DNA from: Burkholderiaceae bacterium | GTDB lineage: Bacteria; Pseudomonadota; Gammaproteobacteria; Burkholderiales; Burkholderiaceae_C | DNA: 64,000 bases | Direction: 5' to 3' | NCBI GenBank assembly: GCA_018780645.1 | Contig: JADMJJ010000007.1 | Coordinates: forward strand, 62,001 to 126,000 | Program-made: the position numbers and the translations under genes | Notes under the pieces: generated by a model | What the model was told of the DNA's origin: nothing | Databases searched by the model: none | What the model saw: only the letters and a program-made list of their open reading frames with translations | Shown here: positions 1-64,000 of the stretch, piece after piece | How the letters are laid out: each line of letters opens with the position of its first letter | Numbering within the stretch: the first letter of the stretch is position 1

Positions 1-246
1 GATGCGCGCCTTGCCGTCGGCCTGCAGCGCCTGGCGCTGGCGGTAGGCGATGTTCTCGGTGGTGCTGGACGGCACGCGCACGCCGCCGTGGAAGCGCGCC
101 ACCAGGCCGGCCTCTGCCATGCGCTGCACATCGCGGCGCACTGTCTGCAGTGTCACCCCGAACTTGTCGGCCAGTGCCTCGACGCTGACCGAACCGCGGG
201 CGCGCACCTCCTGCAGCAGATCGTTCTGACGGGGATTGGGAATCAT
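1..246 (-). CDS. glpR: DeoR-family transcriptional regulator, probably GlpR (C-terminal part runs off the left edge)
   Basis: Reverse-strand translation from ATG at 246: MIPNPRQNDLLQEVRARGSVSVEALADKFGVTLQTVRRDVQRMAEAGLVARFHGGV..., a typical DeoR HTH; divergent from glpD. Confidence 0.85.
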   Translation of the reverse strand, partial: MIPNPRQNDLLQEVRARGSVSVEALADKFGVTLQTVRRDVQRMAEAGLVARFHGGVRVPSSTTENIAYRQRQALQADGKARI

Positions 247-387
247 GGAACGAGAGTGTAGGGGGCTGCCGGGCGCACCATTTTGGCGTTAAGGCGAGCC
301 TAAAGCGAACCCAAACGAATCGTATCGAGGGAAAACCCTGGCATTAATCGCACCAAAACGCGTTAAAAAGAAAAAAGAAGAACACAA

Positions 388-407
388 TAGCGAACCGAAA
401 TTCGCTA
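388..407. promoter_or_regulatory. Perfect inverted repeat TAGCGAA-CCGAAA-TTCGCTA directly upstream of glpD; candidate GlpR operator or leader hairpin
   Basis: 7 bp perfect arms, 6 bp spacer, 12 nt before the glpD start; lies in the glpR/glpD divergent intergenic region. Confidence 0.5.
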
Positions 408-419
408 CGGAGACAGCCT

Positions 420-2075
420 TTGAGTGCCCAACTCGACCCTCAGTCCAACGCGCCCGATGCCTACGACCTGCTTGTCGTCGGCGGCGGCATCAATGGCGCC
501 GGCATCGCCCGCGACATGGCCGGCCGGGGCTGGAAGGTGCTGCTGGTCGAGCGCGATGACCTGGCCTCGCACACCTCGTCTTCGTCGACCAAGCTGATAC
601 ACGGCGGGCTGCGCTACCTTGAGTACTACGAGTTCTCGCTGGTGCGCAAGGCCTTGCAGGAGCGCGAGGTGCTGCTGAAAAGCGCGCCCCACATCATGTG
701 GCCGCTGCGTTTCGTGATGCCCCATGACGCGGCGATGCGCCCGGCCTGGATGATCCGTATCGGCCTGTTCATGTACGACCATCTGGCCCGTCGCGAGGTG
801 CTGCCGGGCTCCAATGGCGTCGATCTGCGCAGCAGCCCGCTGGGCGCGCCGCTGAAGTCGCAATACACCCGGGGCTTTGTCTATTCCGATGGCTGGGTGG
901 ACGACGCCCGCCTGGTGCTGCTGAACGCACTGGACGCGCAGCGACATGGCGCGACCATATTGACGCGCACCGCCTGCGTCGAGGCGCAGCGCGATGCCGA
1001 GGGCTGGACGGCCACCTTGCAGAATGCTCACCAGGAAACGCTGGGCCGCCCCGAGTTTCCTGGCTCCCCCTCGGAGGGGCGGACGCCGCAAGGCGGCGGC
1101 CTTGGGGGCGCTCAGGGAAACAAGAGAACCATCCGTGCCCGGGCGCTGGTCAATGCCGCCGGCCCCTGGGCCGAGTCATTCCTGCGCGGCGTGGCGCGGC
1201 CGGCGCGGGGCGAGACACTGGCCACCAAGAGCCTGCGCCTGGTCAAGGGCAGCCACATCATCGTGAAACGCGCCTTCGAGCACGACCACGCCTATATCTT
1301 CCAGAACCCCGACAAGCGCATCATCTTCGCCATCCCCTACGAGCGCGACTTCACGCTGATAGGCACGACCGACGTCGAGCTGCAGGGTGATCCCGGTGTG
1401 GCACGCATTGCCAGCGACGAGCAGGCGTACCTGTGCGAGCAGGCCTCGCGCTATTTCAAGAAGGCGATCAGCAACGACGATGTGGCCTGGAGCTATGCCG
1501 GCGTGCGCCCGCTGCTCGACGATGCCTCGGGCGATCCGTCGGCCGTGACCCGCGACTATCTGCTCGAGCCGAACAAGGATGGCGCGCCGCTGCTCAGCGT
1601 CTGGGGCGGCAAGATCACCACCTTCCGCAAGCTGGCCGAGGATGCTGCCGATCTGCTCGGCGACATGCTGGGTCAGCGCCGTGCGGCCTGGACGCAGGCT
1701 GCCTTTCTGCCTGGCGGTGACCTGTCCGGCTGGATAGGCGCGGCGCAGCGCCCCGACACTGACTTCGAGCGCTTTGTGGCCGCCGTCGGCGCCCGCCATC
1801 CCTGGCTGCCGAGCGACGTGGCCCGCCGCTGGGCCCGGGCCTACGGTTCGCGCATCGATCATCTGATCGGCGCGGCGGCTTCACGCGGTGAACTCGGTGC
1901 TGAGGTGGCCCCCGGCCTGTACGAGATCGAGCTGCGCTATCTGCAGCGCGAGGAATGGGTGCTCAGCGCCGACGATGTGCTGTGGCGGCGCTCGAAGCTG
2001 GGCCTGCACTACACCGAGGCCCAGCGCGAGGCGGTGAAGCAATGGATGACCACCAATCAAGGAGCGGCCGCGTGA
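420..2075 (+). CDS. glpD: Aerobic glycerol-3-phosphate dehydrogenase (TTG start)
   Basis: YDLLVVGGGINGAGIARDMAGRGWKVLLVERDDLASHTSSSSTKLIHGGLRYLE FAD-binding motif; operon context. Confidence 0.95.
   Translation: MSAQLDPQSNAPDAYDLLVVGGGINGAGIARDMAGRGWKVLLVERDDLASHTSSSSTKLIHGGLRYLEYYEFSLVRKALQEREVLLKSAPHIMWPLRFVMPHDAAMRPAWMIRIGLFMYDHLARREVLPGSNGVDLRSSPLGAPLKSQYTRGFVYSDGWVDDARLVLLNALDAQRHGATILTRTACVEAQRDAEGWTATLQNAHQETLGRPEFPGSPSEGRTPQGGGLGGAQGNKRTIRARALVNAAGPWAESFLRGVARPARGETLATKSLRLVKGSHIIVKRAFEHDHAYIFQNPDKRIIFAIPYERDFTLIGTTDVELQGDPGVARIASDEQAYLCEQASRYFKKAISNDDVAWSYAGVRPLLDDASGDPSAVTRDYLLEPNKDGAPLLSVWGGKITTFRKLAEDAADLLGDMLGQRRAAWTQAAFLPGGDLSGWIGAAQRPDTDFERFVAAVGARHPWLPSDVARRWARAYGSRIDHLIGAAASRGELGAEVAPGLYEIELRYLQREEWVLSADDVLWRRSKLGLHYTEAQREAVKQWMTTNQGAAA
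1040..1116 (+). repeat. Dispersed ~75 bp palindromic repeat, copy A (in frame inside glpD)
   Basis: gctgggccgccccgagtttcctggctccccctcggaggggcggacgccgcaaggcggcggccttgggggcgctcagg; aligns by eye with 38808-38880 and 60067-60137. Confidence 0.8.
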
Positions 2076-2094
2076 TGCGTTCGAAGCAGCAGCC

Positions 2095-3167
<1,073 letters not shown>

Positions 3168-3168
<1 letters not shown>

Positions 3169-4252
3169 TGGCCCGCATCGATCTGGACCTGGCCCATGCC
3201 TATGGGCCCAACCCCCAGCAGGACAGCGACTACGCGCTGCTGCCGCTGAAGATGACGTTTGCCGACGGCGGCGCCTATGCGCTGCTGGGCCCCTCGGGCT
3301 GTGGCAAGACGACGATGTTGAACATCATGTCCGGGCTCTTGCAGCCCTCGCATGGCACGGTGAAGTTCGACGGTGTCGATGTCACCGCTGCGTCACCGCA
3401 GGCGCGCAATATCGCCCAGGTGTTCCAGTTCCCGGTGATCTACGACACGATGACGGTGGCCGAGAATCTCGCCTTCCCGCTGCGCAATCGCAAGGTGCCG
3501 GAGGCGCAGATCAAGCAGCGCGTCGGCGTGATCGCCGAGATGCTGGAGATGAGCGGCCAGCTCGACCAGCGCGCCGCCAACCTCAGCGCCGATGCCAAGC
3601 AGAAGATCAGCCTCGGCCGTGGCCTGGTGCGCTCCGATGTGTCGGCCGTGCTGTTCGACGAGCCGCTGACGGTGATCGATCCGCACTTGAAATGGCAGCT
3701 GCGCCGCAAGCTCAAGCAGATCCACCACGAGCTGAAGCTGACCCTGATCTACGTCACCCATGACCAGGTGGAGGCGCTGACCTTTGCCGATCAGGTGGTG
3801 GTGATGACGCGCGGCCGCGCCGTCCAGGTGGGCAGCGCCGAGGCCCTGTTCGAGCGCCCGCAGCACACCTTCGTCGGCCACTTCATCGGCTCGCCGGGCA
3901 TGAACTTCCTGCCCGTCATCGCCAAGAACGGCCAGCTGCAGATCGCCGGGCAATTCCTGACCCTGGACAAGGGCCTGCCTGCTTTTGCCAATTTGCCGGA
4001 AGGCGATCTGAAGCTGGGCGTACGCCCCGAGTATGTGGCGCTGACCGCTGCCGGAGCGCCGGGCGCGCTGCCGGTGCAGGTGACCCAGGTGCAGGACATC
4101 GGCACCTATGTGCTGGTGACGGCCCGCATCGGCGAGCAGGTGCTGAAGGCGCGGCTGGCGCCCGACCAGACCCAGCCCAAGTCGGGCGAGCAGGCCTGGT
4201 TCCAGGTGCTGGGCACGCACAGCTGCTTTTACAAGAATGAGGAGTTGCTGGC

Positions 4253-4256
<4 letters not shown>
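3168..4256 (+). CDS. glpT: Glycerol ABC transporter ATP-binding protein (GlpT-like ATPase)
   Basis: LLGPSGCGKTTMLNIMSGL Walker A; second ATPase of the glp ABC operon; start overlaps the preceding stop. Confidence 0.85.
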
Positions 4257-5957
<1,701 letters not shown>

Positions 5958-6016
5958 GGACCTTGCGGGACAGACCTTGCGCAGCAAGCTCTGTCCTCAA
6001 CTGACTGGAGGTAGTT

Positions 6017-6325
6017 GTGTTTGACTGGATGGTTTGGACCACCCCGGTGGCCGTCTTTTTTACTTGCATTGCCCTGATGCTTGTGGGCATGACGGTGTGG
6101 GAAATCAAGTCGCCGACGACGATGCGCAAGGGTTTTCTGCCTATGCAGACGACGCGCGGCGACCGGCTCTTTGTGGGCCTGTTGACGGCGGCCTATATCA
6201 ATCTGATCTTCATTGGCCTGGCCGGCAAGTTCATGGCCTGGTTCGGGCTGGAGCAGGAGCCCAGCATCTGGATCAGCTTCGTGCTGTCGATGTTCGCCCT
6301 GGCCTTCGTGATGAAGAAGGGTTAG
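6017..6325 (+). CDS. glpU: DUF2160-type small membrane protein of glycerol ABC operon (GlpU-like)
   Basis: 102 aa, three hydrophobic segments, between permease and binding-protein genes as in glpSTPQUV operons. Confidence 0.75.
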   Translation: MFDWMVWTTPVAVFFTCIALMLVGMTVWEIKSPTTMRKGFLPMQTTRGDRLFVGLLTAAYINLIFIGLAGKFMAWFGLEQEPSIWISFVLSMFALAFVMKKG

Positions 6326-6416
6326 CTTATCTCGGGAATCCGGCCCGGAGCTTCCCCGGGGCCGTGGTCACCCTCGCTGCATTGGGGAGGCAAATGAAAA
6401 CAGGAGACGAGACATC

Positions 6417-8147
6417 ATGAGAATGCACTACACAGCACTGGCCCTGGCGGCCGCGTGCGCGGTGGCGGGCCATGCATGGGCCGGCGAGGCGGAAGCCAGG
6501 AAATGGGTGGACAGCGAGTTCCAGCCCTCGACCCTGACCAAGGACCAGCAGATCGCCGAGATGAAATGGTTCATCGACGCGGCCAAGAAGCTGCAGGCCA
6601 AGGGCGTGAAGGAGATCTCGGTTGTGTCCGAGACCATCACCACGCACGAGTACGAGAGCAAGACGCTGGCCAAGGCCTTCACCGAGATCACCGGCATCAA
6701 GGTCAAGCACGACCTGATCCAGGAAGGCGACGTGGTCGAGAAGCTGCAGACCTCGATGCAGTCGGGCAAGTCGATCTACGACGGCTGGATCAGCGACTCC
6801 GACCTGATCGGCACGCACTACCGCTACGGCAAGATCATGAACCTGACCGACTATATGGCCGGCGCAGGCAAGGAGTGGACCAATCCCGGACTGGACATCA
6901 AGGACTTCATCGGTACCAGTTTCACCACGGCTCCCGATGGCAAGCTCTACCAGCTGCCCGACCAGCAGTTCGCCAATCTGTACTGGTTCCGCGCCGACCT
7001 GTTCGCCCGCGAGGATCTGAAGACCAAGTTCAAGGCCAAGTACGGCTACGACCTGGGCGTGCCGCTGAACTGGAGCGCCTACGAGGACATCGCCGCCTTC
7101 TTCAGCGAAGACGTCAAGACCATCGACGGCAAGCCGATCTACGGCCACATGGACTACGGCAAGAAGGACCCGTCCCTGGGCTGGCGCTTCACCGATGCCT
7201 GGCTGTCGATGGCCGGCACGGCCGACATCGGCATCCCCAACGGCATGCCGGTCGATGAATGGGGCATTCGCGTGGCGGCCGACAAGTGCACGCCGGTCGG
7301 CGCCTCGGTCAGCCGCGGCGGCGCGACCAACTCGCCGGCGGCCGTCTATGCGCTGACCAAGTATGTGGACTGGATGAAGAAGTACGCACCGAAGGAGGCC
7401 TCGGGCATGACCTTCGGCGAGGCCGGCCCCGTGCCCGCCCAGGGCCAGATCGCGCAGCAGATCTTCTGGTACACCGCCTTCACCGCCGACATGACCAAGC
7501 CCGGCCTGCCGGTGGTCAATGCCGACGGCACGCCGAAGTGGCGCATGGCCCCCGGCCCGAACGGCCCGTACTGGAAGCAGGGCATGCAGAACGGCTATCA
7601 GGACGTGGGCTCCTGGACCTTCTTCAAGGACCATGACGCCAACAAGGTGGCCGCGGCCTGGCTCTATGCCCAGTTCGTCACCGCCAAGACGACCTCGCTG
7701 AAGAAGACCATCGTCGGCCTGACGCCGATCCGCGAGTCCGACATCCGCTCCAAGGCGATGACGGACATGGCGCCCAAGCTGGGCGGCCTGGTCGAGTTCT
7801 ATCGCAGCCCGGCCCGCGTGGCCTGGACGCCCACCGGCACCAACGTGCCCGACTATCCGAAGCTGGCCCAGCTGTGGTGGAAGAACGTTGCCCAGGCCGT
7901 CACCGGCGAGAAGACGCCCCAGGGCGCGATGGACAATCTGGCCGAGGAAATGGACCAGGTGATGAGCCGCCTGGAGCGCGCCGGCATGGCGCAGTGCCCG
8001 CCCAAGCTGAACAAGAAGGAAGACGCCAAGAAGTGGCTCTCCGACAAGGGCGCGCCCTGGGCCAAGCTGGCGAATGAAAAGCCCAAGGGCGAGACGATTG
8101 CCTATGACAAGCTGCTGAATGCCTGGAAGGACGGCAAGGTGCGCTGA
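6417..8147 (+). CDS. glpV: Glycerol ABC transporter substrate-binding protein (GlpV-like)
   Basis: Signal peptide MRMHYTALALAAACAVAGHAWA; large extracellular solute-binding protein ending the operon. Confidence 0.85.
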   Translation: MRMHYTALALAAACAVAGHAWAGEAEARKWVDSEFQPSTLTKDQQIAEMKWFIDAAKKLQAKGVKEISVVSETITTHEYESKTLAKAFTEITGIKVKHDLIQEGDVVEKLQTSMQSGKSIYDGWISDSDLIGTHYRYGKIMNLTDYMAGAGKEWTNPGLDIKDFIGTSFTTAPDGKLYQLPDQQFANLYWFRADLFAREDLKTKFKAKYGYDLGVPLNWSAYEDIAAFFSEDVKTIDGKPIYGHMDYGKKDPSLGWRFTDAWLSMAGTADIGIPNGMPVDEWGIRVAADKCTPVGASVSRGGATNSPAAVYALTKYVDWMKKYAPKEASGMTFGEAGPVPAQGQIAQQIFWYTAFTADMTKPGLPVVNADGTPKWRMAPGPNGPYWKQGMQNGYQDVGSWTFFKDHDANKVAAAWLYAQFVTAKTTSLKKTIVGLTPIRESDIRSKAMTDMAPKLGGLVEFYRSPARVAWTPTGTNVPDYPKLAQLWWKNVAQAVTGEKTPQGAMDNLAEEMDQVMSRLERAGMAQCPPKLNKKEDAKKWLSDKGAPWAKLANEKPKGETIAYDKLLNAWKDGKVR

Positions 8148-8183
8148 ACCGCTTTTATCCGCCTTCAACAGCCTGAAAGCACG

Positions 8184-8217
8184 ACGGCCGCATCGCCCCC
8201 AGGGGCGGTGCGGCCGT
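8184..8217 (+). terminator. Strong stem-loop at the end of the glp operon
   Basis: acggccgcatcgccccc-aggggcggtgcggccgt, near-perfect inverted repeat, 36 nt after the glpV stop. Confidence 0.7.
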
Positions 8218-8239
8218 TTGCCTTGTCCGAGCTTGGTGT

Positions 8240-8890
8240 TCAGCCGCGGCGGCGCCGGGCCAAGCCCAGCAGGCCCAGGCCGGCGAGCATCAGTGCATAG
8301 GTGCCGGGCTCGGGTACGGCGGTGACGGTGATCGCGTCGACAAAGGGACCCGCATCCGAGTAGGCGAACGAGGTGCTCTGAAAGCCCAGGGTGCTGTTGG
8401 CGCTCACGGCCTGCACCAGGAAGGAGTGGGCCTCCCAGCGGTTGTTGCTCCACTTGTCGCCGGGCAGGTGCAGATAGCTCGCGCTGTCGGCCACACCGCC
8501 ATTCCACAAGGCGTTCAGCGTCTTGCTGCCGCCGCTGGTGCTGCCGTTGGGCCCGGCATTGCCGGACATGTAGTAGTCGATCCGGTACCACTGGCCGGCG
8601 ACGGTATCGAAGCTCTGGCTGATGCGGCCGGGGCCCTGGGTGCCGTTCAGGTCCACAAACCAGTCGCCGTCCTGGGCCGGGCCGACGACATCGCCGCCAC
8701 CGGCATATCCGGCCTTCACATACTCGATATTGGCCAGGCTGACGGTCCAGCTATTAGCCGTGTTGCCGCTGTTCACCGACTGGATGAAGCCGGCCGCGCC
8801 GGACTCCAGGCTGCCGTTGGTCAGCGGTGCGGCCTGTGCCGAGGCGGCGAGGCTGAGCGCCAGGATGAGGGCGAGGCGAGTGGGCTTCAT
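8240..8890 (-). CDS. PEP-CTERM sorting domain protein, choice-of-anchor C-like
   Basis: Signal peptide MKPTRLALILALSLAASAQA and C-terminal VPEPGTYALMLAGLGLLGLARRRRG. Confidence 0.88.
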   Translation of the reverse strand: MKPTRLALILALSLAASAQAAPLTNGSLESGAAGFIQSVNSGNTANSWTVSLANIEYVKAGYAGGGDVVGPAQDGDWFVDLNGTQGPGRISQSFDTVAGQWYRIDYYMSGNAGPNGSTSGGSKTLNALWNGGVADSASYLHLPGDKWSNNRWEAHSFLVQAVSANSTLGFQSTSFAYSDAGPFVDAITVTAVPEPGTYALMLAGLGLLGLARRRRG

Positions 8891-8994
8891 GGGGGTCTCC
8901 TGACGCAGTGGGTGAGCGATAGGCTCGGCAAACCCCATCCTAAGAACTGCGTGCCGGGCCGGTAACCCCGCAAACAGGGGGCTCACTTCGGATA

Positions 8995-9393
8995 TCAATC
9001 ACGCGGGCCGATTCGCAACTCGGCATAGCCGGTGGCGGCATCGAACTCGCGCGTGAACTGCCAGTCCGGCAGCAGGGCCAGCAAGACCTCGGCCGTGGTG
9101 CGTACCGTGCAGCCGGCCATCACATGCCCGCCGACCACCCGGCCGGTTGCATCAGCCACACTCATATGCAGATGCACGCCTTCGGGCGACAGGCTGCCAG
9201 CCAAAGTCAGGATCTCGACCTCCCCATCGATGGCGTGGAAGTCCTCGGCCCCGGCCAGTCGCAAGCGCGTCTGCGACAGGCTGCCGATGCCGGACAGCAC
9301 AAAGGCCGCCTGGCAGCCCTGGGCTTGCAGCACAGCCCGCAACGCAGTGCGCAGGTCGTCGCCGGGGAGCAGGCGCAGGGGAAGGGGTTTCAT
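8995..9393 (-). CDS. PPC/DUF296 domain DNA-binding-like protein
   Basis: LRLLPGDDLRTALRAVLQAQGCQAAFVLSGIGSLSQTRLRLAG...HLHMSVADATGRVVGGHVMAGCTVRTTAEVLL. Confidence 0.8.
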   Translation of the reverse strand: MKPLPLRLLPGDDLRTALRAVLQAQGCQAAFVLSGIGSLSQTRLRLAGAEDFHAIDGEVEILTLAGSLSPEGVHLHMSVADATGRVVGGHVMAGCTVRTTAEVLLALLPDWQFTREFDAATGYAELRIGPRD

Positions 9394-9463
9394 GGGCGGG
9401 AGACTAGCGCAGATCGCAGGCGAACCCTCAAGCCCGCGCCCACTGCATCACCCAATTCTCCTG

Positions 9464-9997
9464 TCAGCTCTTGCCATCGTCGCGCGACACCGCCTGGAAC
9501 CAGCGGCAGGAGGTGGGGGTGATCCGGTCCCAGACGCCGCGCACGATGATGGGCTTGTCGGCATCGGTCTCATCACTGTCCCAGGTGCCGCGGCCGTCGA
9601 CAAAGCTGCCCCAGGCTGGCGGCGGGGTCAGCACGCCGCTCTTGGCATTGACCCAGTAGTCGGCCCAGAGCTTGCGTTCGACGTCGAGCATGCGCAGGCC
9701 CATGCCGCTGAAGTTGCGCGCCGGTATGCGCAGCTCCTCGACGCTGATGACACCGCCCAGAATGCCATGGACCGTGGCCTCGCTGTCGAACTCGTCCCAG
9801 GTGCCGTCTTTCCAGCGCCGGTTCTTGATCTTCCAGTGGCCGCTCAGGAAATCGAAGTCGCCGGGCTTGCCGGTGGCTTGGGGTGCGACGGCGGCGGCGC
9901 TGGCGCTGTTCAGCGTGGCCGAGCCGCTGGCGGCCAGGCCGGCGGCCAGTTGCAGCACGGTGCGGCGTTGAACATCGGTGGCGGTGGCGTTGTCCAT
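9464..9997 (-). CDS. Secreted hypothetical protein, DUF1579-like
   Basis: MDNATATDVQRRTVLQLAAGLAASG...KPGDFDFLSGHWKIKNRRWKDGTWDEF; start reassigned from upstream in-frame Met. Confidence 0.6.
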   Translation of the reverse strand: MDNATATDVQRRTVLQLAAGLAASGSATLNSASAAAVAPQATGKPGDFDFLSGHWKIKNRRWKDGTWDEFDSEATVHGILGGVISVEELRIPARNFSGMGLRMLDVERKLWADYWVNAKSGVLTPPPAWGSFVDGRGTWDSDETDADKPIIVRGVWDRITPTSCRWFQAVSRDDGKS

Positions 9998-10058
9998 GAG
10001 AGCTCCTCTAGTGGTGGAGCCTGGATGCTGCGCCGCCAAAGCTGACATCGAAGGTCAG

Positions 10059-11024
10059 CTATTCGCTGTAAAGCCTGTTCAGGTTCAACACGGCCTGTCG
10101 CAAGGCCGTGCGCAGCTCGGGCGGCTCCAGCGCCTCGACGTCCGGCCCCAGGCGCAGCAACTCGCCCACCGCCGCTTCGAACGACTCGATCGGGATGCGC
10201 AGGCGCTGCCAGCCCTTGGCATCGGGCGGCTGCGCCGCAGCAACGGCCCGGGCCATGGCATGGCTCTGCCTGGCCAGCTCGCGCAGGCCGGCGGGCCGCG
10301 CCCGCACCACGGCGCTTCCGGCCTGCATGCGGGCCTCGAAGTCGCGGGCGAAGGCCTCCCAGTAGCGCTTCAGCTCGAAGTCGGGCGGCGGTGGCGGGCC
10401 TGGGCTGTCCTGCACCGTCAGCGCCACGATGCTGGCCACCCGGTAGGTGCGTGCCTGCCCTTCGTTGGCGGCCACGAAGTACCAGAGCCCGCCCTTGAGC
10501 ACCAGTCCCAGCGGCGCCACCTCGCGCTCCACCGGGCCCTTCCAGCTGTCATAGCGCATCCAGACGCAGTGCTGCAGCCACACCGCTGCCGCCAGCTCTG
10601 GCAGCAGGCCCTGCTCATCGGGTCCCTGGTACCAGGCAATCGGGTCAAGGTGGAAGCGCGAGGCCACCTGTTCGGCCTCCTGCCGCGCCGCCGCGGGCAG
10701 GGCGGCCAGAAGCTTCAGCCGTGTTGAGTCCAGCGCGCCGCCCAGTCCCAGCTGGTCGGCAGCGAAGGGCACGCCGGACAGGAAGAGGCTTTGCGCCTCG
10801 GGCCGGTCCAGCCCGGTGAGCCGTGTGTGATAGCCATCACGCAGCGCAAAGCCGCCATGGCGCCCCTTTTCGGCATAGATGGGCACGCCCGCGGCGCTGA
10901 GCGCATCGATGTCGCGATAGATGGTGCGCGCCGAGACCTCGAAGGCCTCGGCCAGGGCGGCGGCCGATAGCCGTCCCTGCGTTTGCAGCTTGAGCAGGAT
11001 GGACAGGAGGCGGCTGGCTTGCAT
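10059..11024 (-). CDS. HTH_11/WYL-domain transcriptional regulator (YafY family)
   Basis: MQASRLLSILLKLQTQGRLSAAALAEAFEVSARTIYRDIDALSAAGVPIYAEKGRHGGFALRDGYHT. Confidence 0.88.
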   Translation of the reverse strand: MQASRLLSILLKLQTQGRLSAAALAEAFEVSARTIYRDIDALSAAGVPIYAEKGRHGGFALRDGYHTRLTGLDRPEAQSLFLSGVPFAADQLGLGGALDSTRLKLLAALPAAARQEAEQVASRFHLDPIAWYQGPDEQGLLPELAAAVWLQHCVWMRYDSWKGPVEREVAPLGLVLKGGLWYFVAANEGQARTYRVASIVALTVQDSPGPPPPPDFELKRYWEAFARDFEARMQAGSAVVRARPAGLRELARQSHAMARAVAAAQPPDAKGWQRLRIPIESFEAAVGELLRLGPDVEALEPPELRTALRQAVLNLNRLYSE

Positions 11025-11189
11025 GGGGGCAGCCTGCCACAAATGGCTGACATGTCTTGTCAGTCATCACGGTGATGGCTGTGTCGCTTCACGGCCCATG
11101 GCGGCCGCCGGGCTTGATATGGCTCAACACAGGCGGGGCTGGTGTGGCGAGATCATGACAACTTCATCTGCTTGTCACAGGAGTCATGC

Positions 11190-12350
11190 ATGGCCAGAAC
11201 ACCGACCGATTCCAGCCCCCAGCTCAAGCCCAAGGCCAGGCCCCGGGTCAGGGCGAGACCGGTGGCCGCTGGCGACACCGCGCCCCTGCGGCGCCGACGC
11301 GATATCGAGGCCGACACCATCTCGCGTGCCACCACAGGCGCTCGCACCGAGCAGGCCATGGCGCTGTCCGATGTGTTGGCCGGCCATGCCGTCGGCGACA
11401 AGCCTGGCGCCGTGCTGGCCGAATTGAAGACCTTGATGGCCGGGGCATCGCCCGACGACGTGAAGGCGCTCAAGCGGGTGTTGTTCGAGCGCGAACCCAA
11501 AAGCGCCGACGGCAATGACCCTGACACCGACCTGGCCCCCGGCTGGCGCGACGGGCGCTACCCTTACCAGAATCTGCTGTCACGCCGCAGCTACGAGCGG
11601 CAGAAGTACCGGCTGCAGGTCGAGCTGCTGAAGCTGCAGGCCTGGGTCAAGGACACCGGCGCCCGGGTGGTGATTCTGTTCGAGGGGCGCGATGCCGCCG
11701 GCAAGGGCGGCACGATCAAGCGGCTGATGGAGCACCTCAACCCGCGTGGCGCCCGGGTCGTGGCGCTGGAGAAGCCCAGCGAGGTCGAGCGCGGCCAGTG
11801 GTACTTCCAGCGCTACATCCAGCACCTGCCGACGCGAGGCGAGATCGTGCTGTTCGACCGCAGCTGGTACAACCGCTCCGGCGTGGAGCGGGTGATGGGC
11901 TTCTGCTCGGACGCCGAGTATGACGAGTTCATGCGCCAGACGCCCGAGTTCGAGCGCCATCTCGTGCGCAGCGGTGTGCACCTGTTCAAGTTCTGGTTCT
12001 CGGTCAGCCGCGAGGAGCAGCGTCGCCGCTTCAAGGAGCGCAAGCTGCACCCGCTCAAGCAGTGGAAGCTGAGCCCGATCGACCTGGCCTCGCTGGACAA
12101 ATGGGACGACTACACACGCGCCAAGGAGGCGATGTTCCTGCATTGCGACACCTCGGACGCGCCCTGGACGGTGATCAAGAGCGACTGCAAGAAGCGCGCG
12201 CGGCTCAATGCCCTGCGCTATCTGCTGCACCGCATGCCCTACGGCGCCAAGGACCTGACCTCGTTGGGGCCGGTGGACCCGCTGATCGTCGGCCGGCCCT
12301 CGTTGGTGCCCAGCCGGGGTGACGATCAGCTAGCGGGCTCTGGCGCCTGA
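11190..12350 (+). CDS. ppk2: Polyphosphate kinase 2
   Basis: VVILFEGRDAAGKGGTIKRLMEHLNPRGARVVALEKPSEVERGQWYFQRYIQHLPTRGEIVLFDRSWYNRSGVERVMGF. Confidence 0.93.
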   Translation: MARTPTDSSPQLKPKARPRVRARPVAAGDTAPLRRRRDIEADTISRATTGARTEQAMALSDVLAGHAVGDKPGAVLAELKTLMAGASPDDVKALKRVLFEREPKSADGNDPDTDLAPGWRDGRYPYQNLLSRRSYERQKYRLQVELLKLQAWVKDTGARVVILFEGRDAAGKGGTIKRLMEHLNPRGARVVALEKPSEVERGQWYFQRYIQHLPTRGEIVLFDRSWYNRSGVERVMGFCSDAEYDEFMRQTPEFERHLVRSGVHLFKFWFSVSREEQRRRFKERKLHPLKQWKLSPIDLASLDKWDDYTRAKEAMFLHCDTSDAPWTVIKSDCKKRARLNALRYLLHRMPYGAKDLTSLGPVDPLIVGRPSLVPSRGDDQLAGSGA

Positions 12351-12434
12351 GGCCGAAGGGGTTCAGACCTGGCACGGAACCTGCTAACTCTGTTCATCTT
12401 CAGTTGTCTCCTCCACTGCCTCTAGAGTGGATTC

Positions 12435-12467
12435 AAGCCTCAGGCCACAAGCCTGGGGCTTTTTTTG
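12435..12467 (+). terminator. Rho-independent terminator downstream of ppk2
   Basis: AAGCCTCAGGC-CACAA-GCCTGGGGCTT followed by T-run. Confidence 0.8.
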
Positions 12468-12600
12468 GATTACCACCGCGTTCCGGGCAAGCTTGCGCCG
12501 CGCCCGAGGTGCAAGGGGCACCATCGCGGTGCGCCTGCGCCAGGATGGGACGCCAAGGCGGGGCGGGGTCCTGGACCGAAGGTCATGCCATCATTGGCCC

Positions 12601-13080
12601 ATGCTGAAAACCCTCAAAGACCTGTTCGACAGCCTGATGCCGCTCGAAGCGGGCGCCGGACCGGCCGACGACGAGCATCTGCTGCAACTGGCCACGGCGG
12701 TGATGCTGGTCGAGGTGATGCGCGCCGACGCCAGCTTCCATGCCGGCGAGCGCGAGGCGGTGCTGGCCGCCTTGCGCGACAAGTTCGGCCTCGCCGATGA
12801 CGAGGCGGCGCGCCTGACTGAACTGGCCGAGGTCACGGCCAAGGCCTCCACCGATCTGTTCAGCTTCACCTCGCGCATCAAGGAACGCTTCGAGATGCCG
12901 CAGCGGCTGCGCATGATCGAGCACATGTGGCGCGTCGCCTATGCCGACGGGCACCTGAACGAACATGAGCGCCATGTGCTGTGGCGCGTGGCCGACCTGC
13001 TGCATGTGCCGCAGGGGGCGTACGTCAACGCCCGTTTGCGTGTCCAGGCCGAGTCGGAGGCCGCGGGCCCTAAACCTTGA
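12601..13080 (+). CDS. TerB-family (tellurite resistance-like) protein
   Basis: MLKTLKDLFDSLMP...LLQLATAVMLVEVMRADASFHAGEREAVLAAL...MIEHMWRVAYADGHLNEHERHVLWRVADLLHV. Confidence 0.85.
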   Translation: MLKTLKDLFDSLMPLEAGAGPADDEHLLQLATAVMLVEVMRADASFHAGEREAVLAALRDKFGLADDEAARLTELAEVTAKASTDLFSFTSRIKERFEMPQRLRMIEHMWRVAYADGHLNEHERHVLWRVADLLHVPQGAYVNARLRVQAESEAAGPKP

Positions 13081-14641
13081 ACACCGACACCACCTCGGCC
13101 AGCCGCTGAGCCTGCTCGCGCAGCGACTGCGCGGCCGCCGCCGATTGCTCGACCAGGGCCGCGTTCTGCTGTGTCATCTGGTCCAGATTGGTCACCGCCA
13201 CATTGACCTGCGCGATGCCGTCGCGCTGCTCGGTCGCCGCGGATGCGATCTCGCCGATCAGGTCGGTGACGCGTCTCACGCTGTTGACGATTTCTTCCAT
13301 CACCGTGCCGGTCTGTGTCACCAGCGCGGCCCCGGATTCGACGCGTTCGACCGAGGCGCCGATCAGCGTCTTGATCTCCCGAGCGGCAGCGGCGCTGCGC
13401 TGGGCCAGCGAGCGCACCTCGCTGGCGACGACGGCAAAGCCGCGGCCCTGCTCGCCGGCACGGGCCGCCTCGACGGCCGCATTCAGCGCCAGGATATTGG
13501 TCTGGAAGGCAATGCCGTCGATGACGCCGATGATGTCGTTGATCTTGCGCGAGCTCTGCGTGATCGCGTCCATATTGCTGACCACCTGGGTGACGATGGC
13601 GCCGCCGCGGCCCGCGACCTCGGCGGCCGATGCGGCGAGCTGATTGGCCTGGCGGGCGGTGTCGGCCGAGTGGCTGACGGTGCCGGTCAGCTCCTCCATC
13701 GAGCTGGCGGTTTCTTGCAGGCTGGAGGCCGTCTGCTCGGTGCGCACGCTCAGGTCGTGGTTGCCGGTGGCGATCTCGGCCGAGGCCGTGGACACCGACT
13801 CGACGCCACGCCGCACCTCGCCGACCACGCTGCTCAGCTGCTGGGCCATCTTGTCCAGCGCGCCCAGGAGGTGGCCGAACTCATCGGCCTGCGTGACCTT
13901 CACCCGGGTGCTGAGATCACCGGCGGCAATCTGATCGGCCACCTGAATGGCCTGGGCCAGCGGCCGCTGGATCGAACGTATCAGCACCAGCGCGCCGCCC
14001 ACCAGCAGCAGCACGATCACCACCACCACGACGCTGGCGATGCGCAGCGTGCCCTGGCGCTGTTCGGCCAGCGCTTCGTGGGCCTTGGCCTTGGTCGCTT
14101 CCTGCAGCTTGGCGAAGTCGCGCAGCGACTGCAGATAGACGCGAACTGCCGGGTTGAAGCGCTGTTGCAACTCCTCCGTCGCACCGGCGGCATTGCCGGC
14201 GCCCTTGAGCTCGCGCGTCTTGGCCAGCGAATCCAGCACCCCCTGGCGTTCGCTGGCGATGCGCGCCATCAAGGCCTTGTCCGCGGCGTCCAGTTCCATC
14301 TTCTCGATCGCCTGCTGCACGGTCGAGATCTCGGCAATCGCGGCGCCGATGTCGGCCTTGAAGGCTGCATCAACGGCGGGGTCGGTGCTGATGGCCGCCG
14401 CCTGCACGCGCACCACATTGGTGGTGGTCAGGCCGGCCCAGCGCTCGGCCGCTGCCTGCTTGGCGTCCATTCTGGCCGTCATCTCGTTGGTCTGCTGCTG
14501 GATGCGGCCGCTGCGCGAGCTGGAAAAGGCGATCAGGCCCACCAGGGCGACGATCACGACGGCCACCGCCAGCCACAGGCGGCCGGCGACACTCAATCTT
14601 GTCCAGGACGAGGCGGGTGAGGGCTGGGTGCTAAAGCTCAT
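13070..14641 (-). CDS. Methyl-accepting chemotaxis protein (HAMP plus MCP signal domain)
   Basis: INDIIGVIDGIAFQTNILALNAAVEAARAGEQGRGFAVVASEVRSLAQRSAAAAREIKTLI. Confidence 0.95.
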   Translation of the reverse strand: MSFSTQPSPASSWTRLSVAGRLWLAVAVVIVALVGLIAFSSSRSGRIQQQTNEMTARMDAKQAAAERWAGLTTTNVVRVQAAAISTDPAVDAAFKADIGAAIAEISTVQQAIEKMELDAADKALMARIASERQGVLDSLAKTRELKGAGNAAGATEELQQRFNPAVRVYLQSLRDFAKLQEATKAKAHEALAEQRQGTLRIASVVVVVIVLLLVGGALVLIRSIQRPLAQAIQVADQIAAGDLSTRVKVTQADEFGHLLGALDKMAQQLSSVVGEVRRGVESVSTASAEIATGNHDLSVRTEQTASSLQETASSMEELTGTVSHSADTARQANQLAASAAEVAGRGGAIVTQVVSNMDAITQSSRKINDIIGVIDGIAFQTNILALNAAVEAARAGEQGRGFAVVASEVRSLAQRSAAAAREIKTLIGASVERVESGAALVTQTGTVMEEIVNSVRRVTDLIGEIASAATEQRDGIAQVNVAVTNLDQMTQQNAALVEQSAAAAQSLREQAQRLAEVVSVFKV

Positions 14642-14734
14642 GGCGGCGTCTCATTGGGTTGGTGCGAGCCCACGATAGCCCGGAACGCCGGCCCGCGCAC
14701 CCCGGCAGAATCCCGGGGAGCGGCAGAACCTTAC

Positions 14735-16771
14735 TCAGGACTGGAACATCAGCCGCTGCGCCAGCTCGCGCTGCGCGGCCGGCAGTGCCGCGACCTCATC
14801 CAGAGCCTGAATCACCTGGTTGCAGGGGCGTGCAGTGTGGCCGCCTGCCGGCGCCCAGACGCCTTGCAACAGTCCCGGCACCGGCACGCTCAGGTCGCGG
14901 CGCACCACCTCCAGTTCGAGTGCGCTGGGCGGAGCGGGCAGGCGGCGCACCGCTGGTGCGTCGGCGGCGGCGATCAGCCAGGCCGTCTCCCTGGCCTGAA
15001 GCTCGGCCGGCAGGTGCCGCCGATGGTTCAGTTGGCCGGCGAGCAGGGCCTGGCACAGGCCGCCCCCACCGGTCTGGGCAGCCTCCAGCTGGGCCCGCAG
15101 TACCTGCAGGTAGCGATGGCGCAGCCCCGCAGGTACCCCCAGCAAAAGCTCGGGCATATGGCCGGCCAGAACCTGCTGCGCGGCGCCCTGCTGGGCCGCG
15201 TCGCCGCCCCCGGCGCTGCGGACCTGTTGCATGCGGGCGGCGGCCCTCGCCAGCAGGCCGGGATAGCGCAGCTCCAGCCGGTACCAGGCCGGATTGCTCC
15301 GAAGTGCCTCCCTGAAGTCGATGGCCGATGCCGCGCCATCGCCGGGCAGGGTCACCTCCAGCGTCCGCGGCAGGGCAGCGATCAGCGCATGGGAGGCCAG
15401 CTCCTCGCTGCCCGGGTACCACATGCTGTGCGCGGGCGTGCGCAGGGTGCGTGTGATGAAGGACTCTGGCAGGCCCATGTCGCGGTAGGTGCTGGCCAGG
15501 TGCTGATTGGCCACCTCGTCGAACACCGGGTTGTAGGTGCCGCTGGAGGCACGGTGAAAGCCCAGCTGCGCGCCGGGCATCAGCTGGCGTTGGGCGCCGG
15601 CCAGGAACACCAGCGTGCAGGCACTCTCGCAGCCGCCGACCGCGCGGGTGTCGGCCCCGGCCTTGCGCACCAGCGCCACCATGCGCTCGGCCTCGTGGAC
15701 CCGGCCACCCGGCGAGGCGAGCTCGATCAGTCGCACCGGCTGCGGCGCCGTGGCCAGCACCTGCTGCAGCCGCGTCGCATCGCCCATGCCGATCGGGCCG
15801 TCGAGGCGCAGCGTGCGGCCATCGTCCGAGAGCTTCAGCGCCGCCTGTCCGATCGGGTCGACGCCACGGGCCATCTGCATGAACTCGCCGGCCTGCGGCG
15901 CGAAGCCTATCAGTGCCGAGGCCAGAGTCTGCAGCGCGCCCAGGGCCAGACACAGACGGGCCAGGTTGGCCCACAAGGCCGAGCCGCCCATCTGGCGGTA
16001 GGCCGCCGCGGCCCGCCAGGCGCCGACGAAGCACCAGACATCGACGATCAGCATCAGCGGCCAGCCGATCAGCATGGCGATGCTGCCCGCCTGCAGCGCC
16101 TCGCCCTTGAGGCTGATCCAGGTCATCAGGCCGGTGAGCGCGAAGGCCAGCGGCACCGACAGCAGCATATTGTTGAGCCAGAAGCTCTGCATCAGGCTTT
16201 GCTCGCCGCGCCAATGGGCGGCGAAATAGCCCGGCTCGTCGCCGCTGCGTGGGCGGCGCCGCACCACCTGGGTGCCGGCCAGGCGGTCATGCCAGGCCCG
16301 CTTGTCGGGATCGATGGCCGCCCACAGCAGACCCAGGCCCAGCGGCAGTGCCGACACAAAGTAGCCCAGCCAGCGCAGCAGGCTTTGCCACAGACCCGGC
16401 CTCGCGCCGCTGCGCATGTCTATCACCCGGATGCCGGCCAGCAGCTTGCCGGGGGTGGCCCCCTGCCAGCTCCAGAAGACGATGCAGATCAGCGCCGGCA
16501 GCAGCCAATTTATGGCCAGGCTCAGCGGCCGCAGGTCATCGAGACGGGCGATGCGTTCGCGATAGGCCAGCCACATCAGGGGCACGCTCAGCGCCAGCAT
16601 CAGCAGGGCGTCCAGCACCAGGGCGCACAGGCGCGCGAACAAGCCGGCGGGCTGCCCCACCGGCGCCGCGACCCGGCGGACTGCTGACGGCGCCTGCAAT
16701 GGCGGCGGCCGCGTTTGCAAATCGTCGTCCTCTGCATCCGGGGCGATGCCGCGATCGATGGACTTTGCCAT
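14735..16771 (-). CDS. RDD-family membrane domain fused to a ClpP-like (crotonase-fold) protease-like domain
   Basis: N-terminal RDD (GLFARLCALVLDALLML...ATPGKLLAGIRVID...RAWHDRLAGTQVV); C-terminal RLIELASPGGRVHEAERMVALVRKAGADTRAVGGCESACTLVFLAG. Confidence 0.75.
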   Translation of the reverse strand: MAKSIDRGIAPDAEDDDLQTRPPPLQAPSAVRRVAAPVGQPAGLFARLCALVLDALLMLALSVPLMWLAYRERIARLDDLRPLSLAINWLLPALICIVFWSWQGATPGKLLAGIRVIDMRSGARPGLWQSLLRWLGYFVSALPLGLGLLWAAIDPDKRAWHDRLAGTQVVRRRPRSGDEPGYFAAHWRGEQSLMQSFWLNNMLLSVPLAFALTGLMTWISLKGEALQAGSIAMLIGWPLMLIVDVWCFVGAWRAAAAYRQMGGSALWANLARLCLALGALQTLASALIGFAPQAGEFMQMARGVDPIGQAALKLSDDGRTLRLDGPIGMGDATRLQQVLATAPQPVRLIELASPGGRVHEAERMVALVRKAGADTRAVGGCESACTLVFLAGAQRQLMPGAQLGFHRASSGTYNPVFDEVANQHLASTYRDMGLPESFITRTLRTPAHSMWYPGSEELASHALIAALPRTLEVTLPGDGAASAIDFREALRSNPAWYRLELRYPGLLARAAARMQQVRSAGGGDAAQQGAAQQVLAGHMPELLLGVPAGLRHRYLQVLRAQLEAAQTGGGGLCQALLAGQLNHRRHLPAELQARETAWLIAAADAPAVRRLPAPPSALELEVVRRDLSVPVPGLLQGVWAPAGGHTARPCNQVIQALDEVAALPAAQRELAQRLMFQS

Positions 16772-16897
16772 CTTTTCCTCCCTCTGTTTTGGGGCCCACT
16801 CTAACGGCGTTTCCGGGTCGCTGCCAGTCTGAAAATTCACGCGCCGGCAGGCTTCAGCGTTTAGAGTCGAGCCCATTGCCGCCCTGACCGTCCACGC

Positions 16898-18001
16898 ATG
16901 CCGACCGAAGCCGCGTCCGATCCACCGCCCAGAGCCGAATGGGTCGCCCAGCCCGATGGCGCCCTGTTGCGCTTGGCGGGCGACTGGCGTGGCCGGGCCA
17001 GCCTGCCTGCGCCGCCCACGGGCCTGACGGCGGGTCAGCTGCTTCGGGTGGACGCGCAAGACCTGACCCACTTCGACAGTGGCCTGGCCTCGGCCCTCTG
17101 GGTCCTGGCCGGCAGCGGCGCCAGGCTCGACGGCCTGCCCGAGGGCCTGCGCGAGGTGCTGGCGCTGGCGGGGTCGGGGTTTGCCGGCAGCGCGCCCGTC
17201 GCGCGTTCAAGGTTGTTGTCACGCATCGGCCTGCAATGGGCCGACCGCCTGGACCGGGGCCAGACGACCTTGCGCTTCGTCGGCGAGGTGCTGCAGGCCG
17301 CCTTGCGGGCGCTGCGCGGGCGCACCGCCATGCGCAAGGCCGACTTCATGCACCAGCTGCAGGCCACCGGCCCGTCCAGCCTGGGCATCGTCTCGCTGGT
17401 CAGCTTTCTGGTCGGCCTGATCCTGGCTTATATGGGGGCGGCGCAGCTGCAGCGCTTCGGCGCGCAGATCTATATGGCCGATCTGGTCACCATCGGCGTG
17501 GTGCGCGAGATCGCGGCGCTGATGACCGGCATCATCCTGGCCGGCCGCGTCGGCGCCGCGTTCGCCGCCCAGCTGGGCAGCATGCAGGCCAACGAGGAGA
17601 TCGATGCGCTGCAGTCCATGGGCCTGAACCCGGTCGAGCACCTGGTGCTGCCCCGGGTGCTGGCAATGCTGCTGGTGGCGCCGCTGCTGACCACCTATGC
17701 GGCCCTGGTGGGCATGCTGGCCGGGCTGCTGGTGGCCGTGGGCATTTATGACGTCGAGCCGATCGAGTACCTGGTGCACTGCCGCGATTCGCTGACCCTG
17801 TCGCACCTGGGCATAGGCCTGCTCAAGGGCACGGTCTATGCGTTGCTGGTCGCGCTGGCCGGCTGCCGCCAGGGGCTCAATGCCGGGCGCAGCGCCCAGG
17901 CCGTCGGCGACGCCACCACCGCCGCCGTGGTGCAGGCGATTGTCTGGATCGTCGTTGCCGCCTCGGCGCTGACGATGATGTTCCAGCGGCTGGACTGGTG
18001 A
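16898..18001 (+). CDS. MlaE-family lipid ABC transporter permease with N-terminal STAS-like domain
   Basis: MlaE core GIVSLVSFLVGLILAYMGAAQLQRFGAQIYMADLVTIGVVREIAALMTGIILAGRVGAAFAAQLGSMQANEEIDAL; STAS-like N-terminus. Confidence 0.9.
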   Translation: MPTEAASDPPPRAEWVAQPDGALLRLAGDWRGRASLPAPPTGLTAGQLLRVDAQDLTHFDSGLASALWVLAGSGARLDGLPEGLREVLALAGSGFAGSAPVARSRLLSRIGLQWADRLDRGQTTLRFVGEVLQAALRALRGRTAMRKADFMHQLQATGPSSLGIVSLVSFLVGLILAYMGAAQLQRFGAQIYMADLVTIGVVREIAALMTGIILAGRVGAAFAAQLGSMQANEEIDALQSMGLNPVEHLVLPRVLAMLLVAPLLTTYAALVGMLAGLLVAVGIYDVEPIEYLVHCRDSLTLSHLGIGLLKGTVYALLVALAGCRQGLNAGRSAQAVGDATTAAVVQAIVWIVVAASALTMMFQRLDW

Positions 18002-18765
18002 TGGACGAGAGCACGAGCCCAGCGCCGCTGATACGGGTCCGTGACCTGACCATGGCCTATGGCCGCAAGATCATCCAGCGCGATCTGAGCTTCGATGTGC
18101 GCGCCGGCGAGATCCTGGTCCTGATGGGCGGCAGCGGCTGCGGCAAGAGCACCCTGCTGCGCCATCTGATCGGCCTGCAACGGGCGGCCCGCGGCAGCAT
18201 CCATTACGGCGAGGTCGATCTGGGTGAGGCCGACGATGATCAGATGGACGCCCTGCGCCGCAGCTTCGGCGTGATGTTCCAGGCCGGTGCGCTGTGGAGC
18301 TCGATGACGGTGGGCGAGAACGTGATGCTGCCGCTGCGCGAGTTTACCCAGCTCGACGAGGCCGAGATCGAGACGGTGGCCCGCTTCAAGCTGGCCCTGG
18401 TCGGGCTCTCCGGCAGCTTCGACGTCTCGCCGGCCGATCTCAGCGGCGGTATGAAGAAGCGTGCCGCGATCGCCCGCGCGATGGCGCTGGACCCGCCGCT
18501 GCTCTTTCTCGACGAGCCCTCCGCCGGCCTGGACCCGCTGACCTCGGCCAGACTGGATGAGCTGATACTGAATCTGCGCCATCATCTGGGCACGACGGTG
18601 GTGATGGTCACCCACGAGCTGGACAGCATTTTCGCGGTCGCCGACCGTGCCCTGTTTCTGGATGCCAAGGAGAAAACCATGATCGCGCTGGACTCACCGC
18701 GCGCCCTGCTGGAGCAGGGCCCCGAGCATGTGCGCGAGTTCATGCGCCGTGGAGCGCGGGCATGA
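17998..18765 (+). CDS. MlaF-like lipid ABC transporter ATP-binding protein
   Basis: LMGGSGCGKSTLLRHLIGL; DLSGGMKKRAAIARAMALDPPLLFLDEPSAGLDPL. Confidence 0.9.
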   Translation: MMDESTSPAPLIRVRDLTMAYGRKIIQRDLSFDVRAGEILVLMGGSGCGKSTLLRHLIGLQRAARGSIHYGEVDLGEADDDQMDALRRSFGVMFQAGALWSSMTVGENVMLPLREFTQLDEAEIETVARFKLALVGLSGSFDVSPADLSGGMKKRAAIARAMALDPPLLFLDEPSAGLDPLTSARLDELILNLRHHLGTTVVMVTHELDSIFAVADRALFLDAKEKTMIALDSPRALLEQGPEHVREFMRRGARA

Positions 18766-19799
18766 CGGCGCTGCCCCGGCATCGAAAGATCAATCCGGCG
18801 CTGCTGGGCCTGTTCGTCGTCGGCGCCCTGGCCCTGCTGTTCATCACCGTCTTCCTGCTCGCCGGCGGCCAGTTGCTGGTGCGCAAGCAGCAGGTGGTGA
18901 TGCATTTCGGCGGCTCGATCTACGGCCTGCAGGTGGGCGCGCCGGTGGTGTTCCGTGGTGTGCGCCTGGGCAGCGTCAAGTCCATCGGCCTGGCCTATGA
19001 CAAGTCCACCAGCACGGTGATCATCCCCGTCACCGCCGAGCTGGACCGCGACATGCTGCGCAATGTCAGCGGCGGCAACAAGTCCGACGATCCTGCGCTG
19101 GCCCTGCCGGGCATGGTCGAACGCGGCCTGCGCGCGCAGCTGGCCATGCAGAGCCTGCTCACCGGCCAGCTCTATGTCGACCTGGATTTCCGCCCCGACA
19201 AGCCGGCCCGCCGCGTCAATGGCAATGACCCCGATGCCGAGATACCGACCATCTTCACCGGCCTGCAGGAGTTGCAGAACCAGGTCAATGAGCTGGATTT
19301 CAAGCGCCTGGTCAGCGACATCTCGGCCATTGCCAGCTCGGGGCGCGAGCTGCTGGGCAGTGCCGAGCTGAACCAGGCGGTCAAGGACATGGCCGCCATC
19401 ACCGCGCGGCTGCGCAGCCTGACCGAGAAGCTCGACCGCCGCGCCGAGCCGCTGCTGGGCAGTGCGCAGAACGCGACCGACACCGCACGCCAGGCCCTGC
19501 TGGAGGTCGGGCAGGCGGCCAGCAGCGTCGGCAGCTCGGCCCGGCGCATCGCCGACACCGCCCAGGGCATGGCCGGCACCCTGGGCCCCGACGCGCCGCT
19601 GGTGCAAAGCCTGCGCCGCGCGGCCGACGAGCTGGCGCTGACCGCCGCCGCCCTGCGCGACACCACCGCCAACGAGGCACCGCTGAACCAGCATCTGCAG
19701 CGCAGCCTGCAGGATGTGGCCAAGGCCGCACGCGCGCTGCGCGAGCTGGCCGAGACCCTGGATCAGCAGCCCGAGGCCGTGATCAAGGGGCGGCGCTGA
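18762..19799 (+). CDS. MlaD/MCE-domain protein
   Basis: INPALLGLFVVGALALLFITVFLLAGG...VMHFGGSIYGLQVGAPVVFRGVRLGSVKSIGL. Confidence 0.9.
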   Translation: MTALPRHRKINPALLGLFVVGALALLFITVFLLAGGQLLVRKQQVVMHFGGSIYGLQVGAPVVFRGVRLGSVKSIGLAYDKSTSTVIIPVTAELDRDMLRNVSGGNKSDDPALALPGMVERGLRAQLAMQSLLTGQLYVDLDFRPDKPARRVNGNDPDAEIPTIFTGLQELQNQVNELDFKRLVSDISAIASSGRELLGSAELNQAVKDMAAITARLRSLTEKLDRRAEPLLGSAQNATDTARQALLEVGQAASSVGSSARRIADTAQGMAGTLGPDAPLVQSLRRAADELALTAAALRDTTANEAPLNQHLQRSLQDVAKAARALRELAETLDQQPEAVIKGRR

Positions 19800-20407
19800 T
19801 GAGCCACGCAACCGGATTGAGGATGACCATGTCGACGCGCTTGTTGTCTGTTGCCCTGTTGCTGCTGGTGAACGCCTGCAGCAGCTCGCCACCGGTGCAG
19901 CTCTACCAGCTGCGCGCCGATCCACCGGGCCCGGCCTTGCAGATCACCGCCAGCGCCGGTGAGCGCTGGGCGCTGGGGGCCGTGCAGCTGCCCGAATACC
20001 TGGACCGCGATGCGCTGCTGCGCCCCGGCGGCCAGGCCGGCCTGACGGCGCTGACCGGCCATCGCTGGGCCGAGCCGCTGCGCGACGCCGTGCCGCGCCT
20101 GCTGCAGCAAGACCTGGCACGCTTGCGCGGTGCCGATCAGGTGTGGCGCGCACCGGTGCCGCCCGGGGTGACGGTGAGCCGCCAGCTGCGCGTGGAGATC
20201 CAGCAGCTCGAGGCCCGGGCCGACGGCCTGGGTGTGGTGCTGGCGGCGCGCTGGATGCTGATAGACCCCAGCGGCAAGAGCCCTGCTCAGGTGTTCGATG
20301 GCCGCATCGAGGTGCCCAGCGCCGAGGCCACACCCGATGCCCTGGTCAGCGCCCACCGGGCCGCGCTGTGGCAGCTGGCGCAGCAGGTGGTGAACCGGAC
20401 CAGGTGA
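19799..20407 (+). CDS. ABC-type transport auxiliary lipoprotein (PqiC/DUF330-like)
   Basis: Lipobox LLLVNACSSSPPVQLYQLRAD; overlaps the MCE gene stop. Confidence 0.85.
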   Translation: MSHATGLRMTMSTRLLSVALLLLVNACSSSPPVQLYQLRADPPGPALQITASAGERWALGAVQLPEYLDRDALLRPGGQAGLTALTGHRWAEPLRDAVPRLLQQDLARLRGADQVWRAPVPPGVTVSRQLRVEIQQLEARADGLGVVLAARWMLIDPSGKSPAQVFDGRIEVPSAEATPDALVSAHRAALWQLAQQVVNRTR

Positions 20408-20422
20408 GGTAGGCTCAGCCCA

Positions 20423-20929
20423 TCAATCCTCGTGCATGAAGAATTTGTCCGGGAACACCGTGCTCTGGCTCAGCCGGAACACCGTGCCGTTCTTGAAATG
20501 GACGTTGAAGCGCAGCTTGTAGCCGCTCTGGTCGGGCATCACGTTCCAGTCCCACACGTCTTCGCCGCTGAGGCGGAAGAACACGCGGCTGCGCTCCCTG
20601 CCAAGCAGGCGGCTGACCTGCTCGGGCGTCATGCCGGGTTCGATACTGAAGCGGCTGGCATAGAGCAGGGTGTCCTCGATGCTGACCAGCCGGCCATCGG
20701 CCCCGATCCGCACCATATAGCAGCTGGTGCCCCAGGGCTGCTGCGAATACTCCAGCGTTCGGCCGCCGTCGGCGTTGGTCCAGACCCGTGTCGGCGGGCC
20801 GTAGCGCGCGACCACATCATCACCGGTGCTGAACGCGGGTGACAGATGCGGATCACGGCCCAGATGGGCGCAGGAGATCAGGCTCAAGGACGAGGCCAGG
20901 GCAAGAATCAACGCGGACCGACGGTGCAT
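20423..20929 (-). CDS. Small outer-membrane lipoprotein, SmpA/BamE-like
   Basis: MHRRSALILALASSLSLISCAHLG lipobox; FSIEPGMTPEQVSRLLGRERS motif. Confidence 0.65.
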   Translation of the reverse strand: MHRRSALILALASSLSLISCAHLGRDPHLSPAFSTGDDVVARYGPPTRVWTNADGGRTLEYSQQPWGTSCYMVRIGADGRLVSIEDTLLYASRFSIEPGMTPEQVSRLLGRERSRVFFRLSGEDVWDWNVMPDQSGYKLRFNVHFKNGTVFRLSQSTVFPDKFFMHED

Positions 20930-21034
20930 GGCGTACTCCTTGGTTCTGCCTGGCATTGTCATTCAAGGTCGGTGGTCAAGCTCCGGTCAGGTCTTGCTGC
21001 CACACTGGCTCCAACGTCATACGGAGCCTTGCCC

Positions 21035-22330
21035 ATGTCAGCTCAAGCGCAGTACCGCCAGAAACTCGTCAGCGCCGCCGACGCGATCACCCAGGTCCGC
21101 GACGGCGACTTCATCATCGTGCCCACCGGCGTTGGTGAGGCGCCGACGCTGCTGACCGAGCTGTCCGAGCAGCGGCGGCGTTTTCATGACGTCAAGGTCG
21201 GGCAGATCCTGGCGGTGCGCAAGTTCGGCTACTTTGACCCCGAGACGGTCGATCATGTGCGCCATGTCGCCTTCTTCTACGGCGCCGCCTCGCGTCCCGG
21301 CGGCCAGGCCGGCTGGGTGGACTTCATCCCCAACTACTTCTCCGAGATCCCGGCACTGATCGAGCGTGGCCAGGTCGCCGCCGATGTGGTGTTCGCGATG
21401 GCGTCACCGATGGATGCCCATGGCTATTTCTCGCTGAGCCTGGGCGCCGACTACACGATGGCGGCGGTCGCCAAGGCGCGGGCCGTGGTCCTGGAGGTCA
21501 ACCCGAATGTGCCCTTTGCCTTCGGAGCCTGTCATGTGCACATCTCCCAGGTGGCCGCGCTGGTGGAGAGCAGCGAGCCGGTGCTGGAGGTGGGCCTGCC
21601 CAAGATCGGGCCGGTGCAGCAGGCCATAGGCAAGTACGTGGCCGACATGATCGATGACGGCTCCACCTTGCAGATCGGCTATGGCGGCATTCCCGACGCG
21701 GTGGTGATGCAGCTGGTGCACAAGCAGGACCTGGGCATACACACCGAGATGATTGGCGACGGCATCCTGACCCTGATCGAGGCCGGCGCGGTGACCAATC
21801 GCAAGAAGAGCTATCTGCCCGGCAAGTGCATCGCCACCTTTGCGCTGGGCTCGCAGAAGCTGTATCGCTATATGGACCGCAACCCGGGCCTGGAGATGCA
21901 CCCGGTGGACTTCACCAACGACCCCTATCTGGCGGGCCGGAATGACAAGCTGATGGCCATCAACGCCACCCTGCAGATCGATCTGCTGGGCCAGTGCGGC
22001 TCCGAGAGCCTGGGCCCGTCGCCCTATTCGGGCACCGGCGGCCAGGTGGACTTTGTGCGCGCAGCCAACCGCTCGCGCGGCGGCAAGGCCTTCATCGTGC
22101 TGCCCGCCACGGCCAAGGATGACACCATCAGCCGCATCGTCCCGACCTTGACGCCCGGCACCCACCAGACCACCGGCAAGAACGACATCAACTATGTGGT
22201 CAGCGAGTTCGGCGTGGCCCAGCTGCGCGGCAAGTCGGGCAAGCAGCGGGCGCTGGAGATGATCTCGATTGCCCACCCGGACTTCCGCTCCGAGCTGCGG
22301 GAGGCGGCCCGGCGGATGAACCTGCTGTGA
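21035..22330 (+). CDS. Acetyl-CoA hydrolase/transferase (4-hydroxybutyrate CoA-transferase-like)
   Basis: LQIGYGGIPDAVVMQLVHKQDLGIHTEMIGDGILTLIEAGAVTNRKKSYLPGKCIATFALGSQKLYRYMDRNPG; internal start MSAQAQYRQKL chosen. Confidence 0.9.
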   Translation: MSAQAQYRQKLVSAADAITQVRDGDFIIVPTGVGEAPTLLTELSEQRRRFHDVKVGQILAVRKFGYFDPETVDHVRHVAFFYGAASRPGGQAGWVDFIPNYFSEIPALIERGQVAADVVFAMASPMDAHGYFSLSLGADYTMAAVAKARAVVLEVNPNVPFAFGACHVHISQVAALVESSEPVLEVGLPKIGPVQQAIGKYVADMIDDGSTLQIGYGGIPDAVVMQLVHKQDLGIHTEMIGDGILTLIEAGAVTNRKKSYLPGKCIATFALGSQKLYRYMDRNPGLEMHPVDFTNDPYLAGRNDKLMAINATLQIDLLGQCGSESLGPSPYSGTGGQVDFVRAANRSRGGKAFIVLPATAKDDTISRIVPTLTPGTHQTTGKNDINYVVSEFGVAQLRGKSGKQRALEMISIAHPDFRSELREAARRMNLL

Positions 22331-22331
22331 G

Positions 22332-23219
22332 TCAAATGCCCAGCGCGCCGACCAGGTGCTCGATGAAGCGGCTCAGCTTGGGCAGCTGGCGGCGGTCGGC
22401 CGCATAGAGCAGATGCACCGGCCGCGGCGGCGGTGAGCTGTCCTTCAACACGGCAACGAGACGGCCGGTGGCCAGGTCGTCAGCCAGCAGCACCTCGGGC
22501 TGCATGATCAGTCCCAGGCCCTGCAAGGCCGCGGTGCGCAGGCCGTCGCCCTGGTTGCAGCTGAAACGCGCCACTTCCGGCCAGCGCAGCGCCTCCTGGC
22601 CATCGAACAGCGTCCACTCGTTGCGGCGCTGCCAGACCGAATGGCTCAGGCAGCTGTGCTGCGCCAGCTCCGCTGCACGCTGCGGCGTGCCGTGCCGGGC
22701 CAGATAGGCGGGGGCGGCGGCAATCACCATCCGGTAGGGCCGCAGCGGCCTCGCCACCAGGCCCTCGTCGACGACCTTGCCGATGCGCACGGCGGCGTCT
22801 ATGCCGTCACCGGCCAGATCGACCACGCTGTCGCTGAGCTGCAGGTCGACACGCACCTGCTCGTGCTGCAGCAGGTATTGCGCGACCAGCGGCGCGATCA
22901 GCTGGCTGCCCAAGGTGATGGGCGCGCTGATGCGCAGCAGACCCTGGGGCGCCGCGCGGCTGCGCTCCACCGCCGACTCGGCCCATCGCACCTGCTCCAG
23001 CACCCGCTTGCTGTCCTCGTAGAACGCCGCGCCGACCTCGCTGAGGCTGTGCCGGCTGCGCGTGCTGCGGGCCAGCAGCCGCGCGCCCAGGTGCGCCTCC
23101 AGCTGCTGGATGTGCTTGCCTACCATCACCGCCGAGATATTCAGCCGCCGCGCCGCCCCGGCAAAGCTGCCGGCCTCGACCACGGCCACCATGACCTCCA
23201 TGCAGCGCAGCTTGTCCAT
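22332..23219 (-). CDS. LysR-family transcriptional regulator
   Basis: MDKLRCMEVMVAVVEAGSFAGAARRLNISAVMVGKHIQQLEAHLGARLLARSTRSRHSLSEVG. Confidence 0.93.
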   Translation of the reverse strand: MDKLRCMEVMVAVVEAGSFAGAARRLNISAVMVGKHIQQLEAHLGARLLARSTRSRHSLSEVGAAFYEDSKRVLEQVRWAESAVERSRAAPQGLLRISAPITLGSQLIAPLVAQYLLQHEQVRVDLQLSDSVVDLAGDGIDAAVRIGKVVDEGLVARPLRPYRMVIAAAPAYLARHGTPQRAAELAQHSCLSHSVWQRRNEWTLFDGQEALRWPEVARFSCNQGDGLRTAALQGLGLIMQPEVLLADDLATGRLVAVLKDSSPPPRPVHLLYAADRRQLPKLSRFIEHLVGALGI

Positions 23220-23229
23220 ATCGATTGTG

Positions 23230-23282
23230 AACCCATGCTTTGTAGTCCATGAATATATAGCTACTTTATGCAGGTATGGGTT
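23230..23282. promoter_or_regulatory. Spaced inverted repeat AACCCAT...ATGGGTT in the LysR/SDR divergent intergenic region; candidate LTTR operator
   Basis: 7 bp arms at 23230-23236 and 23276-23282 flanking an AT-rich core (tgaatatatagctacttta). Confidence 0.4.
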
Positions 23283-23328
23283 TCCAAAACAATGGCGGCT
23301 CTGTCATTCACTCAGCGAGGGAAACACC

Positions 23329-23925
23329 ATGAAGATTCTGTTGATCGGCGCCAGCGGCACCCTGGGCCAGGCCGCCACCGGCGCACTGGGCGCGCATGAA
23401 CTGATCACCGCCGGGCGCAACAGCGGCCGGCACCGCGTCGATCTGGCCCGGCCGGGCAGCGTGGCGGCCCTGCTGGCGGAGGTCGGCCGGGTGGACGCCA
23501 TCATCTGCACCGCCGGCAATGTGCATTTCGGCCCGCTGACCGAGATGACGGCCGAGCAGTTCAACCTGGGCCTGCAGGACAAGCTGCTGGGCCAGGTGCA
23601 GCTGGCGACGCTGGGCCATCGCCACCTGAACGATGGCGGCTCGATCACCCTGACCAGCGGCGTGCTGGCCATCGATCCGATACGCTTCGGCGCGAGCGCC
23701 ACGGCGGTGAACGGGGCGATCGAGGCCTTTGTCGCCGCCGCCGCGATCGAGCTGCCCCGCGGCATCCGCATAAATGCCGTGAGCCCGACGCTGCTGACAG
23801 AGTCGCTGCCGACCTACGGCCCCTATTTCCAGGGCTTCGAGACGGTGCCGGCGGCGCGGGTGGGCCTGGCCTACCGGCGCAGCGTCGAGGGCGCGCAGAC
23901 GGGGCGGGTGTTCCGCGTGCTTTGA
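23329..23925 (+). CDS. Short-chain dehydrogenase-like protein (atypical: no YxxxK)
   Basis: MKILLIGASGTLGQAATGALG...; active-site region TSGVLAIDPIRFGASATAVNGAIEAF. Confidence 0.85.
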   Translation: MKILLIGASGTLGQAATGALGAHELITAGRNSGRHRVDLARPGSVAALLAEVGRVDAIICTAGNVHFGPLTEMTAEQFNLGLQDKLLGQVQLATLGHRHLNDGGSITLTSGVLAIDPIRFGASATAVNGAIEAFVAAAAIELPRGIRINAVSPTLLTESLPTYGPYFQGFETVPAARVGLAYRRSVEGAQTGRVFRVL

Positions 23926-24008
23926 GGACGCCTGGCGGCAGGAAAAGGTCAAGATTTCCTGCCACGGGCCGAAGCTGCCTGAATAGCGCAACTCCCTCGG
24001 GACGTCTC

Positions 24009-24521
24009 ATGCACGAATCCAAGGCCCTGACCTTGCCGGAGCTGGAGGCGGCGCTGACCATGCTGGCGCGTGAGCGCTATGACGCCGAGCCCGGCAGCGC
24101 CGAGGCCGATGCCCAGGCCGCCCAGGCCGGCGATGGCGAGTACCTGCTCGCCCATATCCACTGCCTGCAGGCCCGGCTGGAGAGTGGCGCCGACGATGTA
24201 GGCTGGATCGCCCCGACCGCACGCAACACGCCGGTCCAGTCGCTGCAGCGCATCCGCGCGCTGAGCGCCATGTTCCCCGACCTGTTCAGTGCCATGTTCG
24301 TGATCTCGGCCACCCATGTGCCTGTGCCCCGCGAGCGTCTGGCCCTGGCCATCAAGCAGTTCCGGCGTGACGCCGACACGCTGAGCCAGGACGATTTGAC
24401 CGGCCTGCTGGTCAGCATCGTCAATGGCGCGAACCAGGCCTTCGAGGCGGTGCTGCGCACGCGCAAGGGCGGCGAGCGCAAGGCGTCGGCAGCCCTGCCC
24501 TGGGGCAAGGACACCGAATAG
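24009..24521 (+). CDS. Hypothetical protein
   Basis: 170 aa ORF, MHESKALTLPELEAALTMLARERYDAEPGSAEADAQAAQAGDGEYLLAHIH...; plausible codon bias, no recognised domain. Confidence 0.6.
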   Translation: MHESKALTLPELEAALTMLARERYDAEPGSAEADAQAAQAGDGEYLLAHIHCLQARLESGADDVGWIAPTARNTPVQSLQRIRALSAMFPDLFSAMFVISATHVPVPRERLALAIKQFRRDADTLSQDDLTGLLVSIVNGANQAFEAVLRTRKGGERKASAALPWGKDTE

Positions 24522-24534
24522 GGCAGGAGCCTCC

Positions 24535-25302
24535 TCAGCGCACCAGATTCACCCCGCCGTCCACCGTCAAGGTCGTGCCCACCACGTAGTCGCCGGCGCG
24601 GGAGGCCAGGTAGATGGCGGCCGCGGCCATATCGTCGTCGATGCCGACCCGCCTGGCCGGTATGCGGGCGGCCACAGCCTCGCCATGGTCGCGGGCGTCC
24701 TTGTTCATCTCGCTGGCGAAGGCGCCGGGGCAGATCGCGTTGACGACGATGCCGTCTTCGATCAGGCGCAGCGCCATGCGCTTGCTCAGATGGATCAGGC
24801 CGGCCTTGCTCGCAGCATAGGAATAGGTCTCCAGCGGATTGACCGTCTGGCCGTCGATCGAGGCGATATTGATGACCTTGGCCGGTCGCGCGGCGGCGCC
24901 GGCCTTCAGCATCCCGTGCAGCGCCTGGGTCAGGAAGAAGGGCGTCTTCATGTTCAGGTCCACGACCTTGTCCCAGCCCTTCTCGGGGAACTCGTCGAAC
25001 GGCGCGCCCCAGGCGGCACCGGCGTTGTTGACCAGGATGTCGAGCCGGCTCTCGCGGGCCGCCAGCGCACCGACCAGGGCTGCGATGCCCTCGGCGGTGG
25101 ATACATCGGCCGGCAGCGAGATGCATTCGCCCAAACTCGAGAGCTCGGCGGCGGTGGCGTCGCAGGCCTCGGCCTTGCGCGCCGAGATATAGACCTTGGC
25201 GCCCTGCTGCAGAAAGCCCGCGGCAATCATGCGGCCGATGCCGCGCGAGCCGCCGGTGACCAGGGCGATGCGGCCCTGCAGGGAGAAGAGGGGGGTGCTC
25301 AT
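24535..25302 (-). CDS. SDR-family oxidoreductase
   Basis: GRIALVTGGSRGIGRMIAAGF; NNAGAAWGAPF; YSYAASKAGLIHLSKRMA. Confidence 0.93.
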   Translation of the reverse strand: MSTPLFSLQGRIALVTGGSRGIGRMIAAGFLQQGAKVYISARKAEACDATAAELSSLGECISLPADVSTAEGIAALVGALAARESRLDILVNNAGAAWGAPFDEFPEKGWDKVVDLNMKTPFFLTQALHGMLKAGAAARPAKVINIASIDGQTVNPLETYSYAASKAGLIHLSKRMALRLIEDGIVVNAICPGAFASEMNKDARDHGEAVAARIPARRVGIDDDMAAAAIYLASRAGDYVVGTTLTVDGGVNLVR

Positions 25303-25493
25303 GACTGTCTCCTGATTCGGTGGGATGGGCGCCAGTGTCGGCTGGTGCCGGGGCAGACGCAGTCGCCAAGGTGCCAGCTGCTGGTTTGCACTGAGGGTTT
25401 CGAGTCACCTAGGTGACGTTGCGCACAGATGTGCGGAATTAGTCTGAGCGTCCAACAACCGCAGTGGCCACGCAGCCGCTCAAGGAGACAAGC

Positions 25494-26969
25494 ATGAACG
25501 ACTCGCTCTCGCAACGGGGCCGTCTGGCCCTGGGTTCGCTGTTCCTGGCCACCCTTGCCGCCTGCGGCGGCGGTAGCGACGACCGCCCGCCGCCGGCCGT
25601 CGCCCCCGCGCCAACGCCGCCGGCACCCGAGGAGACTCGTCCGCAGGATGCCCGCGTCTTCACCCCGGTGGTCGAGGCCACGTTCGCGGCCCTGCCCGGC
25701 GCCGCCGTCGAGACCGATCGCTGGACCGGTGTGCTGAATGGCGCGGCCTACCGCATCGAGGTGCCACAGACCGGCTGGAACGGCAAGCTGGTGATGTGGG
25801 CCCATGGCTATGCCGGCACCGGGCCGAATCTGACGGTGGGCAATCCCATCATGCGGCGCTATCTGCTGGCCAATGGCTATGCCTGGGCCGCGTCCAGCTA
25901 CACCAAGAACTACTATGACGTGCGCGCCGGTGTCGAAGACACCAATGCGCTGGCGCTGAACTTCGTCAGCATCGCCGCCGCCAAGGGCCGCACGCTGGCC
26001 ACGCCCAGCAAGTACTTCATCACCGGCGTGTCCATGGGCGGCCATATCACGGCCGCGGCCATCGACATCGAGGCGCGCAGCTTTGCCAATAACAAGGTCC
26101 GCTATGCCGGGGCCGTGCCGATGTGCGGTGTGGTGGGCGATAACGAGCTGTTCAACTACTTCTCCGGCTACCAGGTGGTGGCGCAAGCGCTGGCCGGCGT
26201 GCCGATGACCAGCTTTCCGCCGACCAACTTCGCCGCAATTGCGCCGACGATACAGGCCGCGCTCTGGTCCACCTTCCCGACCGTCTCCAGCGCCCAGGGC
26301 GACAAGCTGAAAACGGCCGTCATGCATCTCAGCGGCGGCCCGCGCCCCTTCTATGCCGAGGGTTGGGCCAGTGCCAGCCATCAGGGCAGCATCTGGGCCT
26401 CGCTGGGTGACAACGGCACCATCGCCGGCATCCTGAATCACAACATCCTCGACACCACCGGGCTGGTCTACAAGATCGACGGCAGCAGCGACACCGTCAC
26501 CGCCACAGACACGGCCTTCAACGCCAGCGTCTTCAAGATCTCGCCGACGGCCGATGCCAACCGCCGCCGCCGCGACGGCCTGCGCTTCATCCCCGTCACT
26601 GCGGCCGACTTCGACGTGCCGGTGGTCAGCATCCACACGCTGGGTGACCTGTTCGTGCCCTTCAAGATGGAGCAGGTGTTCTACGAGCGCGCCAAGGCCA
26701 AGGGCACGGACAAATGGCTGGTGCAGCGCGCCATTCGCGACGTCGGCCATTGCGCCTTCACCGCCGCCGAGGCCACCTCGGCCTTCGACGCCATGGTCAC
26801 GTGGGAGGCCGGCGGGGCCAGGCCGGAGGGCGATGATGTGGTGACCGCCGCCACCGTGGCCGCCCCCACCTACGGCTGCAAGTTCACCAACAACACACCC
26901 AGCCTGGAGGACTACACCGCGCCGGCGACCCGTGCGGGCTTCCAGGCCAAGTACCCGGCCTGCCCATAG
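25494..26969 (+). CDS. Secreted alpha/beta-hydrolase lipoprotein
   Basis: Lipobox SLFLATLAACGGGSD; YFITGVSMGGHITAAAI nucleophile elbow. Confidence 0.8.
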   Translation: MNDSLSQRGRLALGSLFLATLAACGGGSDDRPPPAVAPAPTPPAPEETRPQDARVFTPVVEATFAALPGAAVETDRWTGVLNGAAYRIEVPQTGWNGKLVMWAHGYAGTGPNLTVGNPIMRRYLLANGYAWAASSYTKNYYDVRAGVEDTNALALNFVSIAAAKGRTLATPSKYFITGVSMGGHITAAAIDIEARSFANNKVRYAGAVPMCGVVGDNELFNYFSGYQVVAQALAGVPMTSFPPTNFAAIAPTIQAALWSTFPTVSSAQGDKLKTAVMHLSGGPRPFYAEGWASASHQGSIWASLGDNGTIAGILNHNILDTTGLVYKIDGSSDTVTATDTAFNASVFKISPTADANRRRRDGLRFIPVTAADFDVPVVSIHTLGDLFVPFKMEQVFYERAKAKGTDKWLVQRAIRDVGHCAFTAAEATSAFDAMVTWEAGGARPEGDDVVTAATVAAPTYGCKFTNNTPSLEDYTAPATRAGFQAKYPACP

Positions 26970-27172
26970 ACGCCTGAGCCGCCGCTACGGCGGCATTGCT
27001 TGACAAGAGTGAATGCGGCACCGGCAAGGTGCCGCAATCCGGCACCGCGGGTACGCGATCGCTGGCCTTTGCGGGCCCGCGCTGGCGGCCGCGGCCGGAA
27101 CTGATGAGACTGCGCACCCGGCGGCCGTGAGGGCGGTCGCCAGCCTTCAGCTCACTCAGAACAAGCACACCC

Positions 27173-28396
27173 ATGAATCACTTTCCTGCACAATCCTGCG
27201 GCCTGCGCCGGGCCTTGTTGGCGGCCGCCAGCGCCTTGATGATCGCCGGCTGCGGCGGCGGAGGCAGCGGGCCTGCGGCGCCCGTGGCCGGCGATGTCGT
27301 CAATGTCAGCATGCTGAACAGCCCGACAGGTGTCGAGCAGGCCGGAGCCACGCGCAAGCTGCGCTATCTGATGACAGGCGTTGACGGCGGCCTGACCCAG
27401 GCCAACGCCCTGCTGTTCCTGCCCCGCGGCACGGCGCCGGCCGGCGGTTGGCCGCTGACCGTCTGGGCCCATGGCACGACCGGCGTGTCCGACGGCTGCG
27501 CACCCAGCCGCGACTATGCCCAGCTGGGCGACTCCGATGTCGTTGCGCCCCTGCTGGCGGCCGGCTTTGCCGTACTGGCGCCCGACTACGAAGGGCTTGA
27601 CGCTCCCGGCGTGCATCCCTATTTGGTGCGCGACAGCCTGGGGCACAGCATTGTCGACGCGGTCAAGGCCGCTCAGGGGCTGGGCGAGGTCTCGCTGAGC
27701 AAGCGCTGGGCGGTGCTGGGCCATTCCGAGGGTGGCTTCGCCGCGCTGGCCGCCGCCCAGTTCGCCGGCGAGCTGGGTGCGGGCCGCGAGCTGCGCGCCG
27801 TCGTCGCGCTGGCCCCGGCCTCGGATCTGGCACAGCTGACCGATCTGAACTTTGCCGCACTGGACAGCCTGACGGCGGCCGGCGAGGCGGACAGCGCCGC
27901 CCATGTGGTGCTGGCGCTCAACTACTACGGCGGCATGATTGCCCAGGGCTTTCGCGCCGTGCTGCCCGGCGTGGCGCCCGAGGCCATGTTCGGCAGCCGC
28001 GTCAGCCCCTTTCTGGCCAAGGCCGAGAGCGACAGCGACTGCAATCAATACGGCATGGCCCTGACGCAGGACTTCCAGAGCTTCGTCATCGCTGGCGGAG
28101 ACATGCGCGCCTATGCCGGCGTCAAGCGTGACTGGCACCAGAACGCGCCCGTGCGCGACTTCCTGGCCCGCAACCGGGTCGGCCAGATGCGTCTGCGTGC
28201 ACCGGTCTTCGTGGCCCAGGGGCTGGCCGATCTGGAGGTCCATCCGGCGGCCACCGCCACCCTGGTCGAGACGCTGCGCGCCAACGGCAACCAGGTCACC
28301 AGCGTGACCGTGCCCGATGCCGACCACCAGGCGGTGGTGGCGGCGCAGCTGGCGGCGTCGATCGCCTTCGTGCGCGAGCGCATGGCCGCGCCCTGA
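27173..28396 (+). CDS. Secreted alpha/beta-hydrolase (lipase-like) lipoprotein
   Basis: Lipobox ALMIAGCGGGG; WAVLGHSEGGFAALAAAQ; DADHQAVV. Confidence 0.82.
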   Translation: MNHFPAQSCGLRRALLAAASALMIAGCGGGGSGPAAPVAGDVVNVSMLNSPTGVEQAGATRKLRYLMTGVDGGLTQANALLFLPRGTAPAGGWPLTVWAHGTTGVSDGCAPSRDYAQLGDSDVVAPLLAAGFAVLAPDYEGLDAPGVHPYLVRDSLGHSIVDAVKAAQGLGEVSLSKRWAVLGHSEGGFAALAAAQFAGELGAGRELRAVVALAPASDLAQLTDLNFAALDSLTAAGEADSAAHVVLALNYYGGMIAQGFRAVLPGVAPEAMFGSRVSPFLAKAESDSDCNQYGMALTQDFQSFVIAGGDMRAYAGVKRDWHQNAPVRDFLARNRVGQMRLRAPVFVAQGLADLEVHPAATATLVETLRANGNQVTSVTVPDADHQAVVAAQLAASIAFVRERMAAP

Positions 28397-28405
28397 GGCC
28401 GGACC

Positions 28406-29356
28406 CTACTCGATCATCGGCCCGCCGCGCGCCCGCTGTTCGAAGAAGCGGTCTATGCGCTCCTGGTGGCCGGCGCGCAGCGCCTCGCTCATCCAGGGGC
28501 CGTAGACCTGGCGCGCCTCGGGCAGGCGTGCCACCTGGCGCAGCGCACCGTCGATATCGGCGATCACCGCCTTGCCCCAGGCGTTGCGGGTGCAGGAGAA
28601 GTAGCCCAGCGGCGGCTCGCCCAGCTCGTCGATGGGCAGGGTGACCAGATCGCCGGTCCGCCCCTGCTGGCGTTGGTGGTACTCCACAATCATCGGGTAT
28701 TCCAAGGTGTAGTCCATGCGGCCGGCAGCCAACATGGCCAGCAGATTGCCGGCCCGTGGTGCGACCAAGCTGCGGATGTTCGAGTCGGGCGCCGGCCTGA
28801 CCCACTGGGCCAGCGCCTGCCCATACTGGCGCTTGCTCATCACCAGGCCCTGCACGTCATCGCGGCGCGTCAGCTGCTGCAGGGACACCGACGCCTTGCC
28901 GCCGGCAATCACGGGCAGGCGTTCGCGCCTGAGCACAAGCTGCAGCGGCAGCGTGGGCATGGCCGGGGTGAAGAAGCGCTCCTTCAGCCGCTCCGGGGTG
29001 CGCATCGAGCTCGGCGAGCACAGGCCGCGCCCGGCTTTGCGCTCAACCTCGGCGCGGGCCCCGGTCATGGACACAAAGCGGTGCTGGTACTGCGGCAGGC
29101 GCGCTATCACCAGACGCAAGAAACCATCGATGGCGCCAGCGCCCAGGTCCTGAGCCGTCACCGGCAGCTGGCCCTGCTGGAAGACGAAGAACGGCGGCCA
29201 GTCCGACACATTCCATTCGATCAGCTTGGCCGGCGCGGTGTCGGGGCGGGCGCCGACCGGGCCGGCCAGCGCCAGGCCGAGGCCGGCGAGCAGCATCAGC
29301 CGGCGTGACGACGGGGCGTGTTTTGTGCGCGGAACGGGCGGGCGGGAGCAACTCAT
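28406..29356 (-). CDS. Periplasmic solute-binding-like protein (TIGR02285-like)
   Basis: LIEWNVSDWPPFFVFQQGQ...GAIDGFLRLVIARLPQYQHRFV...MDYTLEYPMIVEYHQ. Confidence 0.75.
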   Translation of the reverse strand: MSCSRPPVPRTKHAPSSRRLMLLAGLGLALAGPVGARPDTAPAKLIEWNVSDWPPFFVFQQGQLPVTAQDLGAGAIDGFLRLVIARLPQYQHRFVSMTGARAEVERKAGRGLCSPSSMRTPERLKERFFTPAMPTLPLQLVLRRERLPVIAGGKASVSLQQLTRRDDVQGLVMSKRQYGQALAQWVRPAPDSNIRSLVAPRAGNLLAMLAAGRMDYTLEYPMIVEYHQRQQGRTGDLVTLPIDELGEPPLGYFSCTRNAWGKAVIADIDGALRQVARLPEARQVYGPWMSEALRAGHQERIDRFFEQRARGGPMIE

Positions 29357-29449
29357 GCAATCCTCTGTGACTCGGCGGGGCCATGGCCTTGCCCACGGTC
29401 TGGTACACGAGTCTAAAGTAGGGACCCTCCTTGCTGCTGGCCCGTCGCC

Positions 29450-30313
29450 GTGCTACCCACCCCTACCGCCTCCGCTCCCGCCCACGATCCGCGTGCCTGG
29501 ATCACGCCCGAAGACCTCAACGTCGCCCCGCAGCTGCTGGGCCTGCCCCTGGCCACGCCGCGCCAGCGCGCGCTGGCGATGGCCATCGATCTGGCCTTGC
29601 TGGCCCTGGTCTCCGAGCTGGGCAATGTCTTTCTGCTGGTTGCCTTCGTACTGCTGATGTGGCCGCGCTTGCGGCGCGGCCAGCCCGTGGCACGCCGGCG
29701 CCTGGCCGTGTGGGTGGCCATCGCGCTGTTGCTGGCGCTTGCGGCGCAGCAGCTCTGGGACGATCTGCATCAACGCGTCGCGGCACCGGCCAAGGCGCGC
29801 GCGGCCGCCAGCGCCCCGGCCGGTGACGCAGACGAGGCGGACGATATCGAAGCCCAGCTCGCCGCATCTGCAGCCTCGGCCGGGGCCAGGGACGATGGTC
29901 AGCGGCGGCGCATCGCCGAGCTGGAAGACCAGCTGGCCGAGGCCCGCAAGCCCAGGACCTTCAGCCTGCGTGAAGAGGTGCGCAAACTGCTGGATGCCTT
30001 TGGCCTCAGCTACGCCTGGGCCCTGGCCTATTTCTCTTTGCTGCCGCTGGCCTGGCCCGGCCAGACGCCTGGCAAGCGCCTGCTAGGCCTGCAGGTGGTC
30101 GAGCTGACCGGCAAGCCGCTGACCCTGATGACCTGCGTCAAGCGCTACGGCGGCTATGCCGCCGGCATCGCCACCGGCATGATGGGTTTTGTGCAGATAT
30201 TCTGGGACGCCAACCGCCAGACCCTGCAGGACAAGACCGCCCACACCGTGGTCATCAACACCCGCGACCCGCGCCGGCTGGCGCTGGACGCCGCGGCCAA
30301 CGACGAGACCTGA
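29450..30313 (+). CDS. RDD-family membrane protein with long internal linker/coiled coil
   Basis: ATPRQRALAMAIDLALLALVSEL... RRRIAELEDQLAEARK ...WPGQTPGKRLLGLQVVELTGKPL...NRQTLQDKTAHTVVI. Confidence 0.75.
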   Translation: MLPTPTASAPAHDPRAWITPEDLNVAPQLLGLPLATPRQRALAMAIDLALLALVSELGNVFLLVAFVLLMWPRLRRGQPVARRRLAVWVAIALLLALAAQQLWDDLHQRVAAPAKARAAASAPAGDADEADDIEAQLAASAASAGARDDGQRRRIAELEDQLAEARKPRTFSLREEVRKLLDAFGLSYAWALAYFSLLPLAWPGQTPGKRLLGLQVVELTGKPLTLMTCVKRYGGYAAGIATGMMGFVQIFWDANRQTLQDKTAHTVVINTRDPRRLALDAAANDET

Positions 30314-30451
30314 CCCCGGGCGGGCTCATACCGAAATGCTTGACGAGCAAACGACCTCATACAGGGGATAGGCAAGGGCCGCCCGGCCCTGCAGAATCCG
30401 CGCGCCTCACCCGGTTTGTCGGGTGCGCAAGACATTCAATCAGGGAGTTAC

Positions 30452-31378
30452 ATGCATTCGATCTTCAGCCGCACACTGCTGGCCACCTTGGCCGCGGTCG
30501 CCGCCACGCAGGGCCATGCCGCCGTTGCCGTTACCGAGCCGTTTCCGAACGCCGGGGCCTACACGCAGGAATACACCACCGTCTGGTTCACCGAGGACAT
30601 CTCGGCGACGACCAAGCTGTTCCAGTATGCGGTCATCAATCTGGGCACCGCCGCCCTTCAGGAAAGCTATACCGACCTGGGCGGCAACCCGCAGGTGATC
30701 CGCCATGACTGGCGCACCGACACGCCTTTCATCAAGACCTACGAGGTGCCCATCCTCAGCGCCTATGCCTATGGCGCGATCAAGCAGGAGACGATCCAGT
30801 CGCCCCAGGGCTGGTCCTACCGCTTCATCGACACGGCGGCCAACCCCTCGAGCTGGACCAACACCACCGGCGACAGCCGCTTCGACAATCCCTACCGCGT
30901 GATGCAGTGGTATGTCGATGACAGCCTGGCGCCCGGCGGCGACCTGATCAGCCATATGGAGCAGAGCGGTATCCGGCCCCAGGGGGAATGGTTGACTCGC
31001 GACCAGCTCACCGACTACATGACGCAGGAGTACAGCTACCCCGGCTACGGCGGCTCCGAGTGCGGCCTGAGCCTGTGGCACGAGGCCTGCTACGGCAAGG
31101 GCTTCAGCTTCGAGGCCGAGGCCGGCAAGGTGCTGGGCCCGGACCAGACCGCCTGGTCGCTGGTGACGCGCACCGGCGGCGAGAACATGGTCATCCAGCC
31201 GCTGCCCCCGCGCATCGGCGACCCGGATCTACCGGTGGGCAGCAATGGCCTGAGCTTCAATGGCGGCATCGCCATGGTGGCCGCGGCGCCAGTGCCCGAG
31301 CCCGGCAGCTACGCGCTGATGCTGGCCGGCCTGCTGGGCCTGGCGGCGCTGCGCCGTGGCAGCAAGACCCGCGCCTGA
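30452..31378 (+). CDS. PEP-CTERM sorting domain protein
   Basis: Signal peptide and C-terminal VPEPGSYALMLAGLLGLAALRRGSKTRA. Confidence 0.88.
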   Translation: MHSIFSRTLLATLAAVAATQGHAAVAVTEPFPNAGAYTQEYTTVWFTEDISATTKLFQYAVINLGTAALQESYTDLGGNPQVIRHDWRTDTPFIKTYEVPILSAYAYGAIKQETIQSPQGWSYRFIDTAANPSSWTNTTGDSRFDNPYRVMQWYVDDSLAPGGDLISHMEQSGIRPQGEWLTRDQLTDYMTQEYSYPGYGGSECGLSLWHEACYGKGFSFEAEAGKVLGPDQTAWSLVTRTGGENMVIQPLPPRIGDPDLPVGSNGLSFNGGIAMVAAAPVPEPGSYALMLAGLLGLAALRRGSKTRA

Positions 31379-31393
31379 TCAATCCTCGGGGGG

Positions 31394-32635
31394 TCAGGAC
31401 TTGCGAGCCGGGGCGGCTGCGGCCGCCTCGCGCAGCTTGTCCTTCTTGCTCTTGCGAGCTCCCTTGACGCCGCCCGCCGCCTGGTCAGGCGAGGCGACTT
31501 CCACCGGCTCGAAGCCGGTGATCTGCTCGCGCGGTACGCGCTGCTGCTGGCGCTTCTCGATCAGTCGGAAATGCCCCTCGGTGCCGGCGCTGATGAAGCT
31601 CACCGCCAGGCCGGCATGGCCCGCGCGGCCGGTGCGGCCGATGCGGTGGGTGTAGTCGGCCGCCGCACGCGGCAGGTCATAGTTGACGACCACCGGCAGC
31701 TTGGAGATGTCCAGGCCCCGCGCGGCCACATCGGTGGCCACCAGTACACGCACCTGGCCGGCCTTGAAGGCCTCCAGCGCGTCCACCCGCCCGCCCTGGC
31801 TCAGATCGCCATGCAGGCTGGCGGCCTGGATGCCGGCGCGGCCCAGCTTGTCGGCCACCAGTTCGGTGGCGTACTTGGTGGCCACGAACACCAGCACCTG
31901 GGTCCAATTCTGGCTCTCGATAAGATGGCGCAGCAGCTGGGTGCGGCGCGGTACGTCCACCTCGATGGCGCGCTGCACGATCTCGGCCACCGGCTCGGGG
32001 GCGATGTCGATACGGACTGGATCAAGCAGCAGGGTCTGTGCCAGCGCCTGCACCTCGGGCGGGAAGGTGGCCGAGAAGAACAGGTTCTGGCGCCGCGCCG
32101 GCAGCAGCGCCTGGATGCGCGCCCACTCGTCGGCAAAGCCCAGGTTCAAGAGCTTGTCGGCCTCGTCCAGCACCAAGAGGCTGACGGCGCCCAGGCTCAG
32201 CGCGTTGTGGTCGACCAGGTCCAGCAGCCGGCCCGGCGTGGCCACCGCCACATCGGCGCCGCCGCGCAAGGCCATCATCTGCGGATTGATAGACACGCCG
32301 CCGAATACCACCGCCACCTTCGGCCGGTTGAGCAGAAAGCGGCCGACGTCATTCAGGAACTCGCCGACCTGTAGCGCCAGTTCGCGCGTCGGCACCAGTA
32401 TCAGCGCCTGGGTGCGGCGCGGTCCTTCCAGCCGGCCCAGCTGGACGAAGCGCTGCAGCAGCGGCAGGCCGAAGGCGGCCGTCTTGCCGGTGCCGGTCTG
32501 GGCGCTGGCCAGCACATCGGCGCCACGCAGGGCCGGCGGAATGGCCTCGGTCTGAACCGGAGTGGGCTCTTGATAGCCATGCTCGCCCACGGCGCGCAGC
32601 AGGGCCGAGGTCAAACCAAGGGAAGCGAATGACAT
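31394..32635 (-). CDS. DEAD/DEAH-box RNA helicase (RhlE-like)
   Basis: MSFASLGLTSALLRAVGEHGYQEPTPVQTEAIPPALRGADVLASAQTGTGKTAAFGLP; VLDEADKLL; HRIGRTGRAG. Confidence 0.95.
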   Translation of the reverse strand: MSFASLGLTSALLRAVGEHGYQEPTPVQTEAIPPALRGADVLASAQTGTGKTAAFGLPLLQRFVQLGRLEGPRRTQALILVPTRELALQVGEFLNDVGRFLLNRPKVAVVFGGVSINPQMMALRGGADVAVATPGRLLDLVDHNALSLGAVSLLVLDEADKLLNLGFADEWARIQALLPARRQNLFFSATFPPEVQALAQTLLLDPVRIDIAPEPVAEIVQRAIEVDVPRRTQLLRHLIESQNWTQVLVFVATKYATELVADKLGRAGIQAASLHGDLSQGGRVDALEAFKAGQVRVLVATDVAARGLDISKLPVVVNYDLPRAAADYTHRIGRTGRAGHAGLAVSFISAGTEGHFRLIEKRQQQRVPREQITGFEPVEVASPDQAAGGVKGARKSKKDKLREAAAAAPARKS

Positions 32636-32697
32636 GACTGTTCCATAGGGGCCGCAGGGCGCGGCTAACCGTGGATTGTCGCAAACCTGAGGCCCTG

Positions 32698-33360
32698 TCA
32701 GGCCAGCACGCCCAGCAGCCAGCGATTCAGCGCGGTGATCTCCTGCGGGTGGACGGCGTGCTGCATGTCGTAGGCCTGCCATTGCGGCGCATAGCCCAGG
32801 CGCTGCAGCTCATCCCTGGCGGCCTCGGCGCGCGCGATGGGCACGACCGGGTCCTGTCGGCCATGGGCCATAAAGATGGGCACCAGGGCGTTGGCCTCGC
32901 TGCGCTCGGCCTCTGTGGTGCTCAGCAGCGGCAGATAGCCCGACAGGCCCACCAGTCCGGCCAGGCGTTCGCGGTGACGCAGGCCGGTCAGCAGGGCCAT
33001 CGCGCAACCCTGGGAAAAGCCCATCAGCACGATGCGCGAGGCCGGTATGCCGCGCGCGACTTCCTTGGCGATCAAGGCCTCGATGTCGCGCTGTGAGTCA
33101 CGCAGGCCGGCCTCGTCTTCCTGGCGGTCTATGGCCGTGCCGCGGATGTCGTACCAGGCGCGCATTGCATAGCCGCCATTGATCGTCACCGGGCGCACAG
33201 GCGCATGGGGCAGCACGAAGCGCACGCCGCCGACGGCCGCCAGGTCCAGCTCGTCGCAGATAGGCTCGAAGTCATGGCCGTCGGCGCCCAGGCCGTGCAA
33301 CACGATGATGGTGGCGCGGGGGCTGTCGGTGGTCTGTACTTCTATGGTTTCAAGTGTCAT
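32698..33360 (-). CDS. Phospholipase/carboxylesterase (COG0400-type)
   Basis: ATIIVLHGLGADGHDFEPI; IVLMGFSQGCAMALLTGL; FMAHGRQDPVVPI. Confidence 0.92.
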   Translation of the reverse strand: MTLETIEVQTTDSPRATIIVLHGLGADGHDFEPICDELDLAAVGGVRFVLPHAPVRPVTINGGYAMRAWYDIRGTAIDRQEDEAGLRDSQRDIEALIAKEVARGIPASRIVLMGFSQGCAMALLTGLRHRERLAGLVGLSGYLPLLSTTEAERSEANALVPIFMAHGRQDPVVPIARAEAARDELQRLGYAPQWQAYDMQHAVHPQEITALNRWLLGVLA

Positions 33361-33401
33361 GGTGAGCTCCTGGCCCAGTGTGCCATGCCATCATCCGCCC
33401 C

Positions 33402-34238
33402 ATGCCTCCCGAGTTCGAGCACGCCAGCGACCAGGCCCGCTACCGCCGCCCCGCGCACCGCGCCGGGGTGGAGCTGTACCACGCCAGCATCCTGCGCCAC
33501 CGTTTCGAGCCGCACACGCACGAGGCCTATGGCCTTGGCGCCATCACCGATGGGGTGGGGCGCTTTCGCTGGCATGGTGGCGAGCATCTGGCGCCCCGCG
33601 CCACCTTGATGCTGATGAACCCCGAAGACATTCACACCGGTCAGGCCGAGACCGAGGCCGGCTGGGGCTACCGCATGGCCTATCTGGACGCCGACCTGCT
33701 GGCCGAGCTCAGCGGTGAGCCGGGGTGGTGGTTCGATGCGGCCGTGGCTCACGACGCGCACAGCGCGGTCGAGGTGGCGGGGCTGATCGGCGGCCTGTGG
33801 CACAGCACCGATGCGCTCGATTTCGACAGCCGCCTGCTGCTGCTGGTGCAGGCACTGCGCCGCCATGCCCGTGTTGGCGGGCCCGAGGCGCGGGCCGATG
33901 CCGCGATACGCTTCGCCCCGGTGCTGGACTTCATGCGCGCCCATCTGCACGAGACCGTGACCCTGGACCAATTGGCCGCCGTGGCCGGTTTGAGCCCCTT
34001 CCACTTCCTGCGCAGCTTCAAAGCCCAGCGCCATGCGACGCCGCAGCAGGTCCTGATGGCGATGCGGCTGATACAGGCCAAGCGGATGCTGTCGCTGGGC
34101 GAACCGCCGGCCGGGGTGGCCGCCGCCGTGGGCCTGACCGACCAGGCGCACCTGAACCGCGCCTTCGTCTGCCGCTACGGCGTCACGCCGGGTCGCTACC
34201 AACAGCAATTGGGTACAAGACCGCATCGCCAGCCCTGA
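33402..34238 (+). CDS. AraC-family transcriptional regulator
   Basis: LDQLAAVAGLSPFHFLRSFKAQRHATPQQVLMAMRLIQAKRMLSLGEPPAGVAAAVGLTDQAHLNRAFVCRYGVTPGRY. Confidence 0.93.
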   Translation: MPPEFEHASDQARYRRPAHRAGVELYHASILRHRFEPHTHEAYGLGAITDGVGRFRWHGGEHLAPRATLMLMNPEDIHTGQAETEAGWGYRMAYLDADLLAELSGEPGWWFDAAVAHDAHSAVEVAGLIGGLWHSTDALDFDSRLLLLVQALRRHARVGGPEARADAAIRFAPVLDFMRAHLHETVTLDQLAAVAGLSPFHFLRSFKAQRHATPQQVLMAMRLIQAKRMLSLGEPPAGVAAAVGLTDQAHLNRAFVCRYGVTPGRYQQQLGTRPHRQP

Positions 34239-34252
34239 GCCACACTGTGGCC

Positions 34253-35248
34253 ATGTGGATAGGAACCTCGTTTGCACTTGCCGCCGGCCTGATGTGGGGG
34301 CTGGTCTTTGTTGCGCCCCTGATGCTGCCCGACTACCCGGCGGCCCTGCTGTCGTTCGGCCGCTATCTGGCCTTCGGGCTGATCGCCCTGCCGCTGGGCT
34401 GGCTGGACCGCAAGAATCTGGCCGGCTTCGAGCGCGGTGACTGGCTGGAGGCGCTGAAGCTCTCGGCCATAGGCAATGTGCTGTACTACCTGTGCCTGGC
34501 CGCTGCCATACAGCGGGCCGGCGGGCCGCTGCCGACGATGATCATAGGCACCCTGCCGGTGGTCATCGCCATCAGCTCGAACCTGCGTGACGCCAAGCGC
34601 GACGGCCGTCTGCCCTGGGGGCGGCTGGCACCGTCCCTGGCCTTGATCGCCGCCGGCATCGCCTGCGTCAACCAGGTCGAGCTGGAACATCTGCGCGCGC
34701 AGACCGATGTGGACCTGGGCCGCTATGCCAGCGGCGCATTGCTGGCCCTGGTCGCCGTGGCCTGCTGGACCTGGTACCCGATGCGCAATGCCGACTGGCT
34801 GCGCACCCATGCTCAGCGCAGCCCGCGCAGCTGGGCCACGGCACAGGGGCTGATGACCTTGCCGCTGGCGCTGACCGGCTATCTGGCGCTGTGGCTTTGG
34901 AGTGCGGTCGTCGGCACCCAGCCCTGGTCGGCCGATGCCACCTTTGTGATGCCACTGGGCCCGCGCCCGCTGCCCTTCATTGGCCTGATGCTGGCCATAG
35001 GCCTGTTCGCCTCCTGGCTGGGCACGCTGTGCTGGAACGAGGCCAGCCAGCGCCTGCCGACCGCCCTGGTCGGCCAACTGATCGTGTTCGAGACGCTGGC
35101 CGCCCTGGCCTATGCCTTCATGCTGCGCGGCCAGAGCCCGGCACCGCTCACCCTGGCTGGCATTGTTCTGCTGGTGGCCGGCGTGATGTGGGCGCTGCGC
35201 ATCAAGCCGGTGGCGGCCGAGGTGGAAGCCGCCGGCGGCGCGCATTGA
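34253..35248 (+). CDS. DMT/EamA-family transporter
   Basis: MWIGTSFALAAGLMWGLVFVAPLML..., ten hydrophobic segments. Confidence 0.88.
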   Translation: MWIGTSFALAAGLMWGLVFVAPLMLPDYPAALLSFGRYLAFGLIALPLGWLDRKNLAGFERGDWLEALKLSAIGNVLYYLCLAAAIQRAGGPLPTMIIGTLPVVIAISSNLRDAKRDGRLPWGRLAPSLALIAAGIACVNQVELEHLRAQTDVDLGRYASGALLALVAVACWTWYPMRNADWLRTHAQRSPRSWATAQGLMTLPLALTGYLALWLWSAVVGTQPWSADATFVMPLGPRPLPFIGLMLAIGLFASWLGTLCWNEASQRLPTALVGQLIVFETLAALAYAFMLRGQSPAPLTLAGIVLLVAGVMWALRIKPVAAEVEAAGGAH

Positions 35249-35351
35249 TGCCGATTTCCTGAGGCTGAGGGCCAAAAGCCTGGCCCGGCCAGATTAAAGT
35301 CGGGGCTGCGGCGACAGGGCCGCGACAACGCCACAGAGCGTTTCTCAGGGA

Positions 35352-36962
35352 GTGACCACGATGAAGCAAGACATGGCCTGCGCCTTTTGGCGCAGTGGCT
35401 CGGCGTTCGCGCTGAGCCTGGTTTTGACCGCCTGCGGCGGCGGCGAGGCCGGCACTCCGGTGTTCGGCCAGGCCGCGCAGAGGCCAGACCCGGTGCAGCC
35501 CGCCCAGCCGGTCCAACCCGACGCCCTGCCGGCCAGCACCTCGGTGGCCCAGCAATGCGCGCCCGACAACCCCCATGCCGATGCCGCGAACCGCGGCGGC
35601 AGCCTGAGCCGCGAGAAGCTGTGGCTTCGCGCCTACTTCGACGAGGCCTATCTGTGGCGCGAGCAGGTGCCCTACGTCAATGCCGACGCCTATGTCAGCA
35701 GCGATGTCCCGGCGGCGCTGAACGCCTACTTTCATGCGCTGAAGACGCCTCAGATCACGCCCTCGGGCGCACGCCGCGACCAGTTCAGCTTCAGCTACCC
35801 GACCGAGGAATGGGAGCAGCTGTCCCGCGGCGGCGTATCGCTGGGCTATGGGCTGGAATGGACGCAGACCACCAGCACAGGCGCGCGGCGGCTGCGCATC
35901 GCCTATGTCGAGCCGGTGGGCCCGGCGGCCCAGGCCGGCCTGCAGCGCGGTGACGAGCTGCTCAGCGTCGATGGGGTCAGTGCCAGCGCTGCCGATGGAG
36001 CCAGCGTGGATCGGGTGAACGCGGCCCTCTATCCGGCCACAGCGGGCGCGTCCCATGGCTTTGTGTTCCAGCGCAACAGCGGCGGCCAGCTGAGCCTCAC
36101 GCTGAGCAGCGCGGCCAGCGTCAAGCAGCCGGTGCTGATGCGTCAGGTGTTCGCCGCCACCGACGGCCGGCAGGTCGGCCATATGGTGTTCAACGACCAT
36201 ATCGCCCCGGCCGAGGCACAGTTGATCGAGGCGGTGGAGTTCTTCAGGCAGCAGGGCGTCAGCGATCTGGTGCTGGACCTGCGCTACAACGGCGGCGGCT
36301 TCCTCTATCTGGCCAGCCAGCTGGCCTACATGATCGCCGGCCCCGCGCCCACCGAGGGCAAGGTATTCGAGCAGCTCAGCTTCAACAACCGGCGCCAGGC
36401 CGACACGCAGAGCGCCCGTGCACGCACGCCGTTCTTCAACACCTCCTGCCTGCTGGTCGGTGACAACTGCACGTCGGAGCGGCCGCTGCCCAGCCTGGGG
36501 CTGAAGCGGGTCTATGTGTTGAGCCAGGCCGGCACCTGCTCGGCCAGCGAGGCCATCATCAACGGCCTGCGCGGCGTCGATGTCGAGGTGGTGCTGATCG
36601 GCGGGCGCAGCTGCGGCAAGCCCTATGGCTTCAGCGGCAAGAGCAACTGCGGCATCTCCTACTTCCCGATGGAGTTCGTCGGCGTCAATGCCAAGGGCTT
36701 TGGCGACTATGCCGATGGCTTCGTGCCGGCCGGCAGCGGCGGCAACGGTGTGCCCGGCTGCCAGGTGGCCGATGACCTGCAACACGCCTTGGGTGATCCG
36801 CAAGAGGCCATGCTGGCCGCGGCCCTGGTGCACCGCATCAGCGGGCAATGCCCGCCGCGCAGCCTGGCCCAGGCGCAGTCGGCGCCGGGCGCGGCCGACG
36901 GGTCGGCCTGGGAGCTGCGGCGTTCGCCGCTGCGCAGCAACCGCTTCCTGTTGCCTCGGTGA
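35352..36962 (+). CDS. S41-family peptidase with PDZ domain, lipoprotein
   Basis: Lipobox SLVLTACGGG; PDZ VGPAAQAGLQRGDELLSVDG; DLVLDLRYNGGGFLYLA; SQAGTCSASEAIINGLRG. Confidence 0.88.
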   Translation: MTTMKQDMACAFWRSGSAFALSLVLTACGGGEAGTPVFGQAAQRPDPVQPAQPVQPDALPASTSVAQQCAPDNPHADAANRGGSLSREKLWLRAYFDEAYLWREQVPYVNADAYVSSDVPAALNAYFHALKTPQITPSGARRDQFSFSYPTEEWEQLSRGGVSLGYGLEWTQTTSTGARRLRIAYVEPVGPAAQAGLQRGDELLSVDGVSASAADGASVDRVNAALYPATAGASHGFVFQRNSGGQLSLTLSSAASVKQPVLMRQVFAATDGRQVGHMVFNDHIAPAEAQLIEAVEFFRQQGVSDLVLDLRYNGGGFLYLASQLAYMIAGPAPTEGKVFEQLSFNNRRQADTQSARARTPFFNTSCLLVGDNCTSERPLPSLGLKRVYVLSQAGTCSASEAIINGLRGVDVEVVLIGGRSCGKPYGFSGKSNCGISYFPMEFVGVNAKGFGDYADGFVPAGSGGNGVPGCQVADDLQHALGDPQEAMLAAALVHRISGQCPPRSLAQAQSAPGAADGSAWELRRSPLRSNRFLLPR

Positions 36963-36999
36963 GGCTTGGGGTCGGGCCAGGAGGCCGACCCCGCAGCCA

Positions 37000-37746
37000 T
37001 CAGCTGCCCTTCTTGGGACGACCGGCCTTCAGCTGCAGCAGCGAGTCCAGCGTGGAGCGCAGTTGCTTGTCGCCCATGGCGGCCAGCGATTGCAGGCCGG
37101 CGCGCAGCAGCTCGCTCTTCTTGGTCGAGCGCTGGAAGCTCATCGCACGTTCCTTGAGGCGGTCGATCAGCTCGAAGTCGATGCGCGGCATCGTGAAGCT
37201 GTCACGCACCAGCTTCAGCTTGGCCTTGGCCTCGTCCTGGAAGCTGGGCTTGGCGACCGGCTTGGCAGCCGCTTTGGCCTTGGCCTTGGGGGCCGGCTTG
37301 GCTGCGGGTTTGGCGGCAGGCTTGGCTGTCGGCTTGGCCGCGGCCTTGACGGCGGGCTTGGCTGCCGGCTTGGCGACGGCCTTCTTCACAGCGGGCTTGG
37401 CGGCGGGCTTTGCCACCGGCTTTACCGCGACCTTCTTGGCTGCCGTCTTGGCTGCAGCAGCGGGCTTGGCCACGACGACGGCCTTGACGGCCTTCTTGGG
37501 GGCAGCCTTGGGTGCGGCGACCGGCTTGGTGGCGACGGCCTTCTTGGCGGCAGGCTTGGCAGCAGCCTTGACGGCGGGTTTGGCGGCCGGCTTGGCCTCA
37601 GCCTTGACTTCGACCTTGGCGGCCGGCTTCTTCTTGGCTGCAGGCTTGGCTGCGGGCGTCGGCGCGGCGACGGGTGCGGCGGCAACGGCCTCGTTGCCGT
37701 TCGCTGCTGCGGGGGCCTCGGTGGCCGGGGTGTTGGTGTTTGCCAT
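37000..37746 (-). CDS. Histone H1-like KPAA-repeat protein with C-terminal RHH-like segment
   Basis: Long (A/V)KPAAKP-type repeat followed by FTMPRIDFELIDRLKERAMSFQRSTKKSELLRAGLQSLAAM. Confidence 0.8.
   Translation of the reverse strand: MANTNTPATEAPAAANGNEAVAAAPVAAPTPAAKPAAKKKPAAKVEVKAEAKPAAKPAVKAAAKPAAKKAVATKPVAAPKAAPKKAVKAVVVAKPAAAAKTAAKKVAVKPVAKPAAKPAVKKAVAKPAAKPAVKAAAKPTAKPAAKPAAKPAPKAKAKAAAKPVAKPSFQDEAKAKLKLVRDSFTMPRIDFELIDRLKERAMSFQRSTKKSELLRAGLQSLAAMGDKQLRSTLDSLLQLKAGRPKKGS
37250..37690 (-). repeat. Degenerate in-gene tandem repeat encoding AKPAA(K/V)
   Basis: Repeated ggcttggc(n)gc units on the + strand, matching the KPAA protein repeat. Confidence 0.75.
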
Positions 37747-37763
37747 GGTGCGTCCTCGTGAAT

Positions 37764-37781
37764 AAATCGTATAAACGATTT
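37764..37781. promoter_or_regulatory. Palindromic dyad AAATCGT-ATAA-ACGATTT upstream of the histone-like gene
   Basis: Perfect 7 bp arms, 17 nt upstream of the ATG at 37746 on the - strand. Confidence 0.45.
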
Positions 37782-37826
37782 ACACCATATCACGAACAGC
37801 CGCGCCCAGGCCAGTGGGCGGCGCCT

Positions 37827-38444
37827 CTAGATCTTTGGAATCCTGATCCGGCTGACCATCAGCGAGCCGGAGATCGCGAACATCAGCACCAGTGGATGCA
37901 GGCGGAAGCCCGCGATATGGACCACGCCGAACCACAGCTGATCTCCCAGCGCGCCCTGCCAGGCGGCCAGGGCCAGCACCATCACCAGGCCCATCGAGGT
38001 GGGGATGGGCGTGCCCTCAAAGTACCTGACCTTGCCGTCATCGCCGGCGAGCTCCTCGGCGGTGACGTTGTAGCGCGCCAGCCTCGAGACGCCGCAGGCG
38101 ACGAAGAACACAAGGATGATGCGGTCGTACAGGCCCTGCATGCCGCAGCCATAGGCAATCGCCGCCGGCGCCACGCCGAAGGAAATCACGTCGGCCAGCG
38201 AGTCCAGCTCGCGGCCCATGGCCGAGCTTTGCTGGCGCCAGCGGGCGATGCGGCCGTCAAGCACATCGAACACTAGGGCCACCGGAATCAGCGCGCAGGC
38301 GAAGTAGATGTGCATCACCTCGCGGGTCTGCAGGTAGGACATCACCGCAAACAGCGCGCCCACGCCGCAGAAGGCATTGGCCAGGGTGAACCAATCCGCA
38401 AGGTGGAACTCGCGGATCATCGAAAACGGTTTGGGTCGGTTCAT
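37827..38444 (-). CDS. pssA: CDP-alcohol phosphatidyltransferase, phosphatidylserine synthase-like
   Basis: DVLDGRIARWRQQSSAMGRELDSLADVISFGVAPA motif. Confidence 0.88.
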   Translation of the reverse strand: MNRPKPFSMIREFHLADWFTLANAFCGVGALFAVMSYLQTREVMHIYFACALIPVALVFDVLDGRIARWRQQSSAMGRELDSLADVISFGVAPAAIAYGCGMQGLYDRIILVFFVACGVSRLARYNVTAEELAGDDGKVRYFEGTPIPTSMGLVMVLALAAWQGALGDQLWFGVVHIAGFRLHPLVLMFAISGSLMVSRIRIPKI

Positions 38445-38478
38445 GGCGGCAAGGATAGTCCAGGCGGCCGCGCGTTGC

Positions 38479-40227
38479 CTAACGGGCGGTCGCGGGCAAG
38501 GGCAGCGGCCTGCCCTCGGACTGCGCAGGCACGCGCAGTCCCAGCAGCCGGCTCAGGGTCGGGGCGATATCGGCCACCTCGACGCGGGTGTTGACCTGGC
38601 CCTGGCCAATCCAGCGCGGGCCGTAGCTCAGGATGGGCACATGGGTGTCATAGGCATGGGGCGTGCCATGCGAGCTGCCTCCCACCCGCGAGCTGATCAG
38701 CCAGTTCGGCTTGACCACCACCTGCAGCGAGCTGGCGATGTCCGGGTGCCAGGACTTGCGCATCGCCGCCAGGTGGGGCGTGCTCACGTCCTGGCTCTCA
38801 AGCAAGCGCTGGGCCGCCCCCGAGCTTGCCTGACCCCCTTGGGGGGCCTGACGCGAAGCGGCAGGTTTGGGGGCGCTCAGTAGCTGCTCGCGGGTGAACA
38901 CATCGGCGATGCCATCTACCTGCAGCAGCAGGGTCTTGGCCTCCTTGTCGACAGCGGCCGGATCGAGCTTCTTGGCCGCGATCAGCTTGCTGTCGAGCAG
39001 GACGCCTCCGCCCGACCAGCCCAGCGCCCACTTGCCCTCGCCGAACTTCTGGGCCAGGCCGGTGTTCAGCCAGGCCAGCGTCTGGCTCGGGTTCAGCCGG
39101 CCGGCGTCGAGGCCCTGGCTGCTGCTCCATTCCGGCGTGTCCACGAAACCATGGTCGGCGGTAAGCACGGCCACATAGTTGCCGGCGCCCACCTTCGCAT
39201 CCAGATAGCGGAAGAAGGCCTGCAGATGCTGGTCCAGCCGCAGCATGTGGTCGTGCGACAGGCGCGACTCGGGTCCGAAGGCATGGTTCACATAGTCGTG
39301 GCTGGACAGGCTGATCGACAGGATGTCGGGTGTGTCGTCCTGGCCCAGCGCCTCGCCCTCGATCGCCGCACGGGCGAAGGCCAGGGTCAGCTCGTCGGCA
39401 AAGGGGGTGGCCAGCAGATTGCCGTAGAACAGCGGGCCTGGTTTCTCGTTCTTGTCGCCGATCAGCGCCGGCAGCCTGTTGCCATTGCCGCTGTTGACCT
39501 GCCAGGCCTTGCCGTCGGGCACCGACCGTGTGTAAGCCGCCTCGGGCAGCAGGGCTGTCCAGCTCTGCTTGAAATAGGCATCGGCCGGCTTGGCCGCATT
39601 GAAGGTCTTGACCCATTGCGGATGGGCCGGCATGTAGTAGCTGCTGCTGGCGAACTGGCCGCTTTCGCCCATATACATATAGGCGGTGCCGAGCTTGCCA
39701 GCGGGCAGGATGGCGCCGCGGTCCTTGCCCGAGATGGCGATCACCTTGGCGCCGGGTCGCGCGCCACGCAGCACATCCCCCACGGTCTCGGCACGCAGAT
39801 TCCTGGGGCTGGTGCCGGCCAGCGGCGCGGTCTTGTTCTCCAGATACTGATGGGCCTCGTCTCCGGTGCAATAGACGGGCGCACCTGTGTTCGGGTTGCG
39901 CCATTCGTTGCTGATGATGCCGGTGCGGTGCGGATAGGCGCCGGTCAGCATCACCGCGTGGCCGGCCGCCGTCACGGTGTGGCCATGGCCGTAGTGGGCG
40001 TCCGCGAACCAGGCGCCGCGATCGAGAAAGCGCTTGAAACCGTCCGGTGCCAGCTGGTCTCGGTAGCCGGTGACCTGGCGCATCGGCAGCCCGTCCACCA
40101 CCATGAAGACCAGCAGCTTGGGCGGGGGCGTCGCGGCAACCGGTGCCGTGCCGCAGCCGACCAGCAGTGCGAGGCCGGCCAAGCTAAGCAGGGCGGCGCG
40201 AACCAGGGGGTGGTCAGTGAGCTGCAT
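38479..40227 (-). CDS. Alkaline phosphatase/type I phosphodiesterase-family lipoprotein
   Basis: Lipobox LALLVGCGTAP; LLVFMVVDGLPMRQVTGYRD...TVTAAGHAVMLTGAYPHRTGIISNEW; VAVLTADHGFVDTPE. Confidence 0.88.
   Translation of the reverse strand: MQLTDHPLVRAALLSLAGLALLVGCGTAPVAATPPPKLLVFMVVDGLPMRQVTGYRDQLAPDGFKRFLDRGAWFADAHYGHGHTVTAAGHAVMLTGAYPHRTGIISNEWRNPNTGAPVYCTGDEAHQYLENKTAPLAGTSPRNLRAETVGDVLRGARPGAKVIAISGKDRGAILPAGKLGTAYMYMGESGQFASSSYYMPAHPQWVKTFNAAKPADAYFKQSWTALLPEAAYTRSVPDGKAWQVNSGNGNRLPALIGDKNEKPGPLFYGNLLATPFADELTLAFARAAIEGEALGQDDTPDILSISLSSHDYVNHAFGPESRLSHDHMLRLDQHLQAFFRYLDAKVGAGNYVAVLTADHGFVDTPEWSSSQGLDAGRLNPSQTLAWLNTGLAQKFGEGKWALGWSGGGVLLDSKLIAAKKLDPAAVDKEAKTLLLQVDGIADVFTREQLLSAPKPAASRQAPQGGQASSGAAQRLLESQDVSTPHLAAMRKSWHPDIASSLQVVVKPNWLISSRVGGSSHGTPHAYDTHVPILSYGPRWIGQGQVNTRVEVADIAPTLSRLLGLRVPAQSEGRPLPLPATAR
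38808..38880 (+). repeat. Dispersed ~75 bp palindromic repeat, copy B (inside the phosphodiesterase CDS, antisense to it)
   Basis: gctgggccgcccccgagcttgcctgacccccttggggggcctgacgcgaagcggcaggtttgggggcgctcag. Confidence 0.8.
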
Positions 40228-40380
40228 GGATTTTCACGTTCTATGAGGTGGCTCAAGTGTGCCTGAGTGCGACCTGGGCACCATGCTGCAATGCGCCCGT
40301 CCGCATTGCCTTGTCGGCCTCAAGTGCCGGCGCGGGGGGCCGATGAAGGTACCTGTGTTCAACAACCGTCGGAGATACTG

Positions 40381-40839
40381 ATGAAGCTGTGGAAATTGCT
40401 GTCGGGCCTTGTGATCGGTGCGTCGCTGCTGGCCTCGGCCCAGGCGCAGGAACGTGCCACCCAGGCCGAGGCCTCGGCCCTGGTTGATGCGGCAGTGGCC
40501 CTGGTGGCCAAGCTGGGCGTGGAGAAGGCCGCCGCCGAGTTGACGAATGATGCGAAATGGCGCGCCAAGGGCACCAGCATCTTCCTGCAGGACAACAAGG
40601 GCAACTGCCTGGCTCATTCGACCAATGCCAAGCTGGTCGGCAAGAACACCTTGGAGATCAAGGACCCCAGCGGCAAGGCCTTCATCAAGGAGATGACCGA
40701 TCTGGCCGCCGGCAAGGGCACGGGGTGGGTCAGCTACGAGTTCGCCGACCCGATCGAGAAGAAGATCACCGCCCGGGTGGCCTACGTCAAGAAGGTGCCT
40801 GGTTTTGACGGGTTCGTTGGCGGCGCCACCGTGAAATGA
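40381..40839 (+). CDS. Secreted single-cache-domain-like protein
   Basis: MKLWKLLSGLVIGASLLASAQAQ; AKGTSIFLQDNKGNCLAHSTNAKLVGKNTLEIKDPSGKAFIKEM. Confidence 0.72.
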   Translation: MKLWKLLSGLVIGASLLASAQAQERATQAEASALVDAAVALVAKLGVEKAAAELTNDAKWRAKGTSIFLQDNKGNCLAHSTNAKLVGKNTLEIKDPSGKAFIKEMTDLAAGKGTGWVSYEFADPIEKKITARVAYVKKVPGFDGFVGGATVK

Positions 40840-40854
40840 GGCTGAGGTGGCGAG

Positions 40855-41982
40855 CTACTGCGCCGCCACCAGCAACTGCACAAACAGCTGGATGTGCATA
40901 TTGGTGTCGGGGTTCACCGAGGTGAACTCCAGGCCGGCGAAGAAGCCATCGGCGTCCTGGCCGACCTTGACCACCTTGGCATAGATGTCCGAGGCGCGGT
41001 AGTCGACCAGATGCAGGTCGAACTCGAGCTTGACGTCGGTGTGCACGTCCAGCCCATGGTCGAGCTCGACCAGCACGCCGTGGTAGCCGATGTCGCGGAT
41101 GCGGCCCTTGATCGCATAGGGCAGCACGATCTTGTTCTGGATCGCATGCAGCACGCAGGGTAACTTGACCTCGACGCGATGGCTGCGCCGGATTTCCTGG
41201 CGCGGCACGCGCAGGTCCAGCGACGGAATGGCCAGCAGCTCGCGCAGCCTCACCACCTGGGCCTTGCCCTTGACGAAGACCTCCATCGGCTCGCTGACCT
41301 CGATGTAGTCGGCGCAGCGCTGGCACGTGGTTTCGCTGATCAAGACCTGGCCGCGCAGGCTGAAGGCCTCGATGCGTGAGGCCAGATTGACCTCGTCGCC
41401 GATCACCGTGTATTCGGAATAGGCCGCCGAGCCGAACTTGCCGGCCATCACCGTGCCGGTGTTGATGCCTATGCCCATGTACAGCTCGGGCAGGCCCTCG
41501 GCGAGGTGCTCGTCGTTCAGCGCGTGCATGGCCACCTGCATCTCGATCGCGCAGGCCAGCGCGCGCTTCACGTCATCGGCATGCTCCAGCGGCGCACCGA
41601 ACAGCACCATGATGGAGTCGCCCATGAATTTGTCTATGGTGCCGTGGTGGCGGAACACGATCTCGCTCATGCGGCCCAGGCACCGATTGAGCATGCTGAT
41701 CACCACCCCGGCCGGCTGTGTGGCCGACATCGCCGTGAAGCCGCGCAGATCGGCCAGCACGATGGTCACCTCGCGGCGCACAAAGGAGAAGTCGCTGGCA
41801 TCCAGCGGCTGCAGTCCGCAGGCACGGGCCACCGCCGCCTCCATGTCCATGGCGGCGGCGTGATCCAGCGGCGCGCCGGTCTCGCGCGCGATGATGGCCT
41901 GCAAATGCCGTACCGCTTCCTTGGCTGGGTCGTCTTTCATCCGGGTCCGGGCGTGAGTGCCCGCTAATGGGGCAAGTGACAT
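40855..41982 (-). CDS. Class III adenylate/guanylate cyclase with C-terminal PilZ-like domain
   Basis: VTIVLADLRGFTAMS; GTIDKFMGDSIMVLFGAP; YTVIGDEVNLASRIEA; PilZ-like RRSHRVEVKLPC...GRIRDIGYHGVLVELD. Confidence 0.87.
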   Translation of the reverse strand: MSLAPLAGTHARTRMKDDPAKEAVRHLQAIIARETGAPLDHAAAMDMEAAVARACGLQPLDASDFSFVRREVTIVLADLRGFTAMSATQPAGVVISMLNRCLGRMSEIVFRHHGTIDKFMGDSIMVLFGAPLEHADDVKRALACAIEMQVAMHALNDEHLAEGLPELYMGIGINTGTVMAGKFGSAAYSEYTVIGDEVNLASRIEAFSLRGQVLISETTCQRCADYIEVSEPMEVFVKGKAQVVRLRELLAIPSLDLRVPRQEIRRSHRVEVKLPCVLHAIQNKIVLPYAIKGRIRDIGYHGVLVELDHGLDVHTDVKLEFDLHLVDYRASDIYAKVVKVGQDADGFFAGLEFTSVNPDTNMHIQLFVQLLVAAQ

Positions 41983-42038
41983 ATTGTGTCAGGCCTGTGT
42001 GACCGCGAGACTACCCATTCACCCGCAGTCGGTCTTCA

Positions 42039-43286
42039 TCAATGGGATAGAGCCTCGTCGAGCACCTCGACCCAGTGCATCACCGGCGTCGTCGTGCCGC
42101 TTTGCAGGTGCTGGATGCAGCCGATATTGGCCGAGACTATGGCCTGGGGGTTGCCGGGCGTCAGCTGAGCCAGCTTGCGGTCGCGCAGCTGATAGGCCAG
42201 CTCGGGCTGCAGCACCGAATAGGTGCCGGCCGAGCCGCAGCACAGATGGCTTTCGCTTGCGGCCAGACGTACATCGAAGCCCAGCGCCGTCAGGTGCGTC
42301 TCGACGCCGCCGCGCAGCTGCTGGCCGTGCTGCAAGGTGCAGGGCGGATGGAAGACCAGCTGCCGGCGCTTGATCTGCGTCAATTTGGGTTTCAACCGAG
42401 GGGCGATATCGGCCAGCAACTCGCTGAGGTCTCGGGTCAGCGCACTGATGCGCTGGGCCTTGTCCGCATAGGCGGGGTCATGGGCCAGCGATCGACCGTA
42501 GTCCTTGACGGTCACCCCGCAGCCGGAGGCATTCATCACGATGGCCTCGACCCGGCCCTGATCGGTCAGGCCCTGCACCAGCGGCCACCAGGCGTCGATA
42601 TTGCGGCGCATATCGGCCAGGCCGCCTTCGTGGTCATTCAGATGCGAGCGGATCGCGCCGCAGCAGCCGGCGCCGTCGGCCGCCAGGCTCTGGATGCCGG
42701 CGGCGTCGAGCACGCGGGCGGTGGCGCTGTTGATATTGGGCGCCATCGCCGGCTGCACGCAGCCCAGCAGCATCAGCACCTTGCGCTCGTGGCGGCGGCT
42801 GGGCCAGCGGTGCGCGGCGGAGGGGCTCTTGGCCGGCACCTTGTTCTTCAGGCTTTGCGGCAGCAGGGGCCGAAACAGCTGGCCCAGCTTCATCGCCGGG
42901 CCGAACAGCGGCGAGGTCAGCCCCTCCTTCAGCAGCCAGCGCTGGGCCTTCTCGGCCGCCGGCCGCTCGACCTTGTTCTCGACGATCTCGCGGCCGATGT
43001 CCAGCAGCTGGCCGTACTGCACACCCGAGGGACAGGTCGATTCACAGTTGCGGCAGGTCAGGCAGCGGTCCAGATGCTGCTGCGTGCTGCGGGTCACCTC
43101 GGCGCCTTCCAGCACCTGCTTCATCAGATAGATGCGGCCGCGCGGGCCGTCGAGCTCGTCGCCCAGCAGCTGGTAGGTCGGGCAGGTGGCGGTGCAGAAG
43201 CCGCAATGCACGCAGTTGCGCAGGATGGCCTCGGCGGCCTGGCCTTCGCGGGTGCCCTGGAACTCGGGCGAGAGAGTGGTTTGCAT
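42039..43286 (-). CDS. glcF: Glycolate oxidase iron-sulfur subunit
   Basis: CVHCGFCTATCPTY; CLTCRNCESTCPSGVQYG; CCG motifs (LCCGSAG). Confidence 0.94.
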   Translation of the reverse strand: MQTTLSPEFQGTREGQAAEAILRNCVHCGFCTATCPTYQLLGDELDGPRGRIYLMKQVLEGAEVTRSTQQHLDRCLTCRNCESTCPSGVQYGQLLDIGREIVENKVERPAAEKAQRWLLKEGLTSPLFGPAMKLGQLFRPLLPQSLKNKVPAKSPSAAHRWPSRRHERKVLMLLGCVQPAMAPNINSATARVLDAAGIQSLAADGAGCCGAIRSHLNDHEGGLADMRRNIDAWWPLVQGLTDQGRVEAIVMNASGCGVTVKDYGRSLAHDPAYADKAQRISALTRDLSELLADIAPRLKPKLTQIKRRQLVFHPPCTLQHGQQLRGGVETHLTALGFDVRLAASESHLCCGSAGTYSVLQPELAYQLRDRKLAQLTPGNPQAIVSANIGCIQHLQSGTTTPVMHWVEVLDEALSH

Positions 43287-43298
43287 GGGGTGCCAGGG

Positions 43299-44387
43299 TC
43301 AGAGAGACGTGTACAAACGGCCGGGGTTGAAGATGCCCGCCGGATCGAAGGCCGTCTTCAGGCTCTTGTGGATACGCAGCAGCGGCGGCGCCAGCGGGGT
43401 GAACACGCCGCCCGATTTGTCACGGGCGCGGAACAGCGTCGCGTGACCACCGGCGCGCAGAGCCGCCTCGCGCACCTGGGCGCCGGGCAGGGCGGTGGTC
43501 AGCCAGCGCTGCGCGCCGCCCCACTCGATCAGCTGCTCGCCGGGCAATGCCAGCGGCGGCGCGGTCTGCGGCAGGCTCAGCCGCCACAGCGCCGCGCCAC
43601 CCTCGACGGCCCGCTCGGCGCCGACGAAGAACTCGTCCTGCTGGTGGCGCAGGCCGCTCCAGAACTGCGCGGCCAGGCCGGTCTCGATCACTTCACCGCC
43701 CAGCGCCTTCTGTGCCGCGGCCACCGCCGCCTCGGCGCCGGCCAGGCGCAGCACCAGCGCACCATCCCACCAGGCGCTGGCATGCAGCGGCAGCGGCTTG
43801 CCGGCCCATTCGTTCAGCTGCACCAGGGCCTGGCCCTCGGCCATGTCGAAGCGCAGCGTGGCGGTGGCGGCCGGCCGCGGCAGCACCTTCAGCGACACCT
43901 CCAGGATCACGCCGAGAAAGCCCATGGACCCCGCCAGCAGCCGCGAGACGTCATAGCCGGCCACGTTCTTCATCACCTGGCCGCCAAAGCTCAGGACCTC
44001 GGCGCGGCCGTTCAGCAGGGTGGCCCCGAGCACGAAGTCGCGTACCGAGCCGACGCTGGCCCGCGCCGGGCCGGCCAGGCCCGCGCTGACCATGCCGCCC
44101 ACCGTTCCCCGGCCACCGAACAGCGGCGGCTCGAAGGCCAGGCACTGGTTCTTTTCGGCCAGCACGGCCTCCAGCTCGGCCAGCGGGGTGCCGGCACGCA
44201 CGGTGACGACCAGCTCACTCGGTTCGTAGCTGCTGATGCCGCTCAAGCCCGTCAGATCCAGCGGTTCGCCGCGCGGCAACTCGCCATAGAAATGCTTGCT
44301 GCCATGGCCGCGCAGGTTCAGCGGTGTGCCGCTGGCCAGGGCGGCCTTGACCTGGTCTATCAAGGCCTGTTGGGCTGTGTCAGTCAT
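43299..44387 (-). CDS. glcE: Glycolate oxidase FAD-binding subunit
   Basis: GSKHFYGELPRGEPLDLTGLSGISSYEPSELVVTVRAGTPLAELEAVLAEKNQCLAFEPP. Confidence 0.94.
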   Translation of the reverse strand: MTDTAQQALIDQVKAALASGTPLNLRGHGSKHFYGELPRGEPLDLTGLSGISSYEPSELVVTVRAGTPLAELEAVLAEKNQCLAFEPPLFGGRGTVGGMVSAGLAGPARASVGSVRDFVLGATLLNGRAEVLSFGGQVMKNVAGYDVSRLLAGSMGFLGVILEVSLKVLPRPAATATLRFDMAEGQALVQLNEWAGKPLPLHASAWWDGALVLRLAGAEAAVAAAQKALGGEVIETGLAAQFWSGLRHQQDEFFVGAERAVEGGAALWRLSLPQTAPPLALPGEQLIEWGGAQRWLTTALPGAQVREAALRAGGHATLFRARDKSGGVFTPLAPPLLRIHKSLKTAFDPAGIFNPGRLYTSL

Positions 44388-44390
44388 GGG

Positions 44391-45881
44391 TCAGAACCTC
44401 GGAATCTCGGCAAAGGCCAGCATGCCGCGCTTGACATGCATGCGGCCATATTCGGCGCAGCGCTGCAGGGTAGGTATTACCTTGCCGGGGTTGAGCAGGC
44501 CGGCGGGGTCGAAGGCGCTCTTCAGCGCCAGCATCTGCGTGCGCTCCTCGGGCGAGAACTGCACGCACATCGAGTTCAGCTTCTCGACGCCCACGCCATG
44601 CTCGCCGGTCACTGTGCCGCCCATGGCGACGCTGGTTTCCAGGATGTCGGCGCCGAACAGCTCGCAGCGGTGCAACTGGTCGGCATCGCTGGCGTCGAAC
44701 AAGATCAGCGGGTGCAGATTGCCGTCACCGGCATGGAACACATTGGCGCAGCGCAGCTGGTACTTCTTTTCCATCTCCTGGATCGCCAGCAGGATGTCGG
44801 CGACGCGCTTGCGCGGAATCGTCGAGTCCATGCACATGTAGTCGGGGCTGATGCGGCCGCTGGCCGGGAAGGCGTTCTTGCGCCCGCTCCAGAACTTCAG
44901 CCGCTGGGCCTCGTCGGCGCTGACCTCCATGCGCGTGGCGCCGCTGCCGGCCAGCACGGCCTGCATGCGGGCAATCTCCTCTTCCACCTCCTCTGGCGTG
45001 CCGTCGCTCTCGCACAGCAGAATGGCCTCGGCCGTCAGGTCGTAGCCGGCATGGACGAAGTCCTCGACGGCGGCGGTCATCGGCTTGTCCATCATCTCCA
45101 GACCTGCCGGGATGATGCCGGCGGCAATGATGGCGGCCACCGCGTCGCCCGCCCGGCGCACGTCATCGAAGCTGGCCATGATGCAGCGCGCGATCAAGGG
45201 CTTGGGTACCAGCCGCACCAGCACCTCGGTGATCACCGCCAGCATGCCCTCACTGCCGACCATCACGCTGAGCAGGTCCAGGCCCGGCACGTCCAGCGCC
45301 TCACCGCCGAATTCGATAGCCTCGCCCTCCATCGTGAAGCCGCGCACGCGCAGCACGTTGTGCAGCGTCAGGCCGTACTTCAGGCAGTGCACGCCGCCGG
45401 AGTTCTCTGCCACATTGCCGCCCAGGGTGCAGGCGATCTGGCTGCTGGGGTCGGGGGCGTAGTACAGGCCCATCGGCGCGGCCGCCTCGCTGAGCGCCAG
45501 ATTGCGCACGCCGCATTGCACGCTGGCCGTGCGGGCCAGGGGATCGATGCGCAGGATCTTGTTGAACTTGGCCAGCGACAGGGTCACGCCCAGCGCATGG
45601 GGCATGGCCCCGCCCGACAGGCCGGTGCCGGCGCCGCGCGCCACCACCGGCACCTGCAGCGCGTGGCAGGCCTTGAGCACCGCCGCGACCTGGGCCTCCG
45701 TTTCCGGCAGGGCCACCAGCAGCGGCTTTTGCCGGTAGGCGGTCAGGCCATCGCACTCGTAGGGCACGGTGTCTTCGATGCGCCAGAGCAGCGCATGGGC
45801 GGGCAGCAGCGGCGACAGCGCGGCGACGATCTCGGCCTGACGGGCGGCCGTACCTGAAGCGGTGGGGAGTGGAGCGTTCAT
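44391..45881 (-). CDS. glcD: Glycolate oxidase subunit GlcD (FAD-linked)
   Basis: VPVVARGAGTGLSGGAMPHALGVTLSLAKFNKIL; GEHGVGVEKL. Confidence 0.95.
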   Translation of the reverse strand: MNAPLPTASGTAARQAEIVAALSPLLPAHALLWRIEDTVPYECDGLTAYRQKPLLVALPETEAQVAAVLKACHALQVPVVARGAGTGLSGGAMPHALGVTLSLAKFNKILRIDPLARTASVQCGVRNLALSEAAAPMGLYYAPDPSSQIACTLGGNVAENSGGVHCLKYGLTLHNVLRVRGFTMEGEAIEFGGEALDVPGLDLLSVMVGSEGMLAVITEVLVRLVPKPLIARCIMASFDDVRRAGDAVAAIIAAGIIPAGLEMMDKPMTAAVEDFVHAGYDLTAEAILLCESDGTPEEVEEEIARMQAVLAGSGATRMEVSADEAQRLKFWSGRKNAFPASGRISPDYMCMDSTIPRKRVADILLAIQEMEKKYQLRCANVFHAGDGNLHPLILFDASDADQLHRCELFGADILETSVAMGGTVTGEHGVGVEKLNSMCVQFSPEERTQMLALKSAFDPAGLLNPGKVIPTLQRCAEYGRMHVKRGMLAFAEIPRF

Positions 45882-46426
45882 CGTGGCGTGCTCGTTGATT
45901 CGGTTGGGCCGTGACGGTCCCGCGTGCCGCCGGCATGGCGTTGCACCGGCCGGCCCGGCATCGGAGCGTCGCGCAGCGTCTGGGCGCGGCACTGCAGCTT
46001 GTTCAGCAGGGCGTCGAGCTGGGCCAGCTCGATGGCGTCCAGATCATCGACCAGCGCCTCATTGAAGGTGCCGGCCTCTGCCATCGCGCGGACATACAGG
46101 GTCTGGCCTTCGGCTGTGGCGCGCAGCAGGGCGCTGCGTCCGGCCGCCTGGCGCGACAGCAGGCCGCGCTCGACCAGTCGGCCGACGGCGCGCGACACGC
46201 GGGGCCGGTCCAGCCAGCACAGCTCGGCAATCCGCGATGGCGCTAGTTCGCCTTCCTGAACCACCAGCGCCAGCACATGCCATTCGCGGCGCGTGATGCC
46301 CAACTCACCCTCAAACAGCCGCACCAGGGGCAGGCTGCAGGTGCGCACCACGCGGGTCAGCCGGTACATCAGCAGGTCTTCCAGCTGCTGTGGGTGCTTC
46401 AGACCATGGTCGGAGGTGAGGCTCAC
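45878..46426 (-). CDS. MarR-family transcriptional regulator (GTG start at 46426 or ATG at 46369)
   Basis: LGITRREWHVLALVVQEGELAPSRIAELCWLDRPRVSRAVGRLVERGLLSRQAAGRSALLRATAEG; 4 bp overlap with glcD. Confidence 0.85.
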   Translation of the reverse strand: MSLTSDHGLKHPQQLEDLLMYRLTRVVRTCSLPLVRLFEGELGITRREWHVLALVVQEGELAPSRIAELCWLDRPRVSRAVGRLVERGLLSRQAAGRSALLRATAEGQTLYVRAMAEAGTFNEALVDDLDAIELAQLDALLNKLQCRAQTLRDAPMPGRPVQRHAGGTRDRHGPTESTSTPR

Positions 46427-46515
46427 GGGTTTGAGTGCTTGATTGTTTTCTGCAACTGACAGGGCCGATGTTAGATTGGTTTGGCCGTCCCACCACACAC
46501 AGCCAGGGTAGAACA

Positions 46516-47490
46516 ATGATGATGAAAAACCGTATGCGTTTGGCCTTGATCGCGGGGGCGCTGCTGACGGCCATGGCCGGTGCCGGCGCGCAGGCACTGG
46601 ATGGCGGCCTGCTGAAGATCGTCGTGCCCTATCCGCCCGGTGGATCCTCGGACCGCGCCGCCCGGCTGGTGGCCGAGGCGCTGCAGCCGCGCCTCGGGGT
46701 GACGGTGATTGTCGAGAACCGCGCCGGCGCCGGCGGTCGGCTGGCCGCCCAGCAGCTCCGGCGCGAAGGCGCCGAGGCGAATGTGCTGATGTTGGGCAAC
46801 CCGGCCATCATGGTGGTGGCGCCGCTGGTCTACAAGGACGCCGGCTATGACGCCGACAAGGACTTCGTGCCCGTTTCGCAGATCACCAGCTATGACTTCG
46901 GCCTGGCCGTGGCCAGCGCCGTGCCGGTGCGCGAGTTCAGGCATCTGGTCGCCTGGCTGACGGCCAACCCCGACAAGGCCAATCTGGGCGTGCCGGCCAC
47001 CGGCAGCCTGCCGCACTTCTTCGCGCTGATGGTGACCGAGAAGGTCGGCATGGCGCCGCTGGTCGTCGGCTACAAGGGCTCGGCGCCGCTGCTCAACGAC
47101 CTGATGGGCGGCCATATCCCGGTCGCCGTCGATACCTTGGACACCCTGGAGCCGCAACACGAGTCCGGCAAACTGCGCATCCTGGCCGTGTCCAGCGAAA
47201 AGCGCAGCCCCAGCCTGCCGAACGTGCCCACCTTCAAGGAGTCGGGCTTCGACCTCAGCGCCCGCGGCTGGAACGTGCTCTACGCCCCGGCTGCCATGCC
47301 GGCGGCCAAGGTCAAGCGCCTGGCCGCCGAGATCAAGACGGTGATGGCCGACCCGCAGCTGCGCGCGAAGTTCACGGCGGCCAAGATGGAGCCGGTGTCG
47401 TCGGGTGGCGAGCAGACCTCAGCCATGTTGAAGGCTTACAAGGCGCAGTGGGCCCCTGTCATCCGGAAATCCGGGTTCAACCCGGGCTAG
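46516..47490 (+). CDS. Bug-family (TctC-like) tripartite tricarboxylate transporter substrate-binding protein
   Basis: IVVPYPPGGSSDRAARLVAEALQPRLGVTVIVENRAGAGGRLAAQQL. Confidence 0.92.
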   Translation: MMMKNRMRLALIAGALLTAMAGAGAQALDGGLLKIVVPYPPGGSSDRAARLVAEALQPRLGVTVIVENRAGAGGRLAAQQLRREGAEANVLMLGNPAIMVVAPLVYKDAGYDADKDFVPVSQITSYDFGLAVASAVPVREFRHLVAWLTANPDKANLGVPATGSLPHFFALMVTEKVGMAPLVVGYKGSAPLLNDLMGGHIPVAVDTLDTLEPQHESGKLRILAVSSEKRSPSLPNVPTFKESGFDLSARGWNVLYAPAAMPAAKVKRLAAEIKTVMADPQLRAKFTAAKMEPVSSGGEQTSAMLKAYKAQWAPVIRKSGFNPG

Positions 47491-47492
47491 TC

Positions 47493-49055
47493 ATGGCTGC
47501 CGTCCGCAATGTGCTGTTCATCATGTGCGACCAGCTGCGCTGGGACCACCTGAGCTGCTACGGCCACCCCTATCTGCAAACGCCCAGTATCGACGCGCTG
47601 GCGAAACGCGGCGTGCGCTTCGAGCGGGCCTTCGTCAACTCGGGCGTCTGCGGGCCGTCGCGGATGAGCTACTACACCGGCCGCTACCCCAGCAGCCATG
47701 GCGCGACCTGGAACCGCGTGCCTCTGCCCATTGGCGAGGTGACGCTTGGCGAGTATCTGAAGGACGCCGGCAGGCGCCTGGTGCTGGCTGGCAAGTCCCA
47801 TGTGATGACCGACCATGCCGGGCTCAAGCGCCTGGATCTGGAGGGCGACTCGGCGCTCGGCGCCTTGCTGGCCCGTGGCCATTTCGAGGAGATCGATCGC
47901 TACGACGGCCATCACAAGCCAGGCAGGGAGAGTGGCTATCCGGCCTTCCTGCGCGCCCAGGGCTACGGCGGTGACGACCCCTGGACCGAGCATGTGATCG
48001 CCGCCATCGACGCCCAGGGCCAGGTCGTCAGCGGCTGGAATATGCGCAATGTTCACCTGCCCGCCAGAGTGGCCGAACCGCATTCCGAAACCGCCTACAT
48101 GACGGATCAGGCGCTGCGCTTCATGGCCGGCCAGGGCGAGCAACCCTGGGTGCTGCACCTCAGCTACGTCAAGCCGCACTGGCCTTATATGGCGCCAGCG
48201 CCCTACCACGCGCAGTACACGCCGGAGCAATGCCTGCCGGTGGTGCGCAACGAACAGGAGCGGGACTATGCCCACCCGGTCGTCGCCGCCTACCGCGAGC
48301 ACGAAGAGAGCCGGAGCTTCGCCCGCGACGACTGCGTGCGCACCGTGCGCCCGGCCTACCAGGGCCTGATCAAGCAGCTGGACGATCATCTCGGCCGGCT
48401 GTTCGACCACATGCAGGCGTCAGGGCTGATGGACAACACCCTGGTCGTCTTCACCGCCGACCACGGCGACTTCCTGGGCGACCACTGGCTCGGCGAGAAG
48501 GAGCTGTTCTACGACACCGTGCAGCGCGTGCCGCTGATCGTGATGGACCCCAGCGCCGCGGCCGATGCGACCCGCGGCACCGTCGAATCGCGCTTTGTCG
48601 AGAGCGTCGATGTCGTGCCGACGATTCTCGATTCGCTGGGCCTGGAGTTGCCGGCCCATCGGCTGGAAGGCCGCAGCCTGCTGGATCTGCTGCACGGCGG
48701 GCAGCCAGCGTGGCGCGACACGGTGTTCTCCGAGCTGGATTGGAGCTTCAAGATTGCCCGCCAGCGACTGGGTTACCAGGTGGACCAGTGCTACGCCTGG
48801 TCACTGCGCAACGAGCGCTGGCGCTATGTGTACTGGCTGGACGCGCCTGAGCAGTTGTATGACCTGGCGGCCGACCCGGACCAGTTCGTCGACCTCGGCC
48901 GCGAATCCAGCCATGCGGCCCAGCGCCAGGTCTTGCGCAATGAGTTGTTCGAATGGCTGGCGCGCCGCAAACGGCGCACGACGATGACGCAAGGGCAGGT
49001 TGAGGCGTCGACCGGGGCGCACAAGCGGGCGGGGGTCTTCTACGGGCAGTGGTGA
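47493..49055 (+). CDS. Sulfatase/phosphonate monoester hydrolase-family protein
   Basis: NVLFIMCDQLRWDHLSCYGHPYLQTPSIDALAKRG; GVCGPSRMSYYTGRYPSSHG (CxPxR); TADHGDFLGDHWL. Confidence 0.92.
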   Translation: MAAVRNVLFIMCDQLRWDHLSCYGHPYLQTPSIDALAKRGVRFERAFVNSGVCGPSRMSYYTGRYPSSHGATWNRVPLPIGEVTLGEYLKDAGRRLVLAGKSHVMTDHAGLKRLDLEGDSALGALLARGHFEEIDRYDGHHKPGRESGYPAFLRAQGYGGDDPWTEHVIAAIDAQGQVVSGWNMRNVHLPARVAEPHSETAYMTDQALRFMAGQGEQPWVLHLSYVKPHWPYMAPAPYHAQYTPEQCLPVVRNEQERDYAHPVVAAYREHEESRSFARDDCVRTVRPAYQGLIKQLDDHLGRLFDHMQASGLMDNTLVVFTADHGDFLGDHWLGEKELFYDTVQRVPLIVMDPSAAADATRGTVESRFVESVDVVPTILDSLGLELPAHRLEGRSLLDLLHGGQPAWRDTVFSELDWSFKIARQRLGYQVDQCYAWSLRNERWRYVYWLDAPEQLYDLAADPDQFVDLGRESSHAAQRQVLRNELFEWLARRKRRTTMTQGQVEASTGAHKRAGVFYGQW

Positions 49056-49094
49056 GTTTGCCGGGCAGGCTTTCACCGCAACCGCTGGGCCGCA

Positions 49095-49592
49095 TTACTT
49101 CCGCGTGTACATGCCATCGAAGGCAACGCTCCATTGGCCCTTGGCATCGGTGGACTCCCACAGCTGCCTCACGCTGCCGTTGGCATTGGGCGTCCAGGTG
49201 ATGCGGTGCCTGGTGACCTGGGCGTCCGTTGCGGTTGTCTGGCCTTCAAGCACCATGCTTCCGTTGCGGAGGCCGCCCTCCAGCAGCAGCAGAGTGCCGG
49301 AGGTATCGACCCAGGTCTGGTGCCAAACCTTTCGTCCGGCGTCATAGGTGTTCAGGCTCTCGCCGCTGTACCCGCGGCCCGTGTCGTATCGCTCATGGAG
49401 TACACAGCCGCCGTACTCGCTTGAGATGCGGTTGACTCCGGCCAGCTTGCCGTCGGGTGTGTGGACCTGCCATTCGCCAAGCCAGAAGTCGAACGCTCTG
49501 TGCGCCGATGATTCACAGGGAGATGCTGCCATTGCGCCTGCTGCCGAGAAGACGGTGAGCGCAAGGATAACGAAACACTTCCGCATGTTCAT
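49095..49592 (-). CDS. Secreted DUF1579-like hypothetical protein
   Basis: Signal peptide; HRAFDFWLGEWQVHTPDGKLAGVNRISSEYGGCVLHERY. Confidence 0.75.
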   Translation of the reverse strand: MNMRKCFVILALTVFSAAGAMAASPCESSAHRAFDFWLGEWQVHTPDGKLAGVNRISSEYGGCVLHERYDTGRGYSGESLNTYDAGRKVWHQTWVDTSGTLLLLEGGLRNGSMVLEGQTTATDAQVTRHRITWTPNANGSVRQLWESTDAKGQWSVAFDGMYTRK

Positions 49593-49734
49593 GGTGACAC
49601 CGAGTTCGCCTGATGCCTCCGTGCCTCCACGGCAATCGGAAAGTTCGCCGTTTGAGATGCGCGGTGCCTGAGGGCGATGGCCCGCGGCCCGATCCGCCCG
49701 CTGCCGGGGTGCTGCGCTGCTGCTTCAGTCAGCC

Positions 49735-50127
49735 TCATTGCTTCACCTTCCCGCGCTTGCTTTCAGCCTTCGCTGCATCCTGCTTCACACGCAGCGCGGT
49801 GATACGAGAAATGAGACCGTATGGCATCGGCTTGTCGAATGGGAAGCGAAGGTTTCCCTTCTCTCCCGCGTAGGGCGCGATGGCCTTCTGGATGCGTGCA
49901 TCTCCCGTGATGGGCGGATAGACACCGATGTGGTTCTTGAACGCCGCGAAGTAGACAAGAACTCCGTTCTGCTTGACCGCAGGCATTCTGTAGCTGATGA
50001 CCTCCTGGGCTCCAGGTGCGGCTTCGAGAACCGCTTGACGTACTCGCTGAAGGATGGCTTGTACTTCCGGCGCGAAGCCCTGGATGTACTCGTCAACACT
50101 CACGGGCGCAGCTCGAATTGATTCCAT
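49735..50127 (-). CDS. DUF1801 family protein (YdhG-like)
   Basis: VDEYIQGFAPEVQAILQRVRQAVLEAAPGAQEVISYRMPAVKQNGVLVYFAAFKNHIGVYP. Confidence 0.88.
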   Translation of the reverse strand: MESIRAAPVSVDEYIQGFAPEVQAILQRVRQAVLEAAPGAQEVISYRMPAVKQNGVLVYFAAFKNHIGVYPPITGDARIQKAIAPYAGEKGNLRFPFDKPMPYGLISRITALRVKQDAAKAESKRGKVKQ

Positions 50128-50167
50128 GGCATCAGGTCCTTAGCGATGTGGGACACACGCAGGCGAC

Positions 50168-50572
50168 TCATTGTTGCGGCTTAGCCGTGTCAATCATCGC
50201 AGGGAAATCGCACATCGGATGCCCGCCACGAATCGCGATGTCTTGAGGTGGCAGTTCATGCAGTTGGATCAGACTGCAATTTCGTGGAATACCAAGCGCT
50301 TCGAGGTTGTCAACAACTGCCTTGTAGAAGTGGCGCTTGGCCTCGACCGTTCGACTGGCGTGACCAACAACGGTGATGTTGGTATAGCGCTCCGGATCGT
50401 CCCGATCCGGCGGGCACATGAATCGATGTGAAGGATGGACCATGAGAATGATGTTGGTGTCGGTCGGTCCGACGCCAAACCCTGTCACGAGTGCGGCTTG
50501 CACCGCGTGCATGATCGCGACCTCCTCTGCCTGGGAGTAGGTCTTCCGGACATGGATGTAAACATTTGGCAC
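50168..50572 (-). CDS. Tautomerase-family protein
   Basis: MPNVYIHVRKTYSQAEEVAIMHAVQAAL...KRHFYKAVVDNLEALGIPRN. Confidence 0.8.
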   Translation of the reverse strand: MPNVYIHVRKTYSQAEEVAIMHAVQAALVTGFGVGPTDTNIILMVHPSHRFMCPPDRDDPERYTNITVVGHASRTVEAKRHFYKAVVDNLEALGIPRNCSLIQLHELPPQDIAIRGGHPMCDFPAMIDTAKPQQ

Positions 50573-50617
50573 AACTTCACCTCTGTGCAGAAGGGCTGTT
50601 CCGAAGGAACCAGGCTC

Positions 50618-51172
50618 TCAGGCGTCGCGGTCACTTGCTAGCGCTTGAAGTTTGAGGACGGTGGCCCAGTTTCTCGTGGTGGCTCCTCTGCCCGCCTTGC
50701 CCAGGAGCGATTTCGCAGCCTTGCTTTCCAGTATGCCCGCAGCGCAGAGCAGGTACGCGGCATGTTTGCCTAATGCGTACTTCTCGGGAGCTACGACGAG
50801 CGACTGTACTGCGGCTAGCGCCGACAGCGCCGTGGCGTCTTGAGTGAACGCGACCAGAAAGCTTGAATGCTCATGCACCGCCGCGTCGATCGAGTTCTCC
50901 GAGATGATGGCATCGAGTTCACGTGCCGACTTGACGATGACGGGCACCTCAACCTTCAGCCGAGATGAGATCGCTGCTGCGATGATGGCCGAGTGTTTCA
51001 GCGGCGTGCCAGTTGGGGTGCAGAAAACCGCGTTGCCGCTGTTGAGCAGCGTGGCTACCCCTGTGTAGCCCAGGTCAGAGAGGAGGGCGCGCAGCTCAGC
51101 CATGGGAACACGCTTGGCTTTGCCAACGTTGACGCCGCGTAGAAGAGCTACGAATATTGGCACTTGCGACAC
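50618..51172 (-). CDS. DUF1697 family protein
   Basis: IFVALLRGVNVGKAKRVPMAELRALLSDLGYTGVATLLNSGNAVF. Confidence 0.88.
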   Translation of the reverse strand: MSQVPIFVALLRGVNVGKAKRVPMAELRALLSDLGYTGVATLLNSGNAVFCTPTGTPLKHSAIIAAAISSRLKVEVPVIVKSARELDAIISENSIDAAVHEHSSFLVAFTQDATALSALAAVQSLVVAPEKYALGKHAAYLLCAAGILESKAAKSLLGKAGRGATTRNWATVLKLQALASDRDA

Positions 51173-51252
51173 CTAGCTTTCAAGTTGGGCGGCAGCAGGC
51201 AGCGTGGCCTGCATTGGCTCCGCGCGCCCAATCTGCCGCAATAAGGATTGGC

Positions 51253-52428
51253 TCAAGCCGGCCCGGTGAACACCGTCAACACACCCGTATAACCATACAA
51301 ATGATGGTGAGCAATCTCGCCACCGGCAAAGAAGCCGGCCAGCGGCACATCGCCCAGGGCATGCCTGACGATGGCAAGTTCGGCCGAGGGGCCGCCGAAG
51401 TGCGGTCCGCCGCGGCCGGTGCAGCTGATGTAGATGGCGGCGGCGATGCGGGTGCCGGGTTGGCCGGAGGGCACGTCTTGACCCTGGCCCTCAACCTCCT
51501 CGCGGATTTCGCTGCAGATGCGCACCAGATCACGCCGCGCAGCCTCGGTGTTGCGGCGGCAGAAGGTCAGCTGGGTGCCGGGTTCCACCTGTTCGGCAAT
51601 GGCGAGACCGCGGTCCAGCGGGGTGAGGCCCAGGAGATGGCGCACCCGGGTGGCAGGCCCGAACTGGCCGGTGCGCGGCGTTGCTTCGTCAGATGCTTCG
51701 CCGGCGTCAACCAGGCCGACCAGGGTCTGGCGCAGCTGGGCCAGGGCTTCGCGGTGGTCCAGGGCGGTGAGGCCCAGATCGCGCAGCAGACAATCGAGTG
51801 CCGGTTCGTCGTCGAGCTGGGCCACCCGGTTGCTCTCGCTGCGGGTGATGCGACGTGTCGGCCCGACCGGCTGGCACCCCTGGGTGACGCGGGAGATCAG
51901 GCTCACCTCCGGGCCGACGGCCAGGCCGGACAGGCCGCCCTGGAACAGGCCGTTGGCGATCTGCCAGGCCTGGGTGCGGGCGCTGGCCACCCCGCCGAAC
52001 AGATAGCCGCTGGCGGTGCGTGCGCTCATCTCCGCAATCAGCTCGGCGGCGTCGGCGGTGCTGGGATCGACATGCACCTGCGCGCTGTGTACTGCAAACG
52101 TGCCCAGGGGTGCCCCGCCGGAGAACAGACGGTAGTGGCTGCGCGGCAGATTGCAGAGCAGCAGGCTCAGTGCCGGCTCGTCGAAGTACTCGACGCCGCT
52201 CGCACTCACGCCTATGCCCACGGCGCCGACCCAGTCCACGCCGGGCCAGCGTTGTTGCAGTTCGGCCAGCAGGGGGGCGGCATGGGGCGCGTAGTGGTCG
52301 GTCAGATAGACCCAACCGAGTGTGGCCGGCATGGCGGATTGCTGGGCCCGCTGCGCTTCCAGCTGGGCGGCGGCCAGCGCCAGGGCGATGCGCCAGTCCG
52401 GGTGGGTGGCGTGGCCGCTGAGAAACAT
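51253..52428 (-). CDS. FIST domain-containing protein (FIST_N and FIST_C)
   Basis: MFLSGHATHPDWRIALALAAAQLEAQ...GWVYLTDHYAPHAAPLLAELQQRWPGVDWVGAVGIGVSASG; AAIYISCTGRGGPHFGGPSAELAIV. Confidence 0.87.
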   Translation of the reverse strand: MFLSGHATHPDWRIALALAAAQLEAQRAQQSAMPATLGWVYLTDHYAPHAAPLLAELQQRWPGVDWVGAVGIGVSASGVEYFDEPALSLLLCNLPRSHYRLFSGGAPLGTFAVHSAQVHVDPSTADAAELIAEMSARTASGYLFGGVASARTQAWQIANGLFQGGLSGLAVGPEVSLISRVTQGCQPVGPTRRITRSESNRVAQLDDEPALDCLLRDLGLTALDHREALAQLRQTLVGLVDAGEASDEATPRTGQFGPATRVRHLLGLTPLDRGLAIAEQVEPGTQLTFCRRNTEAARRDLVRICSEIREEVEGQGQDVPSGQPGTRIAAAIYISCTGRGGPHFGGPSAELAIVRHALGDVPLAGFFAGGEIAHHHLYGYTGVLTVFTGPA

Positions 52429-52438
52429 GAGGCCCGCT

Positions 52439-53146
52439 TCAGCCGGTGCTGCGCTTGCGCGCGGCGGTCTTCTTCGCGGCCGCGGCCCTGCCCGCGCTGG
52501 CGGTCTTGGCGGCCTGCTTGACCATGCCCCCGGCCACTGCACCGGCCACGGCACCGGGCACCGAGGCGGCCTTGCGCAAGGTCTCCCCGGCAGCGTCGAA
52601 CGATTGCTTGACCATCGCGCCGGCCAGGTTCTTGGCCGCGTCGGTGGCGCTGTCCTTCATCGCGTTGGTGGCCAGCTGAGCAAACTGCTGGCTCAGGGCG
52701 CCCCACCATTGCATCGGGTCGACGGCGGCTGCCGCTGCTATCGAGCCTGCCGGTTCGGCCTTCTTTTCGGGTTTGTCCGCCTTCTTGCCGGCGGCAGGCT
52801 GGCCCGTCGCGGCCGAGAACACCGGCATCGGGCTGTCAAGGCCGGGCATCTTGATCTTCAACGTCTCGCTGAGTTCGGCCAGCGGCACGTTCATCGACTT
52901 GAGGGTCGACAGCGTCATGCGCTGCACCTCCAGCGCCTGTATCGTGGCGCCCATCATGCGCGCGTTCTGCTCCAGCCAGAACTGCACGGTGCGCAATTCC
53001 TCGATGCGCTTTTCCAGCTCTTCGGGGTTCAGGGTGGGTGCCACCCATTGGCCGATGTTCGGCAGCGAGGAGCCGGCCGTTTTGACCAGGCCCTGCAGAA
53101 AGTCGAAGCCGGGAACGAACTTGGTGAAGCTGGATGCGTCGGCCAT
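52439..53146 (-). CDS. phaM: PhaM-family polyhydroxyalkanoate granule regulatory protein
   Basis: WVAPTLNPEELEKRIEELRTVQFWLEQNARMMGATIQALEVQRMTLSTLKSMNVPL; Ala/Lys-rich C-terminus AAAAKKTAARKRSTG. Confidence 0.82.
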   Translation of the reverse strand: MADASSFTKFVPGFDFLQGLVKTAGSSLPNIGQWVAPTLNPEELEKRIEELRTVQFWLEQNARMMGATIQALEVQRMTLSTLKSMNVPLAELSETLKIKMPGLDSPMPVFSAATGQPAAGKKADKPEKKAEPAGSIAAAAAVDPMQWWGALSQQFAQLATNAMKDSATDAAKNLAGAMVKQSFDAAGETLRKAASVPGAVAGAVAGGMVKQAAKTASAGRAAAAKKTAARKRSTG

Positions 53147-53193
53147 GGCTGCTGTCTCCGTTTATTGGAGACCTGAGCCTATCACCGGGCGTG

Positions 53194-54168
53194 CTATTTG
53201 TGGGGCTCCACCCGTTCGACGGTGAAGCCGCGCTCGGCCAGCAGCCGGGGCAGGGCCTGCGGGCCTGTCATGTGCAGGGCACCCACGGCGGCCAGCAGCG
53301 GCTTGCCCTGGGCATGCAGGGCGGCGATGCGTTCGGCCATGGCCGGATTGCGCTCGTCGTTGAGCCTGCGCATGGCCCTGCGGTCGGCCTCGTTCTTGAT
53401 GCAGTCGCACCAATCCTCGTAGGCAGCCAGCTCGGACAGGTCGCCTCGGGCCCAGGCCTCGGCCAGGCGCTTCAGCTGGGGGCGCACGCGCTGGCCCTCC
53501 AGCAGCTCGAGCGCCTGCTCGGTCGCCTCCAGGGCCTCGGCCGGGGTGTTCGGGATCAGCGCATCGCGCTGGCCCAGGGCCGTTTCCAGACTGATCAGCG
53601 GGCGCTGGCCGGCCTTGGCAAAGCCGGCCAGCACGAATTCCTGGCCATAGGACGGATCCAGCCCGTCCCAACGGCCGGCCAGCAAGGCGTAGGTCATGAC
53701 CTGCAGCACCGGATGCATGCCGGCCAGCGCGCCGGGCGGCAGACAGGCCAGCGCGGCCTGGCCGTCGAGGCGGCGCTGAAGGGCCGGGCCAATGACTGGC
53801 AACTGCGCAGCCGGGGTGGGCGCGGTCATCACAGCCTGCACCGCCGGGTCGGTGACGTCCAGCTCCAGTGCGAGCACAGCGGTCTGTTGCAGCGCTCGCT
53901 GCAAGGCCGGCCCGGGGTAGATCCAGTCCTGCCGGCCGACATGCAGGGTGCCGTACAGATAGGAATCGCGCCCGTCCTTGGCTATGCGCCACAGTACGCC
54001 GCGATCCTGTGCATCGCGCAGGCCGGCAATCATCTGTTCCTGGCCGGGCATCTGGGCGGTGGGCGGGCAGGTGGCGGGCGGCGCGGCCCGCGCCAGGCCG
54101 CCGACCAGGGCCACCAGGCCGAATAGGGCGCGCGCAAGGCGTTTCACATGTGCGTCGGGCGATGGCAT
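53194..54168 (-). CDS. TraB/GumN-family protein
   Basis: GVLWRIAKDGRDSYLYGTLHVGRQDW; ALHAQGKPLLAAVGALHMTGPQALPRLLAERGFTVERV. Confidence 0.9.
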   Translation of the reverse strand: MPSPDAHVKRLARALFGLVALVGGLARAAPPATCPPTAQMPGQEQMIAGLRDAQDRGVLWRIAKDGRDSYLYGTLHVGRQDWIYPGPALQRALQQTAVLALELDVTDPAVQAVMTAPTPAAQLPVIGPALQRRLDGQAALACLPPGALAGMHPVLQVMTYALLAGRWDGLDPSYGQEFVLAGFAKAGQRPLISLETALGQRDALIPNTPAEALEATEQALELLEGQRVRPQLKRLAEAWARGDLSELAAYEDWCDCIKNEADRRAMRRLNDERNPAMAERIAALHAQGKPLLAAVGALHMTGPQALPRLLAERGFTVERVEPHK

Positions 54169-54215
54169 CGGGTGGCGATTTTTGGCTAAGCTCCGTGGAT
54201 TATCGAGGAGTCCCC

Positions 54216-54629
54216 ATGCCCAGCCTGTTCCACCTGGCCTTTCACGTACGCGACCTGGACGGCGCCCGCCGTTTCTATGGTGACCTGCTCGGTTGCCAGG
54301 AGGGGCGCAGCACCGCGACCTGGGTGGACTTCAACTTCTTCGGCCACCAGATCTCGCTGCACCTGGGCGAGCCCTTTGCCACCACCCGCACCGGCCAGGT
54401 CGGCGGTCATCTGGTGCCCATGCCGCATCTGGGCGTGGTGCTGGAGTTGCCCGAATGGCAGGCACTGGCCGAGCGCCTGCAGGCCGCCGGCACCGAATTC
54501 GTGATGCCGCCGCAGGCGCGTTTCGAGGGGCAGCCCGGCGAGCAGTGGACGATGTTCCTGCTAGACCCGTTTGGCAATCCGCTTGAAATCAAGGGCTTTC
54601 GCTCGCTGGCCACCGTGTTTGACAGCTGA
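54216..54629 (+). CDS. VOC-family (glyoxalase/bleomycin-resistance) protein
   Basis: LFHLAFHVRDLDGARRFYGDLLGCQEGRSTATWVDFNFFGHQISLHL; FLLDPFGNPLEIKGF. Confidence 0.9.
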   Translation: MPSLFHLAFHVRDLDGARRFYGDLLGCQEGRSTATWVDFNFFGHQISLHLGEPFATTRTGQVGGHLVPMPHLGVVLELPEWQALAERLQAAGTEFVMPPQARFEGQPGEQWTMFLLDPFGNPLEIKGFRSLATVFDS

Positions 54630-54718
54630 AACGGGTGGGAATTGACGGGTATTACTGAATATCTGCGCCGCAGGGGTCGTGCCAAACTGCCCGGCGCAGC
54701 AAATCAGGGAATTCAGTC

Positions 54719-55741
54719 ATGGCACGTGTAGATTTGGCCGCCGTCACCCAGTGGATCACGGTGGCGGTGCAGCAGTTTCCGGGCGACCTGGCCACCCAGG
54801 TGGCCGAGCGCCAGGGCGTGACCCGCGCCACTGCGCAAAAAACGTTGAAGCGCCTGATCGAGCTGCAGTGGCTGGTGCGCAAGGGCACGCCGCGCAAGCC
54901 GGTCTACGAGCCCGGCCTGCTGCGCCAGGTCGTGCGCCGCTATCCGCTGGAGGGTCTGGATGAAGACGTGCCCTGGGCGCGCGACTTCGCGCCGCATTTC
55001 GCACTGTCCGACGAGGTGTTCCGCCTCGCCCAGCATGCCTTCACCGAGCTTCTTAACAATGCCGTCGACCACAGCGAGGGCACGAGCGTGACGGTGTCGA
55101 TGCGCCAGACCGGCAGCCATCTGCAGCTGCTGGTGTCGGACGACGGCCGGGGGGTGTTCAACAAGATCAACGAAGTCTTCAAGATCGATGATCCGGCCAT
55201 GGCGATGCTGGAGTTGAGCAAGGGCAAGCTGACCAGCCAGCCCGATCGCCACACCGGCCGCGGCCTGTTCTTCACCGCCAAGATGGCCGATGTGTTCGAT
55301 CTGCATGCCAACGAGACCGCCTACCAGCACCGGGAGTGGGAAGAGGGGTTGTGGCAGCGCGGCCGGCCGGTGTGCCGTTCGGGCACCTCGGTGTTCGTGG
55401 CTTTCGGGCTGGAGTCACGCCGCAGCGTTGATGAGGTGCTGCGGCGCTTCAGCGAGGACGGCAAGGGCTATGACTTCGAGCGCACGCTGGTGCCGCTGAA
55501 GCTGCTGCTGGAGGGCCACTCCGGTCTGGAGTCGCGCTCGCAGGCCAAACGGGTGGGCGCGCGGCTGCAGCAGTTCAAGCGGGCCGACCTCGATTTCGAG
55601 GGCGTCAACGACGTGGGTCATGCCTTTGCCGACGAGCTGTTCCGCGTCTTCGCCCGCCAGCATCCGCAGCTGCGCCTGGTGCCGCTGAACATGGGGCCGC
55701 GGGTGGCGGCGCTGGTGCAAACCATCATCGAGTCGGCTTAG
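54719..55741 (+). CDS. wHTH - HATPase (GHKL) - STAS-like DUF4325 regulatory protein
   Basis: N-terminal winged-helix-like; HAFTELLNNAVDHSEGTSVTVSM...SDDGRGVFNKI...TGRGLFFTAKMAD (GHKL boxes); C-terminal STAS-like DFEGVNDVGHAFADELFRVFARQHP. Confidence 0.82.
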   Translation: MARVDLAAVTQWITVAVQQFPGDLATQVAERQGVTRATAQKTLKRLIELQWLVRKGTPRKPVYEPGLLRQVVRRYPLEGLDEDVPWARDFAPHFALSDEVFRLAQHAFTELLNNAVDHSEGTSVTVSMRQTGSHLQLLVSDDGRGVFNKINEVFKIDDPAMAMLELSKGKLTSQPDRHTGRGLFFTAKMADVFDLHANETAYQHREWEEGLWQRGRPVCRSGTSVFVAFGLESRRSVDEVLRRFSEDGKGYDFERTLVPLKLLLEGHSGLESRSQAKRVGARLQQFKRADLDFEGVNDVGHAFADELFRVFARQHPQLRLVPLNMGPRVAALVQTIIESA

Positions 55742-57645
55742 TCCACCAACTCGTACAGCGCCGACCCGTCCCCGTTGTCCTTGACCAGCTTCACCCGCGG
55801 TGTGGCCGCCAAGTGGGCGATGCCCCCCGCACCCGACTGGAAGCGCAGCTTCACCCCCGGCACCGGCAGCACCCGCCAGTTGCCATCGGCCGTTGGATTG
55901 AAACGCTTGACGCCGGCCAGGTACTGGGCCACCGCCTCGCGGTTCTCCTCGGGTGCATCAACCACGATCTTGCCGGCGTTGGCGCCCGGGAAATTGCCGC
56001 CGCCATTGGCCCGGTAGTTGTTGGTCACGACCAGGAATTCGGCTTCGTCGGCCACCGGCCTGCCCTGATGGCGCAGATTGACGATGCGCCGCCCGCCGCC
56101 CGCCAGGCGTTTGCCATCGGCGTCGTAGCGCGCGGCCTGCGTCACGTCGATCTCGTAGCTGAGGCCATCCAGTGTGTCGAAGTTGTACGAGCGGAACGTC
56201 GGCTCCAGCAGGTCCTGCTCGGGTGCGCCCTTGGGGTCGATCTGTCGGAAGTTGCCGGCCGCCATCTCCAGCCACTCGCGCACCTCGGCGCCTGTCAGCT
56301 TCAGCGCCTTGATGGTGTTCGGGTAGACGTAGAGATCGGCCACGTTCTTGATCGCGATCGTGCCGGCCGGGATGTCGGTATAGCTGTTCCAGCCCTGGCG
56401 GCCACCGGACTTGAACGGTGCCGAGGCCGACAGCAGCGGCAGCTTCTCGTAGGCCGTGCCCTGCACGGCACGGGCCATATAGGCCAGCTGCGCCTGCGAC
56501 ACCACCTGCACCGAGGGGTCATCCATGACCAGCGCGAAATAGCTGTGGATGGGCGCCAGGCTTTGCGCCACCGCGCCGCGCACATAGGCCAGGGTGTCGG
56601 CATGCTCGGTGGCGATGGCGGTGGCCACCCGCGGGTCGGCATCCACCAGCGCGCGGCGGGTGGCGCGCTGGTAGATGGGGCGGATCTCGGCGCGGCTGTC
56701 CACCACCTTCCAGGCGCCCGAGGCATTGTCCAGGCGCAGATCGATCACGCCGAGATGGTCGCCCCAGCGGCCGGGCATCACTGCCGGCACGCCGTGGATG
56801 CTGGCCTTGGCCAGATCGACGCCCGGATAGCCGGCAAAGTCCTTGCCCGGAAACTCGGCATGGGCATGGCCCAGCAGCAGCGCGTCTATGCCCTGTACCT
56901 GAGCCAGCTGCACGGCAGCGTTCTCGGCCAGCGTTCCCGGGTCGGTCTTCTCCAGGCCGCTGTGGGCGATGGCCACCACCAGCTGGGCGCCCTGGGCGCG
57001 AAGCTCGGGCACCAGCCGGCGGGCGGTTTCGACGATGTCTCGGGCCACCACCTTGCCGTCAAGGTTCTGCTTGTCCCAGGTCATGATCTGCGGCGGCACG
57101 AAGCCGATCACGCCGATCTTCAGGACGTGCGGCTGGCCGGCCTCGTCGGTGAAGCGGCGCTCCAGGATCACATAGGGTGTGAAGGCATGACGCTGTGGCG
57201 CATCGGCCAGCATCACATTGGCGCTGACGTAGGGAAACTTCGCGCCGGCAATCGCCCGGCGCAAGAAGGGCAGGCCGTAGTTGAATTCGTGGTTGCCGAT
57301 ATTGGCGGCATCGACCTCCAGCAGGTTCAGGACCTTGTAGGCCGGATGCACCTCGCCCGGCTTCAGCGGCTTGACCTTGGCCACCAGATCGCCCAGTGGG
57401 CTGCCCTGCAGCAGGTCGCCGTTGTCGAACAACAGGCTGTTGCGCGCCTCGGCCCGCGCCGCCTTGATCAGGGTCACGGTCTTGGCCAGGCCGTACTCGT
57501 CGGTCGCCTTGTCCTGGTAATAGTCGTAGTTGACTAGGTTCATGTGCACGTCGCTGGTCTGCAGCAGGCGCAGCTTCAGCTCGGCGGCATGGGCGGTGCT
57601 GGCCAGCAGGGCGGCCAGGAGCAGGAGGCGTGGTGTGGGGCTCAT
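55738..57645 (-). CDS. cpdB: Bifunctional 2',3'-cyclic-nucleotide 2'-phosphodiesterase/3'-nucleotidase
   Basis: LRLLQTSDVHMNLVNYDYYQDKATDEYGLAKTVTLIKAARAE...NSLLFDNGDLLQGSPLGD; signal peptide. Confidence 0.93.
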   Translation of the reverse strand: MSPTPRLLLLAALLASTAHAAELKLRLLQTSDVHMNLVNYDYYQDKATDEYGLAKTVTLIKAARAEARNSLLFDNGDLLQGSPLGDLVAKVKPLKPGEVHPAYKVLNLLEVDAANIGNHEFNYGLPFLRRAIAGAKFPYVSANVMLADAPQRHAFTPYVILERRFTDEAGQPHVLKIGVIGFVPPQIMTWDKQNLDGKVVARDIVETARRLVPELRAQGAQLVVAIAHSGLEKTDPGTLAENAAVQLAQVQGIDALLLGHAHAEFPGKDFAGYPGVDLAKASIHGVPAVMPGRWGDHLGVIDLRLDNASGAWKVVDSRAEIRPIYQRATRRALVDADPRVATAIATEHADTLAYVRGAVAQSLAPIHSYFALVMDDPSVQVVSQAQLAYMARAVQGTAYEKLPLLSASAPFKSGGRQGWNSYTDIPAGTIAIKNVADLYVYPNTIKALKLTGAEVREWLEMAAGNFRQIDPKGAPEQDLLEPTFRSYNFDTLDGLSYEIDVTQAARYDADGKRLAGGGRRIVNLRHQGRPVADEAEFLVVTNNYRANGGGNFPGANAGKIVVDAPEENREAVAQYLAGVKRFNPTADGNWRVLPVPGVKLRFQSGAGGIAHLAATPRVKLVKDNGDGSALYELVD

Positions 57646-57669
57646 GGCCTACATGCTAGCGGCAGATGG

Positions 57670-57734
57670 GGTCGGCCCCGGATTGCATCCGGGCTACGGA
57701 ATCCATGTGGCCCGGATGCAATCCGGGGGCCGAC
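57670..57734. repeat. Long near-perfect inverted repeat (REP-like hairpin)
   Basis: gtcggccccggattgcatccgggctac-ggaatccat-gtggcccggatgcaatccgggggccgac; ~27-28 nt arms differing by one G insertion and one mismatch. Confidence 0.85.
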
Positions 57735-60044
57735 TCAGTGCTTGAACCCAATCGCCCGCCGCTGCCGCACCTCGGGCTTGACGCGGTGCTCGGCCTCCAG
57801 CTGCGACAGGAATTCGTCCGGTTCGAAGCCCTCGCCGAGGATGTCCACCTGGCGCTTGACGTTGGCGAAGTCGCCGGGCGTCAGCTCGTCCAGCTCGGCC
57901 AGGCGCTGGCGCTGCTCATGACTCATCGAAGCGGCCATGCCGTCCAGTGCCTCGGCCACGAACATGCGCTCGCGCTGCTCCGGCATCAGCGCCTTGAAAC
58001 GGATCTTGAAGGTGAAGCGGCGCAGGGCGGCCTCGTCCAGCTCCTCGAACAGATTGGTCGTGCAGATGAAGATGCCGGGAAAGCGCTCCATGCCCTGCAG
58101 CATCTCGTTGACCTCGCTGAGTTCGTAGCTGCGCTCGGCCAGGCGACGGCTGCGCAGGAAGCTGTCGGCCTCGTCGAGCAGCAGCACGGCGTCCTCTGTG
58201 GCCGCGGCGTCGAACATGCGCGCCATATTCTGTTCGGTCTCGCCGACGAACTTGCTGGCGATGTCGCTGGCCTGGCGGATCATCAGCGGCTTCTGCAGCG
58301 CCTGGGCGATGTGCTCGGCCAGCGCCGTCTTGCCGCTGCCGGGCGGGCCGAAGAAGCACAGGCAGCCGGCACCGCGCCGCTTCAGCGCCTCGACGACGCG
58401 GGCGATCTCGAAGCGCGATTCGGTGTTCAGCAGGCTCAGGTCGTAGCGGGTGACCACCGGCCTGGCGCCTCTCTCGCGGGCGTCATGGCCCAGCGCCTTG
58501 TCGGCGTTCTGCAATTGGCGCTCGATCAGCGACTCGACCGCCCGATCCGCGCCCGGGGATCCCGCAAGCTGCGCAAACCGCACCGCCGTGCGAATTTGCG
58601 CAGGCGTCAGGCCCCTGCGTTCGCAGAGTCTCTCTTGAAAGCCTGCGCTAACTTCCACGCCCTGAAGCGCGCGATTCACCAGCGCCAGCCGTGCCCCTGG
58701 CGGCGGCGACTTGAGCTCCAGGTGGTACTGGAAACGGCGCCTGAAGGCCGGGTCTATCTGCTCGATCCGGTTGGTGACCCAGATCACCGGCACCGGATTC
58801 GTCTCCAGGATCTGGTTCACCCAGGCCTTGCCGCTGACGCTGCTGGAGGGCGCGCCCTCGCCCGAGGAGTCGAGCCTGGCGATCAGCTGGGCGGTGTCGC
58901 TGGACAGCGGCGGGAACACATCCTCGACCTCGTCGAACAGCAGGGCGACCTTGTGGCCCCCCTTCAGGAACACCTGGCTGATCTGCAGCGAGCGGTAGCG
59001 GTCGCGGCCGGTCAGCGAATTGCCGTCGCGGTCGGCGTACTCGACCTCGTACAGATCCAGGCCGGCGCTCTGCGCCGCCACCTTGGCCAGCTCGGTCTTG
59101 CCGGTGCCCGGCGGGCCGTAGAGCAGCACATTGACGCCCGGCGCCTTGCGCTCGACCGCATTGCTGAGCAGGGACGTCAGCACGCCGAGGTCTTCGCTGA
59201 CGAAATGGAAGTCGCCCGGCGCCAGCTCGCTCCTGGTGGCCGGCCGGGTGAACACGGCCATCAGGTCGGACGGGCCCTGGTACTCGCGCATCAGCACCGG
59301 CGGCAGCTGCTCGCTGACCTTCATCAGGTCGGCCAGGTCGGTGATGTTGTGCTCCGAGATCAGGTTCTCGACCATGCCGATGCGTTCCAGCCGCGAGCCG
59401 GCGCGCAGCGCCTCGGCCACTTCCTGCTCGTTGACGCCGGCCACGGCGGCGATGGCAGCAAAGGCCTCCTGGGCGTTGTTGACCTTGAACTCGACCAGCA
59501 GGCCGCGCAATTCGCGCTGGTAGCGGGCCAGCGTCCCGTAGAGCAGCAGCGCGCGCTCGGCCGGGTTCAGCTGCAGCAGATCGGCCAGGGCATCGATATT
59601 CTTCTCGACGAGGGTGGATTCCTTCTTGAGCTGGCGCTCCAGCCATTCGCAGGTCGTGCCCAGCACGGACAGCAGGTCCTTGGGCGCGTCCTTGATGTAT
59701 TCGTCGATGTAGAAGAACAGCGACCCTTCTTCATAGGGGCCGTGCCAGACGCCGTAGCGCTTCAGAAAAGCCTCGTCGCCGAGCGATTCATGATCGCGCC
59801 AGGCCTCGTTGCTCTTGCAGCGTTGGGCCAGAAAGCCGCGCACCCGGGCCAGCACGCTGGCGGGCCAGACCAGATGGCGGCCGACGAAGGAGAGCAGGCC
59901 GGCGCAGTCGCGCCTGAGGTTGAAGCGGGCCGCGTGCTTGAGCGTCAGCGTGAGGACGAACTGCGAGCACATGCGGTCCAGCACCGGTGCCTCTTTGAGG
60001 CCGGGCGAAGGCAGCAGGTGCGCGTCTGACAGACGCTTGGCCAT
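57735..60044 (-). CDS. Tandem AAA+ ATPase (two AAA modules, ATP-binding protein)
   Basis: Walker A LLYGPPGTGKTELAK and CFFGPPGSGKTALAEH; Walker B VALLFDEVEDVF and AVLLLDEADSFL. Confidence 0.9.
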   Translation of the reverse strand: MAKRLSDAHLLPSPGLKEAPVLDRMCSQFVLTLTLKHAARFNLRRDCAGLLSFVGRHLVWPASVLARVRGFLAQRCKSNEAWRDHESLGDEAFLKRYGVWHGPYEEGSLFFYIDEYIKDAPKDLLSVLGTTCEWLERQLKKESTLVEKNIDALADLLQLNPAERALLLYGTLARYQRELRGLLVEFKVNNAQEAFAAIAAVAGVNEQEVAEALRAGSRLERIGMVENLISEHNITDLADLMKVSEQLPPVLMREYQGPSDLMAVFTRPATRSELAPGDFHFVSEDLGVLTSLLSNAVERKAPGVNVLLYGPPGTGKTELAKVAAQSAGLDLYEVEYADRDGNSLTGRDRYRSLQISQVFLKGGHKVALLFDEVEDVFPPLSSDTAQLIARLDSSGEGAPSSSVSGKAWVNQILETNPVPVIWVTNRIEQIDPAFRRRFQYHLELKSPPPGARLALVNRALQGVEVSAGFQERLCERRGLTPAQIRTAVRFAQLAGSPGADRAVESLIERQLQNADKALGHDARERGARPVVTRYDLSLLNTESRFEIARVVEALKRRGAGCLCFFGPPGSGKTALAEHIAQALQKPLMIRQASDIASKFVGETEQNMARMFDAAATEDAVLLLDEADSFLRSRRLAERSYELSEVNEMLQGMERFPGIFICTTNLFEELDEAALRRFTFKIRFKALMPEQRERMFVAEALDGMAASMSHEQRQRLAELDELTPGDFANVKRQVDILGEGFEPDEFLSQLEAEHRVKPEVRQRRAIGFKH

Positions 60045-60066
60045 GGGCAGCTCCTCACAAGCAAAC

Positions 60067-60137
60067 GACGGGCCGTTCCCTAGTTTGCTTGTCCCCCTCG
60101 GGGGGCCTGGCGCCTAGCGACAGGTCTGGGGGCACGC
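60067..60137 (+). repeat. Dispersed ~75 bp palindromic repeat, copy C (intergenic)
   Basis: gacgggccgttccctagtttgcttgtccccctcggggggcctggcgcctagcgacaggtctgggggcacgc. Confidence 0.75.
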
Positions 60138-60208
60138 GCACAGGGATGCCCCATCTTGGATCAGGCCGCGGCGCAGGGCAAGCCCTGCGGCGTGACTTAA
60201 GGCGCGAC

Positions 60209-60496
60209 TCAGTGCATGACCACGGGGTGTTGACTCATGGACGCGTAAGTCTCGATGTAGTCATCGATCTCTTCTTCGGACGGGTCGCCTTCGATAAGCG
60301 CCTGCACGCCCAGCTTGAAGCTTTCGGCCAGCGCGCCTTCGATGAAGATTTCCTTGCGGGCGAACTTGTCGACGATTTCGTAGCCGCCGCGGCTCAGGGA
60401 CTCGTCGCCTGCCTGCAGCTGGGGATTGCCCAGATTCGGCACCGGCACGTCGAATTGCACGACCACAAAGCTGTCCGAGTTGTAGAGCATTTGCAT
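60209..60496 (-). CDS. DUF3567-type conserved hypothetical protein
   Basis: MQMLYNSDSFVVVQFDVP...GYEIVDKFARKEIFIEGALAESFKLGVQALIEGDPSEEEIDDYIETYASMSQHPVVMH. Confidence 0.85.
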   Translation of the reverse strand: MQMLYNSDSFVVVQFDVPVPNLGNPQLQAGDESLSRGGYEIVDKFARKEIFIEGALAESFKLGVQALIEGDPSEEEIDDYIETYASMSQHPVVMH

Positions 60497-60645
60497 GTGG
60501 GTACTCCTTTGCAGCTAACTGTGGCCAATGGCAGGTATTTCAACCTGCCTGGGCCGCCATCGGTCCGGCGAAGCATTGACGCTCTCAGCGTGACAGTTTC
60601 ATCGGCCGGCGCCACCCTCGGCTTGAGGGGGTTGTGTCCACAAGT

Positions 60646-61608
60646 TCACGGTGTGGCCAGCTCTTTGTTCAGGCTCATTTCGAGCGCCTGCTCGCTGTTG
60701 TCCCGGCTCCAGCGCAGGCGTACCGGCAGAAAGTGGCGCTGCGGGTCCAGCCAGATGTCGATCTGCGGCTCGTAGGGACCCTCGGGCAGGCGTTGCAAAA
60801 ACACCGCAGATTCGACCCGGCCGACCGGCAGCTCCAGTGTTTGCGGGGCCTGGACGACGAAACGCCAGGTCTGCAGCTGGCCCTGCCGGGCCGCCACCGG
60901 CAGCAGCACCGACTCGCCCGGCGCGAAAGCCTGCGGATCGGCGGCGACAATGGCCGCAAGCTGCAGCATCCAGCTGAGCCGGTCTTGCGCACCGGCGGGC
61001 AGTGGCAGTTCCTGGCTGGAGCCGGAGAAGCTGATCTTGCCGGCCTCACGCTGGAAGTTGGTGGCGCGCCTTGCGCGGCCGCCTCGCTCGTCGGTCTGGC
61101 GCAGCGGGGCGAGGCCCGCGCCGTCGATGCCGCCCCGGCTGACCCAAGCGGGCAGCGGTCGATCGTCCAGCCAGCGCTCCAGCCGGGCCTCGTAGCGCTC
61201 GGGCGATGGGCGCCAGCTCAGCAGGGCCTCGCCCTTTGCGGGGCCGCGCCTGAGCTCATAGCTGAGCAGCGCGGCCGGCGCGAGCCGGGTGGCGTGGCCG
61301 GGCGTGGCCTGGGAAATTACAGCTGGCGTCTCGGCCGGCTCAGCGGGCGTTTGAACCGGGCTCCTCACCGGGCGGGCCGGTGCTGGCGCCGGCTCGACAG
61401 CAGGCGCTGGCCGAGGCGCCGCCGGAGGCGGCGGCGCCACCTGGACGGCGACCACCGCCGCGGCACTGGAAGCTGTCCCTTCATCCGGCGCATGCAGCAC
61501 CGTCAGCAGCGTGCCATGCAGGGCCAAGGCCAGCACCCCGGCGCCCAGCCAGGCACGGCGCCGGCGGGGCAGTCCGGCAGGGGGCGGTGAGTGCGGCGGC
61601 CAAGTCAT
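60646..61608 (-). CDS. DUF3108-like domain protein
   Basis: N-terminal TM, Pro/Ala-rich linker, LAPAALLSYELRRGPAKGEALLSWRPSPERYEARLERW...FLPVRLRWSRDNSEQALEMSL. Confidence 0.75.
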   Translation of the reverse strand: MTWPPHSPPPAGLPRRRRAWLGAGVLALALHGTLLTVLHAPDEGTASSAAAVVAVQVAPPPPAAPRPAPAVEPAPAPARPVRSPVQTPAEPAETPAVISQATPGHATRLAPAALLSYELRRGPAKGEALLSWRPSPERYEARLERWLDDRPLPAWVSRGGIDGAGLAPLRQTDERGGRARRATNFQREAGKISFSGSSQELPLPAGAQDRLSWMLQLAAIVAADPQAFAPGESVLLPVAARQGQLQTWRFVVQAPQTLELPVGRVESAVFLQRLPEGPYEPQIDIWLDPQRHFLPVRLRWSRDNSEQALEMSLNKELATP

Positions 61609-61654
61609 CGGACAATGCTGCCATTCGCGTCCAACCCGCACCATCCCCCTCAAG

Positions 61655-62656
61655 ATGAAACTCGCCACCTACAAAGACGGCTCGCGCGACGGCCAGCTGG
61701 TCGTCGTGTCCAAGGACCTGAGCACCGCCCACTATGCCAATGGCGTGGCAACGCGGCTGCAACAGGTGCTGGACGACTGGAATTTCATGTCGCCCCAGCT
61801 CGATGACATCTACGTCAACCTGAACCACGGCAAGGCCCGCCATGCCTTCAACTTCGACCCCAAGCTGTGCATGGCGCCGCTGCCACGGGCCTACCAGTGG
61901 GCCGACGGCTCGGCCTTCATCAACCATGTGGAGCTGGTGCGCAAGGCGCGTGGCGCGGAGGTGCCGGCCGGCTTCTATACCGACCCCTTGATGTACCAGG
62001 GCGGCAGCGACGATTTCCTGGGCCCCTGCGACAACGCCATCTTCACCAGCGAGGCCTGGGGCATCGACTTCGAGGCCGAGCTGGCGGTGATCACTGGCGA
62101 CATCGCCATGGGCACGGCGCCGCAGCAGGCGCTGGAGGGGGTGCGGCTCTTGATGCTGGCCAATGACTGGAGCCTGCGCAATCTGATCCCGGGCGAGCTG
62201 GCCAAGGGCTTCGGCTTCTTCCAGAGCAAACCGGCCACCGCCTTCAGCCCGGTGGCCGTGACTCCCGACGAGTTGGGCCCGGCCTGGTCCGGCGGGCGCG
62301 TGCACCTGAAGCTGCAGAGCATGTGGAACGGCCAGCGCGTCGGTCTGTGCGATGCCGGCGAGGAAATGACCTTCCACTTCGGCCAGCTGATCGCCCATAT
62401 CGCCAAGACGCGGAATGTGCGCGCCGGCTCCATCGTCGGCTCGGGCACCGTCAGCAACAAGGACTGGTCGCGCGGCTACAGCTGCATTGCCGAGAAGCGA
62501 GCGATCGAAACGATCGAGTCTGGCGAGGCCAGGACCGAGTTCATGAAGTTCGGCGACACCATACGCATCGAAATGAAGGGGGCCGACGGCATGAGCATCT
62601 TCGGCGCCATCGACCAGGACGTCGTGCCCCTGCACCCTGCGGAGCAGGCCGGTTAG
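61655..62656 (+). CDS. Fumarylacetoacetate hydrolase-family protein
   Basis: MLANDWSLRNLIPGELAKGFGFFQSKPATAFSPVAVTPDELG; EAELAVITGDIAMGT; GDTIRIEMKG. Confidence 0.9.
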   Translation: MKLATYKDGSRDGQLVVVSKDLSTAHYANGVATRLQQVLDDWNFMSPQLDDIYVNLNHGKARHAFNFDPKLCMAPLPRAYQWADGSAFINHVELVRKARGAEVPAGFYTDPLMYQGGSDDFLGPCDNAIFTSEAWGIDFEAELAVITGDIAMGTAPQQALEGVRLLMLANDWSLRNLIPGELAKGFGFFQSKPATAFSPVAVTPDELGPAWSGGRVHLKLQSMWNGQRVGLCDAGEEMTFHFGQLIAHIAKTRNVRAGSIVGSGTVSNKDWSRGYSCIAEKRAIETIESGEARTEFMKFGDTIRIEMKGADGMSIFGAIDQDVVPLHPAEQAG

Positions 62657-62747
62657 TGGGCCGACTCCAGCCGTTTTTGGCCGGAGTGCGACTTTGTTCG
62701 CGGAAGTGATTAGGGCTGGCGTCAGCTTCAAGATTCATCATGTTGCG

Positions 62748-63788
62748 ATGAGTCGAAGTCTCCGATTCCTTCTGCGCCTGTACCTCCTGGTGCTGCTGGC
62801 CCTGCCCGGGCTGGCGGCGGCCAGGGAAGTGTTGCGCGTGCTCACCTGGGACGGCTATGCCGATGCCGAGGTGGTGGCCGCGTTCGAGAAGCGCACCGGG
62901 GCCAAGGTCGAGGTCACCTACGCCAGCTCCGACGACGATTTGTGGAACAAGCTGGCCAGCAAGAAGGGCCAGGATTTCGATGTGTTCGCCGTCAACACGG
63001 CCGAGCTGCAGCGATATATCGCCGAAGGTCTGAGCGTGCCCATCAGCATGGCGGCGATCACGAACAACGCCCGGCAGCTGCCGCGTTTCCGCCGCTATGC
63101 CGACATTGCCGGCCTGGTGCGCGACGGCAAGACCTATGCCGTGCCCTACACCTACTCGGAGATGGGGCTGATCTACAACCGCAAGTTGGTGAAGACGCCG
63201 CCGACTTCGTTCGCCACGATGTGGGCGCCCGAGTACCGGGGCCGTGTGCTGGCCTTCAACACCAGCAACCACAATTTCACGCTGGCCGGCATGGTGATGG
63301 GGGTGAAGAATCCGTTCCAGCTCTCACCCGCTCAGCTGAACGAGGCGGCGCGCCGGCTGGTGCAGCTGCGGCGCAATGTGCTGACCTATTACGCCACCGC
63401 CGACGAGGTGGTCGAATGGTTCAAGCGCCATGAGGTGGCCCTGGTGTTTGCCAACTACGGCACCCAGCAGGTGCGGGCCTTGCAGGATGCTGGTGCCGAC
63501 ATCGGCTATGTGATCCCGCGCGAGGGCGCGCTGGCCTGGCTGGACTGCTGGGCCCTGTCCCGCGGCAGCCAGAATCCGGCCCTGGCCCAGCAATGGATCA
63601 ACTACACGCTGGAGCGGCCGGTCAGTGAGCGCCTCAGCAAGGTCCACGGACTGGCCAACACCGTGACCCCGTTTGCCGACAGCCCGCCGGGTGACAAGAT
63701 CATCTGGCTGGAGCCGATAGAGGATCCGGCGGGGCGCAAGTCGCTGTGGGACAAGATCGTGTCCGGCGAACGCCTGGAAAATTTCTAG
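62748..63788 (+). CDS. PotD-like periplasmic (polyamine-type) solute-binding protein
   Basis: Signal peptide; LRVLTWDGYADAEVVAAFEKRTGAKVEVTYASSDDDLWNKL...YAVPYTYSEMGLIYNRKLV. Confidence 0.85.
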   Translation: MSRSLRFLLRLYLLVLLALPGLAAAREVLRVLTWDGYADAEVVAAFEKRTGAKVEVTYASSDDDLWNKLASKKGQDFDVFAVNTAELQRYIAEGLSVPISMAAITNNARQLPRFRRYADIAGLVRDGKTYAVPYTYSEMGLIYNRKLVKTPPTSFATMWAPEYRGRVLAFNTSNHNFTLAGMVMGVKNPFQLSPAQLNEAARRLVQLRRNVLTYYATADEVVEWFKRHEVALVFANYGTQQVRALQDAGADIGYVIPREGALAWLDCWALSRGSQNPALAQQWINYTLERPVSERLSKVHGLANTVTPFADSPPGDKIIWLEPIEDPAGRKSLWDKIVSGERLENF

Positions 63789-64000
63789 ATGCGGTTCAGC
63801 GTCGGCATCAAGCTCGGGTTCTGGCTGGCCTTGCTGGGCGCGCTGTCCACGGCGCTGACCGGCTACTACATCTATGACCGCAGCCGCGACCTGCTGATCA
63901 AGTCCTCGCAGGACAAGCTGCTCACCGCCACCCAGGTGCTGGCCCAGCGCTTCAACGGCACGCTGTCGCACATCTCTGACGATGTGCGTTTTGTTGCCCT
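63789..64000 (+). CDS. N-terminus of a membrane sensor/signalling protein (truncated by window edge)
   Basis: ATG directly after the upstream TAG; MRFSVGIKLGFWLALLGALSTALTGYYIYDRSRDLLIKSSQDKLLTATQVLAQRFNGTLSHISDDVRFVA: one TM then periplasmic helix. Confidence 0.65.
   Translation, partial: MRFSVGIKLGFWLALLGALSTALTGYYIYDRSRDLLIKSSQDKLLTATQVLAQRFNGTLSHISDDVRFVA

What the first reader, a model, noticed from the sequence alone, without database searches (positions are those of the whole stretch)
1040..1116. Palindromic repeat inserted in frame into glpD (copy A of a 3-copy family)
The glpD product has a stretch LGRPEFPGSPSEGRTPQGGGLGGAQGN between ...WTATLQNAHQET and RTIRARALVNAAGPW, where I do not expect it from known GlpD proteins. 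The DNA (gctgggccgccccgag...ccccctcggaggggc...ggcggc...ttgggggcgctcag) aligns with 38808-38880 and 60067-60137. A mobile or expanding repeat appears to have entered a core metabolic gene without breaking the frame, adding about 27 residues.
Basis: partly seen in the sequence, partly recalled or inferred. Interest (0 to 1): 0.72.

Follow-up and report, generated by a model that had tools for sequence, protein, structure and literature searches.

The report
Mobile palindrome inserted in-frame in glpD
A short self-folding DNA repeat that jumps around the genomes of Burkholderiales bacteria has landed inside the glycerol-metabolism gene glpD (and at least six other conserved genes of this genome) without breaking the reading frame, adding about 28 extra amino acids each time, much as the palindromic elements of Rickettsia do.

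Summary
In this Roseateles genome (close to R. toxinivorans) glpD carries an 84-nt, 28-residue in-frame insertion at 1031-1114. It is absent from two congeners whose GlpD is otherwise 93-98% identical, and from all 21 other GlpD proteins aligned. The insert belongs to a 75-93 nt three-hairpin element with about 26 copies in this genome, not three. The loop GGGCCGyyCC(C)AAG is conserved; the first stem differs between copies, yet its arms match each other. Congeners hold empty sites for most copies, so insertion is recent.

At least seven copies sit in frame inside conserved genes (glpD, mnmA, queA, pbpC, a phosphodiesterase, two kinases); two more extend N-termini. Copies are open in 5.2 of 6 frames and host genes read different frames, which points to a tolerated selfish element rather than a conserved peptide. 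It occurs in 67 of 81 genomes of the bacterial family, up to 102 copies, is not in Rfam, and I found no description of it.

It works like Rickettsia palindromic elements and intragenic REPs but does not meet REP criteria (no GTAG/CGTC tag, no copy near a RAYT gene). What mobilises it is unknown; a single-strand transposase acting in trans is inferred.

The parts
420..2075 (+). glpD (aerobic glycerol-3-phosphate dehydrogenase), 551 aa with the insertion
   Evidence: Pfam DAO + DAO_C; E. coli GlpD 2qcu E=2.7e-143
1031..1114 (+). 84-nt in-frame insertion (copy A of the element)
   Evidence: absent from congener genomes G001/G002, exact empty site
1026..1030 (+). GCTCA, left flank, target-duplication-like
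   Evidence: empty site AATGCTCAGGGAAAC has it once, filled site twice
1110..1114 (+). GCTCA, right copy
   Evidence: as above; (T/A)CA at this position in 23 of 50 copies
1031..1039 (+). hairpin 1, 5' arm X (CCAGGAAAC), sequence private to this copy
   Evidence: inverted repeat I1; X:X' covariation
1040..1054 (+). hairpin 1 conserved apical part (G-CT-GGGCCGCCCC-GA)
   Evidence: GGGCCG and the following CC invariant in 26 copies
1055..1063 (+). hairpin 1, 3' arm X' (GTTTCCTGG)
1067..1079 (+). hairpin 2 (CCCCTCGGAGGGG)
1081..1101 (+). hairpin 3 (GGACGCCGC-AAG-GCGGCGGCC), variable stem
1102..1109 (+). 3' tail TTGGGGGC
   Evidence: G-run at this place in nearly all copies
38798..38880 (+). copy B of the element; lies in frame (81 nt) in a type I phosphodiesterase gene on the minus strand
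   Evidence: empty in both congeners; one continuous frame across the site; inside Phosphodiest domain
38482..40233 (-). stop-to-stop frame of the phosphodiesterase that carries copy B
   Evidence: Pfam PF01663 3.7e-30 over residues 41-520, element at 453-479
60057..60137 (+). copy C, intergenic, upstream of the Shine-Dalgarno of a minus-strand gene; filled in G002, empty in G001 (CTCACA at both ends of the G002 copy)

Best explanation
A small non-autonomous mobile palindromic element (75-93 nt, three hairpins) transposed into glpD in the lineage of this Roseateles. It duplicated, or chose, the target GCTCA and added 84 nt, so the frame stayed open. Shown: recent insertion, dispersed family, in-frame insertions in at least seven conserved genes, strong pairing between the copy-private stem arms. 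Inferred: it is selfish and tolerated, because copies are nearly stop-free in all six frames and the survivors sit where a protein can absorb about 28 disordered residues (in GlpD the turn of a beta-hairpin). Inferred and less sure (about 40%): it moves as a single-stranded hairpin cut next to (T/A)CA by a transposase supplied in trans; the enzyme is not identified.
For: Empty sites in congeners, with most of 24 copies absent from one or both. About 26 copies against 2 reversed-control hits. Insertion length is a multiple of 3 in 9 of 9 measured coding insertions: 84, 84, 81, 75, 84, 84, 84, 87, 93 nt, whereas several intergenic copies are 74, 82, 83 or 85 nt. Own arm pairing -15.5 kcal/mol against -7.1 for permuted arms, 0 of 10000 permutations as low. 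Open frames 5.2 of 6 against 4.26 in shuffles, maximum 4.72. Host genes read the element on both strands and in more than one phase. AlphaFold2: residues 204-231 below pLDDT 50, between strands 196-202 and 235-245. dN/dS of glpD 0.05-0.08 on both sides of the insert. (T/A)CA at the right border in 23 of 50 copies against about 2 expected; TCA at the left foot in 21 of 50 against 4.3.
Against: No transposase has been tied to the element. Clear target duplications are seen only in a few of the best-preserved sites (glpD GCTCA, copy C CTCACA, L092 TGAGC, L071 ATGA, L096 TCATG); elsewhere only TCA is shared or nothing is clear. dN/dS measures the gene before and after insertion, so it does not prove that the present protein is active. 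The AlphaFold model has modest overall confidence (mean pLDDT 66.7).
Confidence: 0.88

Rival explanations
1. The element is a REP of the RAYT/IS200-IS605 system, mobilised by one of the genome's Y1 transposases.
For: Hairpins, small size, recurrent (T/A)CA borders; two Y1_Tnp genes in the genome.
Against: No GTAG or CGTC tag at the foot of the hairpin; the Y1 gene at C56 is bordered by a different GGAGTC...GACCCC palindrome; no element copy within about 1.5 kb of 32 Y1 loci; high-copy genomes G154 and G174 have no Y1 match.
Confidence: 0.2
2. The element is a functional regulatory RNA or protein-binding site kept for its structure, and the glpD copy is an accidental passenger.
For: Conserved loop and strongly covarying stem; many intergenic copies abut start or stop codons.
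Against: Most sites are species-specific and often empty in the nearest relatives; insertion within unrelated coding genes on either strand; no Rfam family matches.
Confidence: 0.07
3. A terminal-inverted-repeat MITE derived from a DDE transposon, with short target duplications of about 5 bp.
For: GCTCA on both sides in glpD and similar short duplications at a few other sites.
Against: The two tips are not inverted repeats of each other; the target is biased to TCA rather than random; no parent transposon seen.
Confidence: 0.2
4. The extra residues are an adaptive new part of GlpD.
For: Open frame kept, single full-length glpD found in the genome.
Against: The peptide is predicted disordered, is not shared with any relative, and other host genes read the element in other frames.
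Confidence: 0.04

Closest known systems
Rickettsia palindromic elements (RPE), Ogata et al. 2000/2002 (as reviewed in PMC10969869)
   Same: Palindromic mobile repeat that inserts in frame into unrelated conserved genes and adds a few tens of residues.
   Different: Different bacterial class and host base composition; about 80 nt rather than the ~150 bp given in the review; read in several frames and on both strands; private covarying stems.
Intragenic GTAG/CGTC REPs (Di Nocera et al. 2013, PMC3733652)
   Same: Small hairpin repeats, many intergenic and some inside ORFs, with dimers or groups adding 20-30 residues.
   Different: No GTAG or CGTC tag, three hairpins in one unit, no adjacent RAYT gene; the paper's main text names no Burkholderia, Acidovorax or Leptothrix.
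Cod-2 repeats (Cozzuto et al. 2008, PMC2267715)
   Different: Described there as very small; sequence not compared here.
MITEs such as ERIC, NEMIS and RUP
   Same: Non-autonomous, folded, dispersed, can fuse with genes.
   Different: Those carry terminal inverted repeats; here the tips are not inverted repeats of each other.

Membership tests
RAYT-associated REP (GTAG super-family) | GTAG-type tetranucleotide at the foot of the hairpin | tested here: not met
   borders are (T/A)CA and TCA, no GTAG
RAYT-associated REP (GTAG super-family) | copies flank a RAYT gene | tested here: not met
   no copy in 32 Y1 loci with about 1.5-kb flanks
RAYT-associated REP (GTAG super-family) | a Y1 transposase is present where copies abound | tested here: not met
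   G154 and G174 high-copy, no Y1 match at E<=0.001; G154 is 92% complete
CGTC REP | CGTC tag, 8-9 bp stem, CCA tail | tested here: not met
   element sequences; criteria from PMC3733652
Rickettsia palindromic element | in-frame insertion in unrelated conserved genes | tested here: met
   glpD, mnmA, queA, pbpC, phosphodiesterase, two kinases
Rickettsia palindromic element | sequence relationship to a described RPE family | not tested
   RPE sequences not at hand; the AT-rich host makes it unlikely (inference)
MITE of a DDE transposon | terminal inverted repeats | tested here: not met
   left tip X is not the complement of the right tip GGGGGC-NN
MITE of a DDE transposon | target-site duplication of fixed length | tested here: inconclusive
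   4-6 bp at the five best-preserved sites, only TCA or unclear elsewhere
Rfam RNA families | score above gathering threshold | tested here: not met
   no element copy in the window or in 20 element loci matches

The most novel reading that the evidence does not exclude
A family-wide mobile element of Burkholderiales that moves by a mechanism without Y1/RAYT or DDE ends, carries a private self-complementary stem in each lineage, and is a continuing source of in-frame protein insertions.
Probability: 0.3. Interest if true: 0.75.

Novelty: new variant of a known kind. Interest (0 to 1): 0.55.

Why it matters
In-frame palindromic insertions are best known from Rickettsia, bacteria that are hard to grow. 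Here the same process is seen in culturable environmental Burkholderiales, with exact empty sites in close relatives, so both the movement and the effect on proteins can be tested directly. It also warns that unexplained 25-31-residue inserts in proteins of this group (Roseateles, Variovorax and allies) may be element-derived rather than functional domains.

Tried and rejected
Idea that X' is an inverted copy of the target made at insertion: the empty sites show that X is mostly part of the element (glpD X and X' match each other exactly but match the flank only imperfectly), so ordinary compensatory evolution of a stem is enough. Link to the Betaproteobacteria toxic sRNA (RF02278) found at 12405: unrelated sequence. 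RNAalifold on the MAFFT alignment missed the variable stem because loop length differs by one base between subfamilies; replaced by the arm-permutation test, and model R1 was not used further. A recombination breakpoint at the insertion, suggested by 96% against 90% identity on its two sides: identity falls gradually towards the 3' end instead. Text searches for the sequence and for Burkholderiales repeats gave no description. The element in plasmid and phage collections: one Burkholderia arboris replicon, no phage.

Full report
What was claimed.

The insertion is real. GlpD of two congeners aligns to residues 1-203 and 231-551 of the window protein with nothing between. At the DNA level the empty site reads CAGAATGCTCAGGGAAACAAG. 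The window reads CAGAATGCTCA-CCAGGAAACG...TTGGGGGC-GCTCA-GGGAAACAAG, which is 84 nt longer, with GCTCA at both ends. None of 21 other Burkholderiales GlpD proteins has it. The named relative is Roseateles toxinivorans. glpD on either side evolves under strong constraint (dN/dS 0.05-0.08), and only one full-length glpD was found in the genome.

The family. A pattern from the shared core hits 32 times in the 5.95-Mb genome, against 2 hits of the reversed pattern. Inspection gives about 26 copies. Each has a first hairpin with a variable stem around a conserved G-NN-GGGCCG-yyCC(C)-AG top, a second hairpin CCCCCTCGGGGGG, a third hairpin with a variable stem, and a G-run tail. The stem arms of 50 distinct copies pair with their own partner at a mean of -15.5 kcal/mol. 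Arms dealt at random give -7.1, and none of 10000 permutations comes close. These 50 include copies from congeners and one Variovorax copy, so they are not all independent.

Movement. Of 24 copies whose flanks were sought in two congeners, most sites are empty in one or both. Only a few copies are shared, one of them by all three species. Borders are not random. After the final G-run, (T/A)CA stands at one exact position in 23 of 50 copies, about ten times background, and TCA stands at the left foot in 21 of 50 against 4.3 expected. Short direct repeats at the best-preserved sites are GCTCA (glpD), CTCACA (copy C), TCATG, TGAGC and ATGA. This leaves two readings open: a short target duplication, or a sequence-specific cut with no duplication.

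Other genes. Another sits in an ABC ATPase by Pfam alone. Two more lengthen the N-termini of an ABC permease and an ABC ATPase. All nine measured coding insertions are multiples of three, while several intergenic ones are not. The element reads open in 5.2 of 6 frames (shuffles 4.26), and its hosts read it in different frames and on both strands. A particular peptide is therefore not what is kept.

Effect on GlpD. The site corresponds to the stretch between residues 184 and 192 of E. coli GlpD 2qcu. The predicted model places residues 204-231 as a disordered loop joining two strands (overall confidence modest).

Spread. The tighter core pattern hits 67 of 81 genomes of the family, up to 102 times, with controls near zero, and some genomes of other families in the order. 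Elsewhere near-identical copies form tandem arrays with periods of about 77-91 bp.

What moves it. The two Y1 transposase genes of the genome, and 30 in relatives, have no copy nearby. Two high-copy genomes lack Y1 matches altogether. The element does not meet the tag criterion of either REP super-family. I infer a transposase acting in trans on the hairpin form, with about 40% confidence for a single-strand mechanism.

Literature. Intragenic REPs and RPEs are described (PMC3733652; PMC10969869), as is a small repeat read in different frames (PMC2267715). No description of this element was found in the held library or in Rfam. Subscription papers could not be checked, so novelty of the sequence family is provisional.

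Noticed in passing
window 12405-12466: Match above threshold to Rfam RF02278, Betaproteobacteria toxic small RNA (54.2 bits), one of two in the genome; unrelated to the repeat.
   Followed up: partly
window 38798-38880: Copy B lies in frame inside a type I phosphodiesterase gene on the minus strand; the site is empty in both congeners.
   Followed up: yes
G229:C9:222553-223024 and G174:C12:443514-443726: Near-identical copies of the element in tandem, period about 88-91 bp, in other Burkholderiales genomes.
   Followed up: no
L210:1060-1900: A Y1/RAYT gene bordered by a different palindrome (GGGGTCGGAGTC / GGAGTCTGACCCC), probably its own REP.
   Followed up: partly
L081, L085, L092, L096, L077: Many copies sit at or between a stop codon and the next Shine-Dalgarno or start codon, where they could affect translation of the downstream gene.
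   Followed up: no
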